The notes below the pieces were generated by a model. The model was not told the origin of the DNA and did not search any database. It worked only from the letters and a program-made list of their open reading frames with translations. Positions 1-64,000 of a stretch of DNA of 64,000 nucleotides are shown piece by piece. How positions within the stretch are numbered: the first letter of the stretch is position 1; every line of letters starts with the position of its first letter. Origin of the DNA: Aliiroseovarius sp. Z3 (GTDB taxonomy: Bacteria > Pseudomonadota > Alphaproteobacteria > Rhodobacterales > Rhodobacteraceae); contig NZ_JAFMZK010000008.1 in NCBI RefSeq assembly GCF_029105185.1, positions 124,001 to 188,000 of the forward strand, given 5' to 3'. The translations under genes were made by a program, and so were the position numbers.

Positions 1-3000
1 ACTCCGCCGCGCCCGCATTGGAGGGCGGTGCAAGCACACGCCGACGCACCAGGCGTTCTTCCCCATCCCGCAGCGCGACCAGATCATCTGGGCTGCTGCC
101 CGCAACCTCGGCCAACAAGGCGGCGGCGCAATCTGCGCTGCCGGGTTGCAGATCGACAAGCACCGCGCCCAGACCCGGCACCTCGCGTGGGGCGGATCGA
201 ACCACCCCCAGCAATGAGGCATTCCGGGGTGTGAACGTGACGCCATCCGCCATCGCATCTGGGTTGCTGGTCACAATGCCCAGGCGCGTTCCCGGCGACA
301 CCTCGGCCTGTTGCAACATCCGCGCGAGGTCATAGGCGTTTTCAAACACCTGATCACCCGCCAAGGACCAAAGTGACAGGATGCGGGGTGGCACGTCGCC
401 CAACGCCTGCCCCAACAGGTCATAATCCTCGGCACGGTCCGGGCGCAGGGTATAGCCGCCATCAATGGCCGCAAACGCATCCCCACGCATCACACGGATC
501 ACCTGCGCCCCGGCGGCCGCCAGTGCGTCCAGAATCTTTGCGGACAGGGCATCATCATTGGCAAAAACAAGCCACGGTCCCGACAGGTCCGCTGCCAACC
601 CTGTGCGCGGTGCGACCTGCCATTCCAGCTTCTCGAACCACATGTCGATGTCGTCGATCCGGGGAATTGCCAGCGCGTCATCATCCACGCTGTCCCCGGC
701 ACCCTTACCGGGTTCGATCCAATGCCGTTGCTTTTCAAACGCGTATGTCGGCAGGGACACGCGCTGGCCCGTGGTTGCGACAGCGTTCGACCAATCGACC
801 GAATGCCCCGCAGCCCATAGCCCACCGAACGCCGCAAGGGCCGCCCCATATTCGTCAGTGGTATCCGTCACCGCCGGCGCACTGGGCAGGATTGCAGCTG
901 CTGGATGATCGCCGACCGCCGCGCCCACCAGAGGGCCAAGGGTTTGGCCCGGGCCAACCTCGATCACAATCCGGTTGGGTGCATCAAGGGCGGCCGCGAC
1001 CGCATCGGTGAAGCGCACCGTGTGGCGCAAATGCCGAACCCAGTAATCGGCACAGGCCAGATCGTCATCCTGCGCCCAGTCGCCGCGCAGTGACGAGACC
1101 ATGGGCACTGTCGGTTGGGCGAACTGAACGCCGTCAAACCCGGCGCGGAACCGGTCCAACTGTCCGTCAAGCTGACGCGAATGGGCGGCCACGTCGATGT
1201 GAATGCGCCGCGCTTCGATTTCATCGCTGGCCAGTTTCTTCTCAAATGCCTCGATTTCGGACAAGGGGCCGGACACGACGGTGGTTTCCGCGGTGTTGAT
1301 CGCGGCAATGTCCAAGCCATCCGGCAGCATTGCACGGGTTTCATCCTCGGGAAACGGCACAGTCGTCATGGCACCCGTTGGGGCCGCATCCATCACCTGA
1401 CCGCGCAGGGTCACGATGGCAAGCGCGTCCGGCAGGGTCATGGCACCCGCGACAACCGCGCCCGCATATTCGCCCACGCTATGCGCAAGGATCGCGTCAG
1501 GCGTGACCCCCCAGCCTTTCCAAACCGCAGCATAGGCGTATTCCAGAATGAAAAGCGCTGGAATCGCATAGCCGGATTGGCCCAGTTTGCGGCGCGCCTC
1601 GGCATCCTCCAGCGCGCAGTCAAACATCACATGATACAGATCTTCGGGGGCCGTCTTGGGCAACGCGGCAAAGCACGCGCTGACCGCATCCGCAAACACT
1701 TTTGACTGTGCCAGCATCCCCGCACCCGCGCCGGGATATTGCGCCCCGCCGCCGGGGAACAGAAAGACAATTTGCGTCGGACCATCGGCTGCCTTGGCCC
1801 GTCGGGACAAAACAGAGTTCGCCTGCCCAAGCACGGTTGCAAGCTCATCCGCCGAACGCGCCGCGACAACGCGACGTTCCGTGAAAGCGCGCCGCCCTTC
1901 ACGCAAAGTATAGGCGATATCATTGACGGGCGGAGCATCTGTCAGAAACGCGTCCCACGCAGCGCGCCCGGCCTCCAGCGACGCGTCGGTGCGCGCCGAG
2001 AACGGGAAAAGTTGCCAGTTTCCATCACTCGCCGACGGAGCGCGTTCCGGGGCCTCTTCGACCACAACATGCGCGTTCGTACCACCGACCCCAAGCGAGT
2101 TTACGGCGGCGCGCAGCGGGACCTCCCCACCTTTCCAGTCGCGCCCATCAGCGACCACCTGGAACGGGCTGGCATCGAAATCGAACCGCTTGTTCGGGGT
2201 CGCGAAGTTCAGACTGGCGGGCAGGTAGTTATGGCGCATCGCCTCGACCACCTTGATCAGGCTGGCCGCCCCTGCCGCCGTATCCGTGTGACCGATATTG
2301 GTCTTGACCGAGCCGATGCCGATGCTGCCCTTGGGCGCGTCTCCGTAAACCTGATCCAGCGCCGACAGCTCGATCGGGTCACCAATCGGCGTGCCGGTGC
2401 CGTGCGTCTCGATATAGCTGATTGACGAGGGATCGACCCCGGCCAGCGCCACGGCCTCGGCAGCGGCCTCGGCCTGCCCGTCGACCGAGGGCGCAAGATA
2501 GCTGGCCTTGCCCGACCCGTCATTGTTGATCGCGCTGGCCAGAATGACCGCCTTGATGTCATCCCCATCCGCGATGGCATCATCATACCGGCGCAACACG
2601 ACCATCGCCGCGCCCGAGCCGAACACCGTGCCCTGACTGTCATCGTCAAACGCCCGGCACAGCCCGTCAGGTGACAGGATTTCACCGGGGGAATATCCAT
2701 ATCCCACCCGATGCGGCAGTTCGATCGTGACGCCGCCCGCCAGCGCCATGTCGCATTCCATGTTCAGAAGCGAACTGGCGGCCATATGCACGGCGACAAG
2801 CGATGTCGAACACGCGGTCTGCACCGCGACCGACGGCCCGGTCAGGTTCAGCAGATAAGACAGCCGCGTGGTCAGGAAATCCTTGTCATTGCCTGTATGG
2901 CGCAGCAGGAAATACCCGATCTCGTCCAGCAGCTCTGGGTTGGACAGAAGGTTGTACGGCATATAGGTCTGCATCCCGGACCCGGCATAGACCCCGATGC

Positions 3001-3352
3001 GCCCGTCGAAATTTTCCGGCATGTGGCCCGCGTCTTCCAATGCCTCCCACGAGCATTGCAGAAAATGCCGATGCTGCGGGTCCATGATCGATGCCTCCTT
3101 CGGGGAAAACCCGAAAAAGCCTGCGTCGAAACACTCCATATCCGGGAAAATATGCGCCACCTTCACATAGCGCGGATCGGCAAGCGTCTTGCGCGGCACA
3201 CCGGCGGACAGCAGATCGGCATCAGACAGGCGCGTTTCGCTGGACCGGCCATCCGCCAGCAGACGCCAGAAGTCACGCACCGTCGGGGCGGATGCAAAGC
3301 GCCCGGATCGCCCGACAATCGCGATCTTGTTGTGGTTGTTTTCTGCCGTCAT
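1..3352 (-). CDS. Type I polyketide synthase (KS-AT-KR...), partial at left edge
   Basis: An open frame starts at ATG 3352 and has no stop before the window edge, so at least 1117 residues are present and the C-terminus is missing. Residues ~8-430 are a ketosynthase: the active-site Cys is C181 (TACSTS), followed by the His motifs ETHGTGT and NIGHTDTAAG. Residues ~545-840 are an acyltransferase with the nucleophile motif AHSVGE; at the substrate-selecting HAFH/YASH position it reads AAHS. The last ~270 residues look like the structural (non-catalytic) half of a ketoreductase, so a KR and a carrier domain should follow outside the window. It lies 45 bp downstream of the NRPS on the same strand, so both are probably co-transcribed and this module extends the NRPS-bound intermediate. 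The extender unit is probably malonyl-type, but AAHS is not diagnostic. The product is unknown. Confidence 0.93.
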   Translation of the reverse strand, partial: MTAENNHNKIAIVGRSGRFASAPTVRDFWRLLADGRSSETRLSDADLLSAGVPRKTLADPRYVKVAHIFPDMECFDAGFFGFSPKEASIMDPQHRHFLQCSWEALEDAGHMPENFDGRIGVYAGSGMQTYMPYNLLSNPELLDEIGYFLLRHTGNDKDFLTTRLSYLLNLTGPSVAVQTACSTSLVAVHMAASSLLNMECDMALAGGVTIELPHRVGYGYSPGEILSPDGLCRAFDDDSQGTVFGSGAAMVVLRRYDDAIADGDDIKAVILASAINNDGSGKASYLAPSVDGQAEAAAEAVALAGVDPSSISYIETHGTGTPIGDPIELSALDQVYGDAPKGSIGIGSVKTNIGHTDTAAGAASLIKVVEAMRHNYLPASLNFATPNKRFDFDASPFQVVADGRDWKGGEVPLRAAVNSLGVGGTNAHVVVEEAPERAPSASDGNWQLFPFSARTDASLEAGRAAWDAFLTDAPPVNDIAYTLREGRRAFTERRVVAARSADELATVLGQANSVLSRRAKAADGPTQIVFLFPGGGAQYPGAGAGMLAQSKVFADAVSACFAALPKTAPEDLYHVMFDCALEDAEARRKLGQSGYAIPALFILEYAYAAVWKGWGVTPDAILAHSVGEYAGAVVAGAMTLPDALAIVTLRGQVMDAAPTGAMTTVPFPEDETRAMLPDGLDIAAINTAETTVVSGPLSEIEAFEKKLASDEIEARRIHIDVAAHSRQLDGQLDRFRAGFDGVQFAQPTVPMVSSLRGDWAQDDDLACADYWVRHLRHTVRFTDAVAAALDAPNRIVIEVGPGQTLGPLVGAAVGDHPAAAILPSAPAVTDTTDEYGAALAAFGGLWAAGHSVDWSNAVATTGQRVSLPTYAFEKQRHWIEPGKGAGDSVDDDALAIPRIDDIDMWFEKLEWQVAPRTGLAADLSGPWLVFANDDALSAKILDALAAAGAQVIRVMRGDAFAAIDGGYTLRPDRAEDYDLLGQALGDVPPRILSLWSLAGDQVFENAYDLARMLQQAEVSPGTRLGIVTSNPDAMADGVTFTPRNASLLGVVRSAPREVPGLGAVLVDLQPGSADCAAALLAEVAGSSPDDLVALRDGEERLVRRRVLAPPSNAGAAE

Positions 3353-3397
3353 GCGCTGATTCCTGCCCCCCCGATCGCGCCTCTACTTAAAAGCGTA

Positions 3398-6300
3398 TCA
3401 GCGCCGGCCCATCCGCGCCAGTCGCGCGGCGGCACGGGCTGCCCCCCGGCTGGCCGCCGTTTCTTTCTGCTCGCCTCCGTCAGACAGATGTGCGGCCAAT
3501 CCCCGAATGGTCGGGAACCGGAATAAGTCAGTGATCGCCACATCCCTGTGCAGCCTGTCTTTCAACAACCGCTGCACCTGCACGACCAAAAGCGAATGCC
3601 CGCCCAAATCGAAGAAGTTTTCCGTCACGGACACTTCGGACAGATCAAGGGCTGTCTTCCAGATGTCCGCCACGGTTTCTTCGACCTCGGTTCCGGCCTT
3701 TTCGATCCGGCCCGAGACATTGCCGACCGATGGAACAGGCAGGGCCTTGCGGTCAATCTTGCCATTCGGCGTCAACGGCATCCTGTCCATTGCCACGATG
3801 ATCGAGGGCACCATGAATTCGGGCAGATCATCGGCCAACGCAGCGCGCAAATCGTCCGGTTGTTGCGCAACCCCGTCGGCGGTTACATAGCCCACAAGCC
3901 GCTGATCCGAGGGGCCGAAGCTGATCGCCTTGACCACCGCATCTTGCACACCGGGCTGGGCGGCCAGCGTCGCTTCGATCTCGCCCAATTCGATCCGATA
4001 GCCGCGCACCTTAACCTGAGTGTCCATGCGGCCCAGGAATTCCAACGTTCCGTCCAGACGGCGGCGCACCAGATCGCCGGTGCGATAGAACCGCCCGTCG
4101 GGTGTTTCCACGAACCGCTCTTCGGTCAGATCGGGGCGTTTCCAGTAACCGACCGCCAACCCTTCGCCACCAATCCAAAGCTCGCCTTCGACAAGGTCCG
4201 GCAGCTCGCGCCCCTCGGGCGACCGAATGCTGAGCACCGTGTTGGTTACCGGGTCGCCCAACGGAATGCGTTCGTCCACACGATCCAACTTGGCCACCGA
4301 TGACCAGATTGTCGCCTCGGTCGGGCCATACATGTTCAGAAGCGTGCCCGACATGGCATCGCGAATGGTGCGGGCAAGGTCGGGTGGAAACGCCTCGCCG
4401 CCCACCATCATCACGTCAAGATGTCCAAGCGCCATCTTCCCGGCGTCATCAGCCGCCAGCAATGTCGCCATCGGGGGCGTGCATTGCAAATGCGTGATAT
4501 CGCGCTCCATGATCTCTTCCGCGACGGTCGCCTTGCGATCTACCCCGCCTTCGTTCTCGAGCGTGTTCATCAACGCCTTAATGTTCGGCAGATTTTCCAG
4601 AACCACATCCGTGTCGATACCGAAATCGATCAGGCAGGCGATCTCGTCCACGCCCATTTCGGCAACCCGGCGCACGATCTCACCCGCGCTGTCGGGCGTG
4701 CCGAACAGGCCCGATGTGCGATAGTAGCGGTCAAACGCATGATCCAGCAGCACGTCGAGGTCTTCCGGCGACAGCTCTTCCTTCTCGAACATCTCCTGCG
4801 GGGTCAGGCCCTTGCCTTCGGCCCGCTCGGCAATCAGGGGTGAAGTCCAGGAGGCCTTCTTCAGCAAATCGACCGAGCTGCGCAGATAGGATTTCATCGG
4901 TTCACGCGCCAGTTCGCGCACCGTATCTTCATCGTCCCCGACAAAACTGTGCAACATCAGAACGACATGACCTTGTCCATTATGCCCCGCATCACGCCAC
5001 GCGACGCGATAGGCGCGAATTTTCTCGGCGACCTCTTCAAAGCTCTGCCCCAGAAGATGCGTCAGCACACCACAGCCCAGCTTGGCAGCCGCCGCGAATG
5101 TTTCGGGGTTGCCAGCGGCGGTCAGCCACAGGGGAATGTCCTTTTGCACCGGACGCGGGTGGATTTCCAACGCGACCGGCTTGCCGTCATGGCCATCGAA
5201 GCTGAGTGTTTCGCCCTGCCACAGCTTGCGCAATGTCGCGACGCTGTCCAGCATCGACTCTTTCCGGTCAGCGAAGTTGGTCGGGTTCAGGATAAAATCG
5301 TTGGGCTGCCAGCCCGATGCCAGCGCCACCCCTGCCCGCCCGTTGGACAGGTTGTCGACCAGCGCCCAATCTTCGGCGATCTGGACCGGATGGTGCAGCG
5401 GCACAACGCAAGACCCGGCGCGCAGTTGGACGTTTTTGGTGATCCCCGCAACCGCGGCGGCGGCAACGGCAGGGTTGGGATAAAGCCCGCCGAAGGCATG
5501 GAAATGGCGTTCGGGCGTCCAGATCGCGTGAAACCCGTTTTCATCGGCAAACCGTGCGCCTTCCAGCAGCAGGCGATAGGCGTGATGGCCCGACCCCGAT
5601 GCCTCGGACGCGAAATAGAACAGCGAAAAATCGGGCAGCCGTGTTTCGCTGGCCCCGTCGCTTTGCAAGACCAGCGTGGCCCCGCGTGAAAGGATCCAGA
5701 ATATCTCTAGCACCGAGATGTCGAACGACACCGACGTGACGCCCAGAATGCGGGCTTTTTCGGTCAGGGGGACTGCCTCGTCCATTGCGGTAAAGAAGTT
5801 CATCACCGTCTTGTGCGGGATCATCACGCCTTTGGGCTTGCCAGTCGAACCTGAAGTATAGATCAGGTTGAACAGGTCTTCCGACGTACCCGCCATGTCA
5901 AACGGACGGTCACTGGTGGCCTGCGGGAAGATCGTCTTGTCCGGGTCCAGCGCCAGCCGCGCCGCCGCCGAGGCGCTGGCGACGATCAAATGCGCCTCGC
6001 TATCCTCGACCATATAGGTGATGCGGTCCGCCGGGTATGACGGGTCCAGCGGCAGATAGGCGGCGCCGGTTTTCAGGATCGCCAGCATCGCAATGACCAG
6101 ATCGGCAGAGCGTTCCAGACACAGCCCGATAATCTTGCCCCGCGCTGCCCCGCGTTCGGCAAGGGCAGCGGCAAGCGCGTCTGCGGCCTGATCCAGCTCG
6201 CGATAGGTGAATTGCGCCTCACCTACCTCAAGTGCAGGGGCATCGGGGGTTGCGACCACCTGCGCGGCGAAGGCTTCATGCACACGGTTGGTATGGTCGA

Positions 6301-7840
6301 ATGCCTCGCCCAACCGGGCGGCGGGCGTGGGTGCCCCCAACGGAAGGGCTGCCAGTTTCGCATCGGGTGACGCCTGAAACGCATTCAGAAAGACCGCGAA
6401 ATCCTTGGCGATTGCGGTCGCCACGTCCGCGTCAAACAGACCATCGCGCACATGCAGCGCCATCGGGGCGGTGGTCAGCGCAATCGCCGTGCCAACCGGG
6501 ATCGCACCTGTGTCACACCCGACCACCGACAATGCCTGCGCAATATTCTCACGCTTGTCAGCATCCCCCAATCGCGCAGGAAGATCGGCAGCCATCGGGA
6601 CGGCAGATCTAAGCCGCTTTCGTGCCGCCTGCACCTGCCCCACAAGGTCCGCGCCGCGCGTGCTTTCAGAAACGGAAAGGGTGATCGGCAAGGTCTGCGC
6701 AAGCGCGGGATGAGGCGCGGCGGTCGGCAATGCCAGCGACACCGCCGTCTGTCCCGTCAGCCCGACAACCCAGCCCCCCCATGCGGCGACCAAGGTATCG
6801 GCATCCACGGGTGTGCCCTCAAGCGGCACAATCTGCATACCCTGCCCCGCACCATGCGCGCGCGGATAGGGCGGGATCGCGGCAGGCACACCGGATTGCA
6901 GCGTGGCCAGCCAGTCGTCCTCGCCCGTTGCGACGGCGGCCAGAAGGTCATCAGGCACATTTTCAACCGCTGGCAAAAGCGCGCCCTTCAATGGGGCAAG
7001 ATCTACCGGCCCGCCCGCCAGATCGGTCAGTCCGGTCAGCGTCACATTGTGATCCGCGGCGGCGATCGTCAGATGATCGGCAGCGACGTCAATGACCGTT
7101 CCAGCGGGTGCCGTTGTTTCAACGCCAACCTCAACCCCCGCGACCATCACCACCTGCTGGCCGGTCCATAGTTTGGCCCGCCCAATCGGGTTGGTCATCG
7201 TGCCGAAATCCATCGCCCGCACATATCGACCAAGCGCCTCGGCCGTCGTGGTCAGATTCAACAAACCCAGCGCGGCGGGTCGATCTGTGCGGGTATAGAC
7301 GCGATGGGCCACACCCAGCGGCTCTGGCTGTGTGGACCCGGTTTCAAGCATGGTCAGCAGATCGACAAAGGACGCCTGTGCCGCCTCATAACACCTGGTG
7401 TTCAGGCTGAACGTGGTCTCGCCCTCGGCAATCTCGAAACTTGCGCTCAGCAGGGCAGCTTCGGCGATCATACCCGCGCCCAGCCTGTACCACGTCACCG
7501 CATGGGTTTTCTGCCCCTCCCAAACCGACCAGAAAGGCACATTGGCCCCGGCACGCTGCGGCAAGGGACCGTCATGCAGGTTGATGGCAAAACGGCTTGC
7601 GACATTGATCACGTCGTCTGGAAGGGCGCGGGTGTTTGCGATGCTGAACAGATAGTCGCACGTCACGCCCGACATCTGCGGATCGTCCAGCGTCCCAATC
7701 CAGCGATGCCCGTTTCCGTCCGCCCAATGTCGCAAGCCCGGATCATCGGTCATAATGCCCGCGATCTGATGCCCTTTTTCTGCAAACACGTCCGCGCATT
7801 GCGCCAGAAGCGTCCCGTCCCCACAGAATACAGCCTTCAC
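3398..7840 (-). CDS. NRPS: formyltransferase-like / truncated C / A with inserted luciferase-like monooxygenase / PCP
   Basis: 1480 residues. Residues 1-300 resemble a methionyl-tRNA formyltransferase (INLHDGPLP, N87/H89), but the third catalytic position, the Asp of DxGxI, reads GAGMI, so formyl transfer is doubtful. Residues ~380-500 look like only the C-terminal part of a condensation domain, with no HHxxxDG motif. The adenylation domain starts at ~515 (YTSGSTGKPKG at 661, A4 core at 702-725), is interrupted at ~735-1090 by a luciferase-like flavin monooxygenase (bacterial LLM fold), and resumes at ~1115 (NMYGPTE at 1169, YRTGDL at 1252, NGKIDR at 1359). A carrier domain follows with pantetheine Ser S1416 (GGHSLL). 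A domains carrying monooxygenase inserts are known in myxobacterial NRPSs such as MtaG. It probably loads one amino acid, oxidises it on the enzyme and passes it to the PKS downstream. Confidence 0.95.
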   Translation of the reverse strand: MKAVFCGDGTLLAQCADVFAEKGHQIAGIMTDDPGLRHWADGNGHRWIGTLDDPQMSGVTCDYLFSIANTRALPDDVINVASRFAINLHDGPLPQRAGANVPFWSVWEGQKTHAVTWYRLGAGMIAEAALLSASFEIAEGETTFSLNTRCYEAAQASFVDLLTMLETGSTQPEPLGVAHRVYTRTDRPAALGLLNLTTTAEALGRYVRAMDFGTMTNPIGRAKLWTGQQVVMVAGVEVGVETTAPAGTVIDVAADHLTIAAADHNVTLTGLTDLAGGPVDLAPLKGALLPAVENVPDDLLAAVATGEDDWLATLQSGVPAAIPPYPRAHGAGQGMQIVPLEGTPVDADTLVAAWGGWVVGLTGQTAVSLALPTAAPHPALAQTLPITLSVSESTRGADLVGQVQAARKRLRSAVPMAADLPARLGDADKRENIAQALSVVGCDTGAIPVGTAIALTTAPMALHVRDGLFDADVATAIAKDFAVFLNAFQASPDAKLAALPLGAPTPAARLGEAFDHTNRVHEAFAAQVVATPDAPALEVGEAQFTYRELDQAADALAAALAERGAARGKIIGLCLERSADLVIAMLAILKTGAAYLPLDPSYPADRITYMVEDSEAHLIVASASAAARLALDPDKTIFPQATSDRPFDMAGTSEDLFNLIYTSGSTGKPKGVMIPHKTVMNFFTAMDEAVPLTEKARILGVTSVSFDISVLEIFWILSRGATLVLQSDGASETRLPDFSLFYFASEASGSGHHAYRLLLEGARFADENGFHAIWTPERHFHAFGGLYPNPAVAAAAVAGITKNVQLRAGSCVVPLHHPVQIAEDWALVDNLSNGRAGVALASGWQPNDFILNPTNFADRKESMLDSVATLRKLWQGETLSFDGHDGKPVALEIHPRPVQKDIPLWLTAAGNPETFAAAAKLGCGVLTHLLGQSFEEVAEKIRAYRVAWRDAGHNGQGHVVLMLHSFVGDDEDTVRELAREPMKSYLRSSVDLLKKASWTSPLIAERAEGKGLTPQEMFEKEELSPEDLDVLLDHAFDRYYRTSGLFGTPDSAGEIVRRVAEMGVDEIACLIDFGIDTDVVLENLPNIKALMNTLENEGGVDRKATVAEEIMERDITHLQCTPPMATLLAADDAGKMALGHLDVMMVGGEAFPPDLARTIRDAMSGTLLNMYGPTEATIWSSVAKLDRVDERIPLGDPVTNTVLSIRSPEGRELPDLVEGELWIGGEGLAVGYWKRPDLTEERFVETPDGRFYRTGDLVRRRLDGTLEFLGRMDTQVKVRGYRIELGEIEATLAAQPGVQDAVVKAISFGPSDQRLVGYVTADGVAQQPDDLRAALADDLPEFMVPSIIVAMDRMPLTPNGKIDRKALPVPSVGNVSGRIEKAGTEVEETVADIWKTALDLSEVSVTENFFDLGGHSLLVVQVQRLLKDRLHRDVAITDLFRFPTIRGLAAHLSDGGEQKETAASRGAARAAARLARMGRR

Positions 7841-7983
7841 GATCGAACTCCTACAACAGGTCTTACCACCGGCCCTAATATGGCCGGTTCATCGCGCGCG
7901 GTCTGGATGATCTAGTCAACGACATTGTTGCCCGTAAGACAACCGGTACGCCTGCAAAAGTTCACCCACGCCGAAGCGTCGGG

Positions 7984-8799
7984 TTAATCTTTTGCAAACA
8001 ATGGCTTGGTCCCATACCGCGCAAAAAACACGGCGCTGAGAGTGAAATAGAACATGGCGAACCCCCAATAGGTCGCAACCCCGCCCGTCGTCGGAGCGAT
8101 GGGGAACACCAGAATCGAGCTGTTAAAGAAGATCTGCATGGTCAGCACCACCAGCCCGCTGCCGGTGCGCGCATAGAAATACGCGCACATGATCGCGATA
8201 CCGGTCTGGTTCAGCAAAAGCCCCCCCAAGGGCAGTTCGGGCACAATGCCGATCTGCAAAAACACCATCGGGGTCCACCATGCCGTCCAAAACAGCCCGA
8301 CAATCAGGGCCGACACGAAGGGGGTGAACCGCACCGACAGTTTCTGAACCGCGTAACCGATCCAGACGATCTCACCGATGAAAGAACTGATGACGATCAC
8401 CATCAGCAACCGTGGGCGCGAGATGACCTCGAAACTGGCGTGGACTTCGGACAATCCGGTGCCAAGGATCAGGCCTTTCAGGACCAGCACAATTATGGCG
8501 TTCATCGCCCCCCAAATGGCCGCCAGAAGGAACCATTTCGGGGCCACGCGCCATACGCCCATAGGTTTGATCAACGACCAGACACCACCCATCTGGCGCG
8601 CCAGATACACAACAAATACGAGATACGAGGCCAGAAGGATAAACCGGCCCCAATTGTACAGGCTGCGCGGCAAAATCCCGTTTGCGATCGCTGTGATGAA
8701 ACAGGCGTTCAGGATGACGATCCCGAACAGGAACACCCAGACTTCGTGGCGGCGCAAAGTGCCAAGCAGACCTGACCCGGACGCTGTATCGGCGGTCAT
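7984..8799 (-). CDS. CPBP/ABI-like integral membrane protein, degenerate protease motif
   Basis: 271 residues with about eight hydrophobic segments. The segment around SSFIGEIVWIGYA occupies the place of the EExxxRG motif of CPBP (CAAX prenyl protease/bacteriocin-processing) proteins, but the first Glu is Gly and the Arg is Ile, so proteolysis is doubtful. An upstream ATG at 8841 exists. I prefer 8799 because it forms an ATGA overlap with the stop of the preceding methyltransferase gene, which suggests translational coupling. It lies 143 bp upstream of the NRPS on the same strand. Possible roles are maturation or self-protection for the NRPS-PKS product, or a membrane part of the exopolysaccharide locus. 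The fold assignment rests on topology and the relic motif only. Confidence 0.7.
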   Translation of the reverse strand: MTADTASGSGLLGTLRRHEVWVFLFGIVILNACFITAIANGILPRSLYNWGRFILLASYLVFVVYLARQMGGVWSLIKPMGVWRVAPKWFLLAAIWGAMNAIIVLVLKGLILGTGLSEVHASFEVISRPRLLMVIVISSFIGEIVWIGYAVQKLSVRFTPFVSALIVGLFWTAWWTPMVFLQIGIVPELPLGGLLLNQTGIAIMCAYFYARTGSGLVVLTMQIFFNSSILVFPIAPTTGGVATYWGFAMFYFTLSAVFFARYGTKPLFAKD

Positions 8800-9629
8800 G
8801 TATTTCGCGGCTTGGAGTTGGTTGCCATCATCATGATCCATCGGATTGGACCCATCTGGTGTTCTTCTTCAAATCGAACATGATAATCAAATTTTTCCAA
8901 TATACGTTTGTAGTTATGCGAGAACGAATTCTCTTGCCCAAAAATATGGCTGTCGGGATCATTTTGCAAATCGTGCTCAGGGTCAAGGGGTTCGACAAGT
9001 GCGATCACACTACCATGCTGCTGTGTATGACGCTGAAACAGCCGGTTTAACCCGCGTTGCGAGAAATATTCCAACACGCCGCCATAGGTAAACAATAACG
9101 TCCCCGGCCCGGTGTTTTCCGGCACCCAGTCCTGTGCATTCTCGGATACGAAATTCAGCGCGTGATTGTCGGCATAACGCGTCTTGTTGGCGTCGATGAT
9201 CATCGGGTTGATGTCCAGCCCGGTGAACCGCTTGATACCGGTCAGCCGCTTCGCGCAATATTCCAGCACCCGCCCATCGCCGCAACCGACCTCGATCATC
9301 TGGTCGATGCTGTTGTCCTGCATGTAATCTTCGATCTGATCGACCAGCTTTAGATGCGGCCCAAGGAACCAATCCTGAAACCGATGTCCATAGAGCATAT
9401 AGAAATCGTTGCCAGTATCGGTCTTCCAGAACTGGTGCAGCGTGTTCTGACTGGTTTGGTCATCGCCCTGTTTCTTTGCCCGCTGGCTGCGGGCATAAAG
9501 GATGGCACGTTTCAAACGCAGATCGCGCCCGCTGTGTTGTCCGGTCTCAATTTCCTCGACGACGCGGGGAAACAGCGTTTCCCCTAAACGCCCGGCCAGC
9601 AGCTTGGCTTGCTTCTTGAGGAGGCTCAT
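8796..9629 (-). CDS. Class I SAM-dependent methyltransferase
   Basis: 277 residues. SAM-binding motif I is MIEVGCGDGR at about residue 112, followed by an acidic loop (FTGLDINPMII) and a post-motif strand TLLFTYGGVLEYF, all typical of the Rossmann-fold methyltransferase family. The N-terminal ~60 residues are basic and helical, with no signal peptide, so the protein is cytoplasmic. The start is backed by a good ribosome-binding site (AAAGGAGAGG) just upstream of ATG 9629. It overlaps the next gene by 4 bp. The acceptor cannot be read from sequence; it could be a sugar of the adjacent polysaccharide or the NRPS-PKS product, because the gene sits between those two loci. Confidence 0.85.
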   Translation of the reverse strand: MSLLKKQAKLLAGRLGETLFPRVVEEIETGQHSGRDLRLKRAILYARSQRAKKQGDDQTSQNTLHQFWKTDTGNDFYMLYGHRFQDWFLGPHLKLVDQIEDYMQDNSIDQMIEVGCGDGRVLEYCAKRLTGIKRFTGLDINPMIIDANKTRYADNHALNFVSENAQDWVPENTGPGTLLFTYGGVLEYFSQRGLNRLFQRHTQQHGSVIALVEPLDPEHDLQNDPDSHIFGQENSFSHNYKRILEKFDYHVRFEEEHQMGPIRWIMMMATNSKPRNT

Positions 9630-9810
9630 GGCGATCCTCTCCTTTATGTCGAAATAAAATGCTCTTCAAAACTTCACGCGGACCTGACGGGCCAATCGAA
9701 ATTCTTGACCAAAAGCCTGACGCGCAAGGCGCAGCATAGCACTATTTCAACAAAAAAACGAGCGTTTAACCTGTTCACAAGTTTGACAACCTGCCAACCG
9801 GCTGCCCGGT

Positions 9811-10281
9811 TCAGCCATAGACGAAGTTGCGCAAGTAACTCTGCAGTCGTGTCTTTTCCGGCGTGTCGCGGAAGCTGGCGGGCGACAGGTCTTGTGTCTG
9901 CAACAAGGTGGCAAGCTGGGCCTTGTCATGGGCGACATAGACGCCTTCGTGCCCATCCAGATGACGCGCGGTGGCCAGTTGGTGTTCGTTGCGATGTTCG
10001 CCCAATGATGCCTTTCGCGGCATCACGATCACCGGCTTTTCCACGCGCTTCGCGGTCAGAATGGTTCCGATCCCGGCGTGACCAACCAACACGGTCGTGC
10101 GCGAGATGATATCATCATACTCATCCGGCGTCAGAAACGGCGCGTGCTTGATATGAGTGTAAGTCGCGGTCGGGTCCGCGGTCTGGGCAAAGACGTCAAG
10201 CGACAGCTCTGCCGCCAAATCGTCAATCATTGATACCATGCGGTCAAACGGCAACTGCGTGCCAACAGTCACGAAGATCAT
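9811..10281 (-). CDS. pssE: PssE-like glycosyltransferase subunit (GT28 C-terminal half)
   Basis: 156 residues starting MIFVTVGTQLPFDRM, the hallmark N-terminus of PssE/EpsF/Alg13-type subunits, which carry the nucleotide-sugar-binding half of a two-subunit GT-B glycosyltransferase. The motif VGHAGIGTI near residue 90 matches the donor-binding loop (SHAGxGT in relatives). An in-frame start at 10344 exists, but ATG 10281 gives an ATGA overlap with the pssD-like gene and places the conserved motif at the true N-terminus. With its PssD partner it should transfer a sugar onto the lipid-linked exopolysaccharide intermediate at the inner face of the membrane. The symbol is by resemblance. Confidence 0.85.
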   Translation of the reverse strand: MIFVTVGTQLPFDRMVSMIDDLAAELSLDVFAQTADPTATYTHIKHAPFLTPDEYDDIISRTTVLVGHAGIGTILTAKRVEKPVIVMPRKASLGEHRNEHQLATARHLDGHEGVYVAHDKAQLATLLQTQDLSPASFRDTPEKTRLQSYLRNFVYG

Positions 10282-10751
10282 AGCAACGACCCCTCGTACC
10301 GGCCGCCCTCGGCTTGCGCGACGCTTTCCCATTGCGACAGCCACAGGGTGGCAAAGCGTTTTGCCAGTTTGCCTGACGATGACGCCTCTTCCGCGTTGGC
10401 GATGCTGTCCACCCAGATGGTACGGCGGCGGATCATCCAGCCCAGCACCAGGGCGATCACACCGGGCAAAGCACCCGTTGTGATGATGACATCCGGGCGC
10501 GTGCGTATCAGCACGCCGGCCATCTGCAGGGTGCAGATCAATGCCTTGAACGGGGCATTCTTGTTGCAGTCCTGCACAAGCGCATACCGCGCAAATCCTG
10601 ACTTCTGCGGCAATCCATCCAGCGTGGTCACATAGGTGACATCCGCAGGATCAAATGCCGCGCAAACCTGTCCCAACTGGTGCCAATGGCCCCCAGCCGA
10701 CGCGACTGCAAGGATACGAGGCGCAGGCCCGGAAGAAATTGATGTTGTCAT
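10278..10751 (-). CDS. pssD: PssD-like glycosyltransferase subunit (GT28 N-terminal half)
   Basis: 157 residues from ATG 10751; the longer open frame upstream to 11006 has no family similarity. The N-terminus ILAVASAGGHWHQL and the middle segment PDVIITTGALPGV are characteristic of PssD/Alg14 proteins, the membrane-anchoring, acceptor-binding half of a split glycosyltransferase. A hydrophobic stretch (VIALVLGWMI) could anchor it. It is translationally coupled to the PssE-like gene by a 4-bp overlap, as expected for obligate partners. The 139 bp between this start and the rhomboid start on the other strand should contain divergent promoters. Confidence 0.85.
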   Translation of the reverse strand: MTTSISSGPAPRILAVASAGGHWHQLGQVCAAFDPADVTYVTTLDGLPQKSGFARYALVQDCNKNAPFKALICTLQMAGVLIRTRPDVIITTGALPGVIALVLGWMIRRRTIWVDSIANAEEASSSGKLAKRFATLWLSQWESVAQAEGGRYEGSLL

Positions 10752-10890
10752 ATAAACAGAACCCGGACCAAGCAGCTTTGAAATAACAGAGTAAACTATG
10801 CCCTGCTTATAACAAGTTTCGACGGGCACCACCAGCCGCCAGACGTATTTGAGCCTTGAGTCTCGCCGGACAAGAAGGCAATTCTGCACC

Positions 10891-11556
10891 ATGTTTGCCC
10901 GCCCGCATCTTAACCCGCTTGCCAAGACGCTGCTGCTTGGCCTGATCGCGCTGAACGTGACGATCGAGGCGGTGCTGTTCGCCGCCGATCTGGGCCTTGT
11001 GGGCACCAGGCAATGGCGTCCGCTAATCTATCAAAACGCCGCGTTCTGGGCGGGCCTTCTGCACAATTGGCGGCCGAACTATACCGCGCAGCCTTGGACC
11101 ATGTTCATCACCTATGCCTTCCTGCACGGTGGCATCATGCATCTGCTGGGCAACATGCTGACGCTCTGGCTGATCGGACGTATGGCGATCGTGCGCGCAG
11201 GGCCGAAGGGGTTCGTGCTGATTTACGTGCTGTCTGCGATTGGCGGCGCGCTGATGTTCGGGGCGCTGACGCTGTCAGCGCGGCCCATGGTCGGGGCGTC
11301 CGGGGCGCTGTTTGGGCTGGTTGGCGCAATCCTGTACTGGCGCTGGAGCGACCGGAGGCGGCTGGGGCTGGATCAGTGGCCGGTTCTGAAAACCGCTTTG
11401 ATCCTTGGCGTCCTGAACCTGCTGCTTTGGCTTTTGATGGGCGGACTTTTGGCGTGGGAGACGCATCTGGGCGGCTTTATCGCCGGTTGGCTAGGGGCAG
11501 CAGCCCTTGCGTTTTTCAGAAAAAGGCGCCGCGCCCGACGCAGATCGGCGCGCTAG
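10891..11556 (+). CDS. Rhomboid-family intramembrane serine protease
   Basis: 221 residues with six or seven transmembrane segments. Rhomboid features are complete: FLHGGIMHLLGN (H79, H84, N88) in TM2, the nucleophile S137 in GASGALFG, and the catalytic H192 in WETHLGGF. The C-terminus is a very basic tail (RKRRRARRRSAR), which favours a cytoplasmic end. A TTG start at 10849 would add 14 residues, but ATG 10891 is the likelier start. It reads against its neighbours and converges on the GT2 gene, with the two stop codons sharing a CTAG at 11553-11556. Its substrate is unknown. Confidence 0.93.
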   Translation: MFARPHLNPLAKTLLLGLIALNVTIEAVLFAADLGLVGTRQWRPLIYQNAAFWAGLLHNWRPNYTAQPWTMFITYAFLHGGIMHLLGNMLTLWLIGRMAIVRAGPKGFVLIYVLSAIGGALMFGALTLSARPMVGASGALFGLVGAILYWRWSDRRRLGLDQWPVLKTALILGVLNLLLWLLMGGLLAWETHLGGFIAGWLGAAALAFFRKRRRARRRSAR

Positions 11557-12431
11557 ATATCCTGCCCCATTGCTTGTCGCAGCATCCAGACCATCCGCTG
11601 AAACCGCAAGCGGAACAAGGTGCCCACCGCGCGCAATCGCTCGACCCACCCATCCAGCTTGTCGCTGCTCAGAACCTTCGGGGTGTGCACGATGGCGCTG
11701 ATTGGCATGGCCAGCGCCCGCACCGCCCATTTCATCCGATCGCGCGGCGTGTTTCCGTTCACACCGTACAGCTCTTGCGTCAATCGCCGCCACTTGTGCC
11801 GCAGCGCCGCCCAATCAGATCGTGACGGATGGCTAACCACCAGATCTTCGCGATAGATCAGCTTGTGCCCGTTGGACACGGCACGGGTGCTCCAATCCAG
11901 ATCTTCCGAGACGCCACCGCGAAACCCGCCAACATCTTCAAAGACCTCGCGGGTGGTGACAAGATTGCCCGACCCGGTGAACCCCTGAACCTCGATATAG
12001 TTCTGGAAGTTGAAGGCAAACACCGCCTCGAACGCCTCGGCCCCGCTGCGCGGCGGCGGGGTTTCGTCGAACACATCGACCCGCCCCCCGATCAGATCAG
12101 CAGTTGGCGCAACCTCGTGCGCCTTGGCAACCCAATCGTCGGCGGCAACGCAATCCGCATCAATGAAGAACAGAAGCGGGGCGTCGGTTTCCGCCACACC
12201 ACGGTTGCGGGCGGCGGCGGCGCCTTTCTCTCTCTCGACCACGAACCGAACATCGGGAAACCGGGTCTGAACCTCGGTCGGCGGCGTGGGCGAGTTGTTG
12301 TCGACGACCAAAACCTCGACCCGGGACAGATCATTTCGCGTCAACGCCGTCAGGCATCGCGCCAACCGTTCCGGGTCATTGTAATGGGGAATGATGATCG
12401 CGGCGTCAGGCGGTGCCATATCCGTATCCAT
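11553..12431 (-). CDS. Family 2 glycosyltransferase
   Basis: 292 residues. A GT-A fold is indicated by IIIPHYNDPERL at the N-terminus, LVVDNNSPTPP, ARNRG and the metal-binding DxD-like FFIDADCV near residue 92; the acceptor-side acidic motif is VSEDLDWS. The C-terminal ~90 residues are basic and amphipathic, as in membrane-associated GT2 enzymes. The gene overlaps the end of the upstream BY-kinase gene by 26 bp (an alternative ATG at 12419 shortens this to 14 bp). It should add one sugar to the repeat unit of the exopolysaccharide; donor and linkage are not predictable. Confidence 0.9.
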   Translation of the reverse strand: MDTDMAPPDAAIIIPHYNDPERLARCLTALTRNDLSRVEVLVVDNNSPTPPTEVQTRFPDVRFVVEREKGAAAARNRGVAETDAPLLFFIDADCVAADDWVAKAHEVAPTADLIGGRVDVFDETPPPRSGAEAFEAVFAFNFQNYIEVQGFTGSGNLVTTREVFEDVGGFRGGVSEDLDWSTRAVSNGHKLIYREDLVVSHPSRSDWAALRHKWRRLTQELYGVNGNTPRDRMKWAVRALAMPISAIVHTPKVLSSDKLDGWVERLRAVGTLFRLRFQRMVWMLRQAMGQDI

Positions 12432-13224
12432 ATGCGCTGTCGCCGAAACGGCTTTTGTTCAGCACGACACCCATGACGGTGGTCAGCTCGGACAACTGCC
12501 GCTCAGCGACATCAACCTGCTCTATCGTCGAGCGTTCGGCCTCGGCCAACAGAATGGCGCAATCGACGTTTTGCAGGAACCCGAAGTTGTCATCCGCTCC
12601 GATCAGAGGCGGCATGTCCAGAAGCATAACGTCCGGCTCGTAATCGTCCTGAAGCTCGTCCAACACGGCCTTGGTCTGGCTGCTTTGCAGGATTTCCGAG
12701 GCATTCACGACCTCGCCACTGTTCAATCCGACGGCGACGTTGTCACCAAACCGGCGGCCGTGATCAGCGAAGCTTTTCTTGCCCTGCAGCACGTCCCCCA
12801 TATTGCCATCACATTGCAGACCAAGCACTTTGGCCAAGCCCTGCCGACGCAAGTCCAGATCCAGAACCATCGTCCGCAAATCCGATTGCCGACCAAAGCT
12901 GAAGATCAGATTGGCCGCGGTGGTGGTTTTGCCACAGGCACTGTGTGGCGACACCAGCGCGATACGTTTCCAGCCATTGTTGATGGCTTGTTGCAAAATC
13001 CGCGTGCGCAACATGTCGAACGGACCGGCGCTGGACCCGCCGTTCAGCGACACCAGACGGTTCTTCTGGGCAAGCGATGACGACAGCTCAAAAGGTTTCA
13101 ACTCGGCCCAGGCTTCGGACATTGAAGCGGGCGGTTTGGCTGGTCTTTCCTGAGACCGGCGCACCGGGGATTTCCCGTCGCGTTGTCTGCGTGCCTTTTC
13201 GATGGCGGCCTGAAGCTTTTCCAT
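12406..13224 (-). CDS. Bacterial tyrosine kinase (CpsD/CapB-type) of polysaccharide assembly
   Basis: 272 residues from ATG 13224, preceded by AGAGGATC; the open frame upstream to 13362 lacks similarity. The P-loop is SACGKTTTAAN, the BY-kinase Walker A' is VLDLDLRRQGLAK, and DVMLLDMPPLIG is the Walker B strand. The protein ends in a tyrosine cluster, SAYGYGYGTA, the expected autophosphorylation tail, though with only three Tyr. It lacks the periplasmic Wzz half, which is encoded by the next gene upstream, so kinase and co-polymerase are split as in Gram-positive systems and many alphaproteobacteria. Phosphorylation cycles probably set polymer length and export. Confidence 0.88.
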   Translation of the reverse strand: MEKLQAAIEKARRQRDGKSPVRRSQERPAKPPASMSEAWAELKPFELSSSLAQKNRLVSLNGGSSAGPFDMLRTRILQQAINNGWKRIALVSPHSACGKTTTAANLIFSFGRQSDLRTMVLDLDLRRQGLAKVLGLQCDGNMGDVLQGKKSFADHGRRFGDNVAVGLNSGEVVNASEILQSSQTKAVLDELQDDYEPDVMLLDMPPLIGADDNFGFLQNVDCAILLAEAERSTIEQVDVAERQLSELTTVMGVVLNKSRFGDSAYGYGYGTA

Positions 13225-13264
13225 TGCGATCAGATCCTCTCTGAACTGTTCTGTTTCCGCGCCA

Positions 13265-14806
13265 TCACCAGCGCACGCCAAGTTTGTCCATGATCCGGTC
13301 AGCCAGAAGATCAAGCGGCTGATAGAACGTGTGCACGGCGTATACGGCGACGGGAATGCCAATCAAAATGATGATCAAACCTAGAATGCGCAACGTGCGC
13401 CGGTGCGAGTTTTCACCATCGACGGTGATGTAAGGGATCGTGGCCAGCGGCGCGATGCCCAACTTAGACACCAAATCTTCAGGTCGGCGAATCGACTTGT
13501 TCAAAATCTCTAACAGCACGACCAGACCAAGCCCTGCCAAAATGCCGAACACGCTGCCCCCGCCGGCGATAAGCGCGCGGTTGGGCTTGTCAGGCTGACT
13601 TGGAACGGCAGGCGGTTCGATCACCGAAATCCGTTGCCCACGCGACATCACTTCGATCCGTTCGCCGGTGCTGGCACGCGACAACCGATCGACAGCCGTG
13701 TTGTATTGCAGCTGAAGGTTTTCGTAGTCCAACTGCAGCTCATCCAGCCGGATGGCGTTGGTGGGCGTCTGTTCGATGGACTCTGTCAGTCGCGCCAACT
13801 GTTTGCGCGCGCTGTCCTTTTGTTCATCCAGAACCTTCTGCCGGGCCGAGATTTCAGCCAACTGTACATCCAGAAGCGAATTGCCGGTCACTTCCTGACC
13901 TTCGTCTTCTGTCGGGGTCGTTCTGACCTGGTCTTCCAGAACCGTGATCCGCGCCTGAAGCATCTTCACCCGCGGGTTGTCGGCGGAATAGACCGCAAGC
14001 GCGTTGTTCAGCTCTGACCGCAGCTCTTCCAATTGTTTTTGCTCGGGCGTCAGGGCCGGGCCACGCAACCCGCCGACCTGTCCGGTTGTTTCGAAGATTC
14101 GCACCAGCCTCCGACGCTGCTCTTGCAGGCTGACGGTTTCCCGCTCCAACTGCGCCAGACGCTCTTGCATCAGGGATTGCTGGCTCAACCGATAATCAAG
14201 GCTTTCCGGCAGGGCCGAGACATTCTCGGTCTTGAAGGCCAGAATACGCGCGCTGCGCTCGGCCAGTTCCTGGTTCAAGCGCGACACTTCCTGTTCAAAG
14301 AATTCCAGCGTCTGCGTGGCGCGTCCGGTGCGCGACTGCACGTCCTCTTTCTGGATCAGGGTCAGGTATTCGTTCAGTACACTGGCCGCCTTCTGACCGG
14401 TCGGCGCCTCGAAATTAATCGTCATCAACGCCGCCTGATCCAGCCCGCCCGAGCTGCGGATCGAGGTGCGTGACCGCATTGCCTGTGCAATTCGGTCTGG
14501 CGTCATTTCATCCTGACCTTCCAACACCTGAAACTTGTTTGCGATCTCAAGCAGATTGGCGCGCGTCATCAGCTTTTGCTCGACCACCTGCAACTGTTCC
14601 TGCGCAGGCGTCCGCGCGGTCGAGGCCGCCAGCTCGTCCGGGATCTGTGGCGATTCCACAATCAGCGTCATCCGCGACACATAGGACGGCGGCAAGGACA
14701 TCCCGATGATGATCGAGGCCGCCGAGATAACTGTGGCAACCACCAGAAAATATGGAAGTCGCCGTATGAAAATTGATCGGTAATATCGTAAGTTTGTTGA
14801 AGCCAT
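13265..14806 (-). CDS. Polysaccharide co-polymerase / chain-length determinant (Wzz/GumC family)
   Basis: 513 residues. An N-terminal transmembrane helix (~18-37) is followed by a Wzz domain, a long periplasmic coiled coil (~170-390), the Pro-rich stretch PPAVPSQPDKPNRA and a second membrane helix (~405-428). A third hydrophobic segment (LGLIIILIGIPVAVYAV) lies near the C-terminus. No kinase domain is attached; the cytoplasmic BY-kinase is the next gene downstream, 40 bp away. The start has an AAGGA site at suitable distance. It should control chain length of the exopolysaccharide and link the inner-membrane polymerase to the export channel. Confidence 0.92.
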   Translation of the reverse strand: MASTNLRYYRSIFIRRLPYFLVVATVISAASIIIGMSLPPSYVSRMTLIVESPQIPDELAASTARTPAQEQLQVVEQKLMTRANLLEIANKFQVLEGQDEMTPDRIAQAMRSRTSIRSSGGLDQAALMTINFEAPTGQKAASVLNEYLTLIQKEDVQSRTGRATQTLEFFEQEVSRLNQELAERSARILAFKTENVSALPESLDYRLSQQSLMQERLAQLERETVSLQEQRRRLVRIFETTGQVGGLRGPALTPEQKQLEELRSELNNALAVYSADNPRVKMLQARITVLEDQVRTTPTEDEGQEVTGNSLLDVQLAEISARQKVLDEQKDSARKQLARLTESIEQTPTNAIRLDELQLDYENLQLQYNTAVDRLSRASTGERIEVMSRGQRISVIEPPAVPSQPDKPNRALIAGGGSVFGILAGLGLVVLLEILNKSIRRPEDLVSKLGIAPLATIPYITVDGENSHRRTLRILGLIIILIGIPVAVYAVHTFYQPLDLLADRIMDKLGVRW

Positions 14807-14902
14807 TGACTCTTTAATCCTTACCCCATGACCCGCCGGTCCGCGAAATTCGTATCAGCAATTTGGTCGGGGGTCGAAACATGCTGTTAATTTCTGTTGA
14901 AG

Positions 14903-15841
14903 CTATCCGGTTTTCTTCTTGGGAATGTCAACCCGCCGCCCCTCGCGCAAGAACAAAGGTTTGGATACATCGTCCTCTGGCGCGTCATCCACAGCGTCGT
15001 TGTCGTCGGATAGGTTGCTGGCAAAAAACACTCCGTCCTCCAGGACGTTGCGCACGGCCTTCACCGAAACCCGCTTGCTGCTGCCGCTCCAGGCGTAGAG
15101 CAAGGACAGCTCACACAGTTGGTTGACCAGTCGCGGAATGCCGTTCGTGGCTCTGAAGATCTCGGCAGATGCCAGAGGTGTGATTTCGCTGCCGGTTCCA
15201 CCGGCCACCTTCAGACGGTGCTTGATATAGGCGCGTACGGTGGTTTCATCCATGCCGTCCAAATGGAAGCTGGCGGCCACCCGTTGCGCCAATTGGCGCA
15301 TACCGGGGCTGAGCACGATGTCTTTCAGTTCGGGCTGACCGACAAGGATCAGCTGGATCAACTCGTCCTTGTTGGCGTTGATGTTGGTCAGCATCCGCAT
15401 CTCTTCCAGCCCTTCGCTGGACAGGTTCTGCGCCTCGTCAATGATCAGGACAACCCGGCGCCCTTCGGCATATTCGCTGACGATGCTTTCCTGAAACCGC
15501 TGAAACAGCGTGACATAGCTTTCCGTCGGTTCAAACGGGATCGACAGCGCGTTCATCACCCATTGCAGCAATTCGCCACGGTCGCCCTGCACGTTGGACA
15601 GCAACCCGACACGCACGCTGTCGTCCATCTGGCTCAGCAGTTTCTGCACCAAAGTCGTCTTTCCAGACCCAATCTCGCCGGTGATCAACGTGATCGGGGC
15701 ACGCGACAAAACACCAAACTCCAATACAGCATAGGCGCGCTTGTGCTGTTTGGACCAAAACAGGAAGCTCGGGTCCGGCACCAGAGTAAAGGGCCGTTCG
15801 GTCAATCCGAAATGCCCAGTGTAGAGTTCGTTGGAATTCAT
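14903..15841 (-). CDS. ExeA-like AAA+ ATPase of exopolysaccharide locus
   Basis: 312 residues. The N-terminal HFGLTERPFTLVPDPSFLFW is the signature of ExeA/GspA-type ATPases. Walker A is GEIGSGKTTLV, Walker B is VVLIIDEAQNL, and sensor/arginine motifs follow (NGIPRLVNQLCE). No transmembrane segment or peptidoglycan-binding domain is seen, so this is the cytoplasmic ATPase type often found beside Wzz and BY-kinase genes in exosortase and EPS loci. It is the first gene of the minus-strand EPS operon (ATPase, co-polymerase, kinase, GT2) and shares the 527-bp control region with the divergent ExoY-type gene. Confidence 0.88.
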   Translation of the reverse strand: MNSNELYTGHFGLTERPFTLVPDPSFLFWSKQHKRAYAVLEFGVLSRAPITLITGEIGSGKTTLVQKLLSQMDDSVRVGLLSNVQGDRGELLQWVMNALSIPFEPTESYVTLFQRFQESIVSEYAEGRRVVLIIDEAQNLSSEGLEEMRMLTNINANKDELIQLILVGQPELKDIVLSPGMRQLAQRVAASFHLDGMDETTVRAYIKHRLKVAGGTGSEITPLASAEIFRATNGIPRLVNQLCELSLLYAWSGSSKRVSVKAVRNVLEDGVFFASNLSDDNDAVDDAPEDDVSKPLFLREGRRVDIPKKKTG

Positions 15842-16368
15842 ATTCCTATCAGACTTTCCGGTTTAATACCTTAACAGCTAACGCGAGGTTGTGGCCAAAT
15901 AATGTCAAAACCCACCAACTTCTTGCATATAACGGCCTACACAAAAAATTTGAACCTGTTTGTCCAATTGAAAATCAGGACGAAATCCAGTCCCACATGA
16001 CCAAAGAGAATCAATCGCAGCTTAGATTCGGTTTTTCCCGCGACGGGTCGAAACCAAAAATCAATAAAAATGGAACTGCGTCCTTCATTGTAGACCTATC
16101 CAAAACAATAAAATATCAAAATGAGCCAATAGAATGCTTGTAAAATTATAAGTTTCCAAATACTTAATGCAGCATTCTGCGAGGTGGGCGGAATTGTGCT
16201 ACAAATTGGGCAATAATGTGTTAAAGTACCTGTGGGGTTAAGGAGAGCCGGAAGTATTTTGACTTTTCGGTTGGTTCGCAAGCTGCTGTGCCTGCAAGAC
16301 ATAGAGATTATTTCGTCTCAAGGGTTTCCCGTGTCAGGCCGCTGCTATTTTTTGAGGTGTAAGGAAAA
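15842..16368. promoter_or_regulatory. AT-rich divergent control region of the EPS locus
   Basis: 527 bp between the divergent ExeA-like and ExoY-like genes. It is visibly richer in A and T than its flanks, especially about 15930-16240. Two short open frames (84 and 68 codons) match no family I know and have unlike codon use, so I do not call them genes. The length suggests a regulated divergent promoter region, perhaps with binding sites for several regulators; no site was identified with confidence. Confidence 0.5.
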
Positions 16369-17058
16369 ATGACGACGCATTTTAAAGACTTTTCAAGTCC
16401 CAGCACCAAGCTGGTGAAACGACAAAACTTCTACGTAGCTGATTCTTCTGTCCGTCCTTATCGTGATCGCTTCAAGCGCCTGTTCGACATTGCCTTTGTC
16501 GTCGCGGCAGCGCCCATTGCGATTCCGCTGATCGGGATCATGCTGCTGTTGGCTGCCCTTGATGGGGGCAAGCCGTTCTATCGTCAGCGTCGGATCGGCA
16601 AAGACGGACGCATCTATAACATGGTCAAGATCCGTTCGATGGTGAAGAATGCAGATCAGCGGCTTGAAGCCTATCTGGACAGCAACCCCGAGGCCCGCGC
16701 CGAATGGGACAGCACCCAGAAGCTGAAGAACGACCCGCGGATCACCAAGATCGGGAAATTCCTGCGCAAATCGTCGATGGATGAACTGCCGCAGCTGTGG
16801 AACGTGCTGATGGGCGATATGTCCATCGTTGGCCCGCGCCCGATGATGGAAGATCAGAAAACGCTGTATCCGGGCGCTGCGTATTATGCCATGCGCCCCG
16901 GCATCACCGGGCCGTGGCAGGTGTCGGACCGCAACGAAACGACTTTCGCCCAGCGGGCGACCTTCGACACCAAATACTATTACGAGCTTTCGCTGAAGAA
17001 AGACCTCGAAATTCTGAGCCAAACCGTCGGCGTTGTTCTGCGCTGCACCGGCCACTGA
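16369..17058 (+). CDS. ExoY-type undecaprenyl-phosphate sugar transferase (EPS initiation)
   Basis: 229 residues, preceded by TAAGGA at four bases from the ATG. One N-terminal hydrophobic hairpin (~39-63) is followed by the conserved catalytic domain of bacterial sugar transferases: FYRQRRIGKDGR, KIRSM, SSMDELPQLWNVL and GDMSIVGPRP. The length fits the short ExoY/PssA-type enzymes rather than the long WbaP type. It should transfer a sugar-1-phosphate to undecaprenyl phosphate at the inner membrane and so begin repeat-unit synthesis for the glycosyltransferases encoded on the minus strand. A hairpin follows the gene. Confidence 0.93.
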   Translation: MTTHFKDFSSPSTKLVKRQNFYVADSSVRPYRDRFKRLFDIAFVVAAAPIAIPLIGIMLLLAALDGGKPFYRQRRIGKDGRIYNMVKIRSMVKNADQRLEAYLDSNPEARAEWDSTQKLKNDPRITKIGKFLRKSSMDELPQLWNVLMGDMSIVGPRPMMEDQKTLYPGAAYYAMRPGITGPWQVSDRNETTFAQRATFDTKYYYELSLKKDLEILSQTVGVVLRCTGH

Positions 17059-17068
17059 TACAAACACG

Positions 17069-17096
17069 CAACGCCAGGCCAATCGGTCTGGCGTTG
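17069..17096 (+). terminator. Stem-loop after exoY-like gene
   Basis: A perfect 9-bp inverted repeat, CAACGCCAG / CTGGCGTTG, extends inward to a 12-bp stem around an AATC loop, beginning 10 bases after the stop codon. No T-run follows, so it may be a weak terminator or a 3' stabilising hairpin. Confidence 0.5.
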
Positions 17097-17303
17097 TCGG
17101 TTTCGCGAACCCAGTTAACCTTTGCGATCAACGTTAGCGTGATCTTATCCTGCGCACCTTTCCCCTAGGTCGAATTTCCCGGGAAATGAGTGCAATTGCG
17201 CGACAAATCTGCTTCAACGGGTAAAGCCTTATTATTTATCATTTGATTACAAGCCAGACAGGGCTATTCTTGCCTATGCCACTTGGCAGCTAGGGGATTC
17301 ACC

Positions 17304-17894
17304 ATGTTAAAACAATTTTTCACACTTCTTACCGCGGTATTTGCGTTCAGCCTCATTTCGGCGAGCGATGCCCAGGCCCAGAACGGATACAAAATTCGCT
17401 CCGGCGACACATTGAATGTCGAGGTTGTCGAAGATGCCAATCTGAACCGATCGGTTCTGGTGCTTCCCGATGGCTCGATCAGCTTCCCATTCGCCGACGG
17501 CGTGCGCGCAGCAGGCCGCACCACCGCGCAGGTCGCATCTGCCCTTGCCAGCGCAATGGCGTCGAACTTTGCTGCGACCCCGAACGTCTATGTTTCGGTT
17601 GGCGAAATTGGCCGGTCCACCAGCACGGGCACGGCCACTCGTGCCGTCGCGACGCAAGACATCTATATCACGGGCGAGATCAACAGCCCGGGTAAACTGG
17701 AAGGCAGCCGTGGCATGACCGTCTTGCAGGCCATCGCCCAAGGGGGTGGCCTGACACGATTTGCGGCCTCAAAACGCATACAGGTGCGCCGTGGCAGCAA
17801 AATCTATGGCTATAACTACGACACCAATGCCGGTAACATCCGGTTGAAGAAGGGTGACGTGATCATCGTGCCGCAGCGCCGACTTTTCGAGTAA
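17304..17894 (+). CDS. Polysaccharide export protein, Wza/OtnA family (short, non-lipidated)
   Basis: 196 residues from ATG 17304. A Sec signal peptide ends near ASDAQAQ. The Poly_export domain follows (YKIRSGDTLNVEVVED, then VLPDGSISFPFADGVRAAG), with an SLBB domain (YITGEINSPGKLEG, VLQAIAQGGGLTRFA). No lipobox Cys and no C-terminal amphipathic helix are present, so unlike E. coli Wza it probably does not form the outer-membrane pore by itself. The barrel protein encoded 31 bp downstream may supply the outer-membrane part. Confidence 0.9.
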   Translation: MLKQFFTLLTAVFAFSLISASDAQAQNGYKIRSGDTLNVEVVEDANLNRSVLVLPDGSISFPFADGVRAAGRTTAQVASALASAMASNFAATPNVYVSVGEIGRSTSTGTATRAVATQDIYITGEINSPGKLEGSRGMTVLQAIAQGGGLTRFAASKRIQVRRGSKIYGYNYDTNAGNIRLKKGDVIIVPQRRLFE

Positions 17895-17925
17895 GCGCCA
17901 AGGCAAAACGAGCAGAGGAAATCAG

Positions 17926-19329
17926 GTGGGACAGAAAAATAAAATCGCCGCCCTCCTGGCCGGAACCAGCCTTCTCGCAACAGGGTTGGTTCCCGCCATA
18001 GGTCAAGACGCCGACGCAGTCGCCCCGACCGAAGGGTTCGCCCTGACGCTGGGGGTCGCGTCGACCTTGCGGGTTAATGACAACCTGAGCTTCAGCGACC
18101 CATCCCCCGGCACATCGACCCTGTGGGACAATACAGTGACGCTCGGGCTGCTCAGCGAAACCGGCGTTGCCCGGTTTACCGCTGATTTGGCAGGAACCGT
18201 CCGCACGGCAGCCCTGCCCGGCCAATCGACCGAAACGACCTTTGACGACCCATCCATCGTTCTGGGCTATCAACTGGAAAGCGCCGACAGCCTGCTTGAG
18301 GCTGAACTGTCTTACCAGCAAGTCTCGTTGCAATTCGAAGACCCGCTGGCCGGCCTTGACGATCTGATCGAAGATGGGCTTGAGCCTGAGGATCTTGTCC
18401 CCTCGGACGGTGTGCGCGGCACATACAGCGCCCGCGTGGCGTTTGAAACCGGACGCACTGCCCCCTTCGGCTTCGGCACGGTTCTGGAATACGACAAAAC
18501 CGAATTCTGGAACACCACCGATCCCGGCAACTATGACGATGAAACCACCGCGGCCGAGGTTTTTGCCCGCCTGCAATTTTCGCCCGTTATGGAAGGCCGG
18601 ATCGCGCTGGATTGGGAACAGTATGACGCGATGGACACCGTCCGCACTTCGCGTCGCACCGTTGGCGCAACCGCCAGTCTGACTTACGAGATCAACGCGA
18701 TTACCCGTATGACCGCCAGCCTGGGCTATACCGAGATCGAGGAAACCAACCTGATCGGAACCACGCTGCAAGACGGTGTGACCGGCGGGCTGTCCGTAAC
18801 GCGCGATTTCCCGACCGGAAACGTCACGGCAGAATTCACGACCGATATCAGCACAACGGGCCGACGCGACACGGTTGAACTGCGCGGCGAGCTGGAAACG
18901 CCCGGTGGATCCATCACCGCAGGCGTCGGCGCCACACGGTCGAACGCAGGCGATGTGAACATGATCGGCAGCCTGGGCTATACCAACGAGCTGGCCATAG
19001 GCACCATCACCGCGGCGCTTGAGCGCAGCTATGACACGTCGGACGGCGGTGTTGAAAACCGGTCGACCACCGCATCGCTTGGCTTCGACACCGATATATC
19101 GCCCAATGCGTCGATCGGGTTCGAACTGGATTACGCCGAGGTGACGGATGTCGTCGCAGACACCACCACCGCCGTCTCGGGTTTCCGTGCAACCTATACC
19201 CGCGACCTGACGGCGGATTGGGGTTTGACCGCCGGTTACGAATACCGCAAGCGCAAGGAAACCGGCTCGACCGACCGCGAATCCAACGAACTGTTCGTGA
19301 CACTGGAGCGCGCGTTCAGCATCCGCTGA
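17926..19329 (+). CDS. Outer-membrane beta-barrel protein of EPS locus
   Basis: 467 residues. GTG start, with AGAGGAAAT just upstream. A signal peptide (ALLAGTSLLATGLVPAIG) precedes repeated alternating polar/hydrophobic strands, many ending in aromatic residues, to an end at AFSIR. The composition is very rich in Thr, Asp and Glu and poor in Lys and Cys. It resembles the outer-membrane beta-barrel (capsular/EPS secretion barrel) proteins found beside short Wza homologues, and co-transcription with the Wza-type gene suggests it is the translocation pore. The family call is from topology and context, not from a catalytic motif. Confidence 0.75.
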   Translation: MGQKNKIAALLAGTSLLATGLVPAIGQDADAVAPTEGFALTLGVASTLRVNDNLSFSDPSPGTSTLWDNTVTLGLLSETGVARFTADLAGTVRTAALPGQSTETTFDDPSIVLGYQLESADSLLEAELSYQQVSLQFEDPLAGLDDLIEDGLEPEDLVPSDGVRGTYSARVAFETGRTAPFGFGTVLEYDKTEFWNTTDPGNYDDETTAAEVFARLQFSPVMEGRIALDWEQYDAMDTVRTSRRTVGATASLTYEINAITRMTASLGYTEIEETNLIGTTLQDGVTGGLSVTRDFPTGNVTAEFTTDISTTGRRDTVELRGELETPGGSITAGVGATRSNAGDVNMIGSLGYTNELAIGTITAALERSYDTSDGGVENRSTTASLGFDTDISPNASIGFELDYAEVTDVVADTTTAVSGFRATYTRDLTADWGLTAGYEYRKRKETGSTDRESNELFVTLERAFSIR

Positions 19330-19373
19330 CCCCTGCCCCCGCGCGATTGGGCACAGCGGCGAAGACACAAAAG

Positions 19374-19410
19374 AAAACCCACCCGAGCCTGACAGCCGGG
19401 TGGGTTTTTT
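19374..19410. terminator. Strong intrinsic terminator
   Basis: AACCCACCC and GGGTGGGTT arms flank a ~14-base loop and are followed by T6; an A-run on the other side makes it usable for both strands. It separates the plus-strand EPS operon from the minus-strand type I secretion genes. Confidence 0.85.
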
Positions 19411-19448
19411 ACGTTTACCTTAGATGGCGACGCGCAGTTTTGGCCGCT

Positions 19449-20882
19449 CTAGTTGGATACCGAGCTGGCTGATTTCACTTCGACGACCGTTTCCTCTTCC
19501 GGCTCGCCAAACTGGCTGCCGGCCCCCAATGCGATGTTCAGGCGCACGTAGTTACGTGCCAGTTGGCGCAGGTTGTCAGCAAGCGCAGTGTCCGCATCCG
19601 CAATCCGTTCCTCGGCGCTGATCAGGTCGCGAATGGTCGCGCCTTCCTGCTTCAGAAGTTCCTGGGTCAGGTCTCGTGCCTCTCTGTTCAGGCGCACGCG
19701 GCGCTGCGATTCAACCACGGCACTGCGGCTGCCGTGATAAGCGGCAAGCGCGCTTTCCACTTCGCTGACCGAGCTCAGGACCGCTGACTGCCAGCCCGCA
19801 TAGGCCTGACGGGCTGCGGATTGGCGCGCGGCGACACGGGATTTTTCACTGTTCATCGGCAAGGACGGAAGGTTCAGGGTCGGCCCGATAGAATATTCAA
19901 GGCCATCCCCTGCGCTGTTCTTACCAAAGCCGATCATGCCGCTTAGCGACAGCGACGGATACATATTGGCCCGTGCGATGCCGACATTGGTGATCGCTTC
20001 ATAATAGCTACGCTCGGCAATCTTCATGTCAGGGCGGTTGCGCAGGATATCTGCGGGCACGCCGGTTTTCAGGGTCTTCGACGGGCGCGGCTGGCTGGCA
20101 TTGCCATCCAGATTGACGCCCAGACGACCCGGCGCGACGCCGGTCAGAACCGCAATCTCAGTTTTGCCAGCGCGGATCGCTGCGATCAGGGCCGGGATCT
20201 GCGTTTGCGTCTCGGCCACCAGCGCCTCGGTCTGGACGACATCCAGCTTGGTCGCGGCGCGGCGGTCAAACAGTTGCTTGGTCTGCGTCACGGCATTCCG
20301 GCGCGAGGCCAACTGCTGACGACGCAGATTCAGCAAGCGCTGGTTATAGCGCAGGTCCACATATGCATTGGACAGGTTCAGCAGAACCGTCAGGCGGGCC
20401 GCATCTTCTTCGGCATCCGCGATGTCGATCCGGGCGCCCGCTGCCTGAATTTGCTGACGGCGCAGACCATACGGGTCCAGCATCCAGTCAAGGTTCAGGC
20501 GGGCGTTGCTGCTATGGCTTGCTGTGCCTCCGGGGGGTTGCGCATAGCGGTGCGTGGCGGTGGGCGACACACTCAGAAGCCCCGGAACCGCATCACGGTT
20601 CGCCCGTGCTTCGATCACCTTTTCGCGGGCGATCTCAAGATCATAGTTCCCGGCCAGCGCTCGTTCGACCAGCTTGTTGAAAACCGGATCCTTGAACCCC
20701 ATCCACCATGTATCATTGGCCAAAGGCACCGGCACCGCGTGCGATGACACACTGGAATAAGATTTGGCGAATTTGAAGAATGGAAGCTTGTAAGGCTCGT
20801 CCGTTGCACAACCGGAAAGCCCGATTGTCGCTGCCAAAACGCATCCCAAGACCGGCGCTTTGCGCCCGTTAATCTGTTTCAT
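19449..20882 (-). CDS. TolC/NodT-like outer-membrane efflux lipoprotein of type I secretion system
   Basis: 477 residues. The N-terminus ends in a lipobox, GLSGC (Cys25), so the mature protein is likely a lipoprotein, as in the NodT branch; the TolC proteins of classical haemolysin systems lack this. Two outer-membrane-efflux repeats are visible, with long coiled helices (DLEIAREKVIEARANRD, the NLRRQQLASRR region) and the inter-repeat PADILRNRPDMKIAERSYYEA. It lies 169 bp downstream of the HlyD-type gene on the same strand and completes the tripartite exporter. Confidence 0.9.
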   Translation of the reverse strand: MKQINGRKAPVLGCVLAATIGLSGCATDEPYKLPFFKFAKSYSSVSSHAVPVPLANDTWWMGFKDPVFNKLVERALAGNYDLEIAREKVIEARANRDAVPGLLSVSPTATHRYAQPPGGTASHSSNARLNLDWMLDPYGLRRQQIQAAGARIDIADAEEDAARLTVLLNLSNAYVDLRYNQRLLNLRRQQLASRRNAVTQTKQLFDRRAATKLDVVQTEALVAETQTQIPALIAAIRAGKTEIAVLTGVAPGRLGVNLDGNASQPRPSKTLKTGVPADILRNRPDMKIAERSYYEAITNVGIARANMYPSLSLSGMIGFGKNSAGDGLEYSIGPTLNLPSLPMNSEKSRVAARQSAARQAYAGWQSAVLSSVSEVESALAAYHGSRSAVVESQRRVRLNREARDLTQELLKQEGATIRDLISAEERIADADTALADNLRQLARNYVRLNIALGAGSQFGEPEEETVVEVKSASSVSN

Positions 20883-21051
20883 ATTACTACCCGTCTGCCT
20901 CGTCAGCCGTCTGTGCGACTGTTGTTTTCACGGTTATTATTGGGGGCAGACTGGCACAGAACCCTGTTTTCACCAAGAAATACTGAGGTTTTCGTGAAAC
21001 TGCGGAAGCAGGATGACCAAAAAACCACAACCTGCGAAGATGTCGGGCCTG

Positions 21052-22368
21052 CTATCCTTCGCGGAATGCGCGTCTGAGCTGCTGCAAAAGCGGTTCCGTC
21101 AGGTAGGTCAGGACCGACCGTTCGCCCGTTTGCAGGAACGCTTCGACCGGCATTCCGGGGATCAATTCAACATCGCCAAGCCGCGCGATTTCCTCGGTCG
21201 GCAAGGTCAGATCAATACGGAAATAGCTCAGCCCGGTCTGCGGATCGTCAACGGATGTGGGCGAGATACCGGACACCGTGCCAAACAGTTCCGGCGTGGT
21301 GCGCTGGTTGAACGCAGGAAACAGAACCTTCGCAACCTGCCCCACAAACACCTGATCAATCGACTGCGGGTCCACCTGCAGCTTGAACTCAACCCCATCT
21401 GACAACGGCACGATCTGGGTGATCGTCGCTTCGGGCGCGACGACGCCCCCTTCGGTGGTGGCCTGCAATTCGTGCACGATCCCGTCAGTCGGGGCGTGAA
21501 TGTCGATCCGCTCCAGCTGCTTTTCGACCGTGACGATTTGCAGGATCAGCTCTTCGCGCTCGGCGGTGGTGGTGCGCAGCTCGGTCACCACCTGCTCCTT
21601 GAACTCGCGATCCGCTTGCAGGATCTCAAGCTCGGTATCGCGGATCGAGTTATAGATGCGCGCAAGCTCTGACTGATGTTCGGCAATCTGCCCCAGCAGA
21701 GAAGATTCCCGCCCCTGCAGCTCCAGCAATTCGCTTTCGCGCACCAGCCCCTGTTCGCTCAACCCCTGTTTGGTTTCGCGCTCCTGACTGACATAAGCCA
21801 ACTGGTCTTGCTTGGCGCTGATCAGGGCTTCAACCCCGGAAATCTGGTTGCGGAATTGCAGGATACGTTCGGCCAGTTGCTCCTTGCGGCCATTCAGCAC
21901 CTCGCGCCGGGCCACGAAAATCTCGCGCTGGCCTTTGAAATGCTGGGTCAGGTCGATATCGGGCAGATACGGGCTGTCGATGTTGAACACGGGGGCGTCA
22001 AGTTCCTGATATTCGGCATCCAACCGGGCCTCGCGGGTGACAACTTCGGACAGGCGGTTGCGATAAATCTCAAGGTTGATTTGAAGCAGGCTGGGGTCCA
22101 GACGCAGCAATACATCGCCCTTACTGACCACATCGCCATCTTTGACCAGAATTTCCTTAACCACACCGCCGTCCAGACTTTGCACCTGCTTGGGCAGACC
22201 GCGCACAACCACCTTGCCCGGCGCAATCACGGCCCCGGTGATGAGTGTCGTGGACATCCAGATAAAACCCGACACCAACAGCGCCAAGCTGGCCAGCGCA
22301 CCCAGATAGACAGGGGTCGCCAATCCGGTCTTGATCGGGCTTTGGGGGGCGGATGCAGGATTGGCCAT
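21052..22368 (-). CDS. HlyD-family membrane-fusion protein of type I secretion system
   Basis: 438 residues. One N-terminal transmembrane segment (~20-40), a biotinyl/lipoyl-like motif (VKEILVKDGDVVSKGDVLLRLD), a long coiled-coil hairpin (~105-290) and a C-terminal beta-barrel ending ERSVLTYLTEPL, typical of the PrtE/HlyD type I secretion adaptors. It starts 3 bp after the exporter ATPase gene ends, so the two are co-transcribed. It bridges the inner-membrane ABC exporter and the TolC-like channel. Confidence 0.93.
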   Translation of the reverse strand: MANPASAPQSPIKTGLATPVYLGALASLALLVSGFIWMSTTLITGAVIAPGKVVVRGLPKQVQSLDGGVVKEILVKDGDVVSKGDVLLRLDPSLLQINLEIYRNRLSEVVTREARLDAEYQELDAPVFNIDSPYLPDIDLTQHFKGQREIFVARREVLNGRKEQLAERILQFRNQISGVEALISAKQDQLAYVSQERETKQGLSEQGLVRESELLELQGRESSLLGQIAEHQSELARIYNSIRDTELEILQADREFKEQVVTELRTTTAEREELILQIVTVEKQLERIDIHAPTDGIVHELQATTEGGVVAPEATITQIVPLSDGVEFKLQVDPQSIDQVFVGQVAKVLFPAFNQRTTPELFGTVSGISPTSVDDPQTGLSYFRIDLTLPTEEIARLGDVELIPGMPVEAFLQTGERSVLTYLTEPLLQQLRRAFREG

Positions 22369-22371
22369 CGC

Positions 22372-24114
22372 TTATACCTCGAACACGGAACTGGGGGCGG
22401 CGGTGGGACGCTGAGGCGTTGCGTGTTGCAACACCTCTTCTTTCAAACCGAAGCGGCCAACCTTGCCTTCGTGCAGGATCAGGATCTTGTTCACGGCCTG
22501 AATGACACTGGGGCGGTGCGCCATCACCAGAACAGTGCAGCCCTTCTTGCGCATTCCGATCACCGCGCTGGCCAACGCCTCGTCCCCTTTTGCGTCGAGG
22601 TTCGAGTTCGGCTCGTCCAACACCAAAAGACGCGGGCTGCCATAAAGCGCGCGCGCCAAACCAAGGCGCTGTGTCTGCCCCCCCGACAGGGGTTGTTCTG
22701 TGGTGCCCACAAACGTGGTGTAGCCCTGTGGCATCTTCAGAATCATGTCGTGAACGCCCGCAATCTGCGCGGCTTCGATGACATCTTCGTCTCGCGCATC
22801 GGGATCAAACCGCGCGATGTTTTCGGCGATGGTGCCGGGCAGCATTTCCACCCGTTGTGGCAAATAGCCGATATGCCCGCCACGATCTTCGTTGTGCCAT
22901 TGGTTCAGCGTCGCGCCGTCCAGACGCACTTCGCCATGGTCGGGCTGCCACAGCCCCACAAGCAGACGCGCCAAACTGGATTTACCCGCCGCACTGCTGC
23001 CCACGACGCCCAACCCGTCCCCCGGCTCCAGCTCAAAACTGATGCGTTCCAGAATACGCGGCCGGTCGCTGACCAAAGAATTCTTGGGCGTCAATTTGGT
23101 GACGTTCTTCACAACCAGATGACCCTTGGGGTCGGGAAGATCGAAACCGCTTTGCGGATCGGGGATATAGTCCATCGCCTCTTTCAACCGACGATGCGCA
23201 TCGCCCGCACGCCCGATGGTGCGCCAGTGGCCAATCACCTGATCCACCGGAGCCAGCGCACGACCCGCAACAATCGAGGTCGCAATGATCATCCCGGCCG
23301 AAATTTCCTGTGACAGGGCCAGATAAGCCCCGACCGTCAACAAGGTCGATTGCAAAAGCAGACGAAAGGCTTTGGAAAATGCCGCCACCATCTCGGACCG
23401 ATCACCACCGGTTTGATAGTAACCCAGACTGTTCTGATGCAGCCCGCGCCAGCGGTCTGTCACCTTGTCCAGCATGCCAAGCGCCATCACGGCCTCGGCG
23501 TTGCGACGGGTGCGTTCAACGAAGGACCGTTCGATCCCTTCGCTGTTGCCCGCGCTTTTGATCGGCGCGCCCGTGGCAAAGCGGTTGATGACCGCCGCGA
23601 TGACAACAATGATCGCGCCGCCCACCGTCAGCCATCCCAGCCATGGGTGGATGAAGAACACCACAGCCAGAAAAATCGGGATCCACGGCAAATCGAACAG
23701 CCCCAGAATGGCCGGACTGGCCAGAAAAGCACGGACCACGGCCAGATCCTGCACCGGGTTGTAGTGTTCCTTGTTGTCGACAAAGCCCGATCGCAGCCAG
23801 AAACCGAAGGCATCAGAGCCGATTGCCTGATCCAGCCGATAGCTTGCCCGCGACAAAAGCCGGGCGCGCAGAAATTCGTAAATGCCCAAGAAGGCATAAA
23901 GGATGACAACGATCACAAACAGGCCCTGCAACGTCGCCACCGATCCGCTGGACAGCACGCGGTCATAGACCTGAAGCATGTAAAGCGGACCTGTCAGCAT
24001 CAGCAGATTGATCGCGGCACTGAACAGACCGACTGTCAGAAACGCCCGGCGCAGATGCGAAAGCTCTTTCTTATAGGGGTTTTTCTTGGGCTTCACCGAA
24101 AGCTGTTCTGACAA
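22372..24114 (-). CDS. Type I secretion ABC exporter (PrtD family permease/ATPase)
   Basis: 580 residues. Six-helix transmembrane domain (~25-310) fused to an ATPase: Walker A VVGSSAAGKSSLA, signature LSGGQTQRLGLARAL, Walker B LLVLDEPNSNLD. There is no N-terminal C39 or C39-like domain, which places it with PrtD/AprD exporters of proteases, lipases and S-layer proteins rather than with bacteriocin or HlyB types. No RTX protein (GGxGxDxxx repeats) lies in the window, so the cargo is elsewhere or is non-canonical. The closest secretable candidates are the protease-operon proteins 1-6 kb upstream, but that is speculation. Confidence 0.93.
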   Translation of the reverse strand: MSEQLSVKPKKNPYKKELSHLRRAFLTVGLFSAAINLLMLTGPLYMLQVYDRVLSSGSVATLQGLFVIVVILYAFLGIYEFLRARLLSRASYRLDQAIGSDAFGFWLRSGFVDNKEHYNPVQDLAVVRAFLASPAILGLFDLPWIPIFLAVVFFIHPWLGWLTVGGAIIVVIAAVINRFATGAPIKSAGNSEGIERSFVERTRRNAEAVMALGMLDKVTDRWRGLHQNSLGYYQTGGDRSEMVAAFSKAFRLLLQSTLLTVGAYLALSQEISAGMIIATSIVAGRALAPVDQVIGHWRTIGRAGDAHRRLKEAMDYIPDPQSGFDLPDPKGHLVVKNVTKLTPKNSLVSDRPRILERISFELEPGDGLGVVGSSAAGKSSLARLLVGLWQPDHGEVRLDGATLNQWHNEDRGGHIGYLPQRVEMLPGTIAENIARFDPDARDEDVIEAAQIAGVHDMILKMPQGYTTFVGTTEQPLSGGQTQRLGLARALYGSPRLLVLDEPNSNLDAKGDEALASAVIGMRKKGCTVLVMAHRPSVIQAVNKILILHEGKVGRFGLKEEVLQHATPQRPTAAPSSVFEV

Positions 24115-24223
24115 TCAATTATCCCCATAGGTGTCTGCGCCGATAATGCGCTCAGTTTGTTCACATGTACCCGGCGATGCAAGGACTGAACAAGACCCGT
24201 TGGAAATTAGTCCGGCACAGAAA

Positions 24224-24256
24224 CAAAAACGCGCCACGGGTCATCCGGGCGCGCGT
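24224..24256 (-). terminator. Intrinsic terminator after small membrane protein gene
   Basis: Read on the minus strand, ACGCGC ... GCGCGT arms with further pairing inside precede TTTTTG, about 25 bases past the stop of the 65-residue gene. Confidence 0.6.
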
Positions 24257-24281
24257 GCGGTGGTGTGTGTGGGATAAGTGG

Positions 24282-24479
24282 TCAGTTTTGAGGTTCGTCT
24301 GAGCCGTTCATGAAATGATCGCGGATCAGGCGCAACATTGCGATGCTGACAAGGGCCGAAAATGTACCGACCGAGCTATAGAACCAAAGCGCCATCCAAA
24401 TGGAATAGCCGTTCAAAAGCGCGGCAATTGCCGTGCCAAGCCCAACAAGCATTCCAAGACCAAGAACACCGATTACCAT
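24282..24479 (-). CDS. Small two-helix membrane protein, unknown
   Basis: 65 residues from ATG 24479, with GGAG seven bases upstream. Two hydrophobic helices (VIGVLGLGMLVGLGTAIAALL and WMALWFYSSVGTFSALVSIA) precede a short charged tail ending SDEPQN. A longer frame to 24731 shows no plausible protein before this Met. It is a monocistronic gene followed by a terminator. I do not recognise the family; the size and topology suit a small inner-membrane protein. Confidence 0.65.
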   Translation of the reverse strand: MVIGVLGLGMLVGLGTAIAALLNGYSIWMALWFYSSVGTFSALVSIAMLRLIRDHFMNGSDEPQN

Positions 24480-25127
24480 GTTCAACTCCAGTCCACGCGG
24501 TTGATCGCGATCATGTGCGACCTCGCAGAGATCATTCCTTCGATTCCACACTCCTCTATCTTGCGGAGGATTCGTGGCACAATTAAGGCGCGAGCGCCAT
24601 ATATTCAGGGTTGCAAAACATTGGCTGTCGATCGCGGGGCGGCGATCTATGACAGAGTGTTCCGGCCTGAGTGGTACCGCCAATATACATAAAATCAACC
24701 CATGCGCGAGTCCCTCCAAGCTAAATTTCATAAACAGGCGAGACAGCGCCGAACAGGCGAAACAAGCGCATTTGGGACCGCTTCCGAACCATCACGCCAA
24801 AATATTCGAAAGAATATGTCGCGATCTGCTTTGTAACTGTTTTTACGCGACTTTTCCCGACAGTTTTGATCGGGAGTATATCTACATCGTGATGACACCT
24901 GATCGGACGCCCTGTTCCCTCGCAACCACACGCAGACAGCTCGGGTGCAAAATTCAGACGCATGAATGCATCAGCGTTGAAACGAATCACTTTGCCGATT
25001 TTCGACCGTGTGAAGCGATTTTCTAAGCGACCGCCAGGTTCAGCACGCAAGAAACGTTGTCAAATTCTGCCCTTCCCGTGAAGAAATTCGGGCACCCCCG
25101 CGCTTCGATCCTTCATATCCGACAGCC
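24480..25127. other. Intergenic region, no gene supported
   Basis: About 650 bp upstream of the SARP-type gene. An open frame at 24574-25026 (plus) encodes a Cys/His/Arg-mixed sequence with no family resemblance and no ribosome-binding site, so I do not call it. The segment probably carries the promoter of the 65-residue gene and upstream control of the SARP operon. Confidence 0.5.
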
Positions 25128-25156
25128 TTCACGCTGCCTTCACGCAGCAATCACTA
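25128..25156 (+). promoter_or_regulatory. SARP-type heptamer direct-repeat array upstream of the SARP gene
   Basis: TTCACGC at 25128, TTCACGC at 25139 and the degenerate ATCACTA at 25150 are spaced at exactly 11 bp (7-bp repeat plus 4-bp gap). SARP activators are known to bind heptameric direct repeats with 11-bp period. TAAACA, a weak -10-like hexamer, starts 8 bases after the last repeat, also the canonical distance. A second such array lies upstream of the inhibitor-like gene, which suggests autoregulation by the SARP protein. Confidence 0.65.
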
Positions 25157-25298
25157 ATGGTTCGTAAACAACATGCAGGGATGTTCATCGGGGACCGCAC
25201 AATTGATTGCAGAGCATATTTTGCAAGAAATGCCAGTTTTGGGTAGTATTTCGAAACAATCTTTTGCGTTTAGCGCGAAGGTTTCCGAAGGATTGCCA

Positions 25299-27083
25299 AT
25301 GGACGCTGATCATTCCCGACAACATGACCTGGACATCTTCCTGTTCGGACCTCTTGCCGTGCAGGATGGCGCAGGCAACCAGTTCACTCCCAAAAACCAG
25401 AAGTCAAAGGCCGTTCTGGCCATGCTGGCGCTGGCCCCGCGCGGGTCGCGGTCACGGGTCTGGCTGCGCGACAAGCTGTGGAGCGACCGCGGCGAAGATC
25501 AGGCGTCCGCCAGTCTGCGGCAGGCGCTTCTGGACATACGAAAATGCTTCGGAGCGGACCTGAAAGACATTCTCAGCGCCGATAAATACTCGGTCTCGCT
25601 GGATCTGTCGCGCATCCGTGTCGATGCTATCGACCTGATGGACAAGGTGGAACAGGGCGTGGTCACCCCACCCGTCGGTCTTGACGCAATCTCAGAGCAC
25701 TTTCTGGAAGGCTTCGACATATGTGATCCCGAATTTGAAAGCTGGCTGACGTTAGAGCGCCAGATTTGGGAACAGCGGCTGATGGATCACGACGGTGAAC
25801 ACAGCGCGGACGCGACCCCCGAAATGTCCCCAGACGCCTTGGGCCTGTCGCGCAGCCCATCCGCCCCTGATCCCTTGATCAGCGCCCAAATGAATACCTC
25901 GCAACCGATCCAGCCGGCGCAAGCAGCCACTTGGGCCATCGGGGTGCAAAGCGGCATGGCCGGGGATGCCCATGCGGGGCTGTTGATCGACAAACTGACG
26001 CGAAACCTGCGCGAAATGGGACGTGTGCCCAGCGTGCGCACTTTTGAAAACCAACCTCTGTCGCAAATGCGCAGCGAATTTGGCCGGGTTGAAATCCCGC
26101 TGGTTCTGCGAGTGACAGAGTTGAACCAAGGCCCGTATGTGCGCCTGTCGGTCGAACTTCTGACCGGTAAGGATGGCGTGACCGTCTGGTCGTCCAGTCA
26201 GGCATTCGGCCCCGATGACTTTGCCCAGCCGGCCTGCCCTGCCCTGAACGGGCTTGTGTCTCACGCAGTGATCCAGATCGGGCGCCATCTGCAAATGAAT
26301 GCCACCAGCCCGCAAATGGCAGGTGCCGGGCAGCTGATCGAGTGCATCTATCAGATGTTCGGTCTTTCGGTGAACGAGCTGTCCAGCGCCGAAGATAAGC
26401 TGGCACATCTTCTGAAGATGCAGCCCAACGCGCAGACCTATGCGTGGATGGCTTTTGCCAAGTCCTTTCAGGTGGGCCAACGCTTCACGCCGGACGCCGC
26501 CGCGCAGATCTCGGAAGCGCAGTATTACGCGACCCGTGCGTTGGAAGAAGACGAATTCGACCCGCTGGTCCTGTCATTGGCCGCGCATATCCATTCCTAT
26601 CTGTTCAGCGAATTCGACATGGCGGCGTCATTGTTCGAACGCGCGCTGAAGATCGACCCCGAACAGGCAATCGGCTGGGATTTGTATGCGACGATGAGCG
26701 CCTATGCCGGCGACACCAAGAAATCGCTGGCAATGGCGTCATGGGCGCAGCATCTGGGGTCCAACACGCCGATCAGTTACTATTTCGATACCACGAAATG
26801 CATCGCGGCCGCGCTGGCCGGCAATCATGCCGCCGCCATTGAAGCCGGGGAAAAGGCACTGGTGCAGCGCCCGAAATTCAACTCGATCCTACGCTATCTG
26901 ATTTCCAGCCACGCCCATCTTGGCAATGTCCAGATGGTCGAAAGCCTGCGCCAGAAACTGGCCGAGATCGAGCCCGACTTTTCGACCGAAGTGCTGCGCG
27001 GATCGGGCTATCCGGGTTTGGCCACCGAAGGTGGCCGACAGTTTCTTCTGGGGCTGAGCAAGGCCGGATTCGACCAAGATTAG
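25299..27083 (+). CDS. SARP/BTAD transcriptional activator with TolB_N-like and TPR regions
   Basis: 594 residues from ATG 25299 (AAGGA seven bases upstream; further in-frame starts reach back to 25173). Residues ~8-105 form the OmpR-like winged helix of SARP proteins (KSKAVLAMLALAPRG, LWSDRGEDQASASLRQAL), followed by a bacterial transcriptional activator stretch (FLEGFDICDPEFESWL). The middle (~225-350) resembles the CadC/adenylate-cyclase-associated TolB_N-like fold (VRLSVELLTGKDGVTVWSS). The C-terminal ~220 residues are TPR repeats (ATRALEEDEFDPLVLSLAA, LFERALKIDPEQAIGWDLYA). It is the first gene of an operon with the PAP2 and subtilase genes and probably activates its own promoter and that of the inhibitor-like gene. 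Confidence 0.88.
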   Translation: MDADHSRQHDLDIFLFGPLAVQDGAGNQFTPKNQKSKAVLAMLALAPRGSRSRVWLRDKLWSDRGEDQASASLRQALLDIRKCFGADLKDILSADKYSVSLDLSRIRVDAIDLMDKVEQGVVTPPVGLDAISEHFLEGFDICDPEFESWLTLERQIWEQRLMDHDGEHSADATPEMSPDALGLSRSPSAPDPLISAQMNTSQPIQPAQAATWAIGVQSGMAGDAHAGLLIDKLTRNLREMGRVPSVRTFENQPLSQMRSEFGRVEIPLVLRVTELNQGPYVRLSVELLTGKDGVTVWSSSQAFGPDDFAQPACPALNGLVSHAVIQIGRHLQMNATSPQMAGAGQLIECIYQMFGLSVNELSSAEDKLAHLLKMQPNAQTYAWMAFAKSFQVGQRFTPDAAAQISEAQYYATRALEEDEFDPLVLSLAAHIHSYLFSEFDMAASLFERALKIDPEQAIGWDLYATMSAYAGDTKKSLAMASWAQHLGSNTPISYYFDTTKCIAAALAGNHAAAIEAGEKALVQRPKFNSILRYLISSHAHLGNVQMVESLRQKLAEIEPDFSTEVLRGSGYPGLATEGGRQFLLGLSKAGFDQD

Positions 27084-27105
27084 ACCAATTACAGGGAACA
27101 ACATT

Positions 27106-28059
27106 ATGAAAGACCGGGCAGACACGCCTCACGAATGTGGCTCTATCGCCGAGTTTTTAAGCCTTGGCCGGATCATCGTTGGGCCCAATGGCCTTCAGTT
27201 TGACGATGCCACAGACAAGATCACCGAAATCTCGGTTGAAAGCCGGACTGGGGCTCAGGGCGCGGGCGGCGTCAGCGCGGTCCGGATGGTGCTGAACAAA
27301 TCCGCCTTTAACAAATCGGCACTGAACAAGAATAAGAACAAAAACAAGAATAAAAACAAAAACAAGAATAAGCTCCAGGCCCCAAGCGCACAGGGTGCCA
27401 GCGGGGCATTGATGCCAACAGATGCCCTGTTGCGTCTTCATCGTCCCGGCGCTGCTGATCTGGATGCACGGTTGCCGAATGAATGGACCAACGTCACCCT
27501 GCCCCCGCCACCGGGGCCAGATCACAGCCGATTGGAGACCCAGCTTTTGCTGGCCATGCAGCGCAACATAGACGAACGCAAACTGCGCATCCCTGATATC
27601 ATCCAGGAAGCCACGCTGGACCTGACCGCCTTCACCCGCCCACTGGGGATTGACGGGCTGTCCGGGTTTGAAAACACCGAGGCGCTGTTTCTGGAGCTTC
27701 TGACCGTTACCGAATATGTGGGGCTTTACTATAAGGGCTTATTCGGGCGGCTTCGCCCAAATCAGGTTGAACCGCGCCTGCGCCCGGTTCTGCCCAATCC
27801 GGCACACGAAGCCTATCCCAGCAACCATTCCTTCCAATGTCACACGCTGGCCTTCGCCTTCAACACGATCCTGCCGGAACATCCCGCGACGCATGTCTTG
27901 TCCGAATCCGCCCTGAACGTGGCGCAGAACCGGGAATGGGCGGGACTACACTATCCCAGTGACACCGCCGCCGGGCGACTGCTGGCAAAACGCTTTGCAC
28001 CCCTGTTCGCCGAGGCGTTTGCCGACCGCTATCAGTCGGTGCAACAGGAATGGATCTGA
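27106..28059 (+). CDS. Soluble PAP2-family phosphatase/haloperoxidase-like protein with Asn-Lys repeat
   Basis: 317 residues. The full active-site signature of the PAP2/vanadium-haloperoxidase superfamily is present: K210-x6-R217-P218 (KGLFGRLRP), P238-S239-N240-H241, and R276-x5-H282-x3-D286. There is no signal peptide and no membrane helix, so it is a soluble member. The first ~100 residues are unlike the family and contain (Asn-Lys)x8 at 74-89, preceded by the related units LNKSA/FNKSA, apparently a linker or surface tag. It starts 22 bp after the SARP gene and is followed 12 bp later by the subtilase gene, so one transcript is likely. Substrate unknown; it could be a phosphate ester, or vanadate chemistry. 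Confidence 0.85.
   Translation: MKDRADTPHECGSIAEFLSLGRIIVGPNGLQFDDATDKITEISVESRTGAQGAGGVSAVRMVLNKSAFNKSALNKNKNKNKNKNKNKNKLQAPSAQGASGALMPTDALLRLHRPGAADLDARLPNEWTNVTLPPPPGPDHSRLETQLLLAMQRNIDERKLRIPDIIQEATLDLTAFTRPLGIDGLSGFENTEALFLELLTVTEYVGLYYKGLFGRLRPNQVEPRLRPVLPNPAHEAYPSNHSFQCHTLAFAFNTILPEHPATHVLSESALNVAQNREWAGLHYPSDTAAGRLLAKRFAPLFAEAFADRYQSVQQEWI
27325..27372 (+). repeat. In-frame AAYAAR hexamer repeat encoding (Asn-Lys)x8
   Basis: Eight consecutive AAC/AAT-AAG/AAA hexamers (48 bp) inside the PAP2-like gene. Third-position variation is scattered, so the amino acid pattern is kept while the DNA has diverged, suggesting selection on protein sequence. Low-complexity repeats of this kind can still vary in length by slippage, in steps of two residues without a frameshift. 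Confidence 0.9.
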
Positions 28060-28071
28060 GGGGCAATGGAT

Positions 28072-29628
28072 ATGAACACCGTAAACTCGAAATGTGTCCA
28101 GGCTGAGACCGTGGACGAGACCAGCTATTATTACCTGTGGCATCTTGTATCGCTGGGGGTTCTGACCCCAGACAAATCCCAGACCGGGTTTTCAGACACG
28201 TTGTGGGATATGCTGGCAGGTAAGGCCGAAGCAACGCCATCGACCGTTGTTCTGATCGACGTCGGGTGCAGCTTTGCCCATCCCAACCTGAAAGACCGGG
28301 TTGATGCGGCCCGCTCGCTCGATTTCACCGGCACGCCTTTCGGGGCACGGCTGGCGACCGGATCAGATGGCGATCAGAAAAACTTTGCCGGATTGTCGGT
28401 CGATGACCTGCATCTGGATGGGCTGGAGGCCGATGAGCTGGCGATGTTCGACGAGGTGGTCCAATACCTTGCTGAAAGCACCGGCGAATTGCGTGCCAAT
28501 GGCGATACAGAGGCCAAGTTTGCCTCGCACGGGACCGCGGTCAGCGGGCTGATCGTTGGTGGGCCGGAAAACTGCTGCAAGACCGGCGACGAACCCTCGA
28601 CGGGCGTGATCCCTTATTTCGGGGTCGATCCGTTTTCGACGCTGATTTCGCTGCGCACCGGGTTTGACAATGACCCTCTGCAATTCATCGCAGCCCTTCT
28701 CTATGCCTGGCATCAGAAACCTGACGTGATCGTCATGCCGCGCGGGCTTCCGGACCCCGATGCCTCGATCGTGACGCCAAAGGACGACTTCAAGGCCGAG
28801 TTGCAAAGCTGGGCCAACCACGAGGCCGCCGACCTTCTGCACCGGATCGAGGTGTTGACAGACAAGGCTTCGCCCCATGATCCCAGCGCACCGCAAGTGT
28901 CGGAAACTGGTCGTCACCTATGGCGGGTGGTGCGCGCATTGTTCATCGCGATCAGCAAACATGTTCCCATCGTCTGTGCCGCCGGGAACGAAGGTGAAAG
29001 CCAGCTGTTGTTCCCCGCCAATCTGGCCAACCGCGAAAACGGAATCATCGCCGTTGGGGCGGTATCAGGACAGGGCTATCGCTCGGGCTACTCCAATTAC
29101 GGCGACGGGCTGACCTTGGTTGCACCCTCCGATGATATGGAGGTCTTCAATCGCCACCAATTGCGCGAAACACCGAAACGGATGGACAAGGTGGGCTATC
29201 TGAAACCCACAAGCGCCATGGCGGTGCCCTATAGCCGCAAGGGGTTGCTGAGCACCGATATTCCCGGAAGTTTCGGATATGACGGGGCGCGCGATGACGG
29301 CCACGATCTGCCGCCTGAAGTGGCGCAAAGCGGGTTTTACACTCAGTTCGGCGGCACCTCGGGTGCCTCGGCACTGGTTGGCGGCGTTGTCGCGCTGGTG
29401 CGACGCGCCGAACGCCTGTCTGGCAGCGGCAAATGCCCACGCGACGGCACCGACCTGAAGGCATTGCTGATGGCCACAGCGCGCCGTGACATGCCGATGA
29501 TCGGCGCGACATTGCCCCTGAAATCCGACTGTATGAACAGCGCCAACGAAGATGCGGACGCGTTCGGGACGTTCTTTGGTGCCGGGTTGATCGACGCCAA
29601 AGCCGCCGTGACCGCCGCACTGGACTAA
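28072..29628 (+). CDS. Subtilase (S8) serine protease without signal peptide or propeptide
   Basis: 518 residues from ATG 28072 (GAGGGG eight bases upstream; ATG 28066, two codons earlier, has only a 2-base gap). The catalytic triad is complete: Asp63 (VVLIDVGCSF), His153 (SHGTAVSG), Ser430 (GGTSGASA), with the oxyanion Asn306 (CAAGNEGES). Insertions between Asp and His and between Asn and Ser make it longer than subtilisin. Only ~55 residues precede the catalytic Asp strand; no Sec signal, lipobox or I9 propeptide is visible. The protein downstream (29937) resembles the missing propeptide. An intrinsic terminator follows. It probably acts in the cytoplasm or is exported unconventionally; its target is unknown. 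Confidence 0.92.
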   Translation: MNTVNSKCVQAETVDETSYYYLWHLVSLGVLTPDKSQTGFSDTLWDMLAGKAEATPSTVVLIDVGCSFAHPNLKDRVDAARSLDFTGTPFGARLATGSDGDQKNFAGLSVDDLHLDGLEADELAMFDEVVQYLAESTGELRANGDTEAKFASHGTAVSGLIVGGPENCCKTGDEPSTGVIPYFGVDPFSTLISLRTGFDNDPLQFIAALLYAWHQKPDVIVMPRGLPDPDASIVTPKDDFKAELQSWANHEAADLLHRIEVLTDKASPHDPSAPQVSETGRHLWRVVRALFIAISKHVPIVCAAGNEGESQLLFPANLANRENGIIAVGAVSGQGYRSGYSNYGDGLTLVAPSDDMEVFNRHQLRETPKRMDKVGYLKPTSAMAVPYSRKGLLSTDIPGSFGYDGARDDGHDLPPEVAQSGFYTQFGGTSGASALVGGVVALVRRAERLSGSGKCPRDGTDLKALLMATARRDMPMIGATLPLKSDCMNSANEDADAFGTFFGAGLIDAKAAVTAALD

Positions 29629-29643
29629 GCCGGTTTGATTTTC

Positions 29644-29677
29644 AAAAACCGCCGGGGCGAACCTCCGGCGGTTTTTT
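29644..29677 (+). terminator. Intrinsic terminator ending SARP-PAP2-subtilase operon
   Basis: AAACCGCCGG and CCGGCGGTTT arms around a short loop are followed by T6, 15 bases past the subtilase stop. Confidence 0.88.
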
Positions 29678-29728
29678 CATGCGCACATCCCATGAAATTC
29701 ACGCAAATCTGCCCGAGAGTCGGCATTT

Positions 29729-29757
29729 ATCACGCAACATTCACGCGGCCCTTTCGC
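29729..29757 (+). promoter_or_regulatory. SARP-type heptamer array upstream of inhibitor-like gene
   Basis: ATCACGC at 29729, TTCACGC at 29740 and the weaker CTTTCGC at 29751 share the 11-bp period of the array at 25128. A further isolated TTCACGC sits at 29698. The array lies between the operon terminator and the small gene, so it should give that gene its own SARP-dependent promoter. The -10 element is not obvious. Confidence 0.6.
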
Positions 29758-29936
29758 CGCGTTTATGCCCCTGCGTCATATTGAATATGCGTTCTGAGTA
29801 GCCAGTTTGGCGAAAGCCATTTTATCACCTGTACCTTTCCAAACCCCAAACTGGTTCCTCAGTTCGCACCAGAGACACAAACCCAAGACCCGATGACAAC
29901 AACCCGACAACCGACCTGATGAACCGAGGTGCGACA

Positions 29937-30194
29937 ATGGAAAAACTGGACCCGAAACTGAAAGACCGGATGGAAAGCCTGACCAGAAATTCCCATCCCG
30001 TGCTGATCACCTGTCACGATGATTGCGACCTGCTGATGGATCACCTGAACAAGAACGGTGTCATGGTCGACGACAACATGGCCGAGATCCAGCTGCTGGT
30101 CGCTGATCTCACCTCGCGGCAGATCGAGGATCTGCTTAACCACGAAACAGTCGCCCAGATCGCGCTGGACGATGATGGTAGCGTGTTCCAGTAA
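29937..30194 (+). CDS. Stand-alone subtilisin-propeptide-like (inhibitor I9 fold) small protein
   Basis: 85 residues from ATG 29937 (GAGGTG upstream; ATG 29919 would add six). The pattern is strand HPVLITC (20-26), helix DDCDLLMDHLNKNGV (28-42), strand EIQLLVADLT (50-59), helix SRQIEDLLNHE (60-70) and a final strand VAQIALDDDGSVFQ. This is the beta-alpha-beta-beta-alpha-beta order and spacing of I9 propeptides, whose last part typically reads LT..Q...L....V..I..D. No signal peptide. The adjacent subtilase lacks such a propeptide, so this protein may be its folding chaperone and inhibitor supplied in trans. The assignment is by pattern only. Confidence 0.7.
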   Translation: MEKLDPKLKDRMESLTRNSHPVLITCHDDCDLLMDHLNKNGVMVDDNMAEIQLLVADLTSRQIEDLLNHETVAQIALDDDGSVFQ

Positions 30195-30264
30195 CCTTCG
30201 CTGCGGGGGTGTCACCGGCAATGCCGGTGCCGGTGGGCCGCACAACGCTGGGGATGGAATGCAC

Positions 30265-30298
30265 AAAAACGGGTCGGTTTCTCCCACCGGCCCGTTTT
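30265..30298. terminator. Bidirectional intrinsic terminator
   Basis: AAAACGGG(T)CGG and CCG(G)CCCGTTTT arms flank a short loop between the convergent inhibitor-like gene and the ProC-like gene, with A and T runs on either side. Confidence 0.75.
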
Positions 30299-30323
30299 CA
30301 TGTTTGATAATCCCTGAATGGGT

Positions 30324-31088
30324 CTAATCCTCCAGACCAAGACGCGGCTTCAAGTCCTCCAACCCCTTGGTCAAGGCATCAACCGCGCCGGTGTCGCGCA
30401 TATGGGCGCGCAGGGTGGCGTTCAATCCGCCCTCGGTCGCCAAACTGTCCAACAGATCGGCAAACGACGTTTCCGGATTCTCGGTCATGCTGCGCAGGAA
30501 ACCCGCAAATACCGTCGCCACATATTGCTCTGACGCCGTCTGATCACCGGTCAGGGCAGCCAACCATCCTGCCCCTTCGCGCATCTGGTCCAATATCGGC
30601 GAGACCATCGCACAGGCCGCGAAATGGGCATTCAACGCGGCTTCGGACGGGCAGGGAATGATCATATCGGTATCCCCAAACAGCGTGCGCAGCGCGATGC
30701 TGTCGGGATAAACCGGCAAGGCCGAACCACCCACGGCGATGGACGGCAGCGGGATGGTGATCGCGATCTCGTTCACCGGGGCGCATAGCGATCTGAGGTC
30801 GGCCAGTGGAACATCAACCATCACCGAAATAACCCGCTGATCATCACGAAAGCGAAGATCCGGCAAAACCGCGCGCGCCACGTCAGCCAGCAGACACAGG
30901 AAGACGGTATCGCTGTTGGCAATCACCTGTTGGTTCGGGGCAATCGTCACATCACTGAACTGCGCCACCAATGCCGCCGCCATGGCCCCGTTGCGTTCGG
31001 ACACGGTGATCTGATGGCCACGCCCGGTTAACCCGGCCACCATCGCCGCCGCGATCTCGCCCGTGCCGATGAACCCGATCCGCTCCAT
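30324..31088 (-). CDS. Pyrroline-5-carboxylate reductase-like NAD(P)-dependent enzyme
   Basis: 254 residues. N-terminal Rossmann motif IGFIGTGEIAAAMV and the C-terminal dimerisation motif LATEGGLNATLRAHM match the P5C reductase (ProC) family; the substrate loop around IPLPSIAVGGSALPVYP replaces the usual MPNTP region of true ProC. That divergence and the genomic setting make proline synthesis uncertain, so no gene symbol is given. It starts 12 bp after the GAPDH gene ends on the same strand and probably shares its transcript. Confidence 0.78.
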   Translation of the reverse strand: MERIGFIGTGEIAAAMVAGLTGRGHQITVSERNGAMAAALVAQFSDVTIAPNQQVIANSDTVFLCLLADVARAVLPDLRFRDDQRVISVMVDVPLADLRSLCAPVNEIAITIPLPSIAVGGSALPVYPDSIALRTLFGDTDMIIPCPSEAALNAHFAACAMVSPILDQMREGAGWLAALTGDQTASEQYVATVFAGFLRSMTENPETSFADLLDSLATEGGLNATLRAHMRDTGAVDALTKGLEDLKPRLGLED

Positions 31089-31100
31089 TTAGCGTCCTTC

Positions 31101-32114
31101 CTAGGCAGATATGTCCTGCGCAATCATCCGCGCGACATCCAGCATCCGATGCGAGAAGCCCCATTCGTTGTCATACCACCCAAAAACCCGAAGCAGACCA
31201 CCTTCGGACACCGAGGTTTCCGGCCCCGACAAAACAAGGCTCTCAGACCGCATGCGCAGGTCGCTGGACACCAAAGGTTCGTCAGTCCAGCCAAGAACAT
31301 GCCCGGTGGCGGCGGCGTTCAGGACCGCGCGCGCCTCGTCTACAGTGACGTCTTGCCGGGTGCGCACCGTCAGATCGATTGCCGAGACACTGGCCGTCGG
31401 CACCCGGATCGCGCGGGCTTCGATGCGACCGGTCAGATGGGGCAACACATCGCCAACCAATTCGTGCGCGCTGGTTGTGGTGGGCACCATCGACAGGGCA
31501 GCGGCCCGCGACCGGGCCGGGTTGGCGCGCGGCTTGTCCACCGTCGGCTGGCTGCCCGTGTAGCAATGCACAGTGGTCATATGACCGCCAATCACGCCCA
31601 ATTCCTGATCCAGCACCTTCAAAAGCGGAGCGAGGGCGTTAGTGGTGCAGGATGCGTTCGACACGATCTTCTGCCCGACCAGCTTTTCCTCATTCGCCCC
31701 CAGCACGATGGTCACATCCGCCTCGTTCGACGGGCCCGAGATCAGCACGTTGCGCGCACCGGCCTGAAGCCCGCGTTCTGCGACCGCACGTTTGCCCGCC
31801 ATGCCGGTGCACTCCAGCACCACGTCCACGTCCGACAGTTCCAGGGTGCTGATATCCGACAACCCGTGAAACGGGATCACGGTGCCATTGATCGACAAGC
31901 CGCCCTCGACCGCCTCGACCTGCCCGGCAAAGGTGCCGAACACGCTGTCATATTTGAACAGATAGGCGCAGGTATCCAAGGGTTCGATATCGTTGATGAA
32001 CGCCACCTCGAAATCCGACGGCGCTGCGGACAGGATGCGCAGGATCGACCGGCCGATGCGGCCAAAACCATTCAAACCAATGCGCGTCTTGCGCGGAGAG
32101 GAGGAGGGGGACAT
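31101..32114 (-). CDS. gap: Glyceraldehyde-3-phosphate dehydrogenase
   Basis: 337 residues, the usual GAPDH length. NAD-binding NGFGRIGRSILR at the N-terminus, catalytic Cys156 in SNASCTTN, His183 in TVHCYTGSQ, and the C-terminal WYDNEWGFS. Asp42 after the second Rossmann strand (FINDIEP) favours NAD over NADP. No pgk or tkt lies beside it, so this may be an additional copy rather than the main glycolytic gene. It shares a 190-bp divergent region with the YnjF-like gene. Confidence 0.95.
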   Translation of the reverse strand: MSPSSSPRKTRIGLNGFGRIGRSILRILSAAPSDFEVAFINDIEPLDTCAYLFKYDSVFGTFAGQVEAVEGGLSINGTVIPFHGLSDISTLELSDVDVVLECTGMAGKRAVAERGLQAGARNVLISGPSNEADVTIVLGANEEKLVGQKIVSNASCTTNALAPLLKVLDQELGVIGGHMTTVHCYTGSQPTVDKPRANPARSRAAALSMVPTTTSAHELVGDVLPHLTGRIEARAIRVPTASVSAIDLTVRTRQDVTVDEARAVLNAAATGHVLGWTDEPLVSSDLRMRSESLVLSGPETSVSEGGLLRVFGWYDNEWGFSHRMLDVARMIAQDISA

Positions 32115-32304
32115 CTGAACCTCGTCGTCTGGGTGATGGGTCCACAGAACGCGAAAGCGGTGGCAGGTGCAAGGGGGCGCGTGAAAACACTGATTGCTGA
32201 CGAATGCTCACGTTTGCGTTTGCCGGATGGACGAATGGGCCGCTTCTGGGCCAAATGTCAAAAATGCCTGATCACGGGGCAAGGGGATTGGGAAAGGTTC
32301 GTCG

Positions 32305-32940
32305 ATGTTGGACGCCCATGCACGCAAGCTAATCGACCCACCGCTGAACTTGGCGGGTCGCGGTTTGGCGCGCGCCGGGATTGGCGCGAACGCTGTAACA
32401 CTGGCCGGGTTGGGACTTGGTCTGGCGGCGGCAGCTGCAGTGGTGTTCGGCGCTTTTATGGTGGGTTTGTGCCTGATCCTGGCTTCGCGCATTGCTGATG
32501 GGTTGGACGGCGCGGTCGCCCGAGCCACCCGGAAAACCGATTTCGGCGGCTATCTGGACATCACGTCGGACTTTCTGTTCTACGGTGCGATACCGTTTGG
32601 GTTCATTCTGTATGATCCGTCCGCCAACGGGGTCGCGGGCGGCTTTCTGCTGCTGTCCTTTTATGTCAACGGGGCAAGCTTTCTGGGCTATGCGATCCTT
32701 GCGGAAAAGAAGGGCATCACCACCCAATCCCAAGGCGTCAAATCGCTGTACTACTCAAACGGGTTGCTGGAAGGGACCGAAACCATCGCCTTCTTCCTGT
32801 TGCTCTGCCTGTTGCCCGCCTATTTCGCACCGCTCGCCTATTTATTCGGCGCGCTTTGCTTTGCCACTGCCACCTTGCGCGTCATCGGCGCGTATCAGGC
32901 GTTTGGCCACCTCTCAAATGACCGACAGGAGTCTCCATGA
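32305..32940 (+). CDS. ynjF: CDP-alcohol phosphatidyltransferase (YnjF-like)
   Basis: 211 residues with about six hydrophobic segments. The CDP-alcohol phosphotransferase motif is present as DGAVARATRKTDFGGYLD followed by ITSD; the gap between AR and the first G is one residue shorter than the textbook DG(x)2AR(x)8G. E. coli has the same gene family next to an identical ABC transporter (ynjABCDEF), which supports the symbol by context. It overlaps the substrate-binding-protein gene by 4 bp (ATGA). The role is unknown, presumably transfer of a phospho-alcohol head group to lipid or a small alcohol in the membrane. Confidence 0.85.
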   Translation: MLDAHARKLIDPPLNLAGRGLARAGIGANAVTLAGLGLGLAAAAAVVFGAFMVGLCLILASRIADGLDGAVARATRKTDFGGYLDITSDFLFYGAIPFGFILYDPSANGVAGGFLLLSFYVNGASFLGYAILAEKKGITTQSQGVKSLYYSNGLLEGTETIAFFLLLCLLPAYFAPLAYLFGALCFATATLRVIGAYQAFGHLSNDRQESP

Positions 32941-34142
32941 AACACATCGCCCTTGCCGCCACATTGTTTGCGGGCATGCTGGCCACCCCAGCCCTATCAG
33001 ACCCTAATCCAGCCGAATGGGACACTGTTAAGGCCGAAGCCCACGGCCAGACCATCTTCTGGCACGCATGGGGCGGGTCACCCACCACCAATGCATTCAT
33101 CGACTGGGTCGGGCAGCAAGTGAACGCTGAGTTCGGCGTGACGCTGGAGCATGTGAAGCTGACGGACACCGCCGATGCCGTCACACGCGTGTTGTCAGAG
33201 AAGCAGGCCGGCAAACACACGGACGGTGCGGTGGACCTGATCTGGATCAACGGGGCCAATTTCGCGTCGATGAAAGACGCGGGGCTTTTGTTCGGCCCCT
33301 TCGCAGAAGACCTGCCCAACTGGCAATTTGTCGATGCCGAGGGGAAGACCGTGCGCACCGACTTCACCGTCCCCGTCGAAGGCTATGAAGCCCCATGGGC
33401 GATGGCGCAGGTGGTGTTCATGTATGACACGGCGGATATTCCGGCCCCCCTGCCCTCGGCCGCCGCGATCCTTGAGTGGTCGAAGGCCAATCCCGGTCGC
33501 TTCACCTATCCGCAACCGCCGGACTTTCTGGGCACCACGTTTCTGAAACAAATGCTGGTCGAGCTGGCGGATGACCCGTCGGCCTTGGCCGCGCCGGTGT
33601 CTGACGACAGCTACGACCGCGTCACCGCGCCGCTTTGGGGTTTTCTGGAAGAGCTGACCCCGACCCTGTGGCGGCAGGGGCGGGCCTATCCCGCCAACGG
33701 GCCACGGCAAATCCAGCTAATGAATGACGGCGAGGTTGATCTGGCGATCAGTTTTTCGCCCTCTGAAGCCTCGACCGCCATCGCGAATTATGAACTGCCC
33801 GACACGGTGCGCACCTTCGTTCTGGACAAGGGCACCATCGGCAACGCGTCCTTCGTGGCGATCCCTTATAATTCCGGGTCCAAGGCAGGCGCGATGGTGG
33901 TGGCCGATTTCCTGATGTCGCCCACGGCACAGGCCCATGCCCAAGATCCAAGCGTGCTGGGCTATGGCACGGTTCTTAATGTCGGCGTCCTGCCGCCCGA
34001 AGACCGCGCGGCGTTCGAGGCGCTGGACCTTGGCCTAGCCACGCTGACGCCGCAGCAATTGGGACGTGTGCAGGATGAACCGCATCCAAGCTGGATGACC
34101 CGCATCGCCGAGGATTGGCAGGCCCGATACGGCGTGCAATAG
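32937..34142 (+). CDS. ynjB: ABC transporter substrate-binding protein (YnjB-like)
   Basis: 401 residues. Signal peptide MKHIALAATLFAGMLATPALS, then FWHAWGGSPTTNAFIDWV, characteristic of YnjB proteins (distantly related to iron/thiamine/spermidine binding proteins). It is coupled to the YnjF-like gene by ATGA and followed 8 bp later by the permease gene. The ligand is not known even in E. coli; co-location with a CDP-alcohol phosphotransferase hints at an alcohol or amino-alcohol. Confidence 0.88.
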   Translation: MKHIALAATLFAGMLATPALSDPNPAEWDTVKAEAHGQTIFWHAWGGSPTTNAFIDWVGQQVNAEFGVTLEHVKLTDTADAVTRVLSEKQAGKHTDGAVDLIWINGANFASMKDAGLLFGPFAEDLPNWQFVDAEGKTVRTDFTVPVEGYEAPWAMAQVVFMYDTADIPAPLPSAAAILEWSKANPGRFTYPQPPDFLGTTFLKQMLVELADDPSALAAPVSDDSYDRVTAPLWGFLEELTPTLWRQGRAYPANGPRQIQLMNDGEVDLAISFSPSEASTAIANYELPDTVRTFVLDKGTIGNASFVAIPYNSGSKAGAMVVADFLMSPTAQAHAQDPSVLGYGTVLNVGVLPPEDRAAFEALDLGLATLTPQQLGRVQDEPHPSWMTRIAEDWQARYGVQ

Positions 34143-34150
34143 AGCCTGAT

Positions 34151-35854
34151 ATGGCCCAAACGATCAGATTTCCGCGCCTGCCCCTGTTCCCGGCACTGAC
34201 CGTTCTGGTGCTGCTGGGGCCGGTGGCGGCGGGGCTCTGGGGCACCGTCCTGCCTGCGTTTGGCCATTTGCCCGCCGCCGGGCAGACCGGCCCGTCGCTT
34301 GACGCCTTTCGCGCCCTGTTTGACTGGCCTGGCATCGGCCCGGCGGTGCGGTTGTCGGTGGTCACAGGGTTGGTCGCCGCGCTCCTGTCGTTGTGTATCA
34401 CCGTGCTGATCCTGGCCGGGTGGGCGGGCACGCGGGGGTTTCGCGTCCTTGAACGTCTTTTGTCGCCCTTTCTGTCAGTCCCCCATGCTGCTGCCGCCTT
34501 TGGCCTTGCTTTCCTGATCGCGCCCTCGGGCTGGATCGCGCGGCTGTTTTCGCCGTGGCTGACCGGGTGGGACCGGCCCCCGGATCTTTTGATCCTGAAC
34601 GATCCATGGGGCATTACCCTGACCCTTGGCATGGTGATGAAAGAGGTGCCGTTCCTGCTTCTCATGTCCATCGCGGCCCTGGGCCAGATCGACGGCCGGC
34701 GGCGCCTCGCGCTCAGCCGAAGCATGGGCTATGGCCGCATCGCGGCATGGGTGTTCGCGGTGTTTCCCGCCGTCTATGCCCGCATTCGCCTGCCCGTGCT
34801 GGTGGTTCAGACATGGTCGATGTCGGTGGTTGACATGGCCGTCATCCTTGGCCCGTCCACACCCCCGACCCTGTCGGTGCAGATCGTGCGCTGGATGTCG
34901 GATCCTGACCTTGCCTTCCGCCTGCAGGCCGCCGCTGCCGCGCTGGTGCAGCTGGCGCTGGTCATAGGCGCCGTGGGTGTGTGGTTCGTGGGTGAAAAGC
35001 TGGTCGCGCGCCTTGCCTGCATGCGCATTGAAACGGGTCGCCGCGGGCATCGCGACCGTCCATGGCGCATTACCGGTTTTGCCTTTGGCACCGTGATCTC
35101 GGCGTCCCTTCTTTTGGGCCTGCTCAGCCTTGCCGTCTGGTCCGTTGCCGGATTCTGGAGCTTCCCCGATCTGATCCCCGATCACGTCACGTCCCGAAAC
35201 TGGATGCGCCACCGCGCAGGAAGCCTGGACGCCCTATGGGAAACCGCCCTGATCGCGGGCATCGCAGTTGCCATCGGCATGATCCTGACCATCGGCTGTC
35301 TGGAAACCGAGCACCGCCGCAACCTGCGCCTGACCCAGCGCGGTATGTGGTTGATCTATCTGCCCCTGATCGTGCCACAGACGGCGTTTCTGCCGGGGCT
35401 TCAGACCCTGTTTCTGGGTTTTGGACTGGATATGGGCCGCACACCTGTTGTTTTGGTCCATCTGGTGTTCGTCCTTCCCTACTTGCGCCTGTCGCTGGAA
35501 GGGCCGTGGAAGAGTTGGGACGTTCGGCAAGCCACCGTTGCCGCCGCACTTGGCGCAAGCGAGGGTCGCGTGCTGTGGCGCATTCGCTTGCCGATGTTGC
35601 TGGCCCCTCTGCTGACCGCCATGGCGGTGGGCATTGCCGTTTCGGTCGGGCAATACCTGCCCACCCTTCTGGTCGGCGGCGGACGGGTTGAAACACTGAC
35701 GACCGAAGCCGTCGCGCTGGCATCGGGCGGGGATCGGCGCGCCATCGGGGTGTTTGGCCTGATGCAAACCGCCGCCGCGTTGCTGCCCTTTGCGCTGGCC
35801 CTGGCCCTGCCCGCCCTGATATGGCGCAATCGAAAAGGATTGTTGCATGTCTGA
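34151..35854 (+). CDS. ynjC: ABC transporter permease, two fused permease domains (YnjC-like)
   Basis: 567 residues from ATG 34151; a TTG 36 bp upstream is possible but overlaps the previous gene. Around twelve membrane helices in two repeats, each with an EAA-type loop for the ATPase: the region near residue 195 (SMGYGRIAAWVFAVFPAVY) and near residue 475 (LGASEGRVLWRIRLPMLLA). The fused layout matches YnjC and Fe(III)-type permeases. It ends 8 bp inside the ATPase gene. Confidence 0.88.
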   Translation: MAQTIRFPRLPLFPALTVLVLLGPVAAGLWGTVLPAFGHLPAAGQTGPSLDAFRALFDWPGIGPAVRLSVVTGLVAALLSLCITVLILAGWAGTRGFRVLERLLSPFLSVPHAAAAFGLAFLIAPSGWIARLFSPWLTGWDRPPDLLILNDPWGITLTLGMVMKEVPFLLLMSIAALGQIDGRRRLALSRSMGYGRIAAWVFAVFPAVYARIRLPVLVVQTWSMSVVDMAVILGPSTPPTLSVQIVRWMSDPDLAFRLQAAAAALVQLALVIGAVGVWFVGEKLVARLACMRIETGRRGHRDRPWRITGFAFGTVISASLLLGLLSLAVWSVAGFWSFPDLIPDHVTSRNWMRHRAGSLDALWETALIAGIAVAIGMILTIGCLETEHRRNLRLTQRGMWLIYLPLIVPQTAFLPGLQTLFLGFGLDMGRTPVVLVHLVFVLPYLRLSLEGPWKSWDVRQATVAAALGASEGRVLWRIRLPMLLAPLLTAMAVGIAVSVGQYLPTLLVGGGRVETLTTEAVALASGGDRRAIGVFGLMQTAAALLPFALALALPALIWRNRKGLLHV

Positions 35855-36479
35855 CGGGTTGCGACTGGAGCAGGTCAAAATCACACGCGATGGCAAACCC
35901 CTTCTGTCCATCGACACCCATGTCGCGCCGGGCGAGGTTCTGACCGTCATGGGCCCATCTGGCGTGGGCAAATCCACCTTGCTTTCGGCCATAATAGGCA
36001 CGCTTTCACAGGAATTCGCCCTGTCAGGCCAAATTATCCTGAATGGTCGGGATTTGTCGGGGTTGCCCCCTGACGAACGCTGTGTGGGCATCCTGTTTCA
36101 GGACGCTTTGCTGTTTCCGCACCTAAGCGTCGGCGCGAACCTTGCCTTTGGACTGGCACAAGGCGGCACACGCGCCGCGCGCCGCGCCAAGATCGACGCA
36201 GGGTTGGCCGAGGTCGGGTTGACCGGCTTTGCCTCTCGCGATCCCGCCACCCTGTCCGGCGGGCAGCGCGCGCGGGTGGCCCTGATGCGGATGTTGCTGT
36301 CCGAGCCTCATGCCTTGTTGCTGGATGAACCCTTTTCGGGGTTGGACGCAGAACTGCGCGGTCAGGTCCGGCAACTGGTGTTTGACCATGCCCGCGCACG
36401 GGGTTTGCCGGTGCTTCTGGTCACCCATGACCAAGCAGATGCAGACGCCGCCGATGGCCCCGTTGTGACGCTGAAATAG
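35847..36479 (+). CDS. ynjD: ABC transporter ATP-binding protein (YnjD-like)
   Basis: 210 residues. Walker A GPSGVGKSTLL, Q-loop FQDALLFPHLS, signature LSGGQRARVALMR, Walker B ALLLDEPFSGLD, H-loop LLVTHDQADAD. Short, with no regulatory domain after the ATPase core. Last gene of the YnjFBCD-like operon; its stop is 3 bp from the end of the convergent cobalt transporter gene. Confidence 0.9.
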   Translation: MSDGLRLEQVKITRDGKPLLSIDTHVAPGEVLTVMGPSGVGKSTLLSAIIGTLSQEFALSGQIILNGRDLSGLPPDERCVGILFQDALLFPHLSVGANLAFGLAQGGTRAARRAKIDAGLAEVGLTGFASRDPATLSGGQRARVALMRMLLSEPHALLLDEPFSGLDAELRGQVRQLVFDHARARGLPVLLVTHDQADADAADGPVVTLK

Positions 36480-36482
36480 GGT

Positions 36483-37133
36483 CTATATTCGCGTCAATAC
36501 TCGGTTTTCCAACCGATACCCCTCTGGCGCAATCTCAGCCCGGAAATCGGAATCGTGGCTGACCAGCAGGATCGCCTGATCAAGCCCCTTCAGAATGGCC
36601 ACCAGCCGCGCGTAATTGTCAGGGTCCAGTGCATTGGTCGGTTCGTCCAATATCAACACCTCCGGCTCCATCGCCAGAACGGTTGCCAAGGTCACCAAAC
36701 GTTTTTCACCCCCCGACAATTTATGCGTCACGCGGTCACGCAGATGGGTCAGGCTAAGACGCGCCAGAATGTCATCGACAATCGCCACGGCCTCGTCGCG
36801 GGTTTTGCCAAGGTTCAGTGGCCCGAACGCGATGTCCTCGGCCACGGTGGGGCAGAACAGCTGGTCGTCAGCGTCCTGAAACACGAAACCAATCCGTCGG
36901 CGCACCTCGTGGAAATCTGCTTCTTCGATGCGGGGTTTGCCGAAGGCGGTGATCGTCCCCTGTGCCGGATGCAAAAGCCCCATCACGATCTTCAGAAGGG
37001 TGGATTTTCCGGCACCATTCGGCCCGACCAGTGATAACCGCTCGCCCAACTCCAACCGCATCGACGCGCCGTCCAATACGGGGTCCAGGCCGGGATAGGC
37101 AAAGTGGATGCCGGACAGTTCAAGCAGCGGCAT
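36483..37133 (-). CDS. cbiO: ECF cobalt/nickel transporter ATPase (CbiO/NikO)
   Basis: 216 residues from ATG 37133; the longer frame to 37187 is read-through of the CbiQ gene. LELSGIHFAYPGLDPVLD is the typical CbiO N-terminus; Walker A is GPNGAGKSTLL, Q-loop FVFQDADDQLFCPTV, signature LSGGEKRLVTLA, Walker B VLILDEPTNALDP. Overlaps cbiQ by 14 bp. It energises the CbiM/Q membrane complex. Confidence 0.92.
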   Translation of the reverse strand: MPLLELSGIHFAYPGLDPVLDGASMRLELGERLSLVGPNGAGKSTLLKIVMGLLHPAQGTITAFGKPRIEEADFHEVRRRIGFVFQDADDQLFCPTVAEDIAFGPLNLGKTRDEAVAIVDDILARLSLTHLRDRVTHKLSGGEKRLVTLATVLAMEPEVLILDEPTNALDPDNYARLVAILKGLDQAILLVSHDSDFRAEIAPEGYRLENRVLTRI

Positions 37134-37908
37134 AAAGAACCTCGGCCCAGACAAGGGCGCCAAGAGCAAGGCACAAGGCGGCCGCAAAGACCCGGTCCGA
37201 ACGGGTCAGGCGGAACTGTTCCAACAGCACGATCCTGCCCGAAAACCCCCGGCACTTCATTGCCGCAAGGATACGCTCGGACCGTTCAATCGCGCGCACC
37301 AGCATCATCCCCACCAGATAGCCATAGCTGCGATAGGTGTGCCAGTTGGTGCCGGGTCGAAACCCCCGCAGCTTCATCGACGTTCTGAGCCGCTGATATT
37401 CCTCACGCAGCACGTCGATATAGCGGATGGTGAACATCATCAGATGGACCAGCCGTTCCGGCGTTTTCAGCGCGAACAGGGCATGCCCCATCGTGACAGG
37501 CTCCATCGAGCCGACCATGGTCATCACCGCAAGGATAACCGCGTTGGCGGTCAACCCAATCTCGACCGCGCGCCACAGCCCTTCCCAACTGGCCGAAATC
37601 CCCCAGACCGTGAAAATCGGCGTGCCGGGCATGGTGAAGGGCAACAGGACCAGCATGAAAATGATGAACGTATCCATCATCGCCATGCGTTTCAGCGTCT
37701 TTTGAAACGGCAGGCCCGAAATCGCCAGAAGCCAAAGCGACAGGATCATCGCGCCTGACAGAACCCGCAGATCGGACAGGCCGACAACGGTGATCGCGTA
37801 GATAACCGTCACAACAATCCGCATCCGCGGATCAAGCGATGTGATGGCGGATCGCAGCCCGCCAAACCCACCAATGGCCCTGTCAGCACCTGTCAGAACA
37901 TAGGTCAA
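37120..37908 (-). CDS. cbiQ: ECF transporter T component (CbiQ/NikQ)
   Basis: 262 residues with five or six membrane helices. The two ATPase-coupling motifs are visible: SMKLRGFRPGTN and AAMKCRGFSGRI, matching the paired A-R-G signatures of T components. It starts with an ATGA overlap on the NikL-like gene. It forms the scaffold joining CbiO to CbiM. Confidence 0.9.
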   Translation of the reverse strand: MTYVLTGADRAIGGFGGLRSAITSLDPRMRIVVTVIYAITVVGLSDLRVLSGAMILSLWLLAISGLPFQKTLKRMAMMDTFIIFMLVLLPFTMPGTPIFTVWGISASWEGLWRAVEIGLTANAVILAVMTMVGSMEPVTMGHALFALKTPERLVHLMMFTIRYIDVLREEYQRLRTSMKLRGFRPGTNWHTYRSYGYLVGMMLVRAIERSERILAAMKCRGFSGRIVLLEQFRLTRSDRVFAAALCLALGALVWAEVLYAAA

Positions 37909-38507
37909 CTATCCGCCCCCAGCTTGCGCCGCGCGGCAAGGTAAAAGCCCAGACCGAACAGCCCGAAAATATAGCCTATTCCACCCAAGACTGACTGAAA
38001 ATCAGACTTGTTCTTGAACGCGGTCAGCTCTTGGCGGATCGGACGCAGCTCGGTGCGCAGCATCTTGGCAAGCTCGGCACGGGTGTCCGCAGACAAACCG
38101 CCCCCCTGCCCCGCCATGCTCGCAGGCGTCCCCTCCAGAACCGAAGCCCCGGCGCTGTCAGCAGCCGCAGTTTCGCCCAATATCTCGGCAACCTCGGCGG
38201 CGCTCATCACCACTTCGGCCACGTGACCTGCGCCCAGATCGCCGCGAAACACATGCGTCACGGGCTGGCTGGGGGTAAACATGAAGAACCCGTCATCATC
38301 CGTGACGGTTTCGCCCAGTTTGTTGCCATTGCCGTCCGACACTTCAACGGTCAGACCCACGGCCATTTCACCGTTAGAGAAACCGATTTCGCCCTCAATC
38401 GCATCGCCCGACGGAAAGACCGAGGCGATGACGTTATGCGCAAGCGCCGGATGCGTCACGCCCAGGGTCATGGCCAAGGCCAGCATCAAACAAAACGCGC
38501 GGATCAT
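37905..38507 (-). CDS. NikL/CbiL-like accessory protein of ECF cobalt/nickel importer
   Basis: 200 residues from ATG 38507: AAGGAGG lies six bases upstream and the ATG overlaps the cbiM stop (ATGA); two Met codons further up would leave no spacing. Signal peptide (FCLMLALAMTLGVTHPALA), an immunoglobulin-like/carboxypeptidase-regulatory periplasmic domain (VEVSDGNGNKLGETVTDDDGFFMFTP), then one C-terminal membrane helix (IGYIFGLFGLGFYLAARRK). This matches NikL, the accessory subunit replacing CbiN in some proteobacterial importers. Confidence 0.82.
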   Translation of the reverse strand: MIRAFCLMLALAMTLGVTHPALAHNVIASVFPSGDAIEGEIGFSNGEMAVGLTVEVSDGNGNKLGETVTDDDGFFMFTPSQPVTHVFRGDLGAGHVAEVVMSAAEVAEILGETAAADSAGASVLEGTPASMAGQGGGLSADTRAELAKMLRTELRPIRQELTAFKNKSDFQSVLGGIGYIFGLFGLGFYLAARRKLGADS

Positions 38508-39121
38508 GCCCATCCTCCTTTGACGTCGATGAACAGCTCGGGTTTCACACGCCGGGCAAGGTAAATGGCCGCGCCGGTCAACAGGCCTTCGATCACCATG
38601 ACGGGGATGTGGGCCACAAAAACCAGCTTGGCCGCTGCGGTGAATTCGTCCCCGGACAGCATCAGCGATACAGCCACCGCCAAGGTGGTGGCCGCAATCG
38701 CCACGCCGCCACCGATCCCGCCCCAAATCGCGCCGTGCAATGCCGACCCGCGCGATACCAGCGGGCGGAACAAAAGCCCGACAATCACCGCGGGCAACGC
38801 GATGTTCACCGTGTTCACGCCCAACACCGTCAGACCACCAAACCCGAAGAACACCGCTTGCAACAGAAGCCCGACAAACAAGGCCGGAAAGGCCGCCCAG
38901 CCCAGAACCAGCCCCGCCAACCCGTTCAGGATCAAGTGGACCGAGCTGGGGCCGATGGGCACATGGATCAGCGAGGCCACGAAAAAGCTGGCCGACAGCA
39001 CGCCTGCCGCCGGAATGCGTTCCAGCGGCAAGTGTTTCAGCCCCATCGCGATGCCACCGACAGCCGCGACTGCGCCGCCGATGACAACAGGGTTAGACAG
39101 CGCGCCGTCTACGATATGCAT
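38504..39121 (-). CDS. cbiM: ECF transporter substrate-specific component (CbiM/NikM)
   Basis: 205 residues, about seven membrane helices. The N-terminus MHIVDGALS places His2 where CbiM/NikM use the free N-terminus and His2 to bind the metal ion, which fixes this start. IHVPIGPSSVHLILNGLAGL is the conserved core. The upstream cobalamin riboswitch points to Co2+ rather than Ni2+. No CbiN gene is seen; NikL- and NikK-type proteins take its place. Confidence 0.93.
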   Translation of the reverse strand: MHIVDGALSNPVVIGGAVAAVGGIAMGLKHLPLERIPAAGVLSASFFVASLIHVPIGPSSVHLILNGLAGLVLGWAAFPALFVGLLLQAVFFGFGGLTVLGVNTVNIALPAVIVGLLFRPLVSRGSALHGAIWGGIGGGVAIAATTLAVAVSLMLSGDEFTAAAKLVFVAHIPVMVIEGLLTGAAIYLARRVKPELFIDVKGGWA

Positions 39122-39131
39122 GGGGCTGCCC

Positions 39132-39917
39132 TCACTTCAGATCCCTGGCATGGATCCAGATCACAGCGTCTTGCGACAGCTCTTTGCCGTTATGTTCGGT
39201 TGCCGGACCGGATCCTAAAGCCGCAAAGCCCCAGTTGCCCGCTTTCGGAATGCCGAAGGTGAAGACGCCATTTGCGTCACTGATCGCCACGATCGAGCCG
39301 CCCGGCATCGCGTCAACTGTGCTTTCAGTGGCTGCGAAAGTCTCCAGATCCGGCTCGGCGGCCATGTATTCGATCTCGATCTCGGCCCCAGCAACGGGTT
39401 GGCCGTCCACCAGAACGACGCCCGAGAAGGTCGAACCTGCGACGACATTATAAGGCTTGTTCAGCGGCAGGATTTCGGTCGGCAAACCCACGGGCTGATC
39501 CCAATCGGTGGGCAGCGTGTTGCGGTTCAGAACCGATTTGGTGATCTGCTGGATATAGATATCCTCGCTTTCCTCGTAATAGGGCGCAGGCACGGTCACG
39601 ACCACATAGTCGCCCGAGCGTTTGACAGGCACAGACGCGGTAAAGGCCGAAGCGTCATTGCTTTTGCCCTTGAACGTGGCCGGGGCTACGCGATCCATCA
39701 GATCGGTCTTTTCGCCATTGTGGATCATGAAGAACTCTTGCGGCTTCTCCATATCCATGGCGTGCCCGTTCTCCATCGGGTGCCAGAAGATCAGCCCCAT
39801 CGGCACATCGCCGGGCTGTTCGATCAGGACCTCATCGGTATGTTGAAGCAGGAAATGCGCCGACGCGGCAGCAGGAACAAAAGCGGCCATTGCGGCGGCC
39901 AAAAGACAAGTTTTCAT
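39132..39917 (-). CDS. DUF4198 (NikK-like) periplasmic protein of cobalt importer
   Basis: 261 residues. Signal peptide MKTCLLAAAMAAFVPAAASA, then HFLLQHTDEVL and GLIFWHPMENGHAMDM, the His/Met-rich start of DUF4198 proteins, and a C-terminal beta-sandwich (VVLVDGQPVAGAEIEIEY, ISDANGVFTFGIPKAGNW). DUF4198 genes accompany ECF nickel/cobalt importers as NikK and probably deliver metal in the periplasm. First gene of the five-gene operon, 130 bases downstream of the riboswitch. Confidence 0.88.
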   Translation of the reverse strand: MKTCLLAAAMAAFVPAAASAHFLLQHTDEVLIEQPGDVPMGLIFWHPMENGHAMDMEKPQEFFMIHNGEKTDLMDRVAPATFKGKSNDASAFTASVPVKRSGDYVVVTVPAPYYEESEDIYIQQITKSVLNRNTLPTDWDQPVGLPTEILPLNKPYNVVAGSTFSGVVLVDGQPVAGAEIEIEYMAAEPDLETFAATESTVDAMPGGSIVAISDANGVFTFGIPKAGNWGFAALGSGPATEHNGKELSQDAVIWIHARDLK

Positions 39918-40047
39918 GTCGTCCTCTTAAAGGGTAGCAGGCACAGGCCTGCGTTCAAGAAGGAACAACGGGGTATATTGGCTCGGGTTGGTCTGTGACC
40001 GCCGGGCCAGACGCTCACCCCGGCGTCCGGTGGAAATGGGCAGATGC

Positions 40048-40262
40048 CCAGCGTCCGGCAGGTCTCCTGACTCGCGGGTCTTAGCTTGGCTGGCCTTCCC
40101 GGGATAGATCCCAGTGGCATAGTCAGCGTTGCTCGCCGCTTACAGTTGCGGGGGCAGTCCCGGAATTGGCGCCTGTTGGCTACACCTCACCGGGTTCCCT
40201 ATTACTTCCGCGGTGCTTAAGCACACGCGAAACCGATCGCTGGTTCTGAATGTCAGAACCGG
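40048..40262 (-). promoter_or_regulatory. Cobalamin (B12) riboswitch controlling cobalt importer operon
   Basis: Read on the minus strand, the canonical elements occur in order: an opening GGTTCTGACATTCAGAACC-like stem, GGTGAGGTGTAGCC, CCCGCAACTGTAA (40140-40152), GCCACTG (B12 box), GGGAAGGC and the closing AGACCTGCC. It precedes the DUF4198 gene, so adenosylcobalamin should repress cobalt uptake. A hairpin GACGC...GCGTC at 40010-40027 lies between the aptamer and the start codon and could serve in the expression platform; no T-run terminator is visible. Confidence 0.95.
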
Positions 40263-40578
40263 CGGGGACGAGTCAAGCAAATGCAGGCCCACATCAACGT
40301 CGCTGAAACGCGAATTTGAGTCGCTGACACTCGCAACTCATTGAAGATTTAGGAATTTTCCCATGCAAATTTTTACTGCATAACACGCTGTCATGTGCTG
40401 ATTGATCTTCAGGCTCATTCGCCCCACTGTGCGCAACAAAAGGACGTCGAACATGCAACCGTCGAAGTCAACGGTCCCGCAAATGGCAACTTCGGAAAAA
40501 GACCAAAACAAGGCTCTAGCTAGCACATTAGTCACTAAACTCACGCAAAGCATCTGCTCCTCAACCACAAGGCCAACC
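40263..40578. other. Divergent intergenic region between riboswitch and MFS gene
   Basis: 316 bp. It should hold the promoter for the riboswitch-led operon (minus) and for the MFS gene (plus). An open frame in phase with the MFS gene extends back to 40402, but the added 59 residues are Ser/Thr/Lys-rich with no membrane segment and look untranslated. Confidence 0.45.
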
Positions 40579-41751
40579 ATGTCTGACACCCCTGCCCCTA
40601 ATATTCTGGCCGCGCGCAATGCGGTGATCGCGATGTTCGTTCTGAACGGGGCGCTGTTCGGGTTGTGGGCGTCGCGCATTCCGACTGTCTCGGCCAAGCT
40701 GTCGCTGGATCCGGGTGCGCTGGGGATGCTTTTGCTGTTGATGGGAGGCGGCGCGATTGCCGCCTTTCCGCTGGCAGGCCGCTGGGTCGACCGCCACGGC
40801 GCGGCGACGACCACCGTCTGGGTTGCCGCCGCCCATGCGCTGTCGATCCTTGGTATGGGGCTTGCGCCGTCAATCGGCACCTTGGCACTCGCCCTGATCT
40901 TTTTCGGCGCAACGCATGGTGCAATGGACGTCGCGATGAATTCCTGGGCAGGTGCGGTCGAACGCCACTTGCCCCGCCCGATGATGTCGCGCTTCCATGC
41001 GTCGTGGTCGGTGGGCGCAGGGATTGGTGCCGCATCCGGGTTCGTCGCAATCAAGCTGGGGCTGCCCCTGTTGGCCCACGGCGCGATTGTGATCGGCGTG
41101 GTCGCCGCGATTTGCCTGTGGCTGGCGGTTCCCCCGTCAAAGTCTCCCATGTGGGCCCCGACACCGCGCCCCGATACGCCGCACGCGCCGCTGTTCACCC
41201 TGCCCAAGGGCCAACTTGTGCTGGTCGGTCTGATTGCCATGTGCGCATCACTGGGCGAAGGGGCAATGGCCGATTGGGGTGCGATTTTCCTGATGACCAC
41301 AACCGGCGTCACCGAGGCATCCGCCGCCATCGGTTATGCGGTCTTTTCGGTTGCGATGGTTATCATGCGGTTGGGCGGGGATAGGGTCACATTTCACTAT
41401 GGCCCTGCCCGGACAGCGCGGCTGGCGGGGATCACCGCTGCCATCGGGGCCGGGCTGGCCGTGGGCATCGCCAGCTATCCCGCGGCGTTGGTCGGATTTG
41501 TCCTGATGGGGGTGGGCTATGCCGTTATCATGCCACTGGCCTTCAGCCGCGCCACCAGTGACCCCATCCTGTCGCCCGGCAAGGCCGTCGCCAGCCTGGC
41601 CACCCTTGGCTATGGCGGGCTGCTGATGGGACCACCAGTGATCGGTTTCATAGCCGAAATCAGCTCGATCCGCGTGGGCTTTGCCGTTCTGACGGCGCTG
41701 GCGGTGCTGATGGCGGCTCTCGCCCCCGCGCTCAGACCGCCTGCGCCCTAG
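40579..41751 (+). CDS. MFS transporter
   Basis: 390 residues from ATG 40579. About twelve membrane helices; GRWVDRHGAATTT fits the MFS loop 2-3 signature (GxxxDRxG). Motifs ARNAVIAMFVLNGALFGLWA and HGAMDVAMNSWAGAVER resemble the YbjJ/FucP-like group of MFS proteins, in which both uptake of sugars and inhibitor export occur. Substrate not assigned. Its stop overlaps that of the convergent RND gene in a shared CTAG (41748-41751). Confidence 0.88.
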   Translation: MSDTPAPNILAARNAVIAMFVLNGALFGLWASRIPTVSAKLSLDPGALGMLLLLMGGGAIAAFPLAGRWVDRHGAATTTVWVAAAHALSILGMGLAPSIGTLALALIFFGATHGAMDVAMNSWAGAVERHLPRPMMSRFHASWSVGAGIGAASGFVAIKLGLPLLAHGAIVIGVVAAICLWLAVPPSKSPMWAPTPRPDTPHAPLFTLPKGQLVLVGLIAMCASLGEGAMADWGAIFLMTTTGVTEASAAIGYAVFSVAMVIMRLGGDRVTFHYGPARTARLAGITAAIGAGLAVGIASYPAALVGFVLMGVGYAVIMPLAFSRATSDPILSPGKAVASLATLGYGGLLMGPPVIGFIAEISSIRVGFAVLTALAVLMAALAPALRPPAP

Positions 41752-44700
41752 TCATCCTCCGCCATGACAGCGGGCCGATAGGGTTGATCCGCCTTCTTGA
41801 ACAGCACATAAATCGCAGGGATCACCAGAACCGTCAGCAAGGTCGACGACGCCAGCCCGAACAGAAGCGAGATCGCCAACCCCTGAAAGATCGGATCGGT
41901 CAGGATCACCGACGCCCCGATCATTGCGGCAATCGCGGTCAGCAGGATCGGCTTGAACCGGATTGCACCAGCGCGCAGCAGGGTTTCGCGCAGCGGCTCG
42001 TCCCCTTCGGACCCGTGGCGGATGAAATCCACCAACAGGATCGAGTTGCGGACGATAATCCCCGCCAAAGCGATGAACCCGATCATCGAGGTCGCGGTGA
42101 ACGCCGCATCAAACAGCCAATGCCCGAAGACGATGCCGATGAAGGTCAGCGGAATGGGCGTCAGGATGATCAGGGGCACCCGGAACGACCCGAACTGCGC
42201 CACAACCAGCACATAGATCGCAAGGATCGCCACCCCGAAGGCCGCACCCATTTCGCGGAAGGTGACATATGTGACCTCCCATTCCCCATCCCACAAGAGC
42301 GTGGGTGTGGTGTCGCTGGCGGGTTGGCCGTGCAGGCTGATTTCGGGTTTCGGCACGTCCGCCGTCCAGGGCCGGTCGTCCAGCGCACCCTGCACCGCAA
42401 TCATCCCATAGATCGGCGCTTCGAAATCACCCGCCATTTCAGCCATCACCATTTCGGCAAACCGGCCGTTGTGGCGGAAAATCGGATAGCTTCCGGCCTC
42501 TTCCGTCACGGTCACAAGATCGCCCAATTCAACCACGCCCCGGTCACCCGGCAACAGGTTCGCGGGCACGGGGGTGGACGCCAAACGCGCCGACCAGTTC
42601 AGATCCTCGCGCGGCAGGGCGACGCGGATTTCGATCGGATCACGCCCTTCGCCGCGGTGGGAGTAACCCACAGGCATCCCGTCAAACAGCACACGGATCG
42701 TGTCATAGACATCGCTTTGCAGGACGTTGAAATATTCAAGACTGTCCTGATCAATCGCCAACCGCAGACGCGGGCGGGGTTGGCCGAAGCTGTCCTCGAT
42801 ATCGACCACATAGGGGACCGAGGCGAAGGCTTCGCGCACCTCGCGCGCCACCGCGCGGCGGGTTTCGGCATCGGGGCCATAAATCTCGGCCAAGAGGGTG
42901 GCCAGAACCGGCGGGCCGGGCGGGATTTCGGCAATCTGGATCGAGCCACCTTCGGGCAGGGCGATATCCGCCAACATCTCGCGGGCCGCCAGTGCAATTT
43001 CGTGGGACGAGCGGTCGCGGTGGTGCTTGGGTTCCAGATTGACCTGCAAATCGCCCAGTTCGGGCCGCTTGCGCAGATAATAATGCCGCACAAGCCCGTT
43101 GAAGTTGAACGGCGCAGCGGTGCCGACATGAAGCTGGATGGTGGTCGCCTCGGGCAACGCCGCCAGCCGTTCAGCGGCCTCGGTCAGCACGCGTTCCGTG
43201 CGCTCAAGGCTGGTGCCTTCGGGCATATCCACGATCACCTGAAACTCGGACTTGTTGTCGAAGGGAAGCAGTTTCACAACCACCGTGCGGTCGAAGAAAA
43301 ACGTCATCGACCCGCCGGTCAGCACCAACACCACGATCAGGAACACCCCTGCCCGCCAGCGGCTGGCGATCACCGGGGCGGCCACGCGGCGGAACATCCG
43401 GCCCAACACGCCCTCGCTTTCATGGTCATGTCCGCCAGCCTCTGATCCACCGCGACCCGCGATTTTCAACATCAGCCACGGGGTCAGGATCACCGCCACG
43501 AAGAAGGAAAAGATCATCGCGGCGGACGCATTCACCGGGATCGGCCCCATATATGGCCCCATCAGACCCGACACGAACAGCATCGGCAACAGGGCGGCGA
43601 CCACGGTCAGGGTGGCAACGATGGTGGGGTTGCCCACTTCGGCCACCGCCTCGATCGCGGCAGTGACGCGCGAGCATCCATCGCGCATCGCCCAATGCCG
43701 CGCGATGTTCTCAATCACCACGATGGCGTCGTCGACCAGAATCCCGATGGAAAAGATCAACGCAAACAGCGACACCCGGTTAATCGTGTAGCCCATCATG
43801 TTCGACGCAAACAGCGTCAGAAGAATGGTGGTCGGAATGACGATGGCGACCACGATGCCCTCGCGCCAGCCAATGACAAACGTCACCAGCAACACGATGG
43901 ACACGGTGGCAAGACCAAGGTGGAACAAAAGCTCATCAGCCTTCTCATCGGCAGATTCGCCATAGTTCCGGGTGACTTCGACACTGATATCCTCGGGGAT
44001 CAGCTCGCCGCGCAGAAGCTCCAGCCGCTCCAGCACATGCTCGGCCACCAGAACGGCATTGGCCCCTTCGCGCTTGGCAATGGCCAGCGTCACGGCGGGC
44101 AGGCGCGTCCAGTCCGCATGGTGATCGTCACGGGTCATGGTCCAGGTGCGCGCATCCACCGGTGCGCCACCGACCACGATATCGGCCACATCGCGCACAT
44201 AGACGGGGCGGCCATCACGGGTGGTCAGCTGCAACAGGCCGATGTCCGATGGGCTGTGCAAAGTCTGCCCCGCCGTCACCACAAGGCTGCGGTCCAGCGT
44301 ATTGATGCGGCCCGCCGGAAAGGTCTGGTTCGCTTCGCCCACGCGGGCGGCAAGTTGTTGCAGAGTGACACCGTAAAGCGCCAACCGCTCCGGGTCAGGC
44401 TCGATGCGAATCTGATCCGTGCGCCCGCCGACGATATAAGTCAGGCCGACATCCTCGACCGACATAAGCGCGGCGCGCAGCTCCTCGACCAGCGAATACA
44501 AGGCGCGGTCATCCCAGTGTTCGGCGACGTCCGGTTTGGGCGACAGGGTCAGCGCCACGATGGCCACGTCGTTGATGCCGCGTCCGATGATCAGCGGCTG
44601 CGGAATGCCCTGCGGGATACGGTCCATATTCGCCATGATCCGTTCGTTGACGCGCAGGATCGCGTCATCCGGGTCGGTGCCCACGTCAAAGCGGGCGGTG

Positions 44701-44987
44701 ACCATCACCTGATCATCCTCGGTCTGGGAATAGACATGCTCGACCGCGTTGATCGACCCAAGGATCGCCTCAAGCGGCTCTGTCACCAGTTCGACGGCGT
44801 CAGGCGCGCGCAACCCATCGGTGCGCAGCATCACATCGACCATCGGAACCGAGATTTGCGGCTCTTCCTCGCGCGGGATCACCGCCAGCGCGATCAGCCC
44901 CATGGCAAGCGAGGCCATCAGCAGCAATGGCGTCAGGGGCGAGCGGATGAAGGCCTTTGTCAGACGCCCAGAAATACCCAGTTTCAT
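41748..44987 (-). CDS. RND-family efflux pump inner-membrane transporter
   Basis: 1079 residues, twelve membrane helices with two large periplasmic loops. LFALIFSIGILVDDAIVVIENIA holds the proton-relay Asp pair of TM4, and IGFIALAGIIVRNSILLVDFI is the TM10-11 counterpart. HAE/AcrB-like rather than heavy-metal CusA-like, since no Met pairs are evident. Translationally coupled to the adaptor gene (ATGA). No outer-membrane channel gene is adjacent, so it must recruit one from elsewhere. Control is likely by the divergent ArsR-type gene. Confidence 0.93.
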   Translation of the reverse strand: MKLGISGRLTKAFIRSPLTPLLLMASLAMGLIALAVIPREEEPQISVPMVDVMLRTDGLRAPDAVELVTEPLEAILGSINAVEHVYSQTEDDQVMVTARFDVGTDPDDAILRVNERIMANMDRIPQGIPQPLIIGRGINDVAIVALTLSPKPDVAEHWDDRALYSLVEELRAALMSVEDVGLTYIVGGRTDQIRIEPDPERLALYGVTLQQLAARVGEANQTFPAGRINTLDRSLVVTAGQTLHSPSDIGLLQLTTRDGRPVYVRDVADIVVGGAPVDARTWTMTRDDHHADWTRLPAVTLAIAKREGANAVLVAEHVLERLELLRGELIPEDISVEVTRNYGESADEKADELLFHLGLATVSIVLLVTFVIGWREGIVVAIVIPTTILLTLFASNMMGYTINRVSLFALIFSIGILVDDAIVVIENIARHWAMRDGCSRVTAAIEAVAEVGNPTIVATLTVVAALLPMLFVSGLMGPYMGPIPVNASAAMIFSFFVAVILTPWLMLKIAGRGGSEAGGHDHESEGVLGRMFRRVAAPVIASRWRAGVFLIVVLVLTGGSMTFFFDRTVVVKLLPFDNKSEFQVIVDMPEGTSLERTERVLTEAAERLAALPEATTIQLHVGTAAPFNFNGLVRHYYLRKRPELGDLQVNLEPKHHRDRSSHEIALAAREMLADIALPEGGSIQIAEIPPGPPVLATLLAEIYGPDAETRRAVAREVREAFASVPYVVDIEDSFGQPRPRLRLAIDQDSLEYFNVLQSDVYDTIRVLFDGMPVGYSHRGEGRDPIEIRVALPREDLNWSARLASTPVPANLLPGDRGVVELGDLVTVTEEAGSYPIFRHNGRFAEMVMAEMAGDFEAPIYGMIAVQGALDDRPWTADVPKPEISLHGQPASDTTPTLLWDGEWEVTYVTFREMGAAFGVAILAIYVLVVAQFGSFRVPLIILTPIPLTFIGIVFGHWLFDAAFTATSMIGFIALAGIIVRNSILLVDFIRHGSEGDEPLRETLLRAGAIRFKPILLTAIAAMIGASVILTDPIFQGLAISLLFGLASSTLLTVLVIPAIYVLFKKADQPYRPAVMAEDD

Positions 44988-45943
44988 GGCTGCACCAGCT
45001 TGTCACCTGCCGACAATCCCGCAAGAATTTCAACACCATCAGCGGTTTCTTCGCCCAACAGAACCACAACATCGCGCGTGCCGTCTGCGGTTTGCAGGGT
45101 CACGAAATCATTGCCGAACCGCGTGGAAACAAACGCGCGGGGGATGACAATGCCCTGCCGCGTATCAACTGTCACGTACACCCGGACCCGTTCGCCGACA
45201 AAGAAACTGCCCAGCCCGTCAACCTCGGCATCTGCGGTGATGCGGCCGTTCTGGATCTGGGGATAGACCTGCCGGATCACCCCGGTCTGTGCCACATCGC
45301 CACCAAGCGCGGCACCTGCGATCTCAATCGGGTTGCCTTCGGCAATGGCACGCGCGTGGCGTTCGGGCACGTTCAGGCGCAGCAGATAATGATCCGAGGC
45401 GATGATCGCCACAGGCTCACCCGGCAACATCACGCTGCCACGCGGAGCCAGCACGTTCAGCACGCGGCCCGCGCCGGGGGCCAGCACTTCGCCTTCGCGC
45501 TGTTGTTGCACAAGTACATCGCGCGATTGACGGGCCGAGGCCAACCGACCCTCTAACACCGCCACGGCGGTTTGTGCCTGATCAACGCGGGTTTGTGCGA
45601 TAATGCCGCGGGTCAACAGATCTTCGGCCCGCTTCAGGTCGTCCCGGGCCTGTGCCAGCTCTGCCTCAAGCGATGCCGCCTGTGATGTCGCGGCGGCAAT
45701 CTGCGGGGCCATCTGTTCATTGACCACCTGCGCCAGAACGTCACCTGCTGCGACGGTATCACCTTCATCAACCATCAGATCAACGATGGTGCCCCCGCTT
45801 CGCGTCCGCGCGGTCAGGGTATCGACGCTTTCAACCGTGGCAAACACCGCCTTGCGGTCGGACAGTTCGGTGACGGTGACGTCATGGGCCTGGGCCATCA
45901 CCGGCCCGGCCAGAACAACGGAAAGAAGCAAAGGTTTGTACAT
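44984..45943 (-). CDS. RND efflux periplasmic adaptor (membrane-fusion) protein
   Basis: 319 residues. Signal peptide MYKPLLLSVVLAGPVMAQA, split lipoyl domain (GGTIVDLMVDEGDTVAAGDVLAQV and VLAPGAGRVLNVLAPRG), a short coiled-coil hairpin (~85-150), and a C-terminal barrel (VFVSTRFGNDFVTLQ-like region). Slightly short for the family. First gene of the two-gene pump operon; its promoter is shared with the ArsR-type regulator. Confidence 0.9.
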   Translation of the reverse strand: MYKPLLLSVVLAGPVMAQAHDVTVTELSDRKAVFATVESVDTLTARTRSGGTIVDLMVDEGDTVAAGDVLAQVVNEQMAPQIAAATSQAASLEAELAQARDDLKRAEDLLTRGIIAQTRVDQAQTAVAVLEGRLASARQSRDVLVQQQREGEVLAPGAGRVLNVLAPRGSVMLPGEPVAIIASDHYLLRLNVPERHARAIAEGNPIEIAGAALGGDVAQTGVIRQVYPQIQNGRITADAEVDGLGSFFVGERVRVYVTVDTRQGIVIPRAFVSTRFGNDFVTLQTADGTRDVVVLLGEETADGVEILAGLSAGDKLVQP

Positions 45944-46023
45944 GTCGGCGCCTTTGGTTTGGGCTGGTCTAAGCGATTTTCTGCGCCCCTGACACGGCAG
46001 TGCCGGTTGCGCTTGACTTTCAT

Positions 46024-46054
46024 ATTAGCAAAAACTAATTTAGTAAACACTAAA
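46024..46054. promoter_or_regulatory. Twin ArsR-type operator dyads
   Basis: Two perfect inverted repeats lie side by side between the divergent pump and regulator genes: ATTAG-N6-CTAAT at 46024-46039 and TTTAG-N6-CTAAA at 46039-46054, centres 15 bp apart. AT-rich dyads of this size are typical ArsR-family operators. The tract also overlaps likely promoter elements for both directions. Confidence 0.7.
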
Positions 46055-46072
46055 ATATAGTCAAGCGTGAAT

Positions 46073-46396
46073 ATGTCCAAAAGCATCCCGATACAAAAGA
46101 CCGATCCGATGGCCGATCTTCAGGCCCGCGCCGACGAGGTCGCGACCTTGTTGAAGCAACTGGCCAACACCAAGCGCCTGCTGATCCTGTGCCGCCTTGC
46201 CGCTGGCCGCGCCACGGTGTCCGAGCTGTGCACGGTTGCCGACCTGTCTCAATCCGCACTCTCGCAACATCTTGCGAAAATGCGGTCCGAAGGGATGGTA
46301 AAGGGCGAAAAGGAAGGCTTGCAGATCTATTATACGATCTCGGACCCCCGCTGCCTTGACGTGCTGGAGCACCTGAAAGCCAGCTTCTGCGACTGA
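46073..46396 (+). CDS. ArsR-family regulator with persulfide-sensor cysteine spacing (SqrR/BigR-like)
   Basis: 107 residues from ATG 46073 (a GTG two codons earlier is possible). Winged helix with recognition helix LSQSALSQHLAKMR. No ArsR metal-site CxC motif is seen. Cys40 in RLLILCRL and Cys106 near the C-terminus are 66 residues apart, the same spacing as the reactive pair in SqrR (C41/C107) and BigR (C42/C108), which form a sulfur bridge on sensing persulfide. It probably represses itself and the divergent RND operon through the twin dyads. C53 and C94 are extra cysteines. Confidence 0.88.
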   Translation: MSKSIPIQKTDPMADLQARADEVATLLKQLANTKRLLILCRLAAGRATVSELCTVADLSQSALSQHLAKMRSEGMVKGEKEGLQIYYTISDPRCLDVLEHLKASFCD

Positions 46397-46412
46397 TCGG
46401 CGCCCCGGACAA

Positions 46413-47042
46413 TCACATGGTAACGGTAATGTCGGCCTTCAGCGACGACTGCGCGACGCAATTTGCGTTTCGCAGGTCATTATCGGCCGCACGAGCACGC
46501 GCCTGATCCAGCGTCAGGCCATGCGCCAGCCAACGTTCGACCAACCGTTTTTCCAGAACATCGGGTGGCACGTCCAGTCGAATGGAGTAATCCCAGCAAC
46601 GATGCAGGTCACGCCAACCGGGCGCATCGAAAAGCAGATAGTTGCCTTCGATGACAACGGTGTCGCATCCCGCAGACACATGGCCCGCCCCGGCTATCGC
46701 GATATCCCGGTCACGGTCAAAGAGCGGGAAATAGGCCGTCTCTGAGTGGGGCAGCGCATCGACAAGGCGCTTGAAACCGTCAATGTCGAAAGTCTCGGGC
46801 GCGCCTTTGCGGGGCAACAGCCCGCGCGCGGTCAAGATCCGATTGTCGAGGTGGAAACCATCCATCGGAACCACCTGCGTTTTGCAGCCGGCTGCTATCA
46901 ACTGGTCAGACAGGCTGCTGGACAGGGTCGATTTGCCAGACGCCGGCGGCCCGGCAAGCGCCACAAGCCTGCGTCGTCCAGCACGCGGAGCCGCCAATAT
47001 GTGATCCCGCAGCGCCGTAGCCATGTCATTTATGTCGTTCAC
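46413..47042 (-). CDS. Uridine-kinase-like P-loop kinase (FrcK/PanK-like)
   Basis: 209 residues from GTG 47042, which follows AAGGTG; ATG 47024 and ATG 47120 are alternatives. Walker A is AGPPASGKSTLS; VPMDGFHLDN and VIEGNYLLFD are the substrate and Walker-B motifs of the phosphoribulokinase/uridine kinase family. Proteins of this type (FrcK in rhizobial fructose operons) lack a defined substrate. It is not in an operon: the ArsR gene converges on it from the other side. Confidence 0.82.
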   Translation of the reverse strand: MNDINDMATALRDHILAAPRAGRRRLVALAGPPASGKSTLSSSLSDQLIAAGCKTQVVPMDGFHLDNRILTARGLLPRKGAPETFDIDGFKRLVDALPHSETAYFPLFDRDRDIAIAGAGHVSAGCDTVVIEGNYLLFDAPGWRDLHRCWDYSIRLDVPPDVLEKRLVERWLAHGLTLDQARARAADNDLRNANCVAQSSLKADITVTM

Positions 47043-47157
47043 ATTGTCACCTTGCACACGCCAAAGCGGCCGTCCTGAGCGCACGATTACATCGAAACGG
47101 GCCTGATGCGCTATCATCATATGATATTGATGATTCTTTTTTCAGGAGGCCGCAATT

Positions 47158-49281
47158 ATGAGGGCCGCAGTCATTACATTTGTCCTGTTCTTTATGGCCG
47201 CTTGTCAGCTTGAATCCGATGCGCCGCTTTTGGACAGCGCGACAAGTCAGAAAATCTATGGTGACCGTTTCTTTATACTGGCCGAAAACAAAACTGGCGG
47301 CGTGCAGCTTGATAAACGCGGCAAAGCAACCGTTGCCGAGCTGCGTTTCAAGAACGGGGTCTATAGCGAATACCCGGCTGATCCGGCGAGTGGTTTTCTG
47401 ATCTCGTTTCATCCGATCAAATATCTGAACGATTTTCACATCTTACAATTCGTCCCGAAAAAGGCGGACTCATCAACGATATATCTTGTGTCGCGCGTGG
47501 CTGCAGACGCGATTTCATTCAGTTCGATTGATCTTGATAACACCACATTGGCGGCATTGAAAAACTCGGGAACTATCATCGAAAAAAGTGGCAGCAACTA
47601 CAAGGTCACGTCGCAGGATCAGTTGAACGAAGTCATTCGGCTTTGGTCACAGATTAACCTTCAAAAACTTGAAAGCCTTGGCGCTGGCGGTAAAAACACT
47701 GACGGTAGATTCCTTGTCGATATCGAAACCGGTGACGGGTTGCGCGCCCGCGCCATCGCGGCTGAATGCCTTGCCCTTGCCGGTCACGGGGAAGACCCTG
47801 CCGTGCAAAAGCTGGACAAGACGTGGCGGTCAGGCAAACCCATCGCGGAGATCGACACCGAACGCGCCCTGCCCGTCTGTCAGGCCGCCGCCCGCAAAGA
47901 GGGCAGCGCATCGGTTCGGTATGCGCTGGCCCGCGTGCACGAGGCGAACAAGGATTATCATTTGGCAGAGCAACTTCTGCCGGATCTGATCGCAGACGAC
48001 TTCCCGCTGGCATATGTTCTGGGTGCCGAGCACCTTGTGTACGGCAACGGGGTCACCAAAAACCCGGCCGCAGCGCGGACTTTGCTGACGGACCCGGCGT
48101 CGCGCAAATTGGCCATGCCCGCTTACTTGCTGGGGATTTACGAACTGAACGGCACGCTGGGCAAAGCCGACCCCGTGGCGGCCAAACGATGGCTGGGCAT
48201 CGCGGCCGACAAGGGCGTCAGCGAAGCGCAGTATCAGCTTGGTATGCTGATATCTCGTGACCCCCAGAACGCCGCCGAGGCGTATAAGTATTTCCGCAAT
48301 GCCGCCGATCAGGGTCATGCACAAGGCGCGTATCAGGCGGGCTATGCTCTGTATTTCGGCAATGGCGTCAAGGGTGACCAGAAAGGCGCCTATCGCGACC
48401 TTCACGCAGCTGCAAAGCAGGATGTTGCCTGGGCGCAATATTTTGTTGGGTTCATGCAGGCACGCGGCCAAGGCACCACCAAGAACGAGAAAAAGGCCGT
48501 GGAATGGTTCCGCAAGGCGCATGATGCTGACGTGCTTCCGGCCACGGGTGAACTTGGGCGGGCGCTCTATTACGGGCTGGGTGTGACGGCTGACAAAGCC
48601 GAGGGCCGCAAACTTCTGAAAAGCGCAGCGGAGCAGGGTGACAAGAACGCCGCCACCTATCTGGCTGCCATAAAATCCGCGGCCTCGAAAACACCGGCGC
48701 AGACATATAACGTGCCAAATGACCGCGCGGATGATGTGAACCGTCTGGCGGCGGGCAAGCCTTTCAACCTGACCGAACAGAACCTGCCGTTCATGACCGG
48801 TCTGGCCTCGGACCTGATGGAACGATGTGGCGCACCATCGGATGACTTCGCCCTCAGGACCGAGCTGGCCGCGTTCATCGCAAGCTCGTCATTGGGAAAC
48901 ATCATGGGATTTGATTACTCCAATCCGAATCTGGGCGAGATGATGGGGTCAATGGGTCGCAGTCAGGCTGCTATGGTCGCGGGCGTCATGTTCGGTCGTC
49001 AATTGTCATGCGGGGCGGTGGCCAACCAGTTCGCTGGCGGCATCGCCAAAGCATTGCGTTCCAACGCGCAAGGTGCAGACGGGGGTCTATCCGTCTTTGT
49101 CAAAACCTGCACACCGCATTTCGATCAACGCCGCTGTTCCTGTCTTGCAAATATCGGGCGGCAGGCAATCCCCAATATTCACAGGCAGAGTTACAACCGC
49201 CGCCTGATCAAGCAGATCATCGAACGCAATCCGTTTCTGGGATTCCAAATCGGGATTGCCTGTCAGATCGGAAACTACTGA
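47158..49281 (+). CDS. Sel1-repeat lipoprotein
   Basis: 707 residues, AGGAGG eight bases upstream. N-terminal hydrophobic segment ends in a lipobox-like MAAC (Cys16). Residues ~250-520 contain about seven Sel1-like repeats (AAKRWLGIAADKGVSEAQYQLG, AVEWFRKAHDADVLPATGELG). The N-terminal ~190 residues are beta-rich and unrecognised; the C-terminal ~150 contain a Cys-rich end (CTPHFDQRRCSCLANIG). Sel1 proteins scaffold periplasmic or membrane complexes. First of a block of exported proteins, followed 105 bp later by a small secreted protein. Confidence 0.85.
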   Translation: MRAAVITFVLFFMAACQLESDAPLLDSATSQKIYGDRFFILAENKTGGVQLDKRGKATVAELRFKNGVYSEYPADPASGFLISFHPIKYLNDFHILQFVPKKADSSTIYLVSRVAADAISFSSIDLDNTTLAALKNSGTIIEKSGSNYKVTSQDQLNEVIRLWSQINLQKLESLGAGGKNTDGRFLVDIETGDGLRARAIAAECLALAGHGEDPAVQKLDKTWRSGKPIAEIDTERALPVCQAAARKEGSASVRYALARVHEANKDYHLAEQLLPDLIADDFPLAYVLGAEHLVYGNGVTKNPAAARTLLTDPASRKLAMPAYLLGIYELNGTLGKADPVAAKRWLGIAADKGVSEAQYQLGMLISRDPQNAAEAYKYFRNAADQGHAQGAYQAGYALYFGNGVKGDQKGAYRDLHAAAKQDVAWAQYFVGFMQARGQGTTKNEKKAVEWFRKAHDADVLPATGELGRALYYGLGVTADKAEGRKLLKSAAEQGDKNAATYLAAIKSAASKTPAQTYNVPNDRADDVNRLAAGKPFNLTEQNLPFMTGLASDLMERCGAPSDDFALRTELAAFIASSSLGNIMGFDYSNPNLGEMMGSMGRSQAAMVAGVMFGRQLSCGAVANQFAGGIAKALRSNAQGADGGLSVFVKTCTPHFDQRRCSCLANIGRQAIPNIHRQSYNRRLIKQIIERNPFLGFQIGIACQIGNY

Positions 49282-49386
49282 CCACGCCATCCGACGCGGC
49301 CGTCGGGTCTGGAAACCCGTTGCCATACGTCAATTACCTGAGGCAACATGACCCGAAAGACCTATTTCAGATGAGGGGATGATTTT

Positions 49387-50001
49387 ATGAAGACCTATCT
49401 GGCCATTGGCCTGTTTGTCACATTGTTGCCAACCGCATTGAGCGCACAGAAAATCGACATCGAGGCCATCAAATCCCAAGCTGCAGCCGATGCCAGCGAG
49501 TTTGCCGAACTGCGTGCATTGCTGCGAAATGAAGATGCCAACATACGGCTGGCCGCCTTCGACGCAATGGTGACCCACGGCGATCCGTCGCTTTATGAAA
49601 TCGCAACCTCCATGGCGATTGCCGATGTTGACGAGATCGTGCGCGCACGCGCGCTTTGGGAGATTCTCAGCCGGTTGCGCACCATGGCCATTCTTGTGGA
49701 TCCCGAGGGCGAGGTGCAGTCAGAAGAAGCACGCAAATCCCTTGAAAAGGCGTATCAAGGCCGGATGAGTTTTCAGGTCGGAAATGCCATCAAGGATGAG
49801 AACTGCGTCAATCTCTACTACAACAAGGAAAACTGTGTTCCGGGCTATAATCTTACCGTCAATGGCACGCGAATAAACTTTGTGTTCCAAAATCAAAATC
49901 TTGACGGAACGCTGAAATTGGACGGCGACGGTGCGCTGCGGGGCATGTTCCGCAACACCCGTTTCCAGATCGAGTTCCCGGTGGAAATCCCGCTCAGGTA
50001 A
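49387..50001 (+). CDS. Exported protein with HEAT-like N-terminal half, unknown
   Basis: 204 residues. Signal peptide MKTYLAIGLFVTLLPTALSA. Residues ~40-105 read as two or three helical pairs (LRNEDANIRLAAFDAMVTHGD, ADVDEIVRARALWEILS) like HEAT repeats; the C-terminal ~70 residues look beta-rich with two Cys (ENCVNLYYNKENCVPG) that may form a disulfide. No family recognised. Co-directional with the Sel1 lipoprotein gene and perhaps co-transcribed. Confidence 0.72.
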   Translation: MKTYLAIGLFVTLLPTALSAQKIDIEAIKSQAAADASEFAELRALLRNEDANIRLAAFDAMVTHGDPSLYEIATSMAIADVDEIVRARALWEILSRLRTMAILVDPEGEVQSEEARKSLEKAYQGRMSFQVGNAIKDENCVNLYYNKENCVPGYNLTVNGTRINFVFQNQNLDGTLKLDGDGALRGMFRNTRFQIEFPVEIPLR

Positions 50002-50007
50002 TCCGCG

Positions 50008-51105
50008 TTACTTCGCCTCGGTCACGCTGACCGATGATATCTCGATTGGCTTGTCAGCAGTCCAAGCAGAAAGGATGCGCACACGCACCCGCCGCACCAA
50101 GGTGTTCATCGCGATCGACACCGGCGCGCCCGGCGTCATCTCGACCGACGAGAACAGACGGAAATCTGCTGGCCCCTTGCGCGACCGATCCACATCAATC
50201 ACGATTTTTCTGGGTGTGGTCGCGGTGCTTTCATCCACGGCCCCGGACAGCACCAGCTCGCGCACGCCAACAGTGCCGTTGTCGGACAACTCCATCACGA
50301 AGGACACAGACCCTGACACCGGATGCGCGCGGAAAGGTACTGTTCCCGTGGCCAGCCCGGTGGGGGGCAGCGCCTCATCTGCCAGCTTGCCGGTCCATTC
50401 CGTGATGGTGAACGGCAACCCGTCTACGGCCCCTTCCTCCGATACGCTTTCCTTCAGCGCGCCGAAACTGCCACTGGCAAACCAGCGCGCCAGCGGCAAC
50501 GTAACCTCTTCCATCCTGAGCGCACGAACGGATGTGGCATCGGGCGCCGTCACCACCATGCCAACCGGCGTATCGTCAATGTAAAGAATGGCTCCGCTTG
50601 TGCCCTGATACACCTCGCGGGTTTCACCCGCCGCCGTATCGGTCGAGGCATAGATGTATTGATACAGACCACTCGCGGCACCTTCGGTCTCGGCGGCCCA
50701 AGCAATGCGGTCAATGCGCATCGCCAGACGCTCTAACCCGCCTTGGGGGTTGACCCGTTCCAAAACGGCACTGCGCGACCCGTTCAGCAAACGCGACGTG
50801 TCACGCGGCAGCTTCGAAAAGGGTTGTGCACATCGTTCGCTGGCACTGCCCCGCACCAGCGCCAAGGCAAAGTCAGCCTCGGTCCGGCGAAAGAAAACCG
50901 TTCCTATTCCAGCCGCCTGCGGGGACGAGGTGAAAAGATTGAACACCGGTCCGTCCTTGTGCACGTGGGACGGGAACACGACATAGCAATTGCCGTGGTG
51001 GCGCAGAAGCAGACCCTGCCCCAGCCCCTCCTTCAGGGCGACTGCTTCTGCAGTCGCTGTGAACGGCAGCACAAGCGCGAAGATAAGGATACGGAATGCT
51101 GACAC
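50008..51105 (-). CDS. Exported trypsin-like (S1-fold) serine protease, divergent
   Basis: 365 residues, GTG start. Signal peptide (RILIFALVLPFTATAEA). A chymotrypsin-type triad can be traced in order: His47 (VVFPSHV), Asp78 (TEADFALALV) and Ser170 (YQGTSGAIL). The usual GDSGGP is GTSGAI, and GMVV follows as the closing strand, so activity is possible but unproven. The C-terminal ~170 residues are a beta-rich domain of unknown type. It reads opposite to the neighbouring exported proteins, with 51 bp to the divergent gene at 51157. Confidence 0.72.
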   Translation of the reverse strand: MSAFRILIFALVLPFTATAEAVALKEGLGQGLLLRHHGNCYVVFPSHVHKDGPVFNLFTSSPQAAGIGTVFFRRTEADFALALVRGSASERCAQPFSKLPRDTSRLLNGSRSAVLERVNPQGGLERLAMRIDRIAWAAETEGAASGLYQYIYASTDTAAGETREVYQGTSGAILYIDDTPVGMVVTAPDATSVRALRMEEVTLPLARWFASGSFGALKESVSEEGAVDGLPFTITEWTGKLADEALPPTGLATGTVPFRAHPVSGSVSFVMELSDNGTVGVRELVLSGAVDESTATTPRKIVIDVDRSRKGPADFRLFSSVEMTPGAPVSIAMNTLVRRVRVRILSAWTADKPIEISSVSVTEAK

Positions 51106-51156
51106 GTTTTATCCAATTGGCTATAATTGGGTCGAAGGTACAGAAGGCGGGACTTA

Positions 51157-51858
51157 ATGGTCAACTTAAAGGTCATAGTGATGGCATGCACTCTTGCGGC
51201 CAACGCCACATGTGCCTTGGCCGCCGACCGGCTGGTGCTTGTCGATCTCGAGGATGAAATGCTGCCCGAGCCACGCGTCACCGCCGAAGCGGTGTTCGTC
51301 GGGCTGGTGCGGCCGACCAACAACACCAACGACCCGGAGGCCGGTGAGACAATCCTTGCCGCCCTGCCCCCTGATGCGCGGTCCGCGGATGTCTGCGTGC
51401 GCGTCACCACCGAAGATGGGCGATATTTCGGTCACGCCCGCTACAGCGCCGAGGCTGGCGGCGCCAGCCCCATGACGCTGATGGATTATGTGCCCCTGCG
51501 CCCCGAGCTCAGAGACTATCAAGCAGCCGAGATTGCCGTTCTGGCGTTCCCCTGCAGCGCCGATCCCGCCCTGACTGATGTTGCCGTTGCCTCATGGCGG
51601 GCGGACGATACGGATGATCTTGGCCAGACCGTCACCGTGCTGGTGAACTCATTTCGGGCGGACGAGGCGTTTTTGATCGTCAACGATGCAAAGCAGGTGA
51701 CTTGCGTGCCAACCGCGGGTGGCGAGCGTGCCGCCTTCGATTTCAGCTGTGACATCGACGTGTCCGAGATCAAGGCCGGCGCACGTATCGCCCTTTATCG
51801 GATGCGCGGAACAAGCATCGACCCCGAAGTTGCCATTAACGTCGTTGGTTGGGAATGA
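51157..51858 (+). CDS. Exported protein of unknown function
   Basis: 233 residues from ATG 51157 (an earlier start at 51127 would put basic residues before the signal). Signal peptide MVNLKVIVMACTLAANATCALA. The rest is acidic and beta-rich with two pairs of Cys. Coupled by ATGA overlap to the membrane protein gene downstream and divergent from the trypsin-like protease. No family recognised; context suggests one functional unit with its neighbours. Confidence 0.7.
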   Translation: MVNLKVIVMACTLAANATCALAADRLVLVDLEDEMLPEPRVTAEAVFVGLVRPTNNTNDPEAGETILAALPPDARSADVCVRVTTEDGRYFGHARYSAEAGGASPMTLMDYVPLRPELRDYQAAEIAVLAFPCSADPALTDVAVASWRADDTDDLGQTVTVLVNSFRADEAFLIVNDAKQVTCVPTAGGERAAFDFSCDIDVSEIKAGARIALYRMRGTSIDPEVAINVVGWE

Positions 51859-52883
51859 GCGGTCAGGTCGCCAAAGGCGTTGGCGCTCGGCAGACGCTTC
51901 GGCGGATGAAGGCACTGATCCAGGCCGCACAGGGGCGACTGCCCTTTTTCCTGACCCTGATCGGTGTCCCCGCCCTGATCGTGCTGAGCTATTCCCGTCC
52001 GTTGGGGCAAGTCTATCTGGTCGAAGCGCGCACGTTGGGGGCCCGCGTGACCGTGGCGGGGCCGGATACGGTCTGGAAATTGCCAAACGCAACGCTTTGC
52101 TCTGATCTAGGGTCTGAAAAGGACATCAAGCGCGCCACCACCTGGACCGGCACAGGATGCAATCCGGGCCTTTTTGAAACGATCGAGCTGACCGGCACGG
52201 AAATACGGATGCCGCCCGGTGTTCAAATCCAACTGCGCGCCGAAGCCGATGGCGTGGTGCTACTTCGCCGACTGCCGGATCGGCCTGACCAGTCGGACGC
52301 GGAACCAAGCGGCATTCGCCTGACCGAAAATCACAACTGGACCCCCGGATCGCTTCTGCGGATCGAACCGGCAGACTGGCAACGGGTCACGTTGCTTGAA
52401 TTCGCCGGTGACGTCGAGATCGGACAGGAAACCGGTTCCGGGGCCAACGCCTATGTGATCGAGGGTCGATACGAGGTGCGGGAGCATTTCCTGCGCCAGT
52501 TCCGTCCATGGGGCTCAACCGGTGCCGAACCGACGACAGTCGTAACAGGATCGCTTTACCGCGGCGACCGCGTGGCGTTTCGCAAACAAAGCGCGGATAA
52601 CCTGCCCGCCGAGACCGTTCTAGCGACGGGCTTCATTGCCCCAAATCTGGATCTGACACCGGGTTTCAGCATCGTCGCATCAAGCGGTTTGGAACACAAA
52701 CAGGCGCAGTTACGCGTAAAGAGTTTCGGAACCCGCGAAACACAGGTCAAACCAACATGGATCGACCGGGCATTACGCGATCCGATGCTGCTGGCCCTTA
52801 CCGCAATTCTCGGCTTCGCCGTGACGGTCCTGACACTGGTTGTGGAGATTAAGAAGATATCTTTCAGGGCCCCCGATCAATAA
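51855..52883 (+). CDS. Bitopic membrane protein with periplasmic beta domain, unknown
   Basis: 342 residues from ATG 51855, overlapping the previous stop by 4 bp. One N-terminal helix (LPFFLTLIGVPALIVLSY) and one C-terminal helix (LALTAILGFAVTVLTLVVEI) enclose ~260 beta-rich residues that should be periplasmic, including CSDLG and GCNPG cysteines. No family recognised. Last intact gene before a degraded mobile-element region. Confidence 0.7.
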   Translation: MSGQVAKGVGARQTLRRMKALIQAAQGRLPFFLTLIGVPALIVLSYSRPLGQVYLVEARTLGARVTVAGPDTVWKLPNATLCSDLGSEKDIKRATTWTGTGCNPGLFETIELTGTEIRMPPGVQIQLRAEADGVVLLRRLPDRPDQSDAEPSGIRLTENHNWTPGSLLRIEPADWQRVTLLEFAGDVEIGQETGSGANAYVIEGRYEVREHFLRQFRPWGSTGAEPTTVVTGSLYRGDRVAFRKQSADNLPAETVLATGFIAPNLDLTPGFSIVASSGLEHKQAQLRVKSFGTRETQVKPTWIDRALRDPMLLALTAILGFAVTVLTLVVEIKKISFRAPDQ

Positions 52884-53000
52884 GTCGCCCATGCGTGTTT
52901 TATGTTTCCCTTTGGCAATGACAGTCTGAAAGAAACAATGCCTTGGGCCGACCCGCCGGACCACATGGAGATCAACACAGCCCGCATTGACGAAGTTGTT
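52884..53000. other. Gene-free stretch beside the Tn3 remnant
   Basis: An open minus-strand frame continues from the Tn3 fragment through this stretch, but its sequence no longer resembles transposase. The junction near 53000 probably marks the break where the transposase 3' part was lost. Confidence 0.5.
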
Positions 53001-53485
53001 TTGGGTTGCAAACGGGCCAAACTGGTCTGACACACGGGTATAAGCCTTTAGCCCCGGTTCGGATCCATATTTGGCGTTGACCAGATTCATTGCTTCGCCG
53101 TGCCGGGTGGTCGTAAAAACTGTCTGCCGCTGGATGCGGTTTCTCAGGCACCTCAGAACTGTGCCTCAATGACCATCGCAAGCGCACGATTGATCGCCTC
53201 GCTTTCCATATGTCAGCAAGAGATGCGCAAGGCCTGGAAGAAGTTATGCGTGTCCGTTACATCCGCCATCTTGATCAACCCGAGATCTAGGCCCTCGGCG
53301 AGCGGGACGTTTAGCAAGTCCGTCTTGTCTTTGCAGGGGACACCTGTCCTGAGATGCGTGAATGCTTCAGTAAACCCGATATCACGGTCCACTTCCTGCA
53401 TGAGATCAGTGATCCTGACACCCGGAAGTCACTTATATAGATCAAGATTGAGTGCGTCGGCTTCAGGGGCCCCGGCAGATGTCAT
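53001..53485 (-). pseudogene. tnpA: Degraded Tn3-family transposase fragment
   Basis: Three blocks in different frames read like consecutive parts of the C-terminal half of a Tn3 transposase. EVDRDIGFTEAFTHLRTG and LAEGLDLGLIKMADVT lie at 53401-53213. HMESEAINRALAMVIEAQ lies at about 53211-53158. NAKYGSEPGLKAYTRVSDQF lies at 53086-53018. An in-frame TGA at 53429-53431 breaks the sequence just before LPGVRITDL, and frameshifts and stops separate the blocks. The N-terminal half and the 3' end are missing and no terminal inverted repeats were found. It is a dead remnant of a past insertion. Confidence 0.85.
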
Positions 53486-53812
53486 AGTCGGCAACATCCC
53501 TTCAACTGGACCTGCTTGAATTCCAATCATGGCTCTATAGCCACCGGACCCAGTCTCTGAACACACCGAGGTGTCAGTGCGTCAATGCAAAAGCACGGTA
53601 CGCTATCACGCGGAACTAACGGGCGCAGGAGAAAAGGACGGATTTCGCTGCGCTACAAAAACTGATCTACATCGTGGCAGAGGTTGTGGTTGTTCATTCG
53701 CGACGCAGGAAGAGTACCAACCTCGGTTCACAGGGCGCCCTTTACCGACTCTGTATCATGTGTGCTTTTTCTATGGGCGCTCAGACCACCTCCGAGTGCG
53801 TCTCAACGAAAA
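53486..53812. other. Intergenic stretch, no gene supported
   Basis: 327 bp between the Tn3 remnant and the end of the Gfo/Idh gene. An 81-codon open frame (53571-53813 region, plus) has no recognisable product or ribosome-binding site. Base use is less regular than in neighbouring genes, consistent with decayed insertion DNA. Confidence 0.45.
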
Positions 53813-54964
53813 TTAGATACTGAGCCATATGCCGTTTGCGGTTGAAGATCGCAAACAAGCATCCACAAACGCCATCCCATGCGTGCCTTCCTCTAGATCA
53901 ACGAGCAAAGAGTGTTGGCTCAGACTTGGGCCGCTGCGATGCAGCCGTATTTCATCAGCAATGTCGGAGTAGATCGTCGCAAACGCCTCAAGATAGCCTT
54001 CGGGATGGCCACCAGGCAGTCGGGTTGCCGAGATTGCGGAGCTGGTTGCGGCGGCACCGCCCCGGGTCAGGATTTGTTTGGGTTCACCGAACGGCGTGAA
54101 GTACAGCCGGTTTGGATCCTCCTGGCGCCATTCCAATCCGCCTTTGTCACCATAGACGCGGATCGAAAGGGCATTTTCGTTACCCGGAGCAACCTGGCTG
54201 GCCCAAAGAATACCCTTTGCGCCGTCATCAAACCTTAGCAGGACCGAGGCATTATCGTCGACGGGCCGACCCGGCACAAATGAGGTCAGATCAGCGGCCA
54301 CCTGAATGGCTCGCTGTCCCGTAACAAAACAGGCCAGTTGATAGGCATGTGTCCCGATATCCCCCAACGCACCTGCGGCCCCGGTTTTGGAGGTATCGGT
54401 GCGCCAGGCGGCTTGTTTATTGCCGCTGTCTGCGGGCTCTGTCAGCCAGTCTTGCGCGTATTCCACCTGAACATGGCGCAGTGTGCCAAGAACACCTTGC
54501 GACACCATCTCGCGGGCCTGCCGAACCATTGGTGTGCCGGGATAGTTATGCGTCAACACGAACAGGGCATCCGAGTCCTTGTGTTCGGCTTGAAATTCAC
54601 GAGCCGCTTCAACAGAGGTCGTCAGCGGTTTGTCGCAAATCACGTGGATACCCGCGCGCAGGAACGCGCTGGCGACCGGTAGGTGCATGTGGTTGGGCGT
54701 CACGATTGAAACGGCCTGAATGCCATCGGGGCGGCGAGCCTCCGCGCTGGCCATTTCTTCGAAGCTTTCATAATTTCGGTCTGCCGAGATCCCTAACGCC
54801 TCGCCCGATCTTCTTGCCCGTTCGGGTTGCGATGAAAACGCACCGGCCACGAGATCGAATTGCCCATCCAAACGCGCGGCAATGCGGTGCACACCACCGA
54901 TGAAAGCCCCTTCGCCCCCACCGACCATGCCCCACCGAATGGGTGCGCGATAGCCGCCCGTCAT
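53813..54964 (-). CDS. Gfo/Idh/MocA-family sugar oxidoreductase
   Basis: 383 residues. Rossmann start WGMVGGGEGAFIGGVHR, the catalytic-Lys motif CDKPLTTS (EKP type) near residue 110, and the C-terminal-domain GALGDIGTHAYQLA with the conserved His. NAD(P)-dependent dehydrogenase of a sugar, inositol or sugar acid. Last gene of the LacI-controlled operon and coupled by ATGA to the isomerase gene upstream of it. Confidence 0.92.
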   Translation of the reverse strand: MTGGYRAPIRWGMVGGGEGAFIGGVHRIAARLDGQFDLVAGAFSSQPERARRSGEALGISADRNYESFEEMASAEARRPDGIQAVSIVTPNHMHLPVASAFLRAGIHVICDKPLTTSVEAAREFQAEHKDSDALFVLTHNYPGTPMVRQAREMVSQGVLGTLRHVQVEYAQDWLTEPADSGNKQAAWRTDTSKTGAAGALGDIGTHAYQLACFVTGQRAIQVAADLTSFVPGRPVDDNASVLLRFDDGAKGILWASQVAPGNENALSIRVYGDKGGLEWRQEDPNRLYFTPFGEPKQILTRGGAAATSSAISATRLPGGHPEGYLEAFATIYSDIADEIRLHRSGPSLSQHSLLVDLEEGTHGMAFVDACLRSSTANGIWLSI

Positions 54965-56022
54965 TGTGAAATTCCCAACATTGATTTCAGCTCTACAGGG
55001 TCACTGTCGCCGCCTGCAAAATCATCAAACGCTTTGTCCGTGACGTGAATGATATGGTCGCGAATGAAGGGCGCACCTTCGACAGCCCCGGTTTCGGGAT
55101 GTTTCAGGCAGCATTCCCATTCCAGAACTGCCCAACCCTCATAGCCATGTGTCGCGAGGCGCGAGAAAATGCCTCGGAAATCGACTTGTCCGTCACCAAG
55201 GGACCGGAACCGACCCGCCCGGTTCAGCCATGGTTGATATCCTGAATAGACACCCTGCCGGGCATCCGGATTGAACTCGGCATCTTTTACGTGAAAGGCG
55301 GTGATCCGTTCATGGTACAAGTCAATGAACCCGAGATAATCCATTTGTTGCAGCAAGAAATGGGACGGATCGTAGTTGATCGTGCAACGCTTGTGATCAT
55401 CCAATGCTTCCAGAAACATTTCGAATGTCGCCCCATCGAACACGTCTTCGCCGGGATGAAGCTCGAACGCGACGTCGACGCCGTGCGCATCGTAATGGTC
55501 GAGGATCGGACGCCAGCGCTTTGCAAGCTCGGCGAACGCTTCGTCGATCAGACCGGCGGGGCGCTGTGGCCATGGATACAGAAAGGGGAAAGCAAGTGAG
55601 CCGGTGAACGAGGCTGAGACACCCAGCCCAAGGTTGCGCGATGCCTTGGCCGCCTTGAGCATTTGGTCAACGGCCCATTGCTGTCTTGCCGCCGGATTGC
55701 CCGCCACAGATTTCGGAGCAAACGCGTCGAACTGACTGTCATATGCAGGATGCACCGCCACCAGCTGTCCCAGAAGATGGGTTGCCAACTCGGTAATCTG
55801 AACGTTGTTGTCGGCGCAAATCCCGGCAACTTCATCACAATAGTCGCGGCTTTCGGCGGCGCGGTCCAGATCAAACAGGCGCGCATCCCAAGCTGGAATC
55901 TGGACCCCTTCATAGCCAAGATTACCGGCCCATTTCGTGATCGCGCCGAGAGAGTTAAACGGCGCTTCATCACCAGCGAACTGAGCGAGAAAGATGGCAG
56001 GGCCTTTTATTGCACCCGGCAT
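54961..56022 (-). CDS. TIM-barrel sugar isomerase/epimerase (AP-endonuclease-2 family, IolE-like)
   Basis: 353 residues. The xylose-isomerase-like barrel shows the metal-site strands FELHPGEDVF (Glu), INYDPSHFLLQ (Asp/His), AFHVKDAEF (His) and AVLEWE (Glu). Large for the family, with an extended loop around YSGYQPWLNRAGRFRSLGDG that is common in dehydrogenase-coupled members. Paired with the Gfo/Idh enzyme, it probably isomerises or dehydrates the keto product. A hairpin separates it from the binding-protein gene. Confidence 0.88.
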   Translation of the reverse strand: MPGAIKGPAIFLAQFAGDEAPFNSLGAITKWAGNLGYEGVQIPAWDARLFDLDRAAESRDYCDEVAGICADNNVQITELATHLLGQLVAVHPAYDSQFDAFAPKSVAGNPAARQQWAVDQMLKAAKASRNLGLGVSASFTGSLAFPFLYPWPQRPAGLIDEAFAELAKRWRPILDHYDAHGVDVAFELHPGEDVFDGATFEMFLEALDDHKRCTINYDPSHFLLQQMDYLGFIDLYHERITAFHVKDAEFNPDARQGVYSGYQPWLNRAGRFRSLGDGQVDFRGIFSRLATHGYEGWAVLEWECCLKHPETGAVEGAPFIRDHIIHVTDKAFDDFAGGDSDPVELKSMLGISQ

Positions 56023-56047
56023 ATGAGCCTCCTTTAAAACTGTGGTC

Positions 56048-56076
56048 TGTCGGGGCCTTCGAAGAAAGCCCCGACA
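56048..56076 (-). terminator. Intercistronic stem-loop after the sugar-binding protein gene
   Basis: Perfect 9-bp arms TGTCGGGGC / GCCCCGACA with an 11-base loop lie directly after the binding-protein stop and 25 bp before the next start. No T-run. Such hairpins usually stabilise binding-protein mRNA or partly attenuate downstream genes, so that the binding protein is made in excess. Confidence 0.65.
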
Positions 56077-56087
56077 AGGTCAGTTGA

Positions 56088-57212
56088 TTACTTGCCACCC
56101 CAACGTGCCGGATAGTCTGGCATGTTTTCGCAGCCGCAAGCCGCGTAATGCAGCGGAGGCATGGATGGGTTCACGAAATCTGCCAGATTGTCGTTTGTGA
56201 TGGCGGGTTGTGGCAGGTTCCATTCCGGCCCCGGGATCGCTTCGCCGTCCAAAATCTTCAGCGCGGCCAGAATGGGCGTTCGCCACTGATATGTTGGATA
56301 GGTCGGCGCAATGGTGTTCATCCCGATCTCTTGCCATTTCTGCAAGAAGTCCTGCTGATCTTCGCCCGTGACGATCGGTACATCCAGCCCCATATCCTCG
56401 AAGGCTTCGATGGCGGCAACCGATGTTGCGCCCGCGTCCATCCAGACCGCGCCCAACTGGTTTCCACGCTGGATATAGTCTTCAACAATTGCCTTGGTTT
56501 TGGCGCGGTCACCATCGGTGAATTCAGCACCAACGATGTTCAGACCGGCTTCCTCCAGAATGCGTTTGGCGGCTGAATAGCGGGTTTCCAACACGTCCAC
56601 ACCGGGCAGGATGCGCAGCATCAACACGTCCGAGCCAGCCGGCGCATTGGCAGCAATAAACTCGCCCGATTGAATCCCGAAGCCATAACCACCGACTGGT
56701 TTGATGAATGTCACCGGGCAATTTGTATTCACACCACGGTCAAACACGATGACGGGCAATTGCTCGCAGGCTTTTTCAACGGCAGGGGTTAGCGCCGCAG
56801 TCGTGTTTGGCGATACAATCAGCGCATCACAGGTGCCACCGGCCAGCAGGTCTTCGATATCCGCGATCTGTTTGTCGTCCGAACCTTCGGCGTCCGTCAC
56901 CACAAAATTTGCGATGTTGTCATGCAGGTCTACCTCGGCCTGCATGGTGTTCCACCCGACGACACGCCAGGGGTTGTTCACACCCGCATTCGAAAAACAA
57001 ATTGTATGCGGGCCGTCTTTCTTGAAGGCCGACGTATCGGCCATAACGTCCCCATAGTATTGCAACCAAGGTGTTTCTGCCGCGCCATTGGCCGTTGCCG
57101 CCAACATATCTTTTTGCTTTGCAAACTCGACCGGGTCGTCAAAGTTCTGCGCGTGGGCAGGCAGGGCCACCGCGAGCGCGGTCAGGGCTGTCGCCGCAAA
57201 CTTGTAAAACAT
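56088..57212 (-). CDS. Sugar ABC transporter periplasmic binding protein
   Basis: 374 residues from ATG 57212, with AGAGGAGGAA upstream; the open frame continues to 57938 only as a shadow of the permease gene. Signal peptide (FAATALTALAVALPAHA). Periplasmic-binding-protein-1-like fold: ICFSNAGVNNPWRVVGW, ALIVSPNTTAALTPAVEKAC, VWMDAGATSVAAIEAFEDMG. RbsB-related, longer than ribose-binding proteins. Ligand unknown; the operon enzymes suggest a ketose or polyol. Confidence 0.93.
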   Translation of the reverse strand: MFYKFAATALTALAVALPAHAQNFDDPVEFAKQKDMLAATANGAAETPWLQYYGDVMADTSAFKKDGPHTICFSNAGVNNPWRVVGWNTMQAEVDLHDNIANFVVTDAEGSDDKQIADIEDLLAGGTCDALIVSPNTTAALTPAVEKACEQLPVIVFDRGVNTNCPVTFIKPVGGYGFGIQSGEFIAANAPAGSDVLMLRILPGVDVLETRYSAAKRILEEAGLNIVGAEFTDGDRAKTKAIVEDYIQRGNQLGAVWMDAGATSVAAIEAFEDMGLDVPIVTGEDQQDFLQKWQEIGMNTIAPTYPTYQWRTPILAALKILDGEAIPGPEWNLPQPAITNDNLADFVNPSMPPLHYAACGCENMPDYPARWGGK

Positions 57213-57244
57213 TTCATTTCCTCCTCTGTGGTTTGTTAGGGCGC

Positions 57245-58198
57245 CTATCCCCCGGATCGGCGTCGTCGATATCCGGCGATCACCACCGCCGAAATCAGAA
57301 TGAGCCCCTGCACCACGTCGCGAATGGGCTTTGGAAAACCCAGAATGTTGAGCAACGTGAACATGGCTTGTAGAACAAGTGCGCCTGCGATGGTGGCACC
57401 GACCGTTCCGCGGCCCCCCAAAAGCTGTGCGCCACCGATCACCGCCGCCGTGATCGCTTGCAACTCCAGCCCAACACCGACATCGGTTGAGACACCGGCA
57501 AAACCACCAAGCAATATGCCTGCGATAACGGCTGATACGGATGACATGACAAACGCAACCACCCGTGTTTGGGTCAGCGGAACGCCTGCCAGCATTGCGG
57601 CTTTCGGGTTGTCTCCCATCGCGACCAGCCGCTTGCCATAATTGGTGCGGTGCATCAGCCACCACATTGCAGCACAGATCACCACCATCACGATGACAGC
57701 GACGGGCAGGATTTTGATGACCGGCAGATCCTTGATCAGATAGCGACCGAAGAACCGGAAGTTCTCGGGCAGATATCCGCGTGGCGCGCCGCCTGACCAT
57801 GTCAACGCGACACCCCCCAACGTGATCATCATCCCAAGCGTCGCGATGATCGAGGGCACTTTCAGCCACGATACGACCAGAGCGTTCACGGTGCCGACGA
57901 CGACTCCTACGGCAAGCATGGCCGTGATCACCCACCATGTGGCGCTGGCATCTCCGTCAAGCAGGATCGAGCTGCCGATGACAGTCAATGTCACCAATGC
58001 ACCCGCCGACAGATCGAAACCACCAGAGTTAATGACGTAAAGCTGCCCAACCGCCAGGATCGCAATCGGGGCCGCGCGTTTGAAGAAGTTCATGTAACCG
58101 GCGGGTTGCAGGAAATAAGGCGACAGGATCGCAATCGCAACGAACAAGAGCAGCAGCACCAGAAAGACCGGGTTCATGTGTTTTAGGCGGTTGATCAT
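57245..58198 (-). CDS. Sugar ABC transporter permease (RbsC family), second of two
   Basis: 317 residues, about nine membrane helices. Conserved EAA-like loop MGDNPKAAMLAGVPLTQTRV and the GGAQLLGGRGTVGATIAGAL segment of branched sugar permeases. Overlaps the first permease gene by 4 bp (ATGA). The two permeases likely form a heterodimer. Confidence 0.92.
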   Translation of the reverse strand: MINRLKHMNPVFLVLLLLFVAIAILSPYFLQPAGYMNFFKRAAPIAILAVGQLYVINSGGFDLSAGALVTLTVIGSSILLDGDASATWWVITAMLAVGVVVGTVNALVVSWLKVPSIIATLGMMITLGGVALTWSGGAPRGYLPENFRFFGRYLIKDLPVIKILPVAVIVMVVICAAMWWLMHRTNYGKRLVAMGDNPKAAMLAGVPLTQTRVVAFVMSSVSAVIAGILLGGFAGVSTDVGVGLELQAITAAVIGGAQLLGGRGTVGATIAGALVLQAMFTLLNILGFPKPIRDVVQGLILISAVVIAGYRRRRSGG

Positions 58199-59160
58199 GC
58201 CTCGATCCTCCGGCTGCGCATCGCATAGACCGCGACGGCGGCAACGATGATGACCCCCCGCAGGATTTGCTTGGCGAACGCGTCAACGCCTGCAAGGTTG
58301 AATATTGAGTCAATCAGCGAAAAGATCATGACCCCCATCAGCGTGCCCCAGACGCCCCCGCGTCCGCCGGAAAGCGCCGTGCCGCCGATCACCACAACCG
58401 CGATGGATTCCAGATCATAGACGCCATCCCGACCGATCCATGGGGCACCTGATTGCAATCGGCTTGCCAAATAAAGCCCTGCTATTGTTGCACAAACCGA
58501 GCAAATAATATGCGCAGTGATCACCACGCGCGTTGTCCGCATACCCGCAAGTTTTGCGGCTTCTGGATTGCCGCCAACGGAATAGATATTCGATCCAGGT
58601 TTCGTAAACCGCAGGAAGACCCAGGCCGCGATCGTCAGACCAATGAGGAACAGCAAGCTGACCGACACGCCGCCGACCTGTCCATAGGCAAAGGTCTGAA
58701 ACTCATCGGGAACAGCACCGGCAAAGTTGTTGAACGCCGCGCTGAGCAGACCCTGCAACACCAAAGCCATACCCAGCGTCGCGATCAGGGGATTGACCTC
58801 GAACTGGGTAATCACAAGCCCATTGATCAGGCCGACAACGACGCCAACCACAAGCACCGTGACGACTGCAGGCAGCATCATCGCCGGATCACCGGACATT
58901 ATTGCAGATGCCAGGACCGCCGAGACCGAGATCAGGTTTGCCACGCTCAGGTCAATTGATGCGATCAGAATGGCGAAGGTTTGGCCAACCGCTGTGATCC
59001 CCAAGGCGATTGACCGACCCAGCAACCCAAGAAGGTTCTCGACCGTCAGATATTGGGTTTGATCGGTGATGATCGCAACGGCTACGTAAATTGCTATCGC
59101 GACCAGCAACAACAGAAAAGGGGCAAGAGCCGACAGGTTTTTGCGTCCAAACCGCTTCAT
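58195..59160 (-). CDS. Sugar ABC transporter permease (RbsC family), first of two
   Basis: 321 residues, about nine membrane helices. ATPase-contact loop VGGNPEAAKLAGMRTTRVVI, then IAVVVIGGTALSGGRGGVWGT. Overlaps the ATPase gene by 4 bp. Paralogous to the next gene, indicating an old duplication. Confidence 0.92.
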   Translation of the reverse strand: MKRFGRKNLSALAPFLLLLVAIAIYVAVAIITDQTQYLTVENLLGLLGRSIALGITAVGQTFAILIASIDLSVANLISVSAVLASAIMSGDPAMMLPAVVTVLVVGVVVGLINGLVITQFEVNPLIATLGMALVLQGLLSAAFNNFAGAVPDEFQTFAYGQVGGVSVSLLFLIGLTIAAWVFLRFTKPGSNIYSVGGNPEAAKLAGMRTTRVVITAHIICSVCATIAGLYLASRLQSGAPWIGRDGVYDLESIAVVVIGGTALSGGRGGVWGTLMGVMIFSLIDSIFNLAGVDAFAKQILRGVIIVAAVAVYAMRSRRIEA

Positions 59161-60677
59161 GAGGCCTCAAGCTCCAAGTGGGCTTCGGTCGCAGCGTGCA
59201 TCACCTCGGCTTCGCTGACACCATGTCCGAATTCCGCAACGATTTTCCCGTCGCTCATCACCAGCACGCGGTCTGAGATGCCTAAGACCTCGGGCAGGTC
59301 AGATGAAATCGCCATCACGGCAGCACCCGCTTGTGCGAGTTCGCGCATCTGGGCGTAAATTCCAGCCTTGGTGTTGACGTCGATCCCGCGTGTTGGCTCG
59401 ACAAAAATCAGAACTTTTGGTTTCAACGAAAGCCAGCGCGCCACGATGGCTTTTTGCTGATTGCCGCCCGACAGGGACTGAATCTCAGCCTCATAACTTG
59501 CAGCGCGCAGATCAAACGCATCAAAAGCACGGTCCATCTGGTCGAGCGTGGAAATCGGTGTTTTATCCGGGTGCCCCAGTGCGGGTGAAAATGCGCGCGC
59601 AGACAACATACCGTTGTCACGCACCGACTGCATCAACACCAAGCCATCCGCTTTCCGGTCGCCCGGCAGCATGGCGATGCCAGCTTTTGCCGCCTGCCGG
59701 GGGCTGGTCAATGTGGCAGGCTGCCCGTCAATCGTAACTTCGCCGCGGTCAAACGGATCTGCGCCGAACAAGGCGAGCGCCAAGGCGGTCCGACCTGCAC
59801 CCTGCACGCCTGCAAATCCTGTGATGTGGCCCGCGCGCAGATCAAGGTTGATGTCGAATAACCGATCGTTTCCACCGTTGCGAACGGCCAAGATCACTTC
59901 ACCAACTTCGTCAGGGTTCGCGGGGTCAGGGTAAAAGTGCCCAATGTCTCGCCCAACCATCGCTTCCACGATTTGCGCGGTTTCAGGCACGTCATCGAAC
60001 GAGGCCGCGACCTTGCCATCTTTGATGACCGTAACCCGATCTGCCAGCCTGCGGATTTCACGCATGCGATGAGTGATGTAAACGATGGACCGACCCTGCG
60101 TGCGCAGGTCATCGACCAACTGAAACAGCAGCTCGCATTCCGTATCGTTCAATGCCGCTGTCGGCTCATCCATGACAATAACGCGAGCATTCAATGATAG
60201 TGCTTTTGCGATCTCAACCATCTGTTGCTGAGCCACGTCCAGTTCACCGACCAGAGTATCTGGTTCGAACTGGTGCCGGTCACCAAACAAGGCAAGCACA
60301 TCCTGCGTCTCGGTTCGCATGCGATGTGAGTCCAGCACCCCCCAGCGCAACGTCGGCTCGCGCCCAAGGAAAATATTCTCTGCCACTGTGCGGTCCGGGA
60401 GCAGCGAAAACTCCTGATAGATCACGCTGACCCCTTGGGCGAGACTTTCAAGCGGGTGTGAAAACCTGACCTTCTTGCCGAACAAGAAGGTCTGTCCACC
60501 GTCGGCCTGATATACACCGGACAACACTTTCATCAGGGTTGACTTGCCAGCGCCATTCTCTCCGACCAGTGCATGGACCTCACCGGCTCGGGCGGCAAAG
60601 CTGACAGAATCCAACGCTTTGATGCCCGGGAAGGTCTTGGTGATGTCCTTCATCTCGAAAGCGATGTCGCCGGTCAT
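59157..60677 (-). CDS. Sugar ABC transporter ATPase with two nucleotide-binding domains (RbsA family)
   Basis: 506 residues from ATG 60677, chosen because it overlaps the previous stop as ATGA like the other genes here; ATG 60689 is an alternative. First domain: Walker A GENGAGKSTLMKVL, a signature-like LDVAQQQMVEIAKAL, Walker B VIVMDEPTAAL. Second domain: degenerate P-loop GVQGAGRTALALALFG and signature LSGGNQQKAIVARWL, the normal asymmetry of RbsA/MglA/XylG proteins. Confidence 0.94.
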   Translation of the reverse strand: MTGDIAFEMKDITKTFPGIKALDSVSFAARAGEVHALVGENGAGKSTLMKVLSGVYQADGGQTFLFGKKVRFSHPLESLAQGVSVIYQEFSLLPDRTVAENIFLGREPTLRWGVLDSHRMRTETQDVLALFGDRHQFEPDTLVGELDVAQQQMVEIAKALSLNARVIVMDEPTAALNDTECELLFQLVDDLRTQGRSIVYITHRMREIRRLADRVTVIKDGKVAASFDDVPETAQIVEAMVGRDIGHFYPDPANPDEVGEVILAVRNGGNDRLFDINLDLRAGHITGFAGVQGAGRTALALALFGADPFDRGEVTIDGQPATLTSPRQAAKAGIAMLPGDRKADGLVLMQSVRDNGMLSARAFSPALGHPDKTPISTLDQMDRAFDAFDLRAASYEAEIQSLSGGNQQKAIVARWLSLKPKVLIFVEPTRGIDVNTKAGIYAQMRELAQAGAAVMAISSDLPEVLGISDRVLVMSDGKIVAEFGHGVSEAEVMHAATEAHLELEAS

Positions 60678-61522
60678 GCGCGCGTCCATTGTTGTCGGAT
60701 GAAGGTTGCGCCGTCGTGGAACAGTTTCTCATGGCTTTCAAACATTGGTCGCCAAATCCGCGTCGCGGCAGCCAGCTCGGGAACACCCGCGCCAAACGCC
60801 TCCATCACGATCCAACCATCAAAGCCCGTTTGCTTTACCGCCCGGAAGATCGCATCAAAGTCAATCTGGCCAGTTCCTGGGATACCCCGATCATTTTCCG
60901 AGACGTGAAGCACATTGATGTGCCCTGACAGCGCTTTGATCGCTTCGGGTTGGCTCTTTTCTTCGATATGCGCGTGGAACGTATCATACATGATCCCGAA
61001 CGCGGGATGGTCGACCGTCTGGGTGTACCGAAGGGCTTGTTCGGCGGTGTTCAGGAAGTGGGTTTCGAAGCGGTTCAGCGGCTCCAGCGCCAAGCGCATA
61101 CCTTGTCTGGCGGCACGTTCCGCCATGTTGTGATGCGCTTCGGCACCGCGTTGCCATTCGTCATGGGTCGGCCCTGTGCCGGTAAAGCAGCCGATCGGGG
61201 CATGAAACGGACCACCAACGGTCTGTGCTCCAAGTGCCGTGGCACAGTCGACAATCCAATCCAGATGAGCGATCCCACGTGAACGAATGTCTGGATCATT
61301 ACTGGTCGGGTCTGCGTCCGCACGCGGAGTGATCGCTGTACAGGTCCGTTGCAACCCCAGATCGTCAAGCTTTCGTGCCAGTTGACCATAGTCGTTGGGT
61401 GTTCCTTCAAGAACAGGAATCTCTACGCCATCATAGCCATGGTCTACGGCCATCTGGCAGGCGTGGAGCTGTAATTCATCAATCAAGCCCCCAACACAAA
61501 GCAGGTTAACGCCTAGCTTCAT
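60674..61522 (-). CDS. D-psicose/D-tagatose 3-epimerase family protein
   Basis: 282 residues. Four metal-site residues can be aligned: Glu147 (ALEPLNRFE), Asp180 (IMYDTFHAHIEE), His206 (VLHVSENDRG) and Glu241 (IVMEAFG). Their spacings (33, 26, 35) are the same as in Agrobacterium D-psicose 3-epimerase (E150, D183, H209, E244). GGPFHAPIGCFTG is also typical. It should epimerise ketohexoses or ketopentoses at C3 with Mn2+ or Co2+. First gene of the operon, so its substrate is probably the imported sugar or its first product. Confidence 0.88.
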   Translation of the reverse strand: MKLGVNLLCVGGLIDELQLHACQMAVDHGYDGVEIPVLEGTPNDYGQLARKLDDLGLQRTCTAITPRADADPTSNDPDIRSRGIAHLDWIVDCATALGAQTVGGPFHAPIGCFTGTGPTHDEWQRGAEAHHNMAERAARQGMRLALEPLNRFETHFLNTAEQALRYTQTVDHPAFGIMYDTFHAHIEEKSQPEAIKALSGHINVLHVSENDRGIPGTGQIDFDAIFRAVKQTGFDGWIVMEAFGAGVPELAAATRIWRPMFESHEKLFHDGATFIRQQWTRA

Positions 61523-61584
61523 AGTTCCCCCCGGTCACGCGTTGATTAATTGCGTAATAGTTTCTGTAATCGTTTTCATTGATC

Positions 61585-61600
61585 ATGTAAAGCATTACAT
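61585..61600. promoter_or_regulatory. LacI-type operator
   Basis: ATGTAA-AGCA-TTACAT is a perfect 6-bp-arm palindrome in the 110-bp region between the divergent LacI-type gene and the sugar operon, 33 bp upstream of the LacI-type start. The neighbouring CTGTAATCG (61564-61572) may be a second, half-conserved site. Confidence 0.6.
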
Positions 61601-61632
61601 ATCCCTCTAACTCCTGCTACAATCCTTGCATT

Positions 61633-62661
61633 ATGGAAAAGACTTCTCACAAAAGACCGACCATCAGGGATGTTGCCCGCGTTGCCAAAGTGTCAACGGC
61701 AACTGTCAGTCGCGCACTGCAATCACCTGAGCTTGTTACAGAAAACACAAGGAAAGCAGTGTTCGACGCGGTTACAGAAACGGGCTATAGCGTCAATACC
61801 GCCGCCCAGATGTTGCGGCGCAACAGGTCGGGCACAATACTGGTCATCCTGCCCGACATCTCCAACCCGTTTTTCTCGGAAATTCTGTCTGGGATCGAGA
61901 ATGTCGCAACGCACGAAAAGCTGACGATTCTGATCGGGAACACAAACAGTGAACCCGAACGGTTCTTGAACATCCTTGAAAACCTGCGCAACGGCCGGGC
62001 AGATGGAGCACTGTTGTTGAATGGTGTCGCCCCTCCCGTGGGTATGCTGCCGGAACACACACCGATGGTGACGATATCCGAGAGCATTGCGGGAAGCCCC
62101 TTGCCTCATGTCGGCACGGACAACGAAGCCGCGGCCTATGAATCCACACGGTATCTGATTTCGCTCGGGCACAAGTCGATTGCACATGTGACGGGGCCGG
62201 ACGGCAATCAACTGACGACTGACCGGCGCTCGGGTTACGCAAAGGCCATGCGCGAAGCAGGGTTGTCGGACAACATTTGCGAGATTCGGGGCGGGTTTGA
62301 ATTTCAGAACGGAAAGGAAGCTGTCAGTGCGTTGATGCGCCAGCCCACCAAGCCAACCGCGGTATTCTGCGCCAACGACGAATCTGCCATGGGCGTGATA
62401 CGCGGGCTTGAGGGGGCGGGTTACAACGTACCACGCGACTATTCAGTGATGGGGTTCGACAACGTCTCTTTCTCGCACATTTTCAGCCCCGAGCTGACGA
62501 CCATTCATCAGGCCCGCTATGAAATCGGCGTGAAAGCGATGCAGGCTTTGTTGGCCCTTATGGGTGGGCAAGAGACTGAATCGCCCATCTTTTTGCCGCA
62601 CAAGATTATCGAACGATCAACGACCCTGCCTCTGACCGGACGGAAGGTGGTGCCTGAATAG
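61633..62661 (+). CDS. LacI-family transcriptional regulator
   Basis: 342 residues. N-terminal helix-turn-helix with hinge (TIRDVARVAKVSTATVSRAL, then VNTAAQMLRRNRSG), followed by a periplasmic-binding-protein-like sensor (LPDISNPFFSEILSGIE, AVFCANDESAMGVIRGLE, MGFDNVSFS). Divergent from the sugar-import operon and therefore its likely local repressor, released by the sugar or a phosphorylated intermediate. Confidence 0.94.
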   Translation: MEKTSHKRPTIRDVARVAKVSTATVSRALQSPELVTENTRKAVFDAVTETGYSVNTAAQMLRRNRSGTILVILPDISNPFFSEILSGIENVATHEKLTILIGNTNSEPERFLNILENLRNGRADGALLLNGVAPPVGMLPEHTPMVTISESIAGSPLPHVGTDNEAAAYESTRYLISLGHKSIAHVTGPDGNQLTTDRRSGYAKAMREAGLSDNICEIRGGFEFQNGKEAVSALMRQPTKPTAVFCANDESAMGVIRGLEGAGYNVPRDYSVMGFDNVSFSHIFSPELTTIHQARYEIGVKAMQALLALMGGQETESPIFLPHKIIERSTTLPLTGRKVVPE

Positions 62662-63246
62662 CTTTGTTTGGTCATAGGTTTGCGGTTGGGTGTCTCGTGG
62701 GCAGTGACTATGTTAGCATGGGCAGTTGAGATGTCACCAACAGTGCCCAAGTACCGCGCCGCAAGTGTGCGAGAATGCTGCGTAAGTAATGGTGACGTGG
62801 GCAACAGGCGGCTAAGCTCCGCATCGCGTTGGCCTTACCAGACTGCAACGGAAAGCGTTCTGCAACTAGCCGATTTTACCCGATGAATGGCAGCTTCGAC
62901 GGACCGCATTGCGGCAACACACAAGGCCGTTGGACGGCCTGTCCACCTGGGCGCAGTTGTACCACGCGTAAGTTTCCCATCTTTCTGTGTATCCGAGTGA
63001 CCTTGGTCCGCCGCATCGAATGCGTGCCGTACCGTCGTCGAAAGGGGCAGGCCTCAAACCGTCGTGACAGAATGACAGGCGCGAAGGCGTCGAACCCACT
63101 TGGTCGACTTTCTGGATGGCTACAGCGCCCTACATCGCCTGACGCCCCCAATGGCCGCACACCATGTGACTACACTTTAAAATCTGAATCTCAGGACCAG
63201 AAAGATACATCGTAGACGCGATCCACCGGATGCCGGGATTGAACAC
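62662..63246. other. Gene-free region between LacI and LysR genes
   Basis: 585 bp. Several short open frames exist on both strands, none with a recognisable product, good start signal or the local codon pattern. Short Arg/Cys-rich frames (for example near 62829-63215) look like chance frames in high-GC DNA. It may be remnant DNA; no transposase motif was found. Confidence 0.5.
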
Positions 63247-64000
63247 CTAAGTCACTCCGGCACCTTCCTTAAAATCCGCTACGAATGCCTCAAGCAAAGC
63301 TCGCACGCGGCGTGGTTGTGTGAGAACTGGGGGCATGACGGCTTGCAAGCCGATGGCGGCAACCTCGAACTCCCTCAACACCGGGATGAGTCGCCCTGCG
63401 GCAATATCCTGGTTCACATCCCATTGCGACTTGCGCACAATCCCGCGCCCTTCCAGTGCCCAGCGTCGTACCAGATCGCCATCATTGGCAATCCGGTCAC
63501 CCCGCACCGTAACCATTTGCCTTCCACCGTCGATTTCAAAGGGCCAGGCGCGGTCTACACCCGATCCAAACCGCATGAGAAGGCAATTATGACTCTCCAG
63601 GTCGATCGGATGCAACGGTGTTCCAGACCGCTCCAGATAAGCGGGAGCAGCGCAGACGATCCGTGAATTGTCGGCCAGACGCCGGACGATCAAGCTGCTG
63701 TCGCCCAGGTCGCCATACCGTATCGCCAGATCAAGACCCGCTGCAGCGACATCCACAAACCCATCGCTCAGATGCAGGTCGACCGTGACTTCGGGGTTTT
63801 CTTCAAGAAACTTGTCGATGACCTGCGCCAACCGGTTGCGACCCAGATCAGACGGCGCGCTCAGCCGGATCGGCCCGGCTATGCGTTCAACACCAAGCCT
63901 GATACGCGCTTCAAGTTCTTCCGATTCAGCCAGCAAACGCTGCGCGCCATCAACCAACTCGCGCCCCTCTTCCGTCAGGCTGATCGACCGGGTTGTCCGG
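63247..64000 (-). CDS. LysR-family transcriptional regulator, N-terminus cut by right edge
   Basis: About 250 residues are in the window; the frame is open to the right edge. The first visible residues, RTTRSISLTEEGRELVDGAQ, are the end of the LysR winged helix and the linker helix. The rest is a substrate-binding domain of the CrgA type (GPIRLSAPSDLGRNRLAQVI, VDLHLSDGFVDVAAAGLDLAIRYG). A TTG at 63957 is not the true start. The effector and target genes lie outside the window. Confidence 0.92.
   Translation of the reverse strand, partial: RTTRSISLTEEGRELVDGAQRLLAESEELEARIRLGVERIAGPIRLSAPSDLGRNRLAQVIDKFLEENPEVTVDLHLSDGFVDVAAAGLDLAIRYGDLGDSSLIVRRLADNSRIVCAAPAYLERSGTPLHPIDLESHNCLLMRFGSGVDRAWPFEIDGGRQMVTVRGDRIANDGDLVRRWALEGRGIVRKSQWDVNQDIAAGRLIPVLREFEVAAIGLQAVMPPVLTQPRRVRALLEAFVADFKEGAGVT

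What the first reader, a model, noticed from the sequence alone, without database searches (positions are those of the whole stretch)
25128..30194. Candidate undescribed system: SARP regulator, PAP2-like enzyme, subtilase and separate propeptide-like protein
Seen: one operon (SARP/TPR regulator, soluble PAP2-fold enzyme with an Asn-Lys repeat, subtilase with no signal or propeptide), a terminator, then an 85-residue gene resembling a subtilisin propeptide. Both promoters share 11-bp-spaced heptamers. Known: SARP proteins activate from such repeats, and I9 propeptides fold and inhibit subtilases. Inferred: a self-amplifying switch makes a protease and a phosphatase together with a trans-acting inhibitor. 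It could act in antagonism, defence, stress or differentiation. I know of no named system with this gene set.
Basis: partly seen in the sequence, partly recalled or inferred. Interest (0 to 1): 0.88.

Follow-up and report, generated by a model that had tools for sequence, protein, structure and literature searches.

The report
Repeat-armed phosphatase with partner protease
Many alphaproteobacteria carry an unnamed gene set in which a switch protein sits beside a phosphatase-like enzyme bearing a perfect run of short repeated peptides, different between lineages, and beside a protease, which suggests that the protease cuts the run to make small peptides or to switch the enzyme.

Summary
In this PAP2 family the enzyme carries a perfect tandem array of 2-5-residue units near its N-terminus: 134 of 142 unique hits, 48 units (NK, NR, SR, GGA, NVG, ENW, NSQ, GGF and others). 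Synonymous codons in the arrays are as mixed as local codon usage predicts, so selection holds the peptide and slippage does not explain it. A SARP/TPR regulator lies within 300 bp in 127 of 134, and a protease gene within 5 kb in 129 of 134. That slot holds unrelated folds: subtilases, papain-like and glutamic A4 peptidases. Catalytic residues are kept. SARP-type 11-bp boxes recur before the operon. The small protein has a subtilisin-propeptide fold but was found only at 7 places near the window, so it is an accessory. Best reading: the array is the partner of the adjacent protease, most likely a multicopy short-peptide precursor under a self-activating regulator. Cleavage and product are not shown. 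Eight literature searches listed no description of this system.

The parts
25128..25145 (+). SARP-type box TTCACGC-N4-TTCACGC, 11-bp period
   Evidence: 0 mismatches to TTSACGC twice; spacing-specific conservation in 51 of 85 loci
25173..27083 (+). Regulator (REG): SARP-like winged-helix domain, middle domain, TPR region; likelier start at 25299
   Evidence: Profile of 12 homologues hits EmbR, AfsR and TPR structures; Pfam hits weak
27106..28059 (+). PAP2-fold enzyme, class A acid phosphatase-like, no signal-like start to the eye, with N-terminal array
   Evidence: PF01569 1.9e-9; K210 R217 P218 H241 R276 H282 D286 in 134 of 134; fold match 7f17 E 4.2e-8
27325..27372 (+). Tandem peptide array (NK)8 inside the PAP2 gene
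   Evidence: 4 different DNA units among 8 copies; predicted disordered; exact (NK)4 DNA found nowhere else in the genome
28066..29628 (+). Core subtilase (S8), no I9 propeptide match
   Evidence: PF00082 4e-21; D65 H155 N308 S432 in 87 of 87 aligned homologues, two loci counted twice; only S8 match in the genome
29644..29676 (+). Intrinsic-terminator-like hairpin with T run
   Evidence: -22.6 kcal/mol, z -4.41
29729..29746 (+). Second SARP-type box, before the small gene
   Evidence: 1 of 14 mismatches; boxes with 1-2 mismatches in L062, L063, L066 but not L067, L068
29937..30194 (+). Small propeptide-fold protein, 85 aa (longer frame starts 29919)
   Evidence: AF2 pLDDT 85.5, beta-alpha-beta-beta-alpha-beta; best Foldseek matches are subtilisin propeptides

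Best explanation
A three-gene module. Shown by sequence comparison: a SARP/TPR regulator, a PAP2-fold enzyme with an N-terminal tandem peptide array, and a protease encoded beside it. Inferred: the protease cuts the array and releases many copies of one very short peptide (or short multiples of it), as Kex2 cuts fungal repeat precursors. Inferred: the peptide is the private product of that lineage, a signal or a small bioactive peptide, and the regulator drives its own operon through TTSACGC boxes, perhaps with its TPR part as the sensor. In Rhizobium and relatives a peptide beta-hydroxylase-like gene and a ThiF-like gene follow and may finish the peptide. The PAP2 active site is fully kept, so the enzyme probably also works; its substrate is unknown. 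In the window's lineage the small propeptide-like protein, which has a box of its own, probably inhibits or helps fold the propeptide-less subtilase.
For: Arrays in 134 of 142 unique family hits, 48 units, against 1 of 1356 other ORFs, itself antisense to an array. Loci were brought in by the catalytic domain or its motifs. Synonymous codons mixed: 5.20 distinct DNA units per array, 5.22 expected. Protease gene within 5 kb in 129 of 134, 123 of these within 100 bp, of three unrelated families. Unit type goes with protease class: all 79 core-S8 arrays are NK, NR, SR or GR; 3 of 3 C1 arrays are NGGL/NGGM; 5 of 5 G1/A4 arrays are AGN, TGN/NTG or TSN. Relatives 51-69% identical outside the array carry shifted units (AGV/TGV, GGF/NSF, AGN/TGN). 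In 6 of 6 genomes where two modules were opened the units differ (one of the twelve is imperfect, L170, and one short, L248). HExxH beta-hydroxylase-like gene in 28 and ThiF-like gene in 24 loci. SARP boxes.
Against: No cleavage, peptide or expression was tested. The window's regulator, PAP2 and subtilase show no signal-like start to the eye, so secretion is unexplained; L057 has a Tat-like start. The PAP2 site is invariant in 134 of 134, more than a passive carrier needs. Units of two residues are very short for a receptor ligand, and units such as GGA offer no side chain to modify. The 39 divergent-S8 arrays use 33 units with no residue in common, which does not look like one protease specificity. 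The unit-class link rests on few independent switches, because both follow the PAP2 tree. Some units stay the same over long distances (GGA at 66% and TGN at 44% identity), so the unit is not always fast-moving. L248, L253 and L274 have no recognised protease nearby; the contig of L253 ends 3.5 kb downstream.
Confidence: 0.4

Rival explanations
1. Protease-switched effector: the PAP2 enzyme is the output, and the adjacent protease cuts the array or linker to free or activate it under stress, as in bacterial modules where a neighbouring protease activates an effector (bacterial gasdermins; recalled).
For: PAP2 catalytic residues invariant in 134 of 134; one fusion of PAP2 and S8 (L057); protease classes interchangeable.
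Against: A plain disordered linker would do; perfect copies of one unit in 48 dialects are not explained. No PADLOC match for the four window proteins and no match of P0003 in the phage records.
Confidence: 0.25
2. The array is not cut: it is a multivalent binding strip or flexible tether that gathers PAP2, protease and perhaps the TPR regulator, with the unit co-adapted to its partner.
For: Array predicted disordered in the window protein; small and polar residues dominate; core-S8 dialects all combine N, S or G with a basic residue, and L131 has T with K.
Against: A tether needs no perfect unit identity, and a protease would have to leave an exposed disordered run uncut.
Confidence: 0.22
3. 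One reading: protease and phosphatase act as a pair with a trans-acting propeptide-like inhibitor, in the manner of a toxin with its antidote; the array is incidental.
For: Propeptide fold of the small protein; own SARP-type box; P0003 is the only S8 match in the genome.
Against: Small protein found at only 7 places near the window and in 2 of 149 genomes; arrays in 134 of 142.
Confidence: 0.08

Closest known systems
Fungal Kex2-processed repeat proteins (KEPs: ustiloxin precursor, yeast alpha-factor); abstract of PMC7329392 seen
   Same: Highly repeated short sequences, very diverse between lineages, cut by Kex2 (subtilisin-type; recalled), modifying genes near some
   Different: KEPs have signal peptides, and longer units set apart by Kex2 sites (recalled); here the units are 2-5 residues, directly joined, on an intact enzyme, and the protease is encoded next door and belongs to several classes
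RRNPPA peptide signalling with tandemly duplicated pheromone propeptides; abstract of PMC11343458 seen
   Same: Propeptides with several pheromone copies processed by extracellular proteases; TPR receptors encoded beside them (recalled)
   Different: Those are Bacillota systems with secreted propeptides; here the DNA-binding part is SARP-like, the would-be precursor is an enzyme and no secretion signal is seen
RiPP clusters with aKG-HExxH enzymes; abstract of PMC12636437 seen
   Same: TIGR04267-type gene (28 loci) and ThiF-like gene (24 loci) in Rhizobium and relatives; HExxH enzymes can hydroxylate several consecutive residues
   Different: These genes were found only in those loci among the 96 clustered; no separate leader-core precursor was looked for with a dedicated tool
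Class A non-specific acid phosphatases (PhoN/PhoC; 7f17)
   Same: Fold and catalytic residues
   Different: Array, no signal-like start in the window protein, fixed regulator and protease neighbours
Subtilisin propeptides and free I9-type inhibitors (POIA1)
   Same: Fold of the small protein
   Different: No detectable sequence match; separate gene with a SARP-type box; found only near the window's lineage

Membership tests
SARP regulators | OmpR-type winged-helix DNA-binding domain | tested here: met
   Profile hits EmbR 3.9e-6 and AfsR 4.4e-6; Pfam Trans_reg_C only E 0.077, under cut-off
SARP regulators | Bacterial transcriptional activation domain (BTAD) after it | tested here: not met
   No BTAD match in the window protein up to E 10; TPR region instead
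SARP regulators | Heptamer direct repeats with 11-bp period in target promoters | tested here: met
   51 of 85 loci, spacing-specific; binding not shown
Class A acid phosphatase / PAP2 | K-x6-RP, PSxH, R-x5-H-x3-D | tested here: met
   K, R, P, H, R, H, D in 134 of 134; Pro and Ser of PSxH in 129 and 131 of 134
Class A acid phosphatase / PAP2 | Export by signal peptide | tested here: inconclusive
   N-termini were only read by eye; no signal-peptide program was available
Inhibitor I9 | Sequence match to PF05922 | tested here: not met
Inhibitor I9 | Propeptide fold | tested here: met
   (best E 3.7e-3, none at 0.001 or better; TMq 0.75)
Inhibitor I9 | Inhibits or folds its subtilase | not testable with these tools
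   needs protein
RiPP cluster | Small leader-core precursor gene | not tested
   No dedicated precursor finder was used; the array itself sits in a 317-aa enzyme
RiPP cluster | Peptide-modifying enzymes beside it | tested here: inconclusive
   HExxH-like gene in 28 and ThiF-like gene in 24 of 96 clustered loci, Rhizobium and relatives
RRNPPA signalling | Peptide bound by the TPR regulator | not testable with these tools
   needs binding assay
Kex2-processed repeat proteins | Repeats cut by a subtilisin-type protease | not testable with these tools
   adjacency only

The most novel reading that the evidence does not exclude
A bacterial multicopy-peptide system: an active phosphatase-fold enzyme carries a private, lineage-specific tandem array of di- to pentapeptides that an exchangeable partner protease turns into short peptides, which are sensed by, or made under, a self-activating SARP/TPR regulator; different modules in one genome use different dialects.
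Probability: 0.35. Interest if true: 0.95.

Novelty: categorically new. Interest (0 to 1): 0.87.

Why it matters
A widespread enzyme family in which nearly all members carry a perfect short-peptide array, in dozens of dialects and beside proteases of unrelated classes, has no described counterpart that I found. If the arrays are precursors, this is a large unmapped source of bacterial peptide signals or products, with the unit readable directly from the gene. If they are switches, it is a general design for protease control. Either way the array gives a sharp prediction to test: each protease should handle its own unit best.

Tried and rejected
Export by the type I secretion genes divergent from the operon (21052-24114): an HlyD/ABC pair sits upstream in the window and its closest relatives (L062, L063, L066, L267; L064 shows the ABC gene only) and an HlyD/ABC pair also lies downstream in L259 and L264, but not beside most modules, so I do not count it as part of the system; export by it in these few lineages is not excluded. 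Phase variation by slippage: repeat units are whole codons, so the frame is kept, and codons are mixed. Phage or known defence origin: no match of P0003 in phage records, none of the four window proteins in PADLOC. Side-chain modification of the array as a general rule: units such as GGA and GGV have nothing to modify. Vanadium haloperoxidase: sequence and fold are nearer to class A acid phosphatases; haloperoxidase chemistry is not excluded. Relating the small protein to the N-domain of the second subtilase by profile: 29 columns aligned, probability 20.7%, E 0.0011, inconclusive. Class-wide search with the subtilase profile: 21 of 289 matched, but apart from the window only short stretches at E 2.5e-9 or weaker. 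Literature: (8 of 10 searches) listed no paper on this gene set; the library holds open-licence papers only. Of three papers fetched I saw abstracts and section lists.

Limits and misses: ORFs came from my own simple caller, which takes long starts. The divergent-S8, C1 and G1 profiles were built from these same loci, so part of the 39, 3 and 5 counts are training rows; independent support is Pfam S8 at E 0.011 or better for 8 of 9 divergent neighbours scanned, 3 of 9 over the cut-off, Pfam A4 over cut-off for 5 of 5 and S8 over cut-off for 3 of 3 others (L060, L179, L270), and Pfam C1 at 0.0016, just under cut-off, for the one C1 protein scanned. The 80 loci are the best of 330 and lean towards the window's clade; 55 of 134 arrays are NK. 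The 8 of 142 hits without a counted array are L170 (imperfect NTRSGx repeats), L073 (degenerate), L109 (three KN copies only; also the one complete-looking locus with no regulator found), L131 (on checking it has a (TK)5 run that my 300-residue limit missed), L056 (contig end), L054 (truncated, with a stop in the matched stretch) and the outgroup-like L171 and L269. Of the 51 genomes hit, 38 were opened and 13 were not; I opened all places at E 1e-40 or better and few of the weaker ones.
Full report
What was claimed and what is there. All of this holds. The window lies in a genome close to Aliiroseovarius (L066, Aliiroseovarius sp. S1339, 91% identical PAP2).

Co-occurrence. In 149 genomes of the family, one per genus, the subtilase query matched 9, the PAP2 query 51, the small protein 2. 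Eight of the nine subtilase genomes have PAP2 and subtilase side by side and a regulator before them. A scan of 84,980 species with two catalytic motifs of PAP2 gave 330 relatives, of which the best 80 were kept. Of these 80, 77 show regulator, PAP2 and subtilase in that order on one strand; L069 lacks the subtilase (contig end) and L109 and L136 the regulator (L136 at a contig end). A strict rule on gaps passes 70 of 80, because my ORF caller takes overlong starts. The titles are Rhodobacterales, Rhizobiales and Pelagibius. Loci from the class and phylum searches widen this to other alphaproteobacterial families and to two genomes outside the class (G545, G748).

The array. Reading the N-termini showed the main finding. 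Where the window has (NK)8, relatives have (NR)n, (SR)n, (GR)n, and more distant ones (NVG)16, (ENW)10, (GGAH)11, (NSQ)9, (GGF)12, (AGV)16, (TGN)12 and so on. Over 142 unique family hits 134 have such an array of at least 3 copies and 8 residues, with 48 units after collapsing rotations; 125 have at least 4 copies and 12 residues, against 1 of 1356 other ORFs of 150 aa or more, and that one lies antisense on an array. A 135th, L131 with (TK)5, was found on checking. Two hits (L171, L269) have neither regulator nor array, start like exported phosphatases and serve as outgroup controls. L109, the one complete-looking locus in which no regulator was found, has only a decayed array. The loci were found through the catalytic domain (alignment ranges; motifs), so the array did not select them.

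Kept at the protein level. Each array uses mixed codons: 5.20 distinct DNA units per array against 5.22 expected from the codon usage of the same locus; neighbouring units identical in DNA 157 of 1026 against 179 expected. Some arrays have no two DNA units alike (GGAH 11 of 11, DAR 7 of 7). So the synonymous sites keep no trace of tandem duplication while the residues stay perfect. The unit shifts between relatives: AGV and TGV in proteins 69% identical outside the array, GGF and NSF at 63%, NSQ, GNQ and EAV at 58-60%; but GGA is shared at 66% and TGN at 44%, so it can also stay put. In six of six genomes in which two modules were opened (G097, G126, G241, G399, G526, G834) the two units differ; the second array of G126 is imperfect and that of G526 has three copies.

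The protease. A protease gene lies within 5 kb in 129 of 134 and within 100 bp in 123 of those 129: core subtilase 79, divergent subtilase 39, other S8 3, papain-like C1 3, glutamic peptidase G1/A4 5 (Pfam PF01828 in 5 of 5). Of the five without, L057 is a PAP2-S8 fusion followed by a trypsin-like gene, L069 ends at a contig end, and L248, L253 and L274 have none recognised (the contig of L253 ends 3.5 kb downstream). Replacement of one protease fold by another beside a constant partner suggests that proteolysis itself is needed. Unit chemistry follows the class in part: the 79 core-S8 arrays are all N, S or G plus Lys or Arg; the C1 arrays contain Gly-Gly; the G1 arrays are AGN, TGN/NTG or TSN. 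The 39 divergent-S8 arrays, however, use 33 units with nothing in common. The link also rests on few independent switches on the tree, so it is suggestive only.

Enzyme and regulator. The PAP2 residues K210, R217, P218, H241, R276, H282 and D286 are the same in 134 of 134, and the subtilase D65, H155, N308 and S432 in 87 of 87 aligned rows. The PAP2 model has a confident catalytic domain next to class A acid phosphatases (7f17, E 4.2e-8) and a disordered array. The regulator profile matches EmbR, AfsR and TPR superhelices. In L049 the DNA-binding part is replaced by what reads as a class III cyclase domain (my reading, not searched). The heptamer pair TTSACGC at 11 bp recurs before the regulator in 51 of 85 loci and hardly at other spacings or in coding DNA; it is almost confined to NK-type loci, many of them close relatives.

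The small protein. It was found at 7 places, all near the window. Its fold is that of subtilisin propeptides, its gene has its own box in WIN, L062, L063 and L066, and P0003 is the only S8 protein found in the genome. In L067 and L068 a second subtilase lies between the core subtilase and the small gene; its N-terminus has a sub-threshold I9 match in L047, the same locus as L067 (E 0.014). Which subtilase the small protein serves is open there. I read it as a lineage-specific inhibitor or folding helper of the core subtilase.

Other partners. In 28 loci of Rhizobium and relatives a TIGR04267 HExxH-type peptide beta-hydroxylase-like protein accompanies the module, directly after the subtilase in strain 3841, and in 24 a ThiF-like protein. 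A haem-peroxidase-like gene is a neighbour in L051 (PF03098 4.4e-13), with sequence relatives in L052, L053, L059, L170, L175 and L273; those of L052, L059 and L175 had no peroxidase match in Pfam. Eighty plasmid records match the PAP2 protein, 64 of them Rhizobium.

How it may work. The simplest account of a perfect array, private to the lineage, next to a nearly constant but exchangeable protease, is that the array is that protease's substrate. Either the freed peptides are the product (best explanation) or the cut switches the enzyme (first rival). The fungal Kex2-processed repeat proteins (abstract) and tandem pheromone propeptides of Bacillota (abstract) show that such precursors exist, and HExxH enzymes can hydroxylate consecutive residues (abstract). 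What speaks against a pure precursor is the untouched active site of PAP2 and the lack of visible export signals.

Prevalence. Of the 51 genomes hit I opened 38: 35 show an array, L056 is cut by a contig end, L054 is truncated, and L171 is not a member. So at least 35 of 149 genera of the family carry a module.

Verdict. The finding is real and larger than reported. The gene set is a recurrent module; the four-part inhibitor switch is at most a local variant; the array-bearing PAP2 with a partner protease is the novelty.

Noticed in passing
L049:9761-11671 (same as L140): The regulator carries what reads as a class III nucleotide cyclase domain in place of the SARP DNA-binding domain, so the output of the module may be cAMP-type in this Ruegeria lineage.
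   Followed up: no
L057:3743-8265: A single 926-aa protein joins a Tat-like start, a TH-rich array, PAP2 and S8 domains, followed by a trypsin-like protein with a signal-like start.
   Followed up: partly
L169:2993-6027 (Rhizobium johnstonii 3841 plasmid pRL12): HExxH peptide beta-hydroxylase-like and ThiF genes directly after the subtilase; a DUF982 gene and a 73-aa gene follow and could be looked at as separate precursors.
   Followed up: partly
L051:11450-13288: Animal-type haem peroxidase-like gene divergent from the regulator; sequence relatives beside modules in L052, L053, L059, L170, L175 and L273.
   Followed up: partly
L122:3302-4939, L067:10829-12358: A second subtilase recurs beside the module, upstream of the regulator in many NR-type loci and downstream in L067 and L068.
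   Followed up: partly
window 21052-24114 (-): Type I secretion ABC and HlyD genes divergent from the operon in the window and its nearest relatives; an HlyD/ABC pair also lies downstream of the module in L259 and L264.
   Followed up: partly
L170:4877-5920: Family member with an imperfect array NTRSGA-NTRSGL-NTRSHL-NTRMGF, a possible decaying or nascent array.
   Followed up: no
L109:7749-8693: Aminobacter locus with PAP2 and subtilase but no regulator found, and only a decayed array: the array may decay when the regulator is lost.
   Followed up: no
window 24282-25050: Two short reading frames upstream on the minus strand with no Pfam match for the one tested (24282-24731).
   Followed up: no
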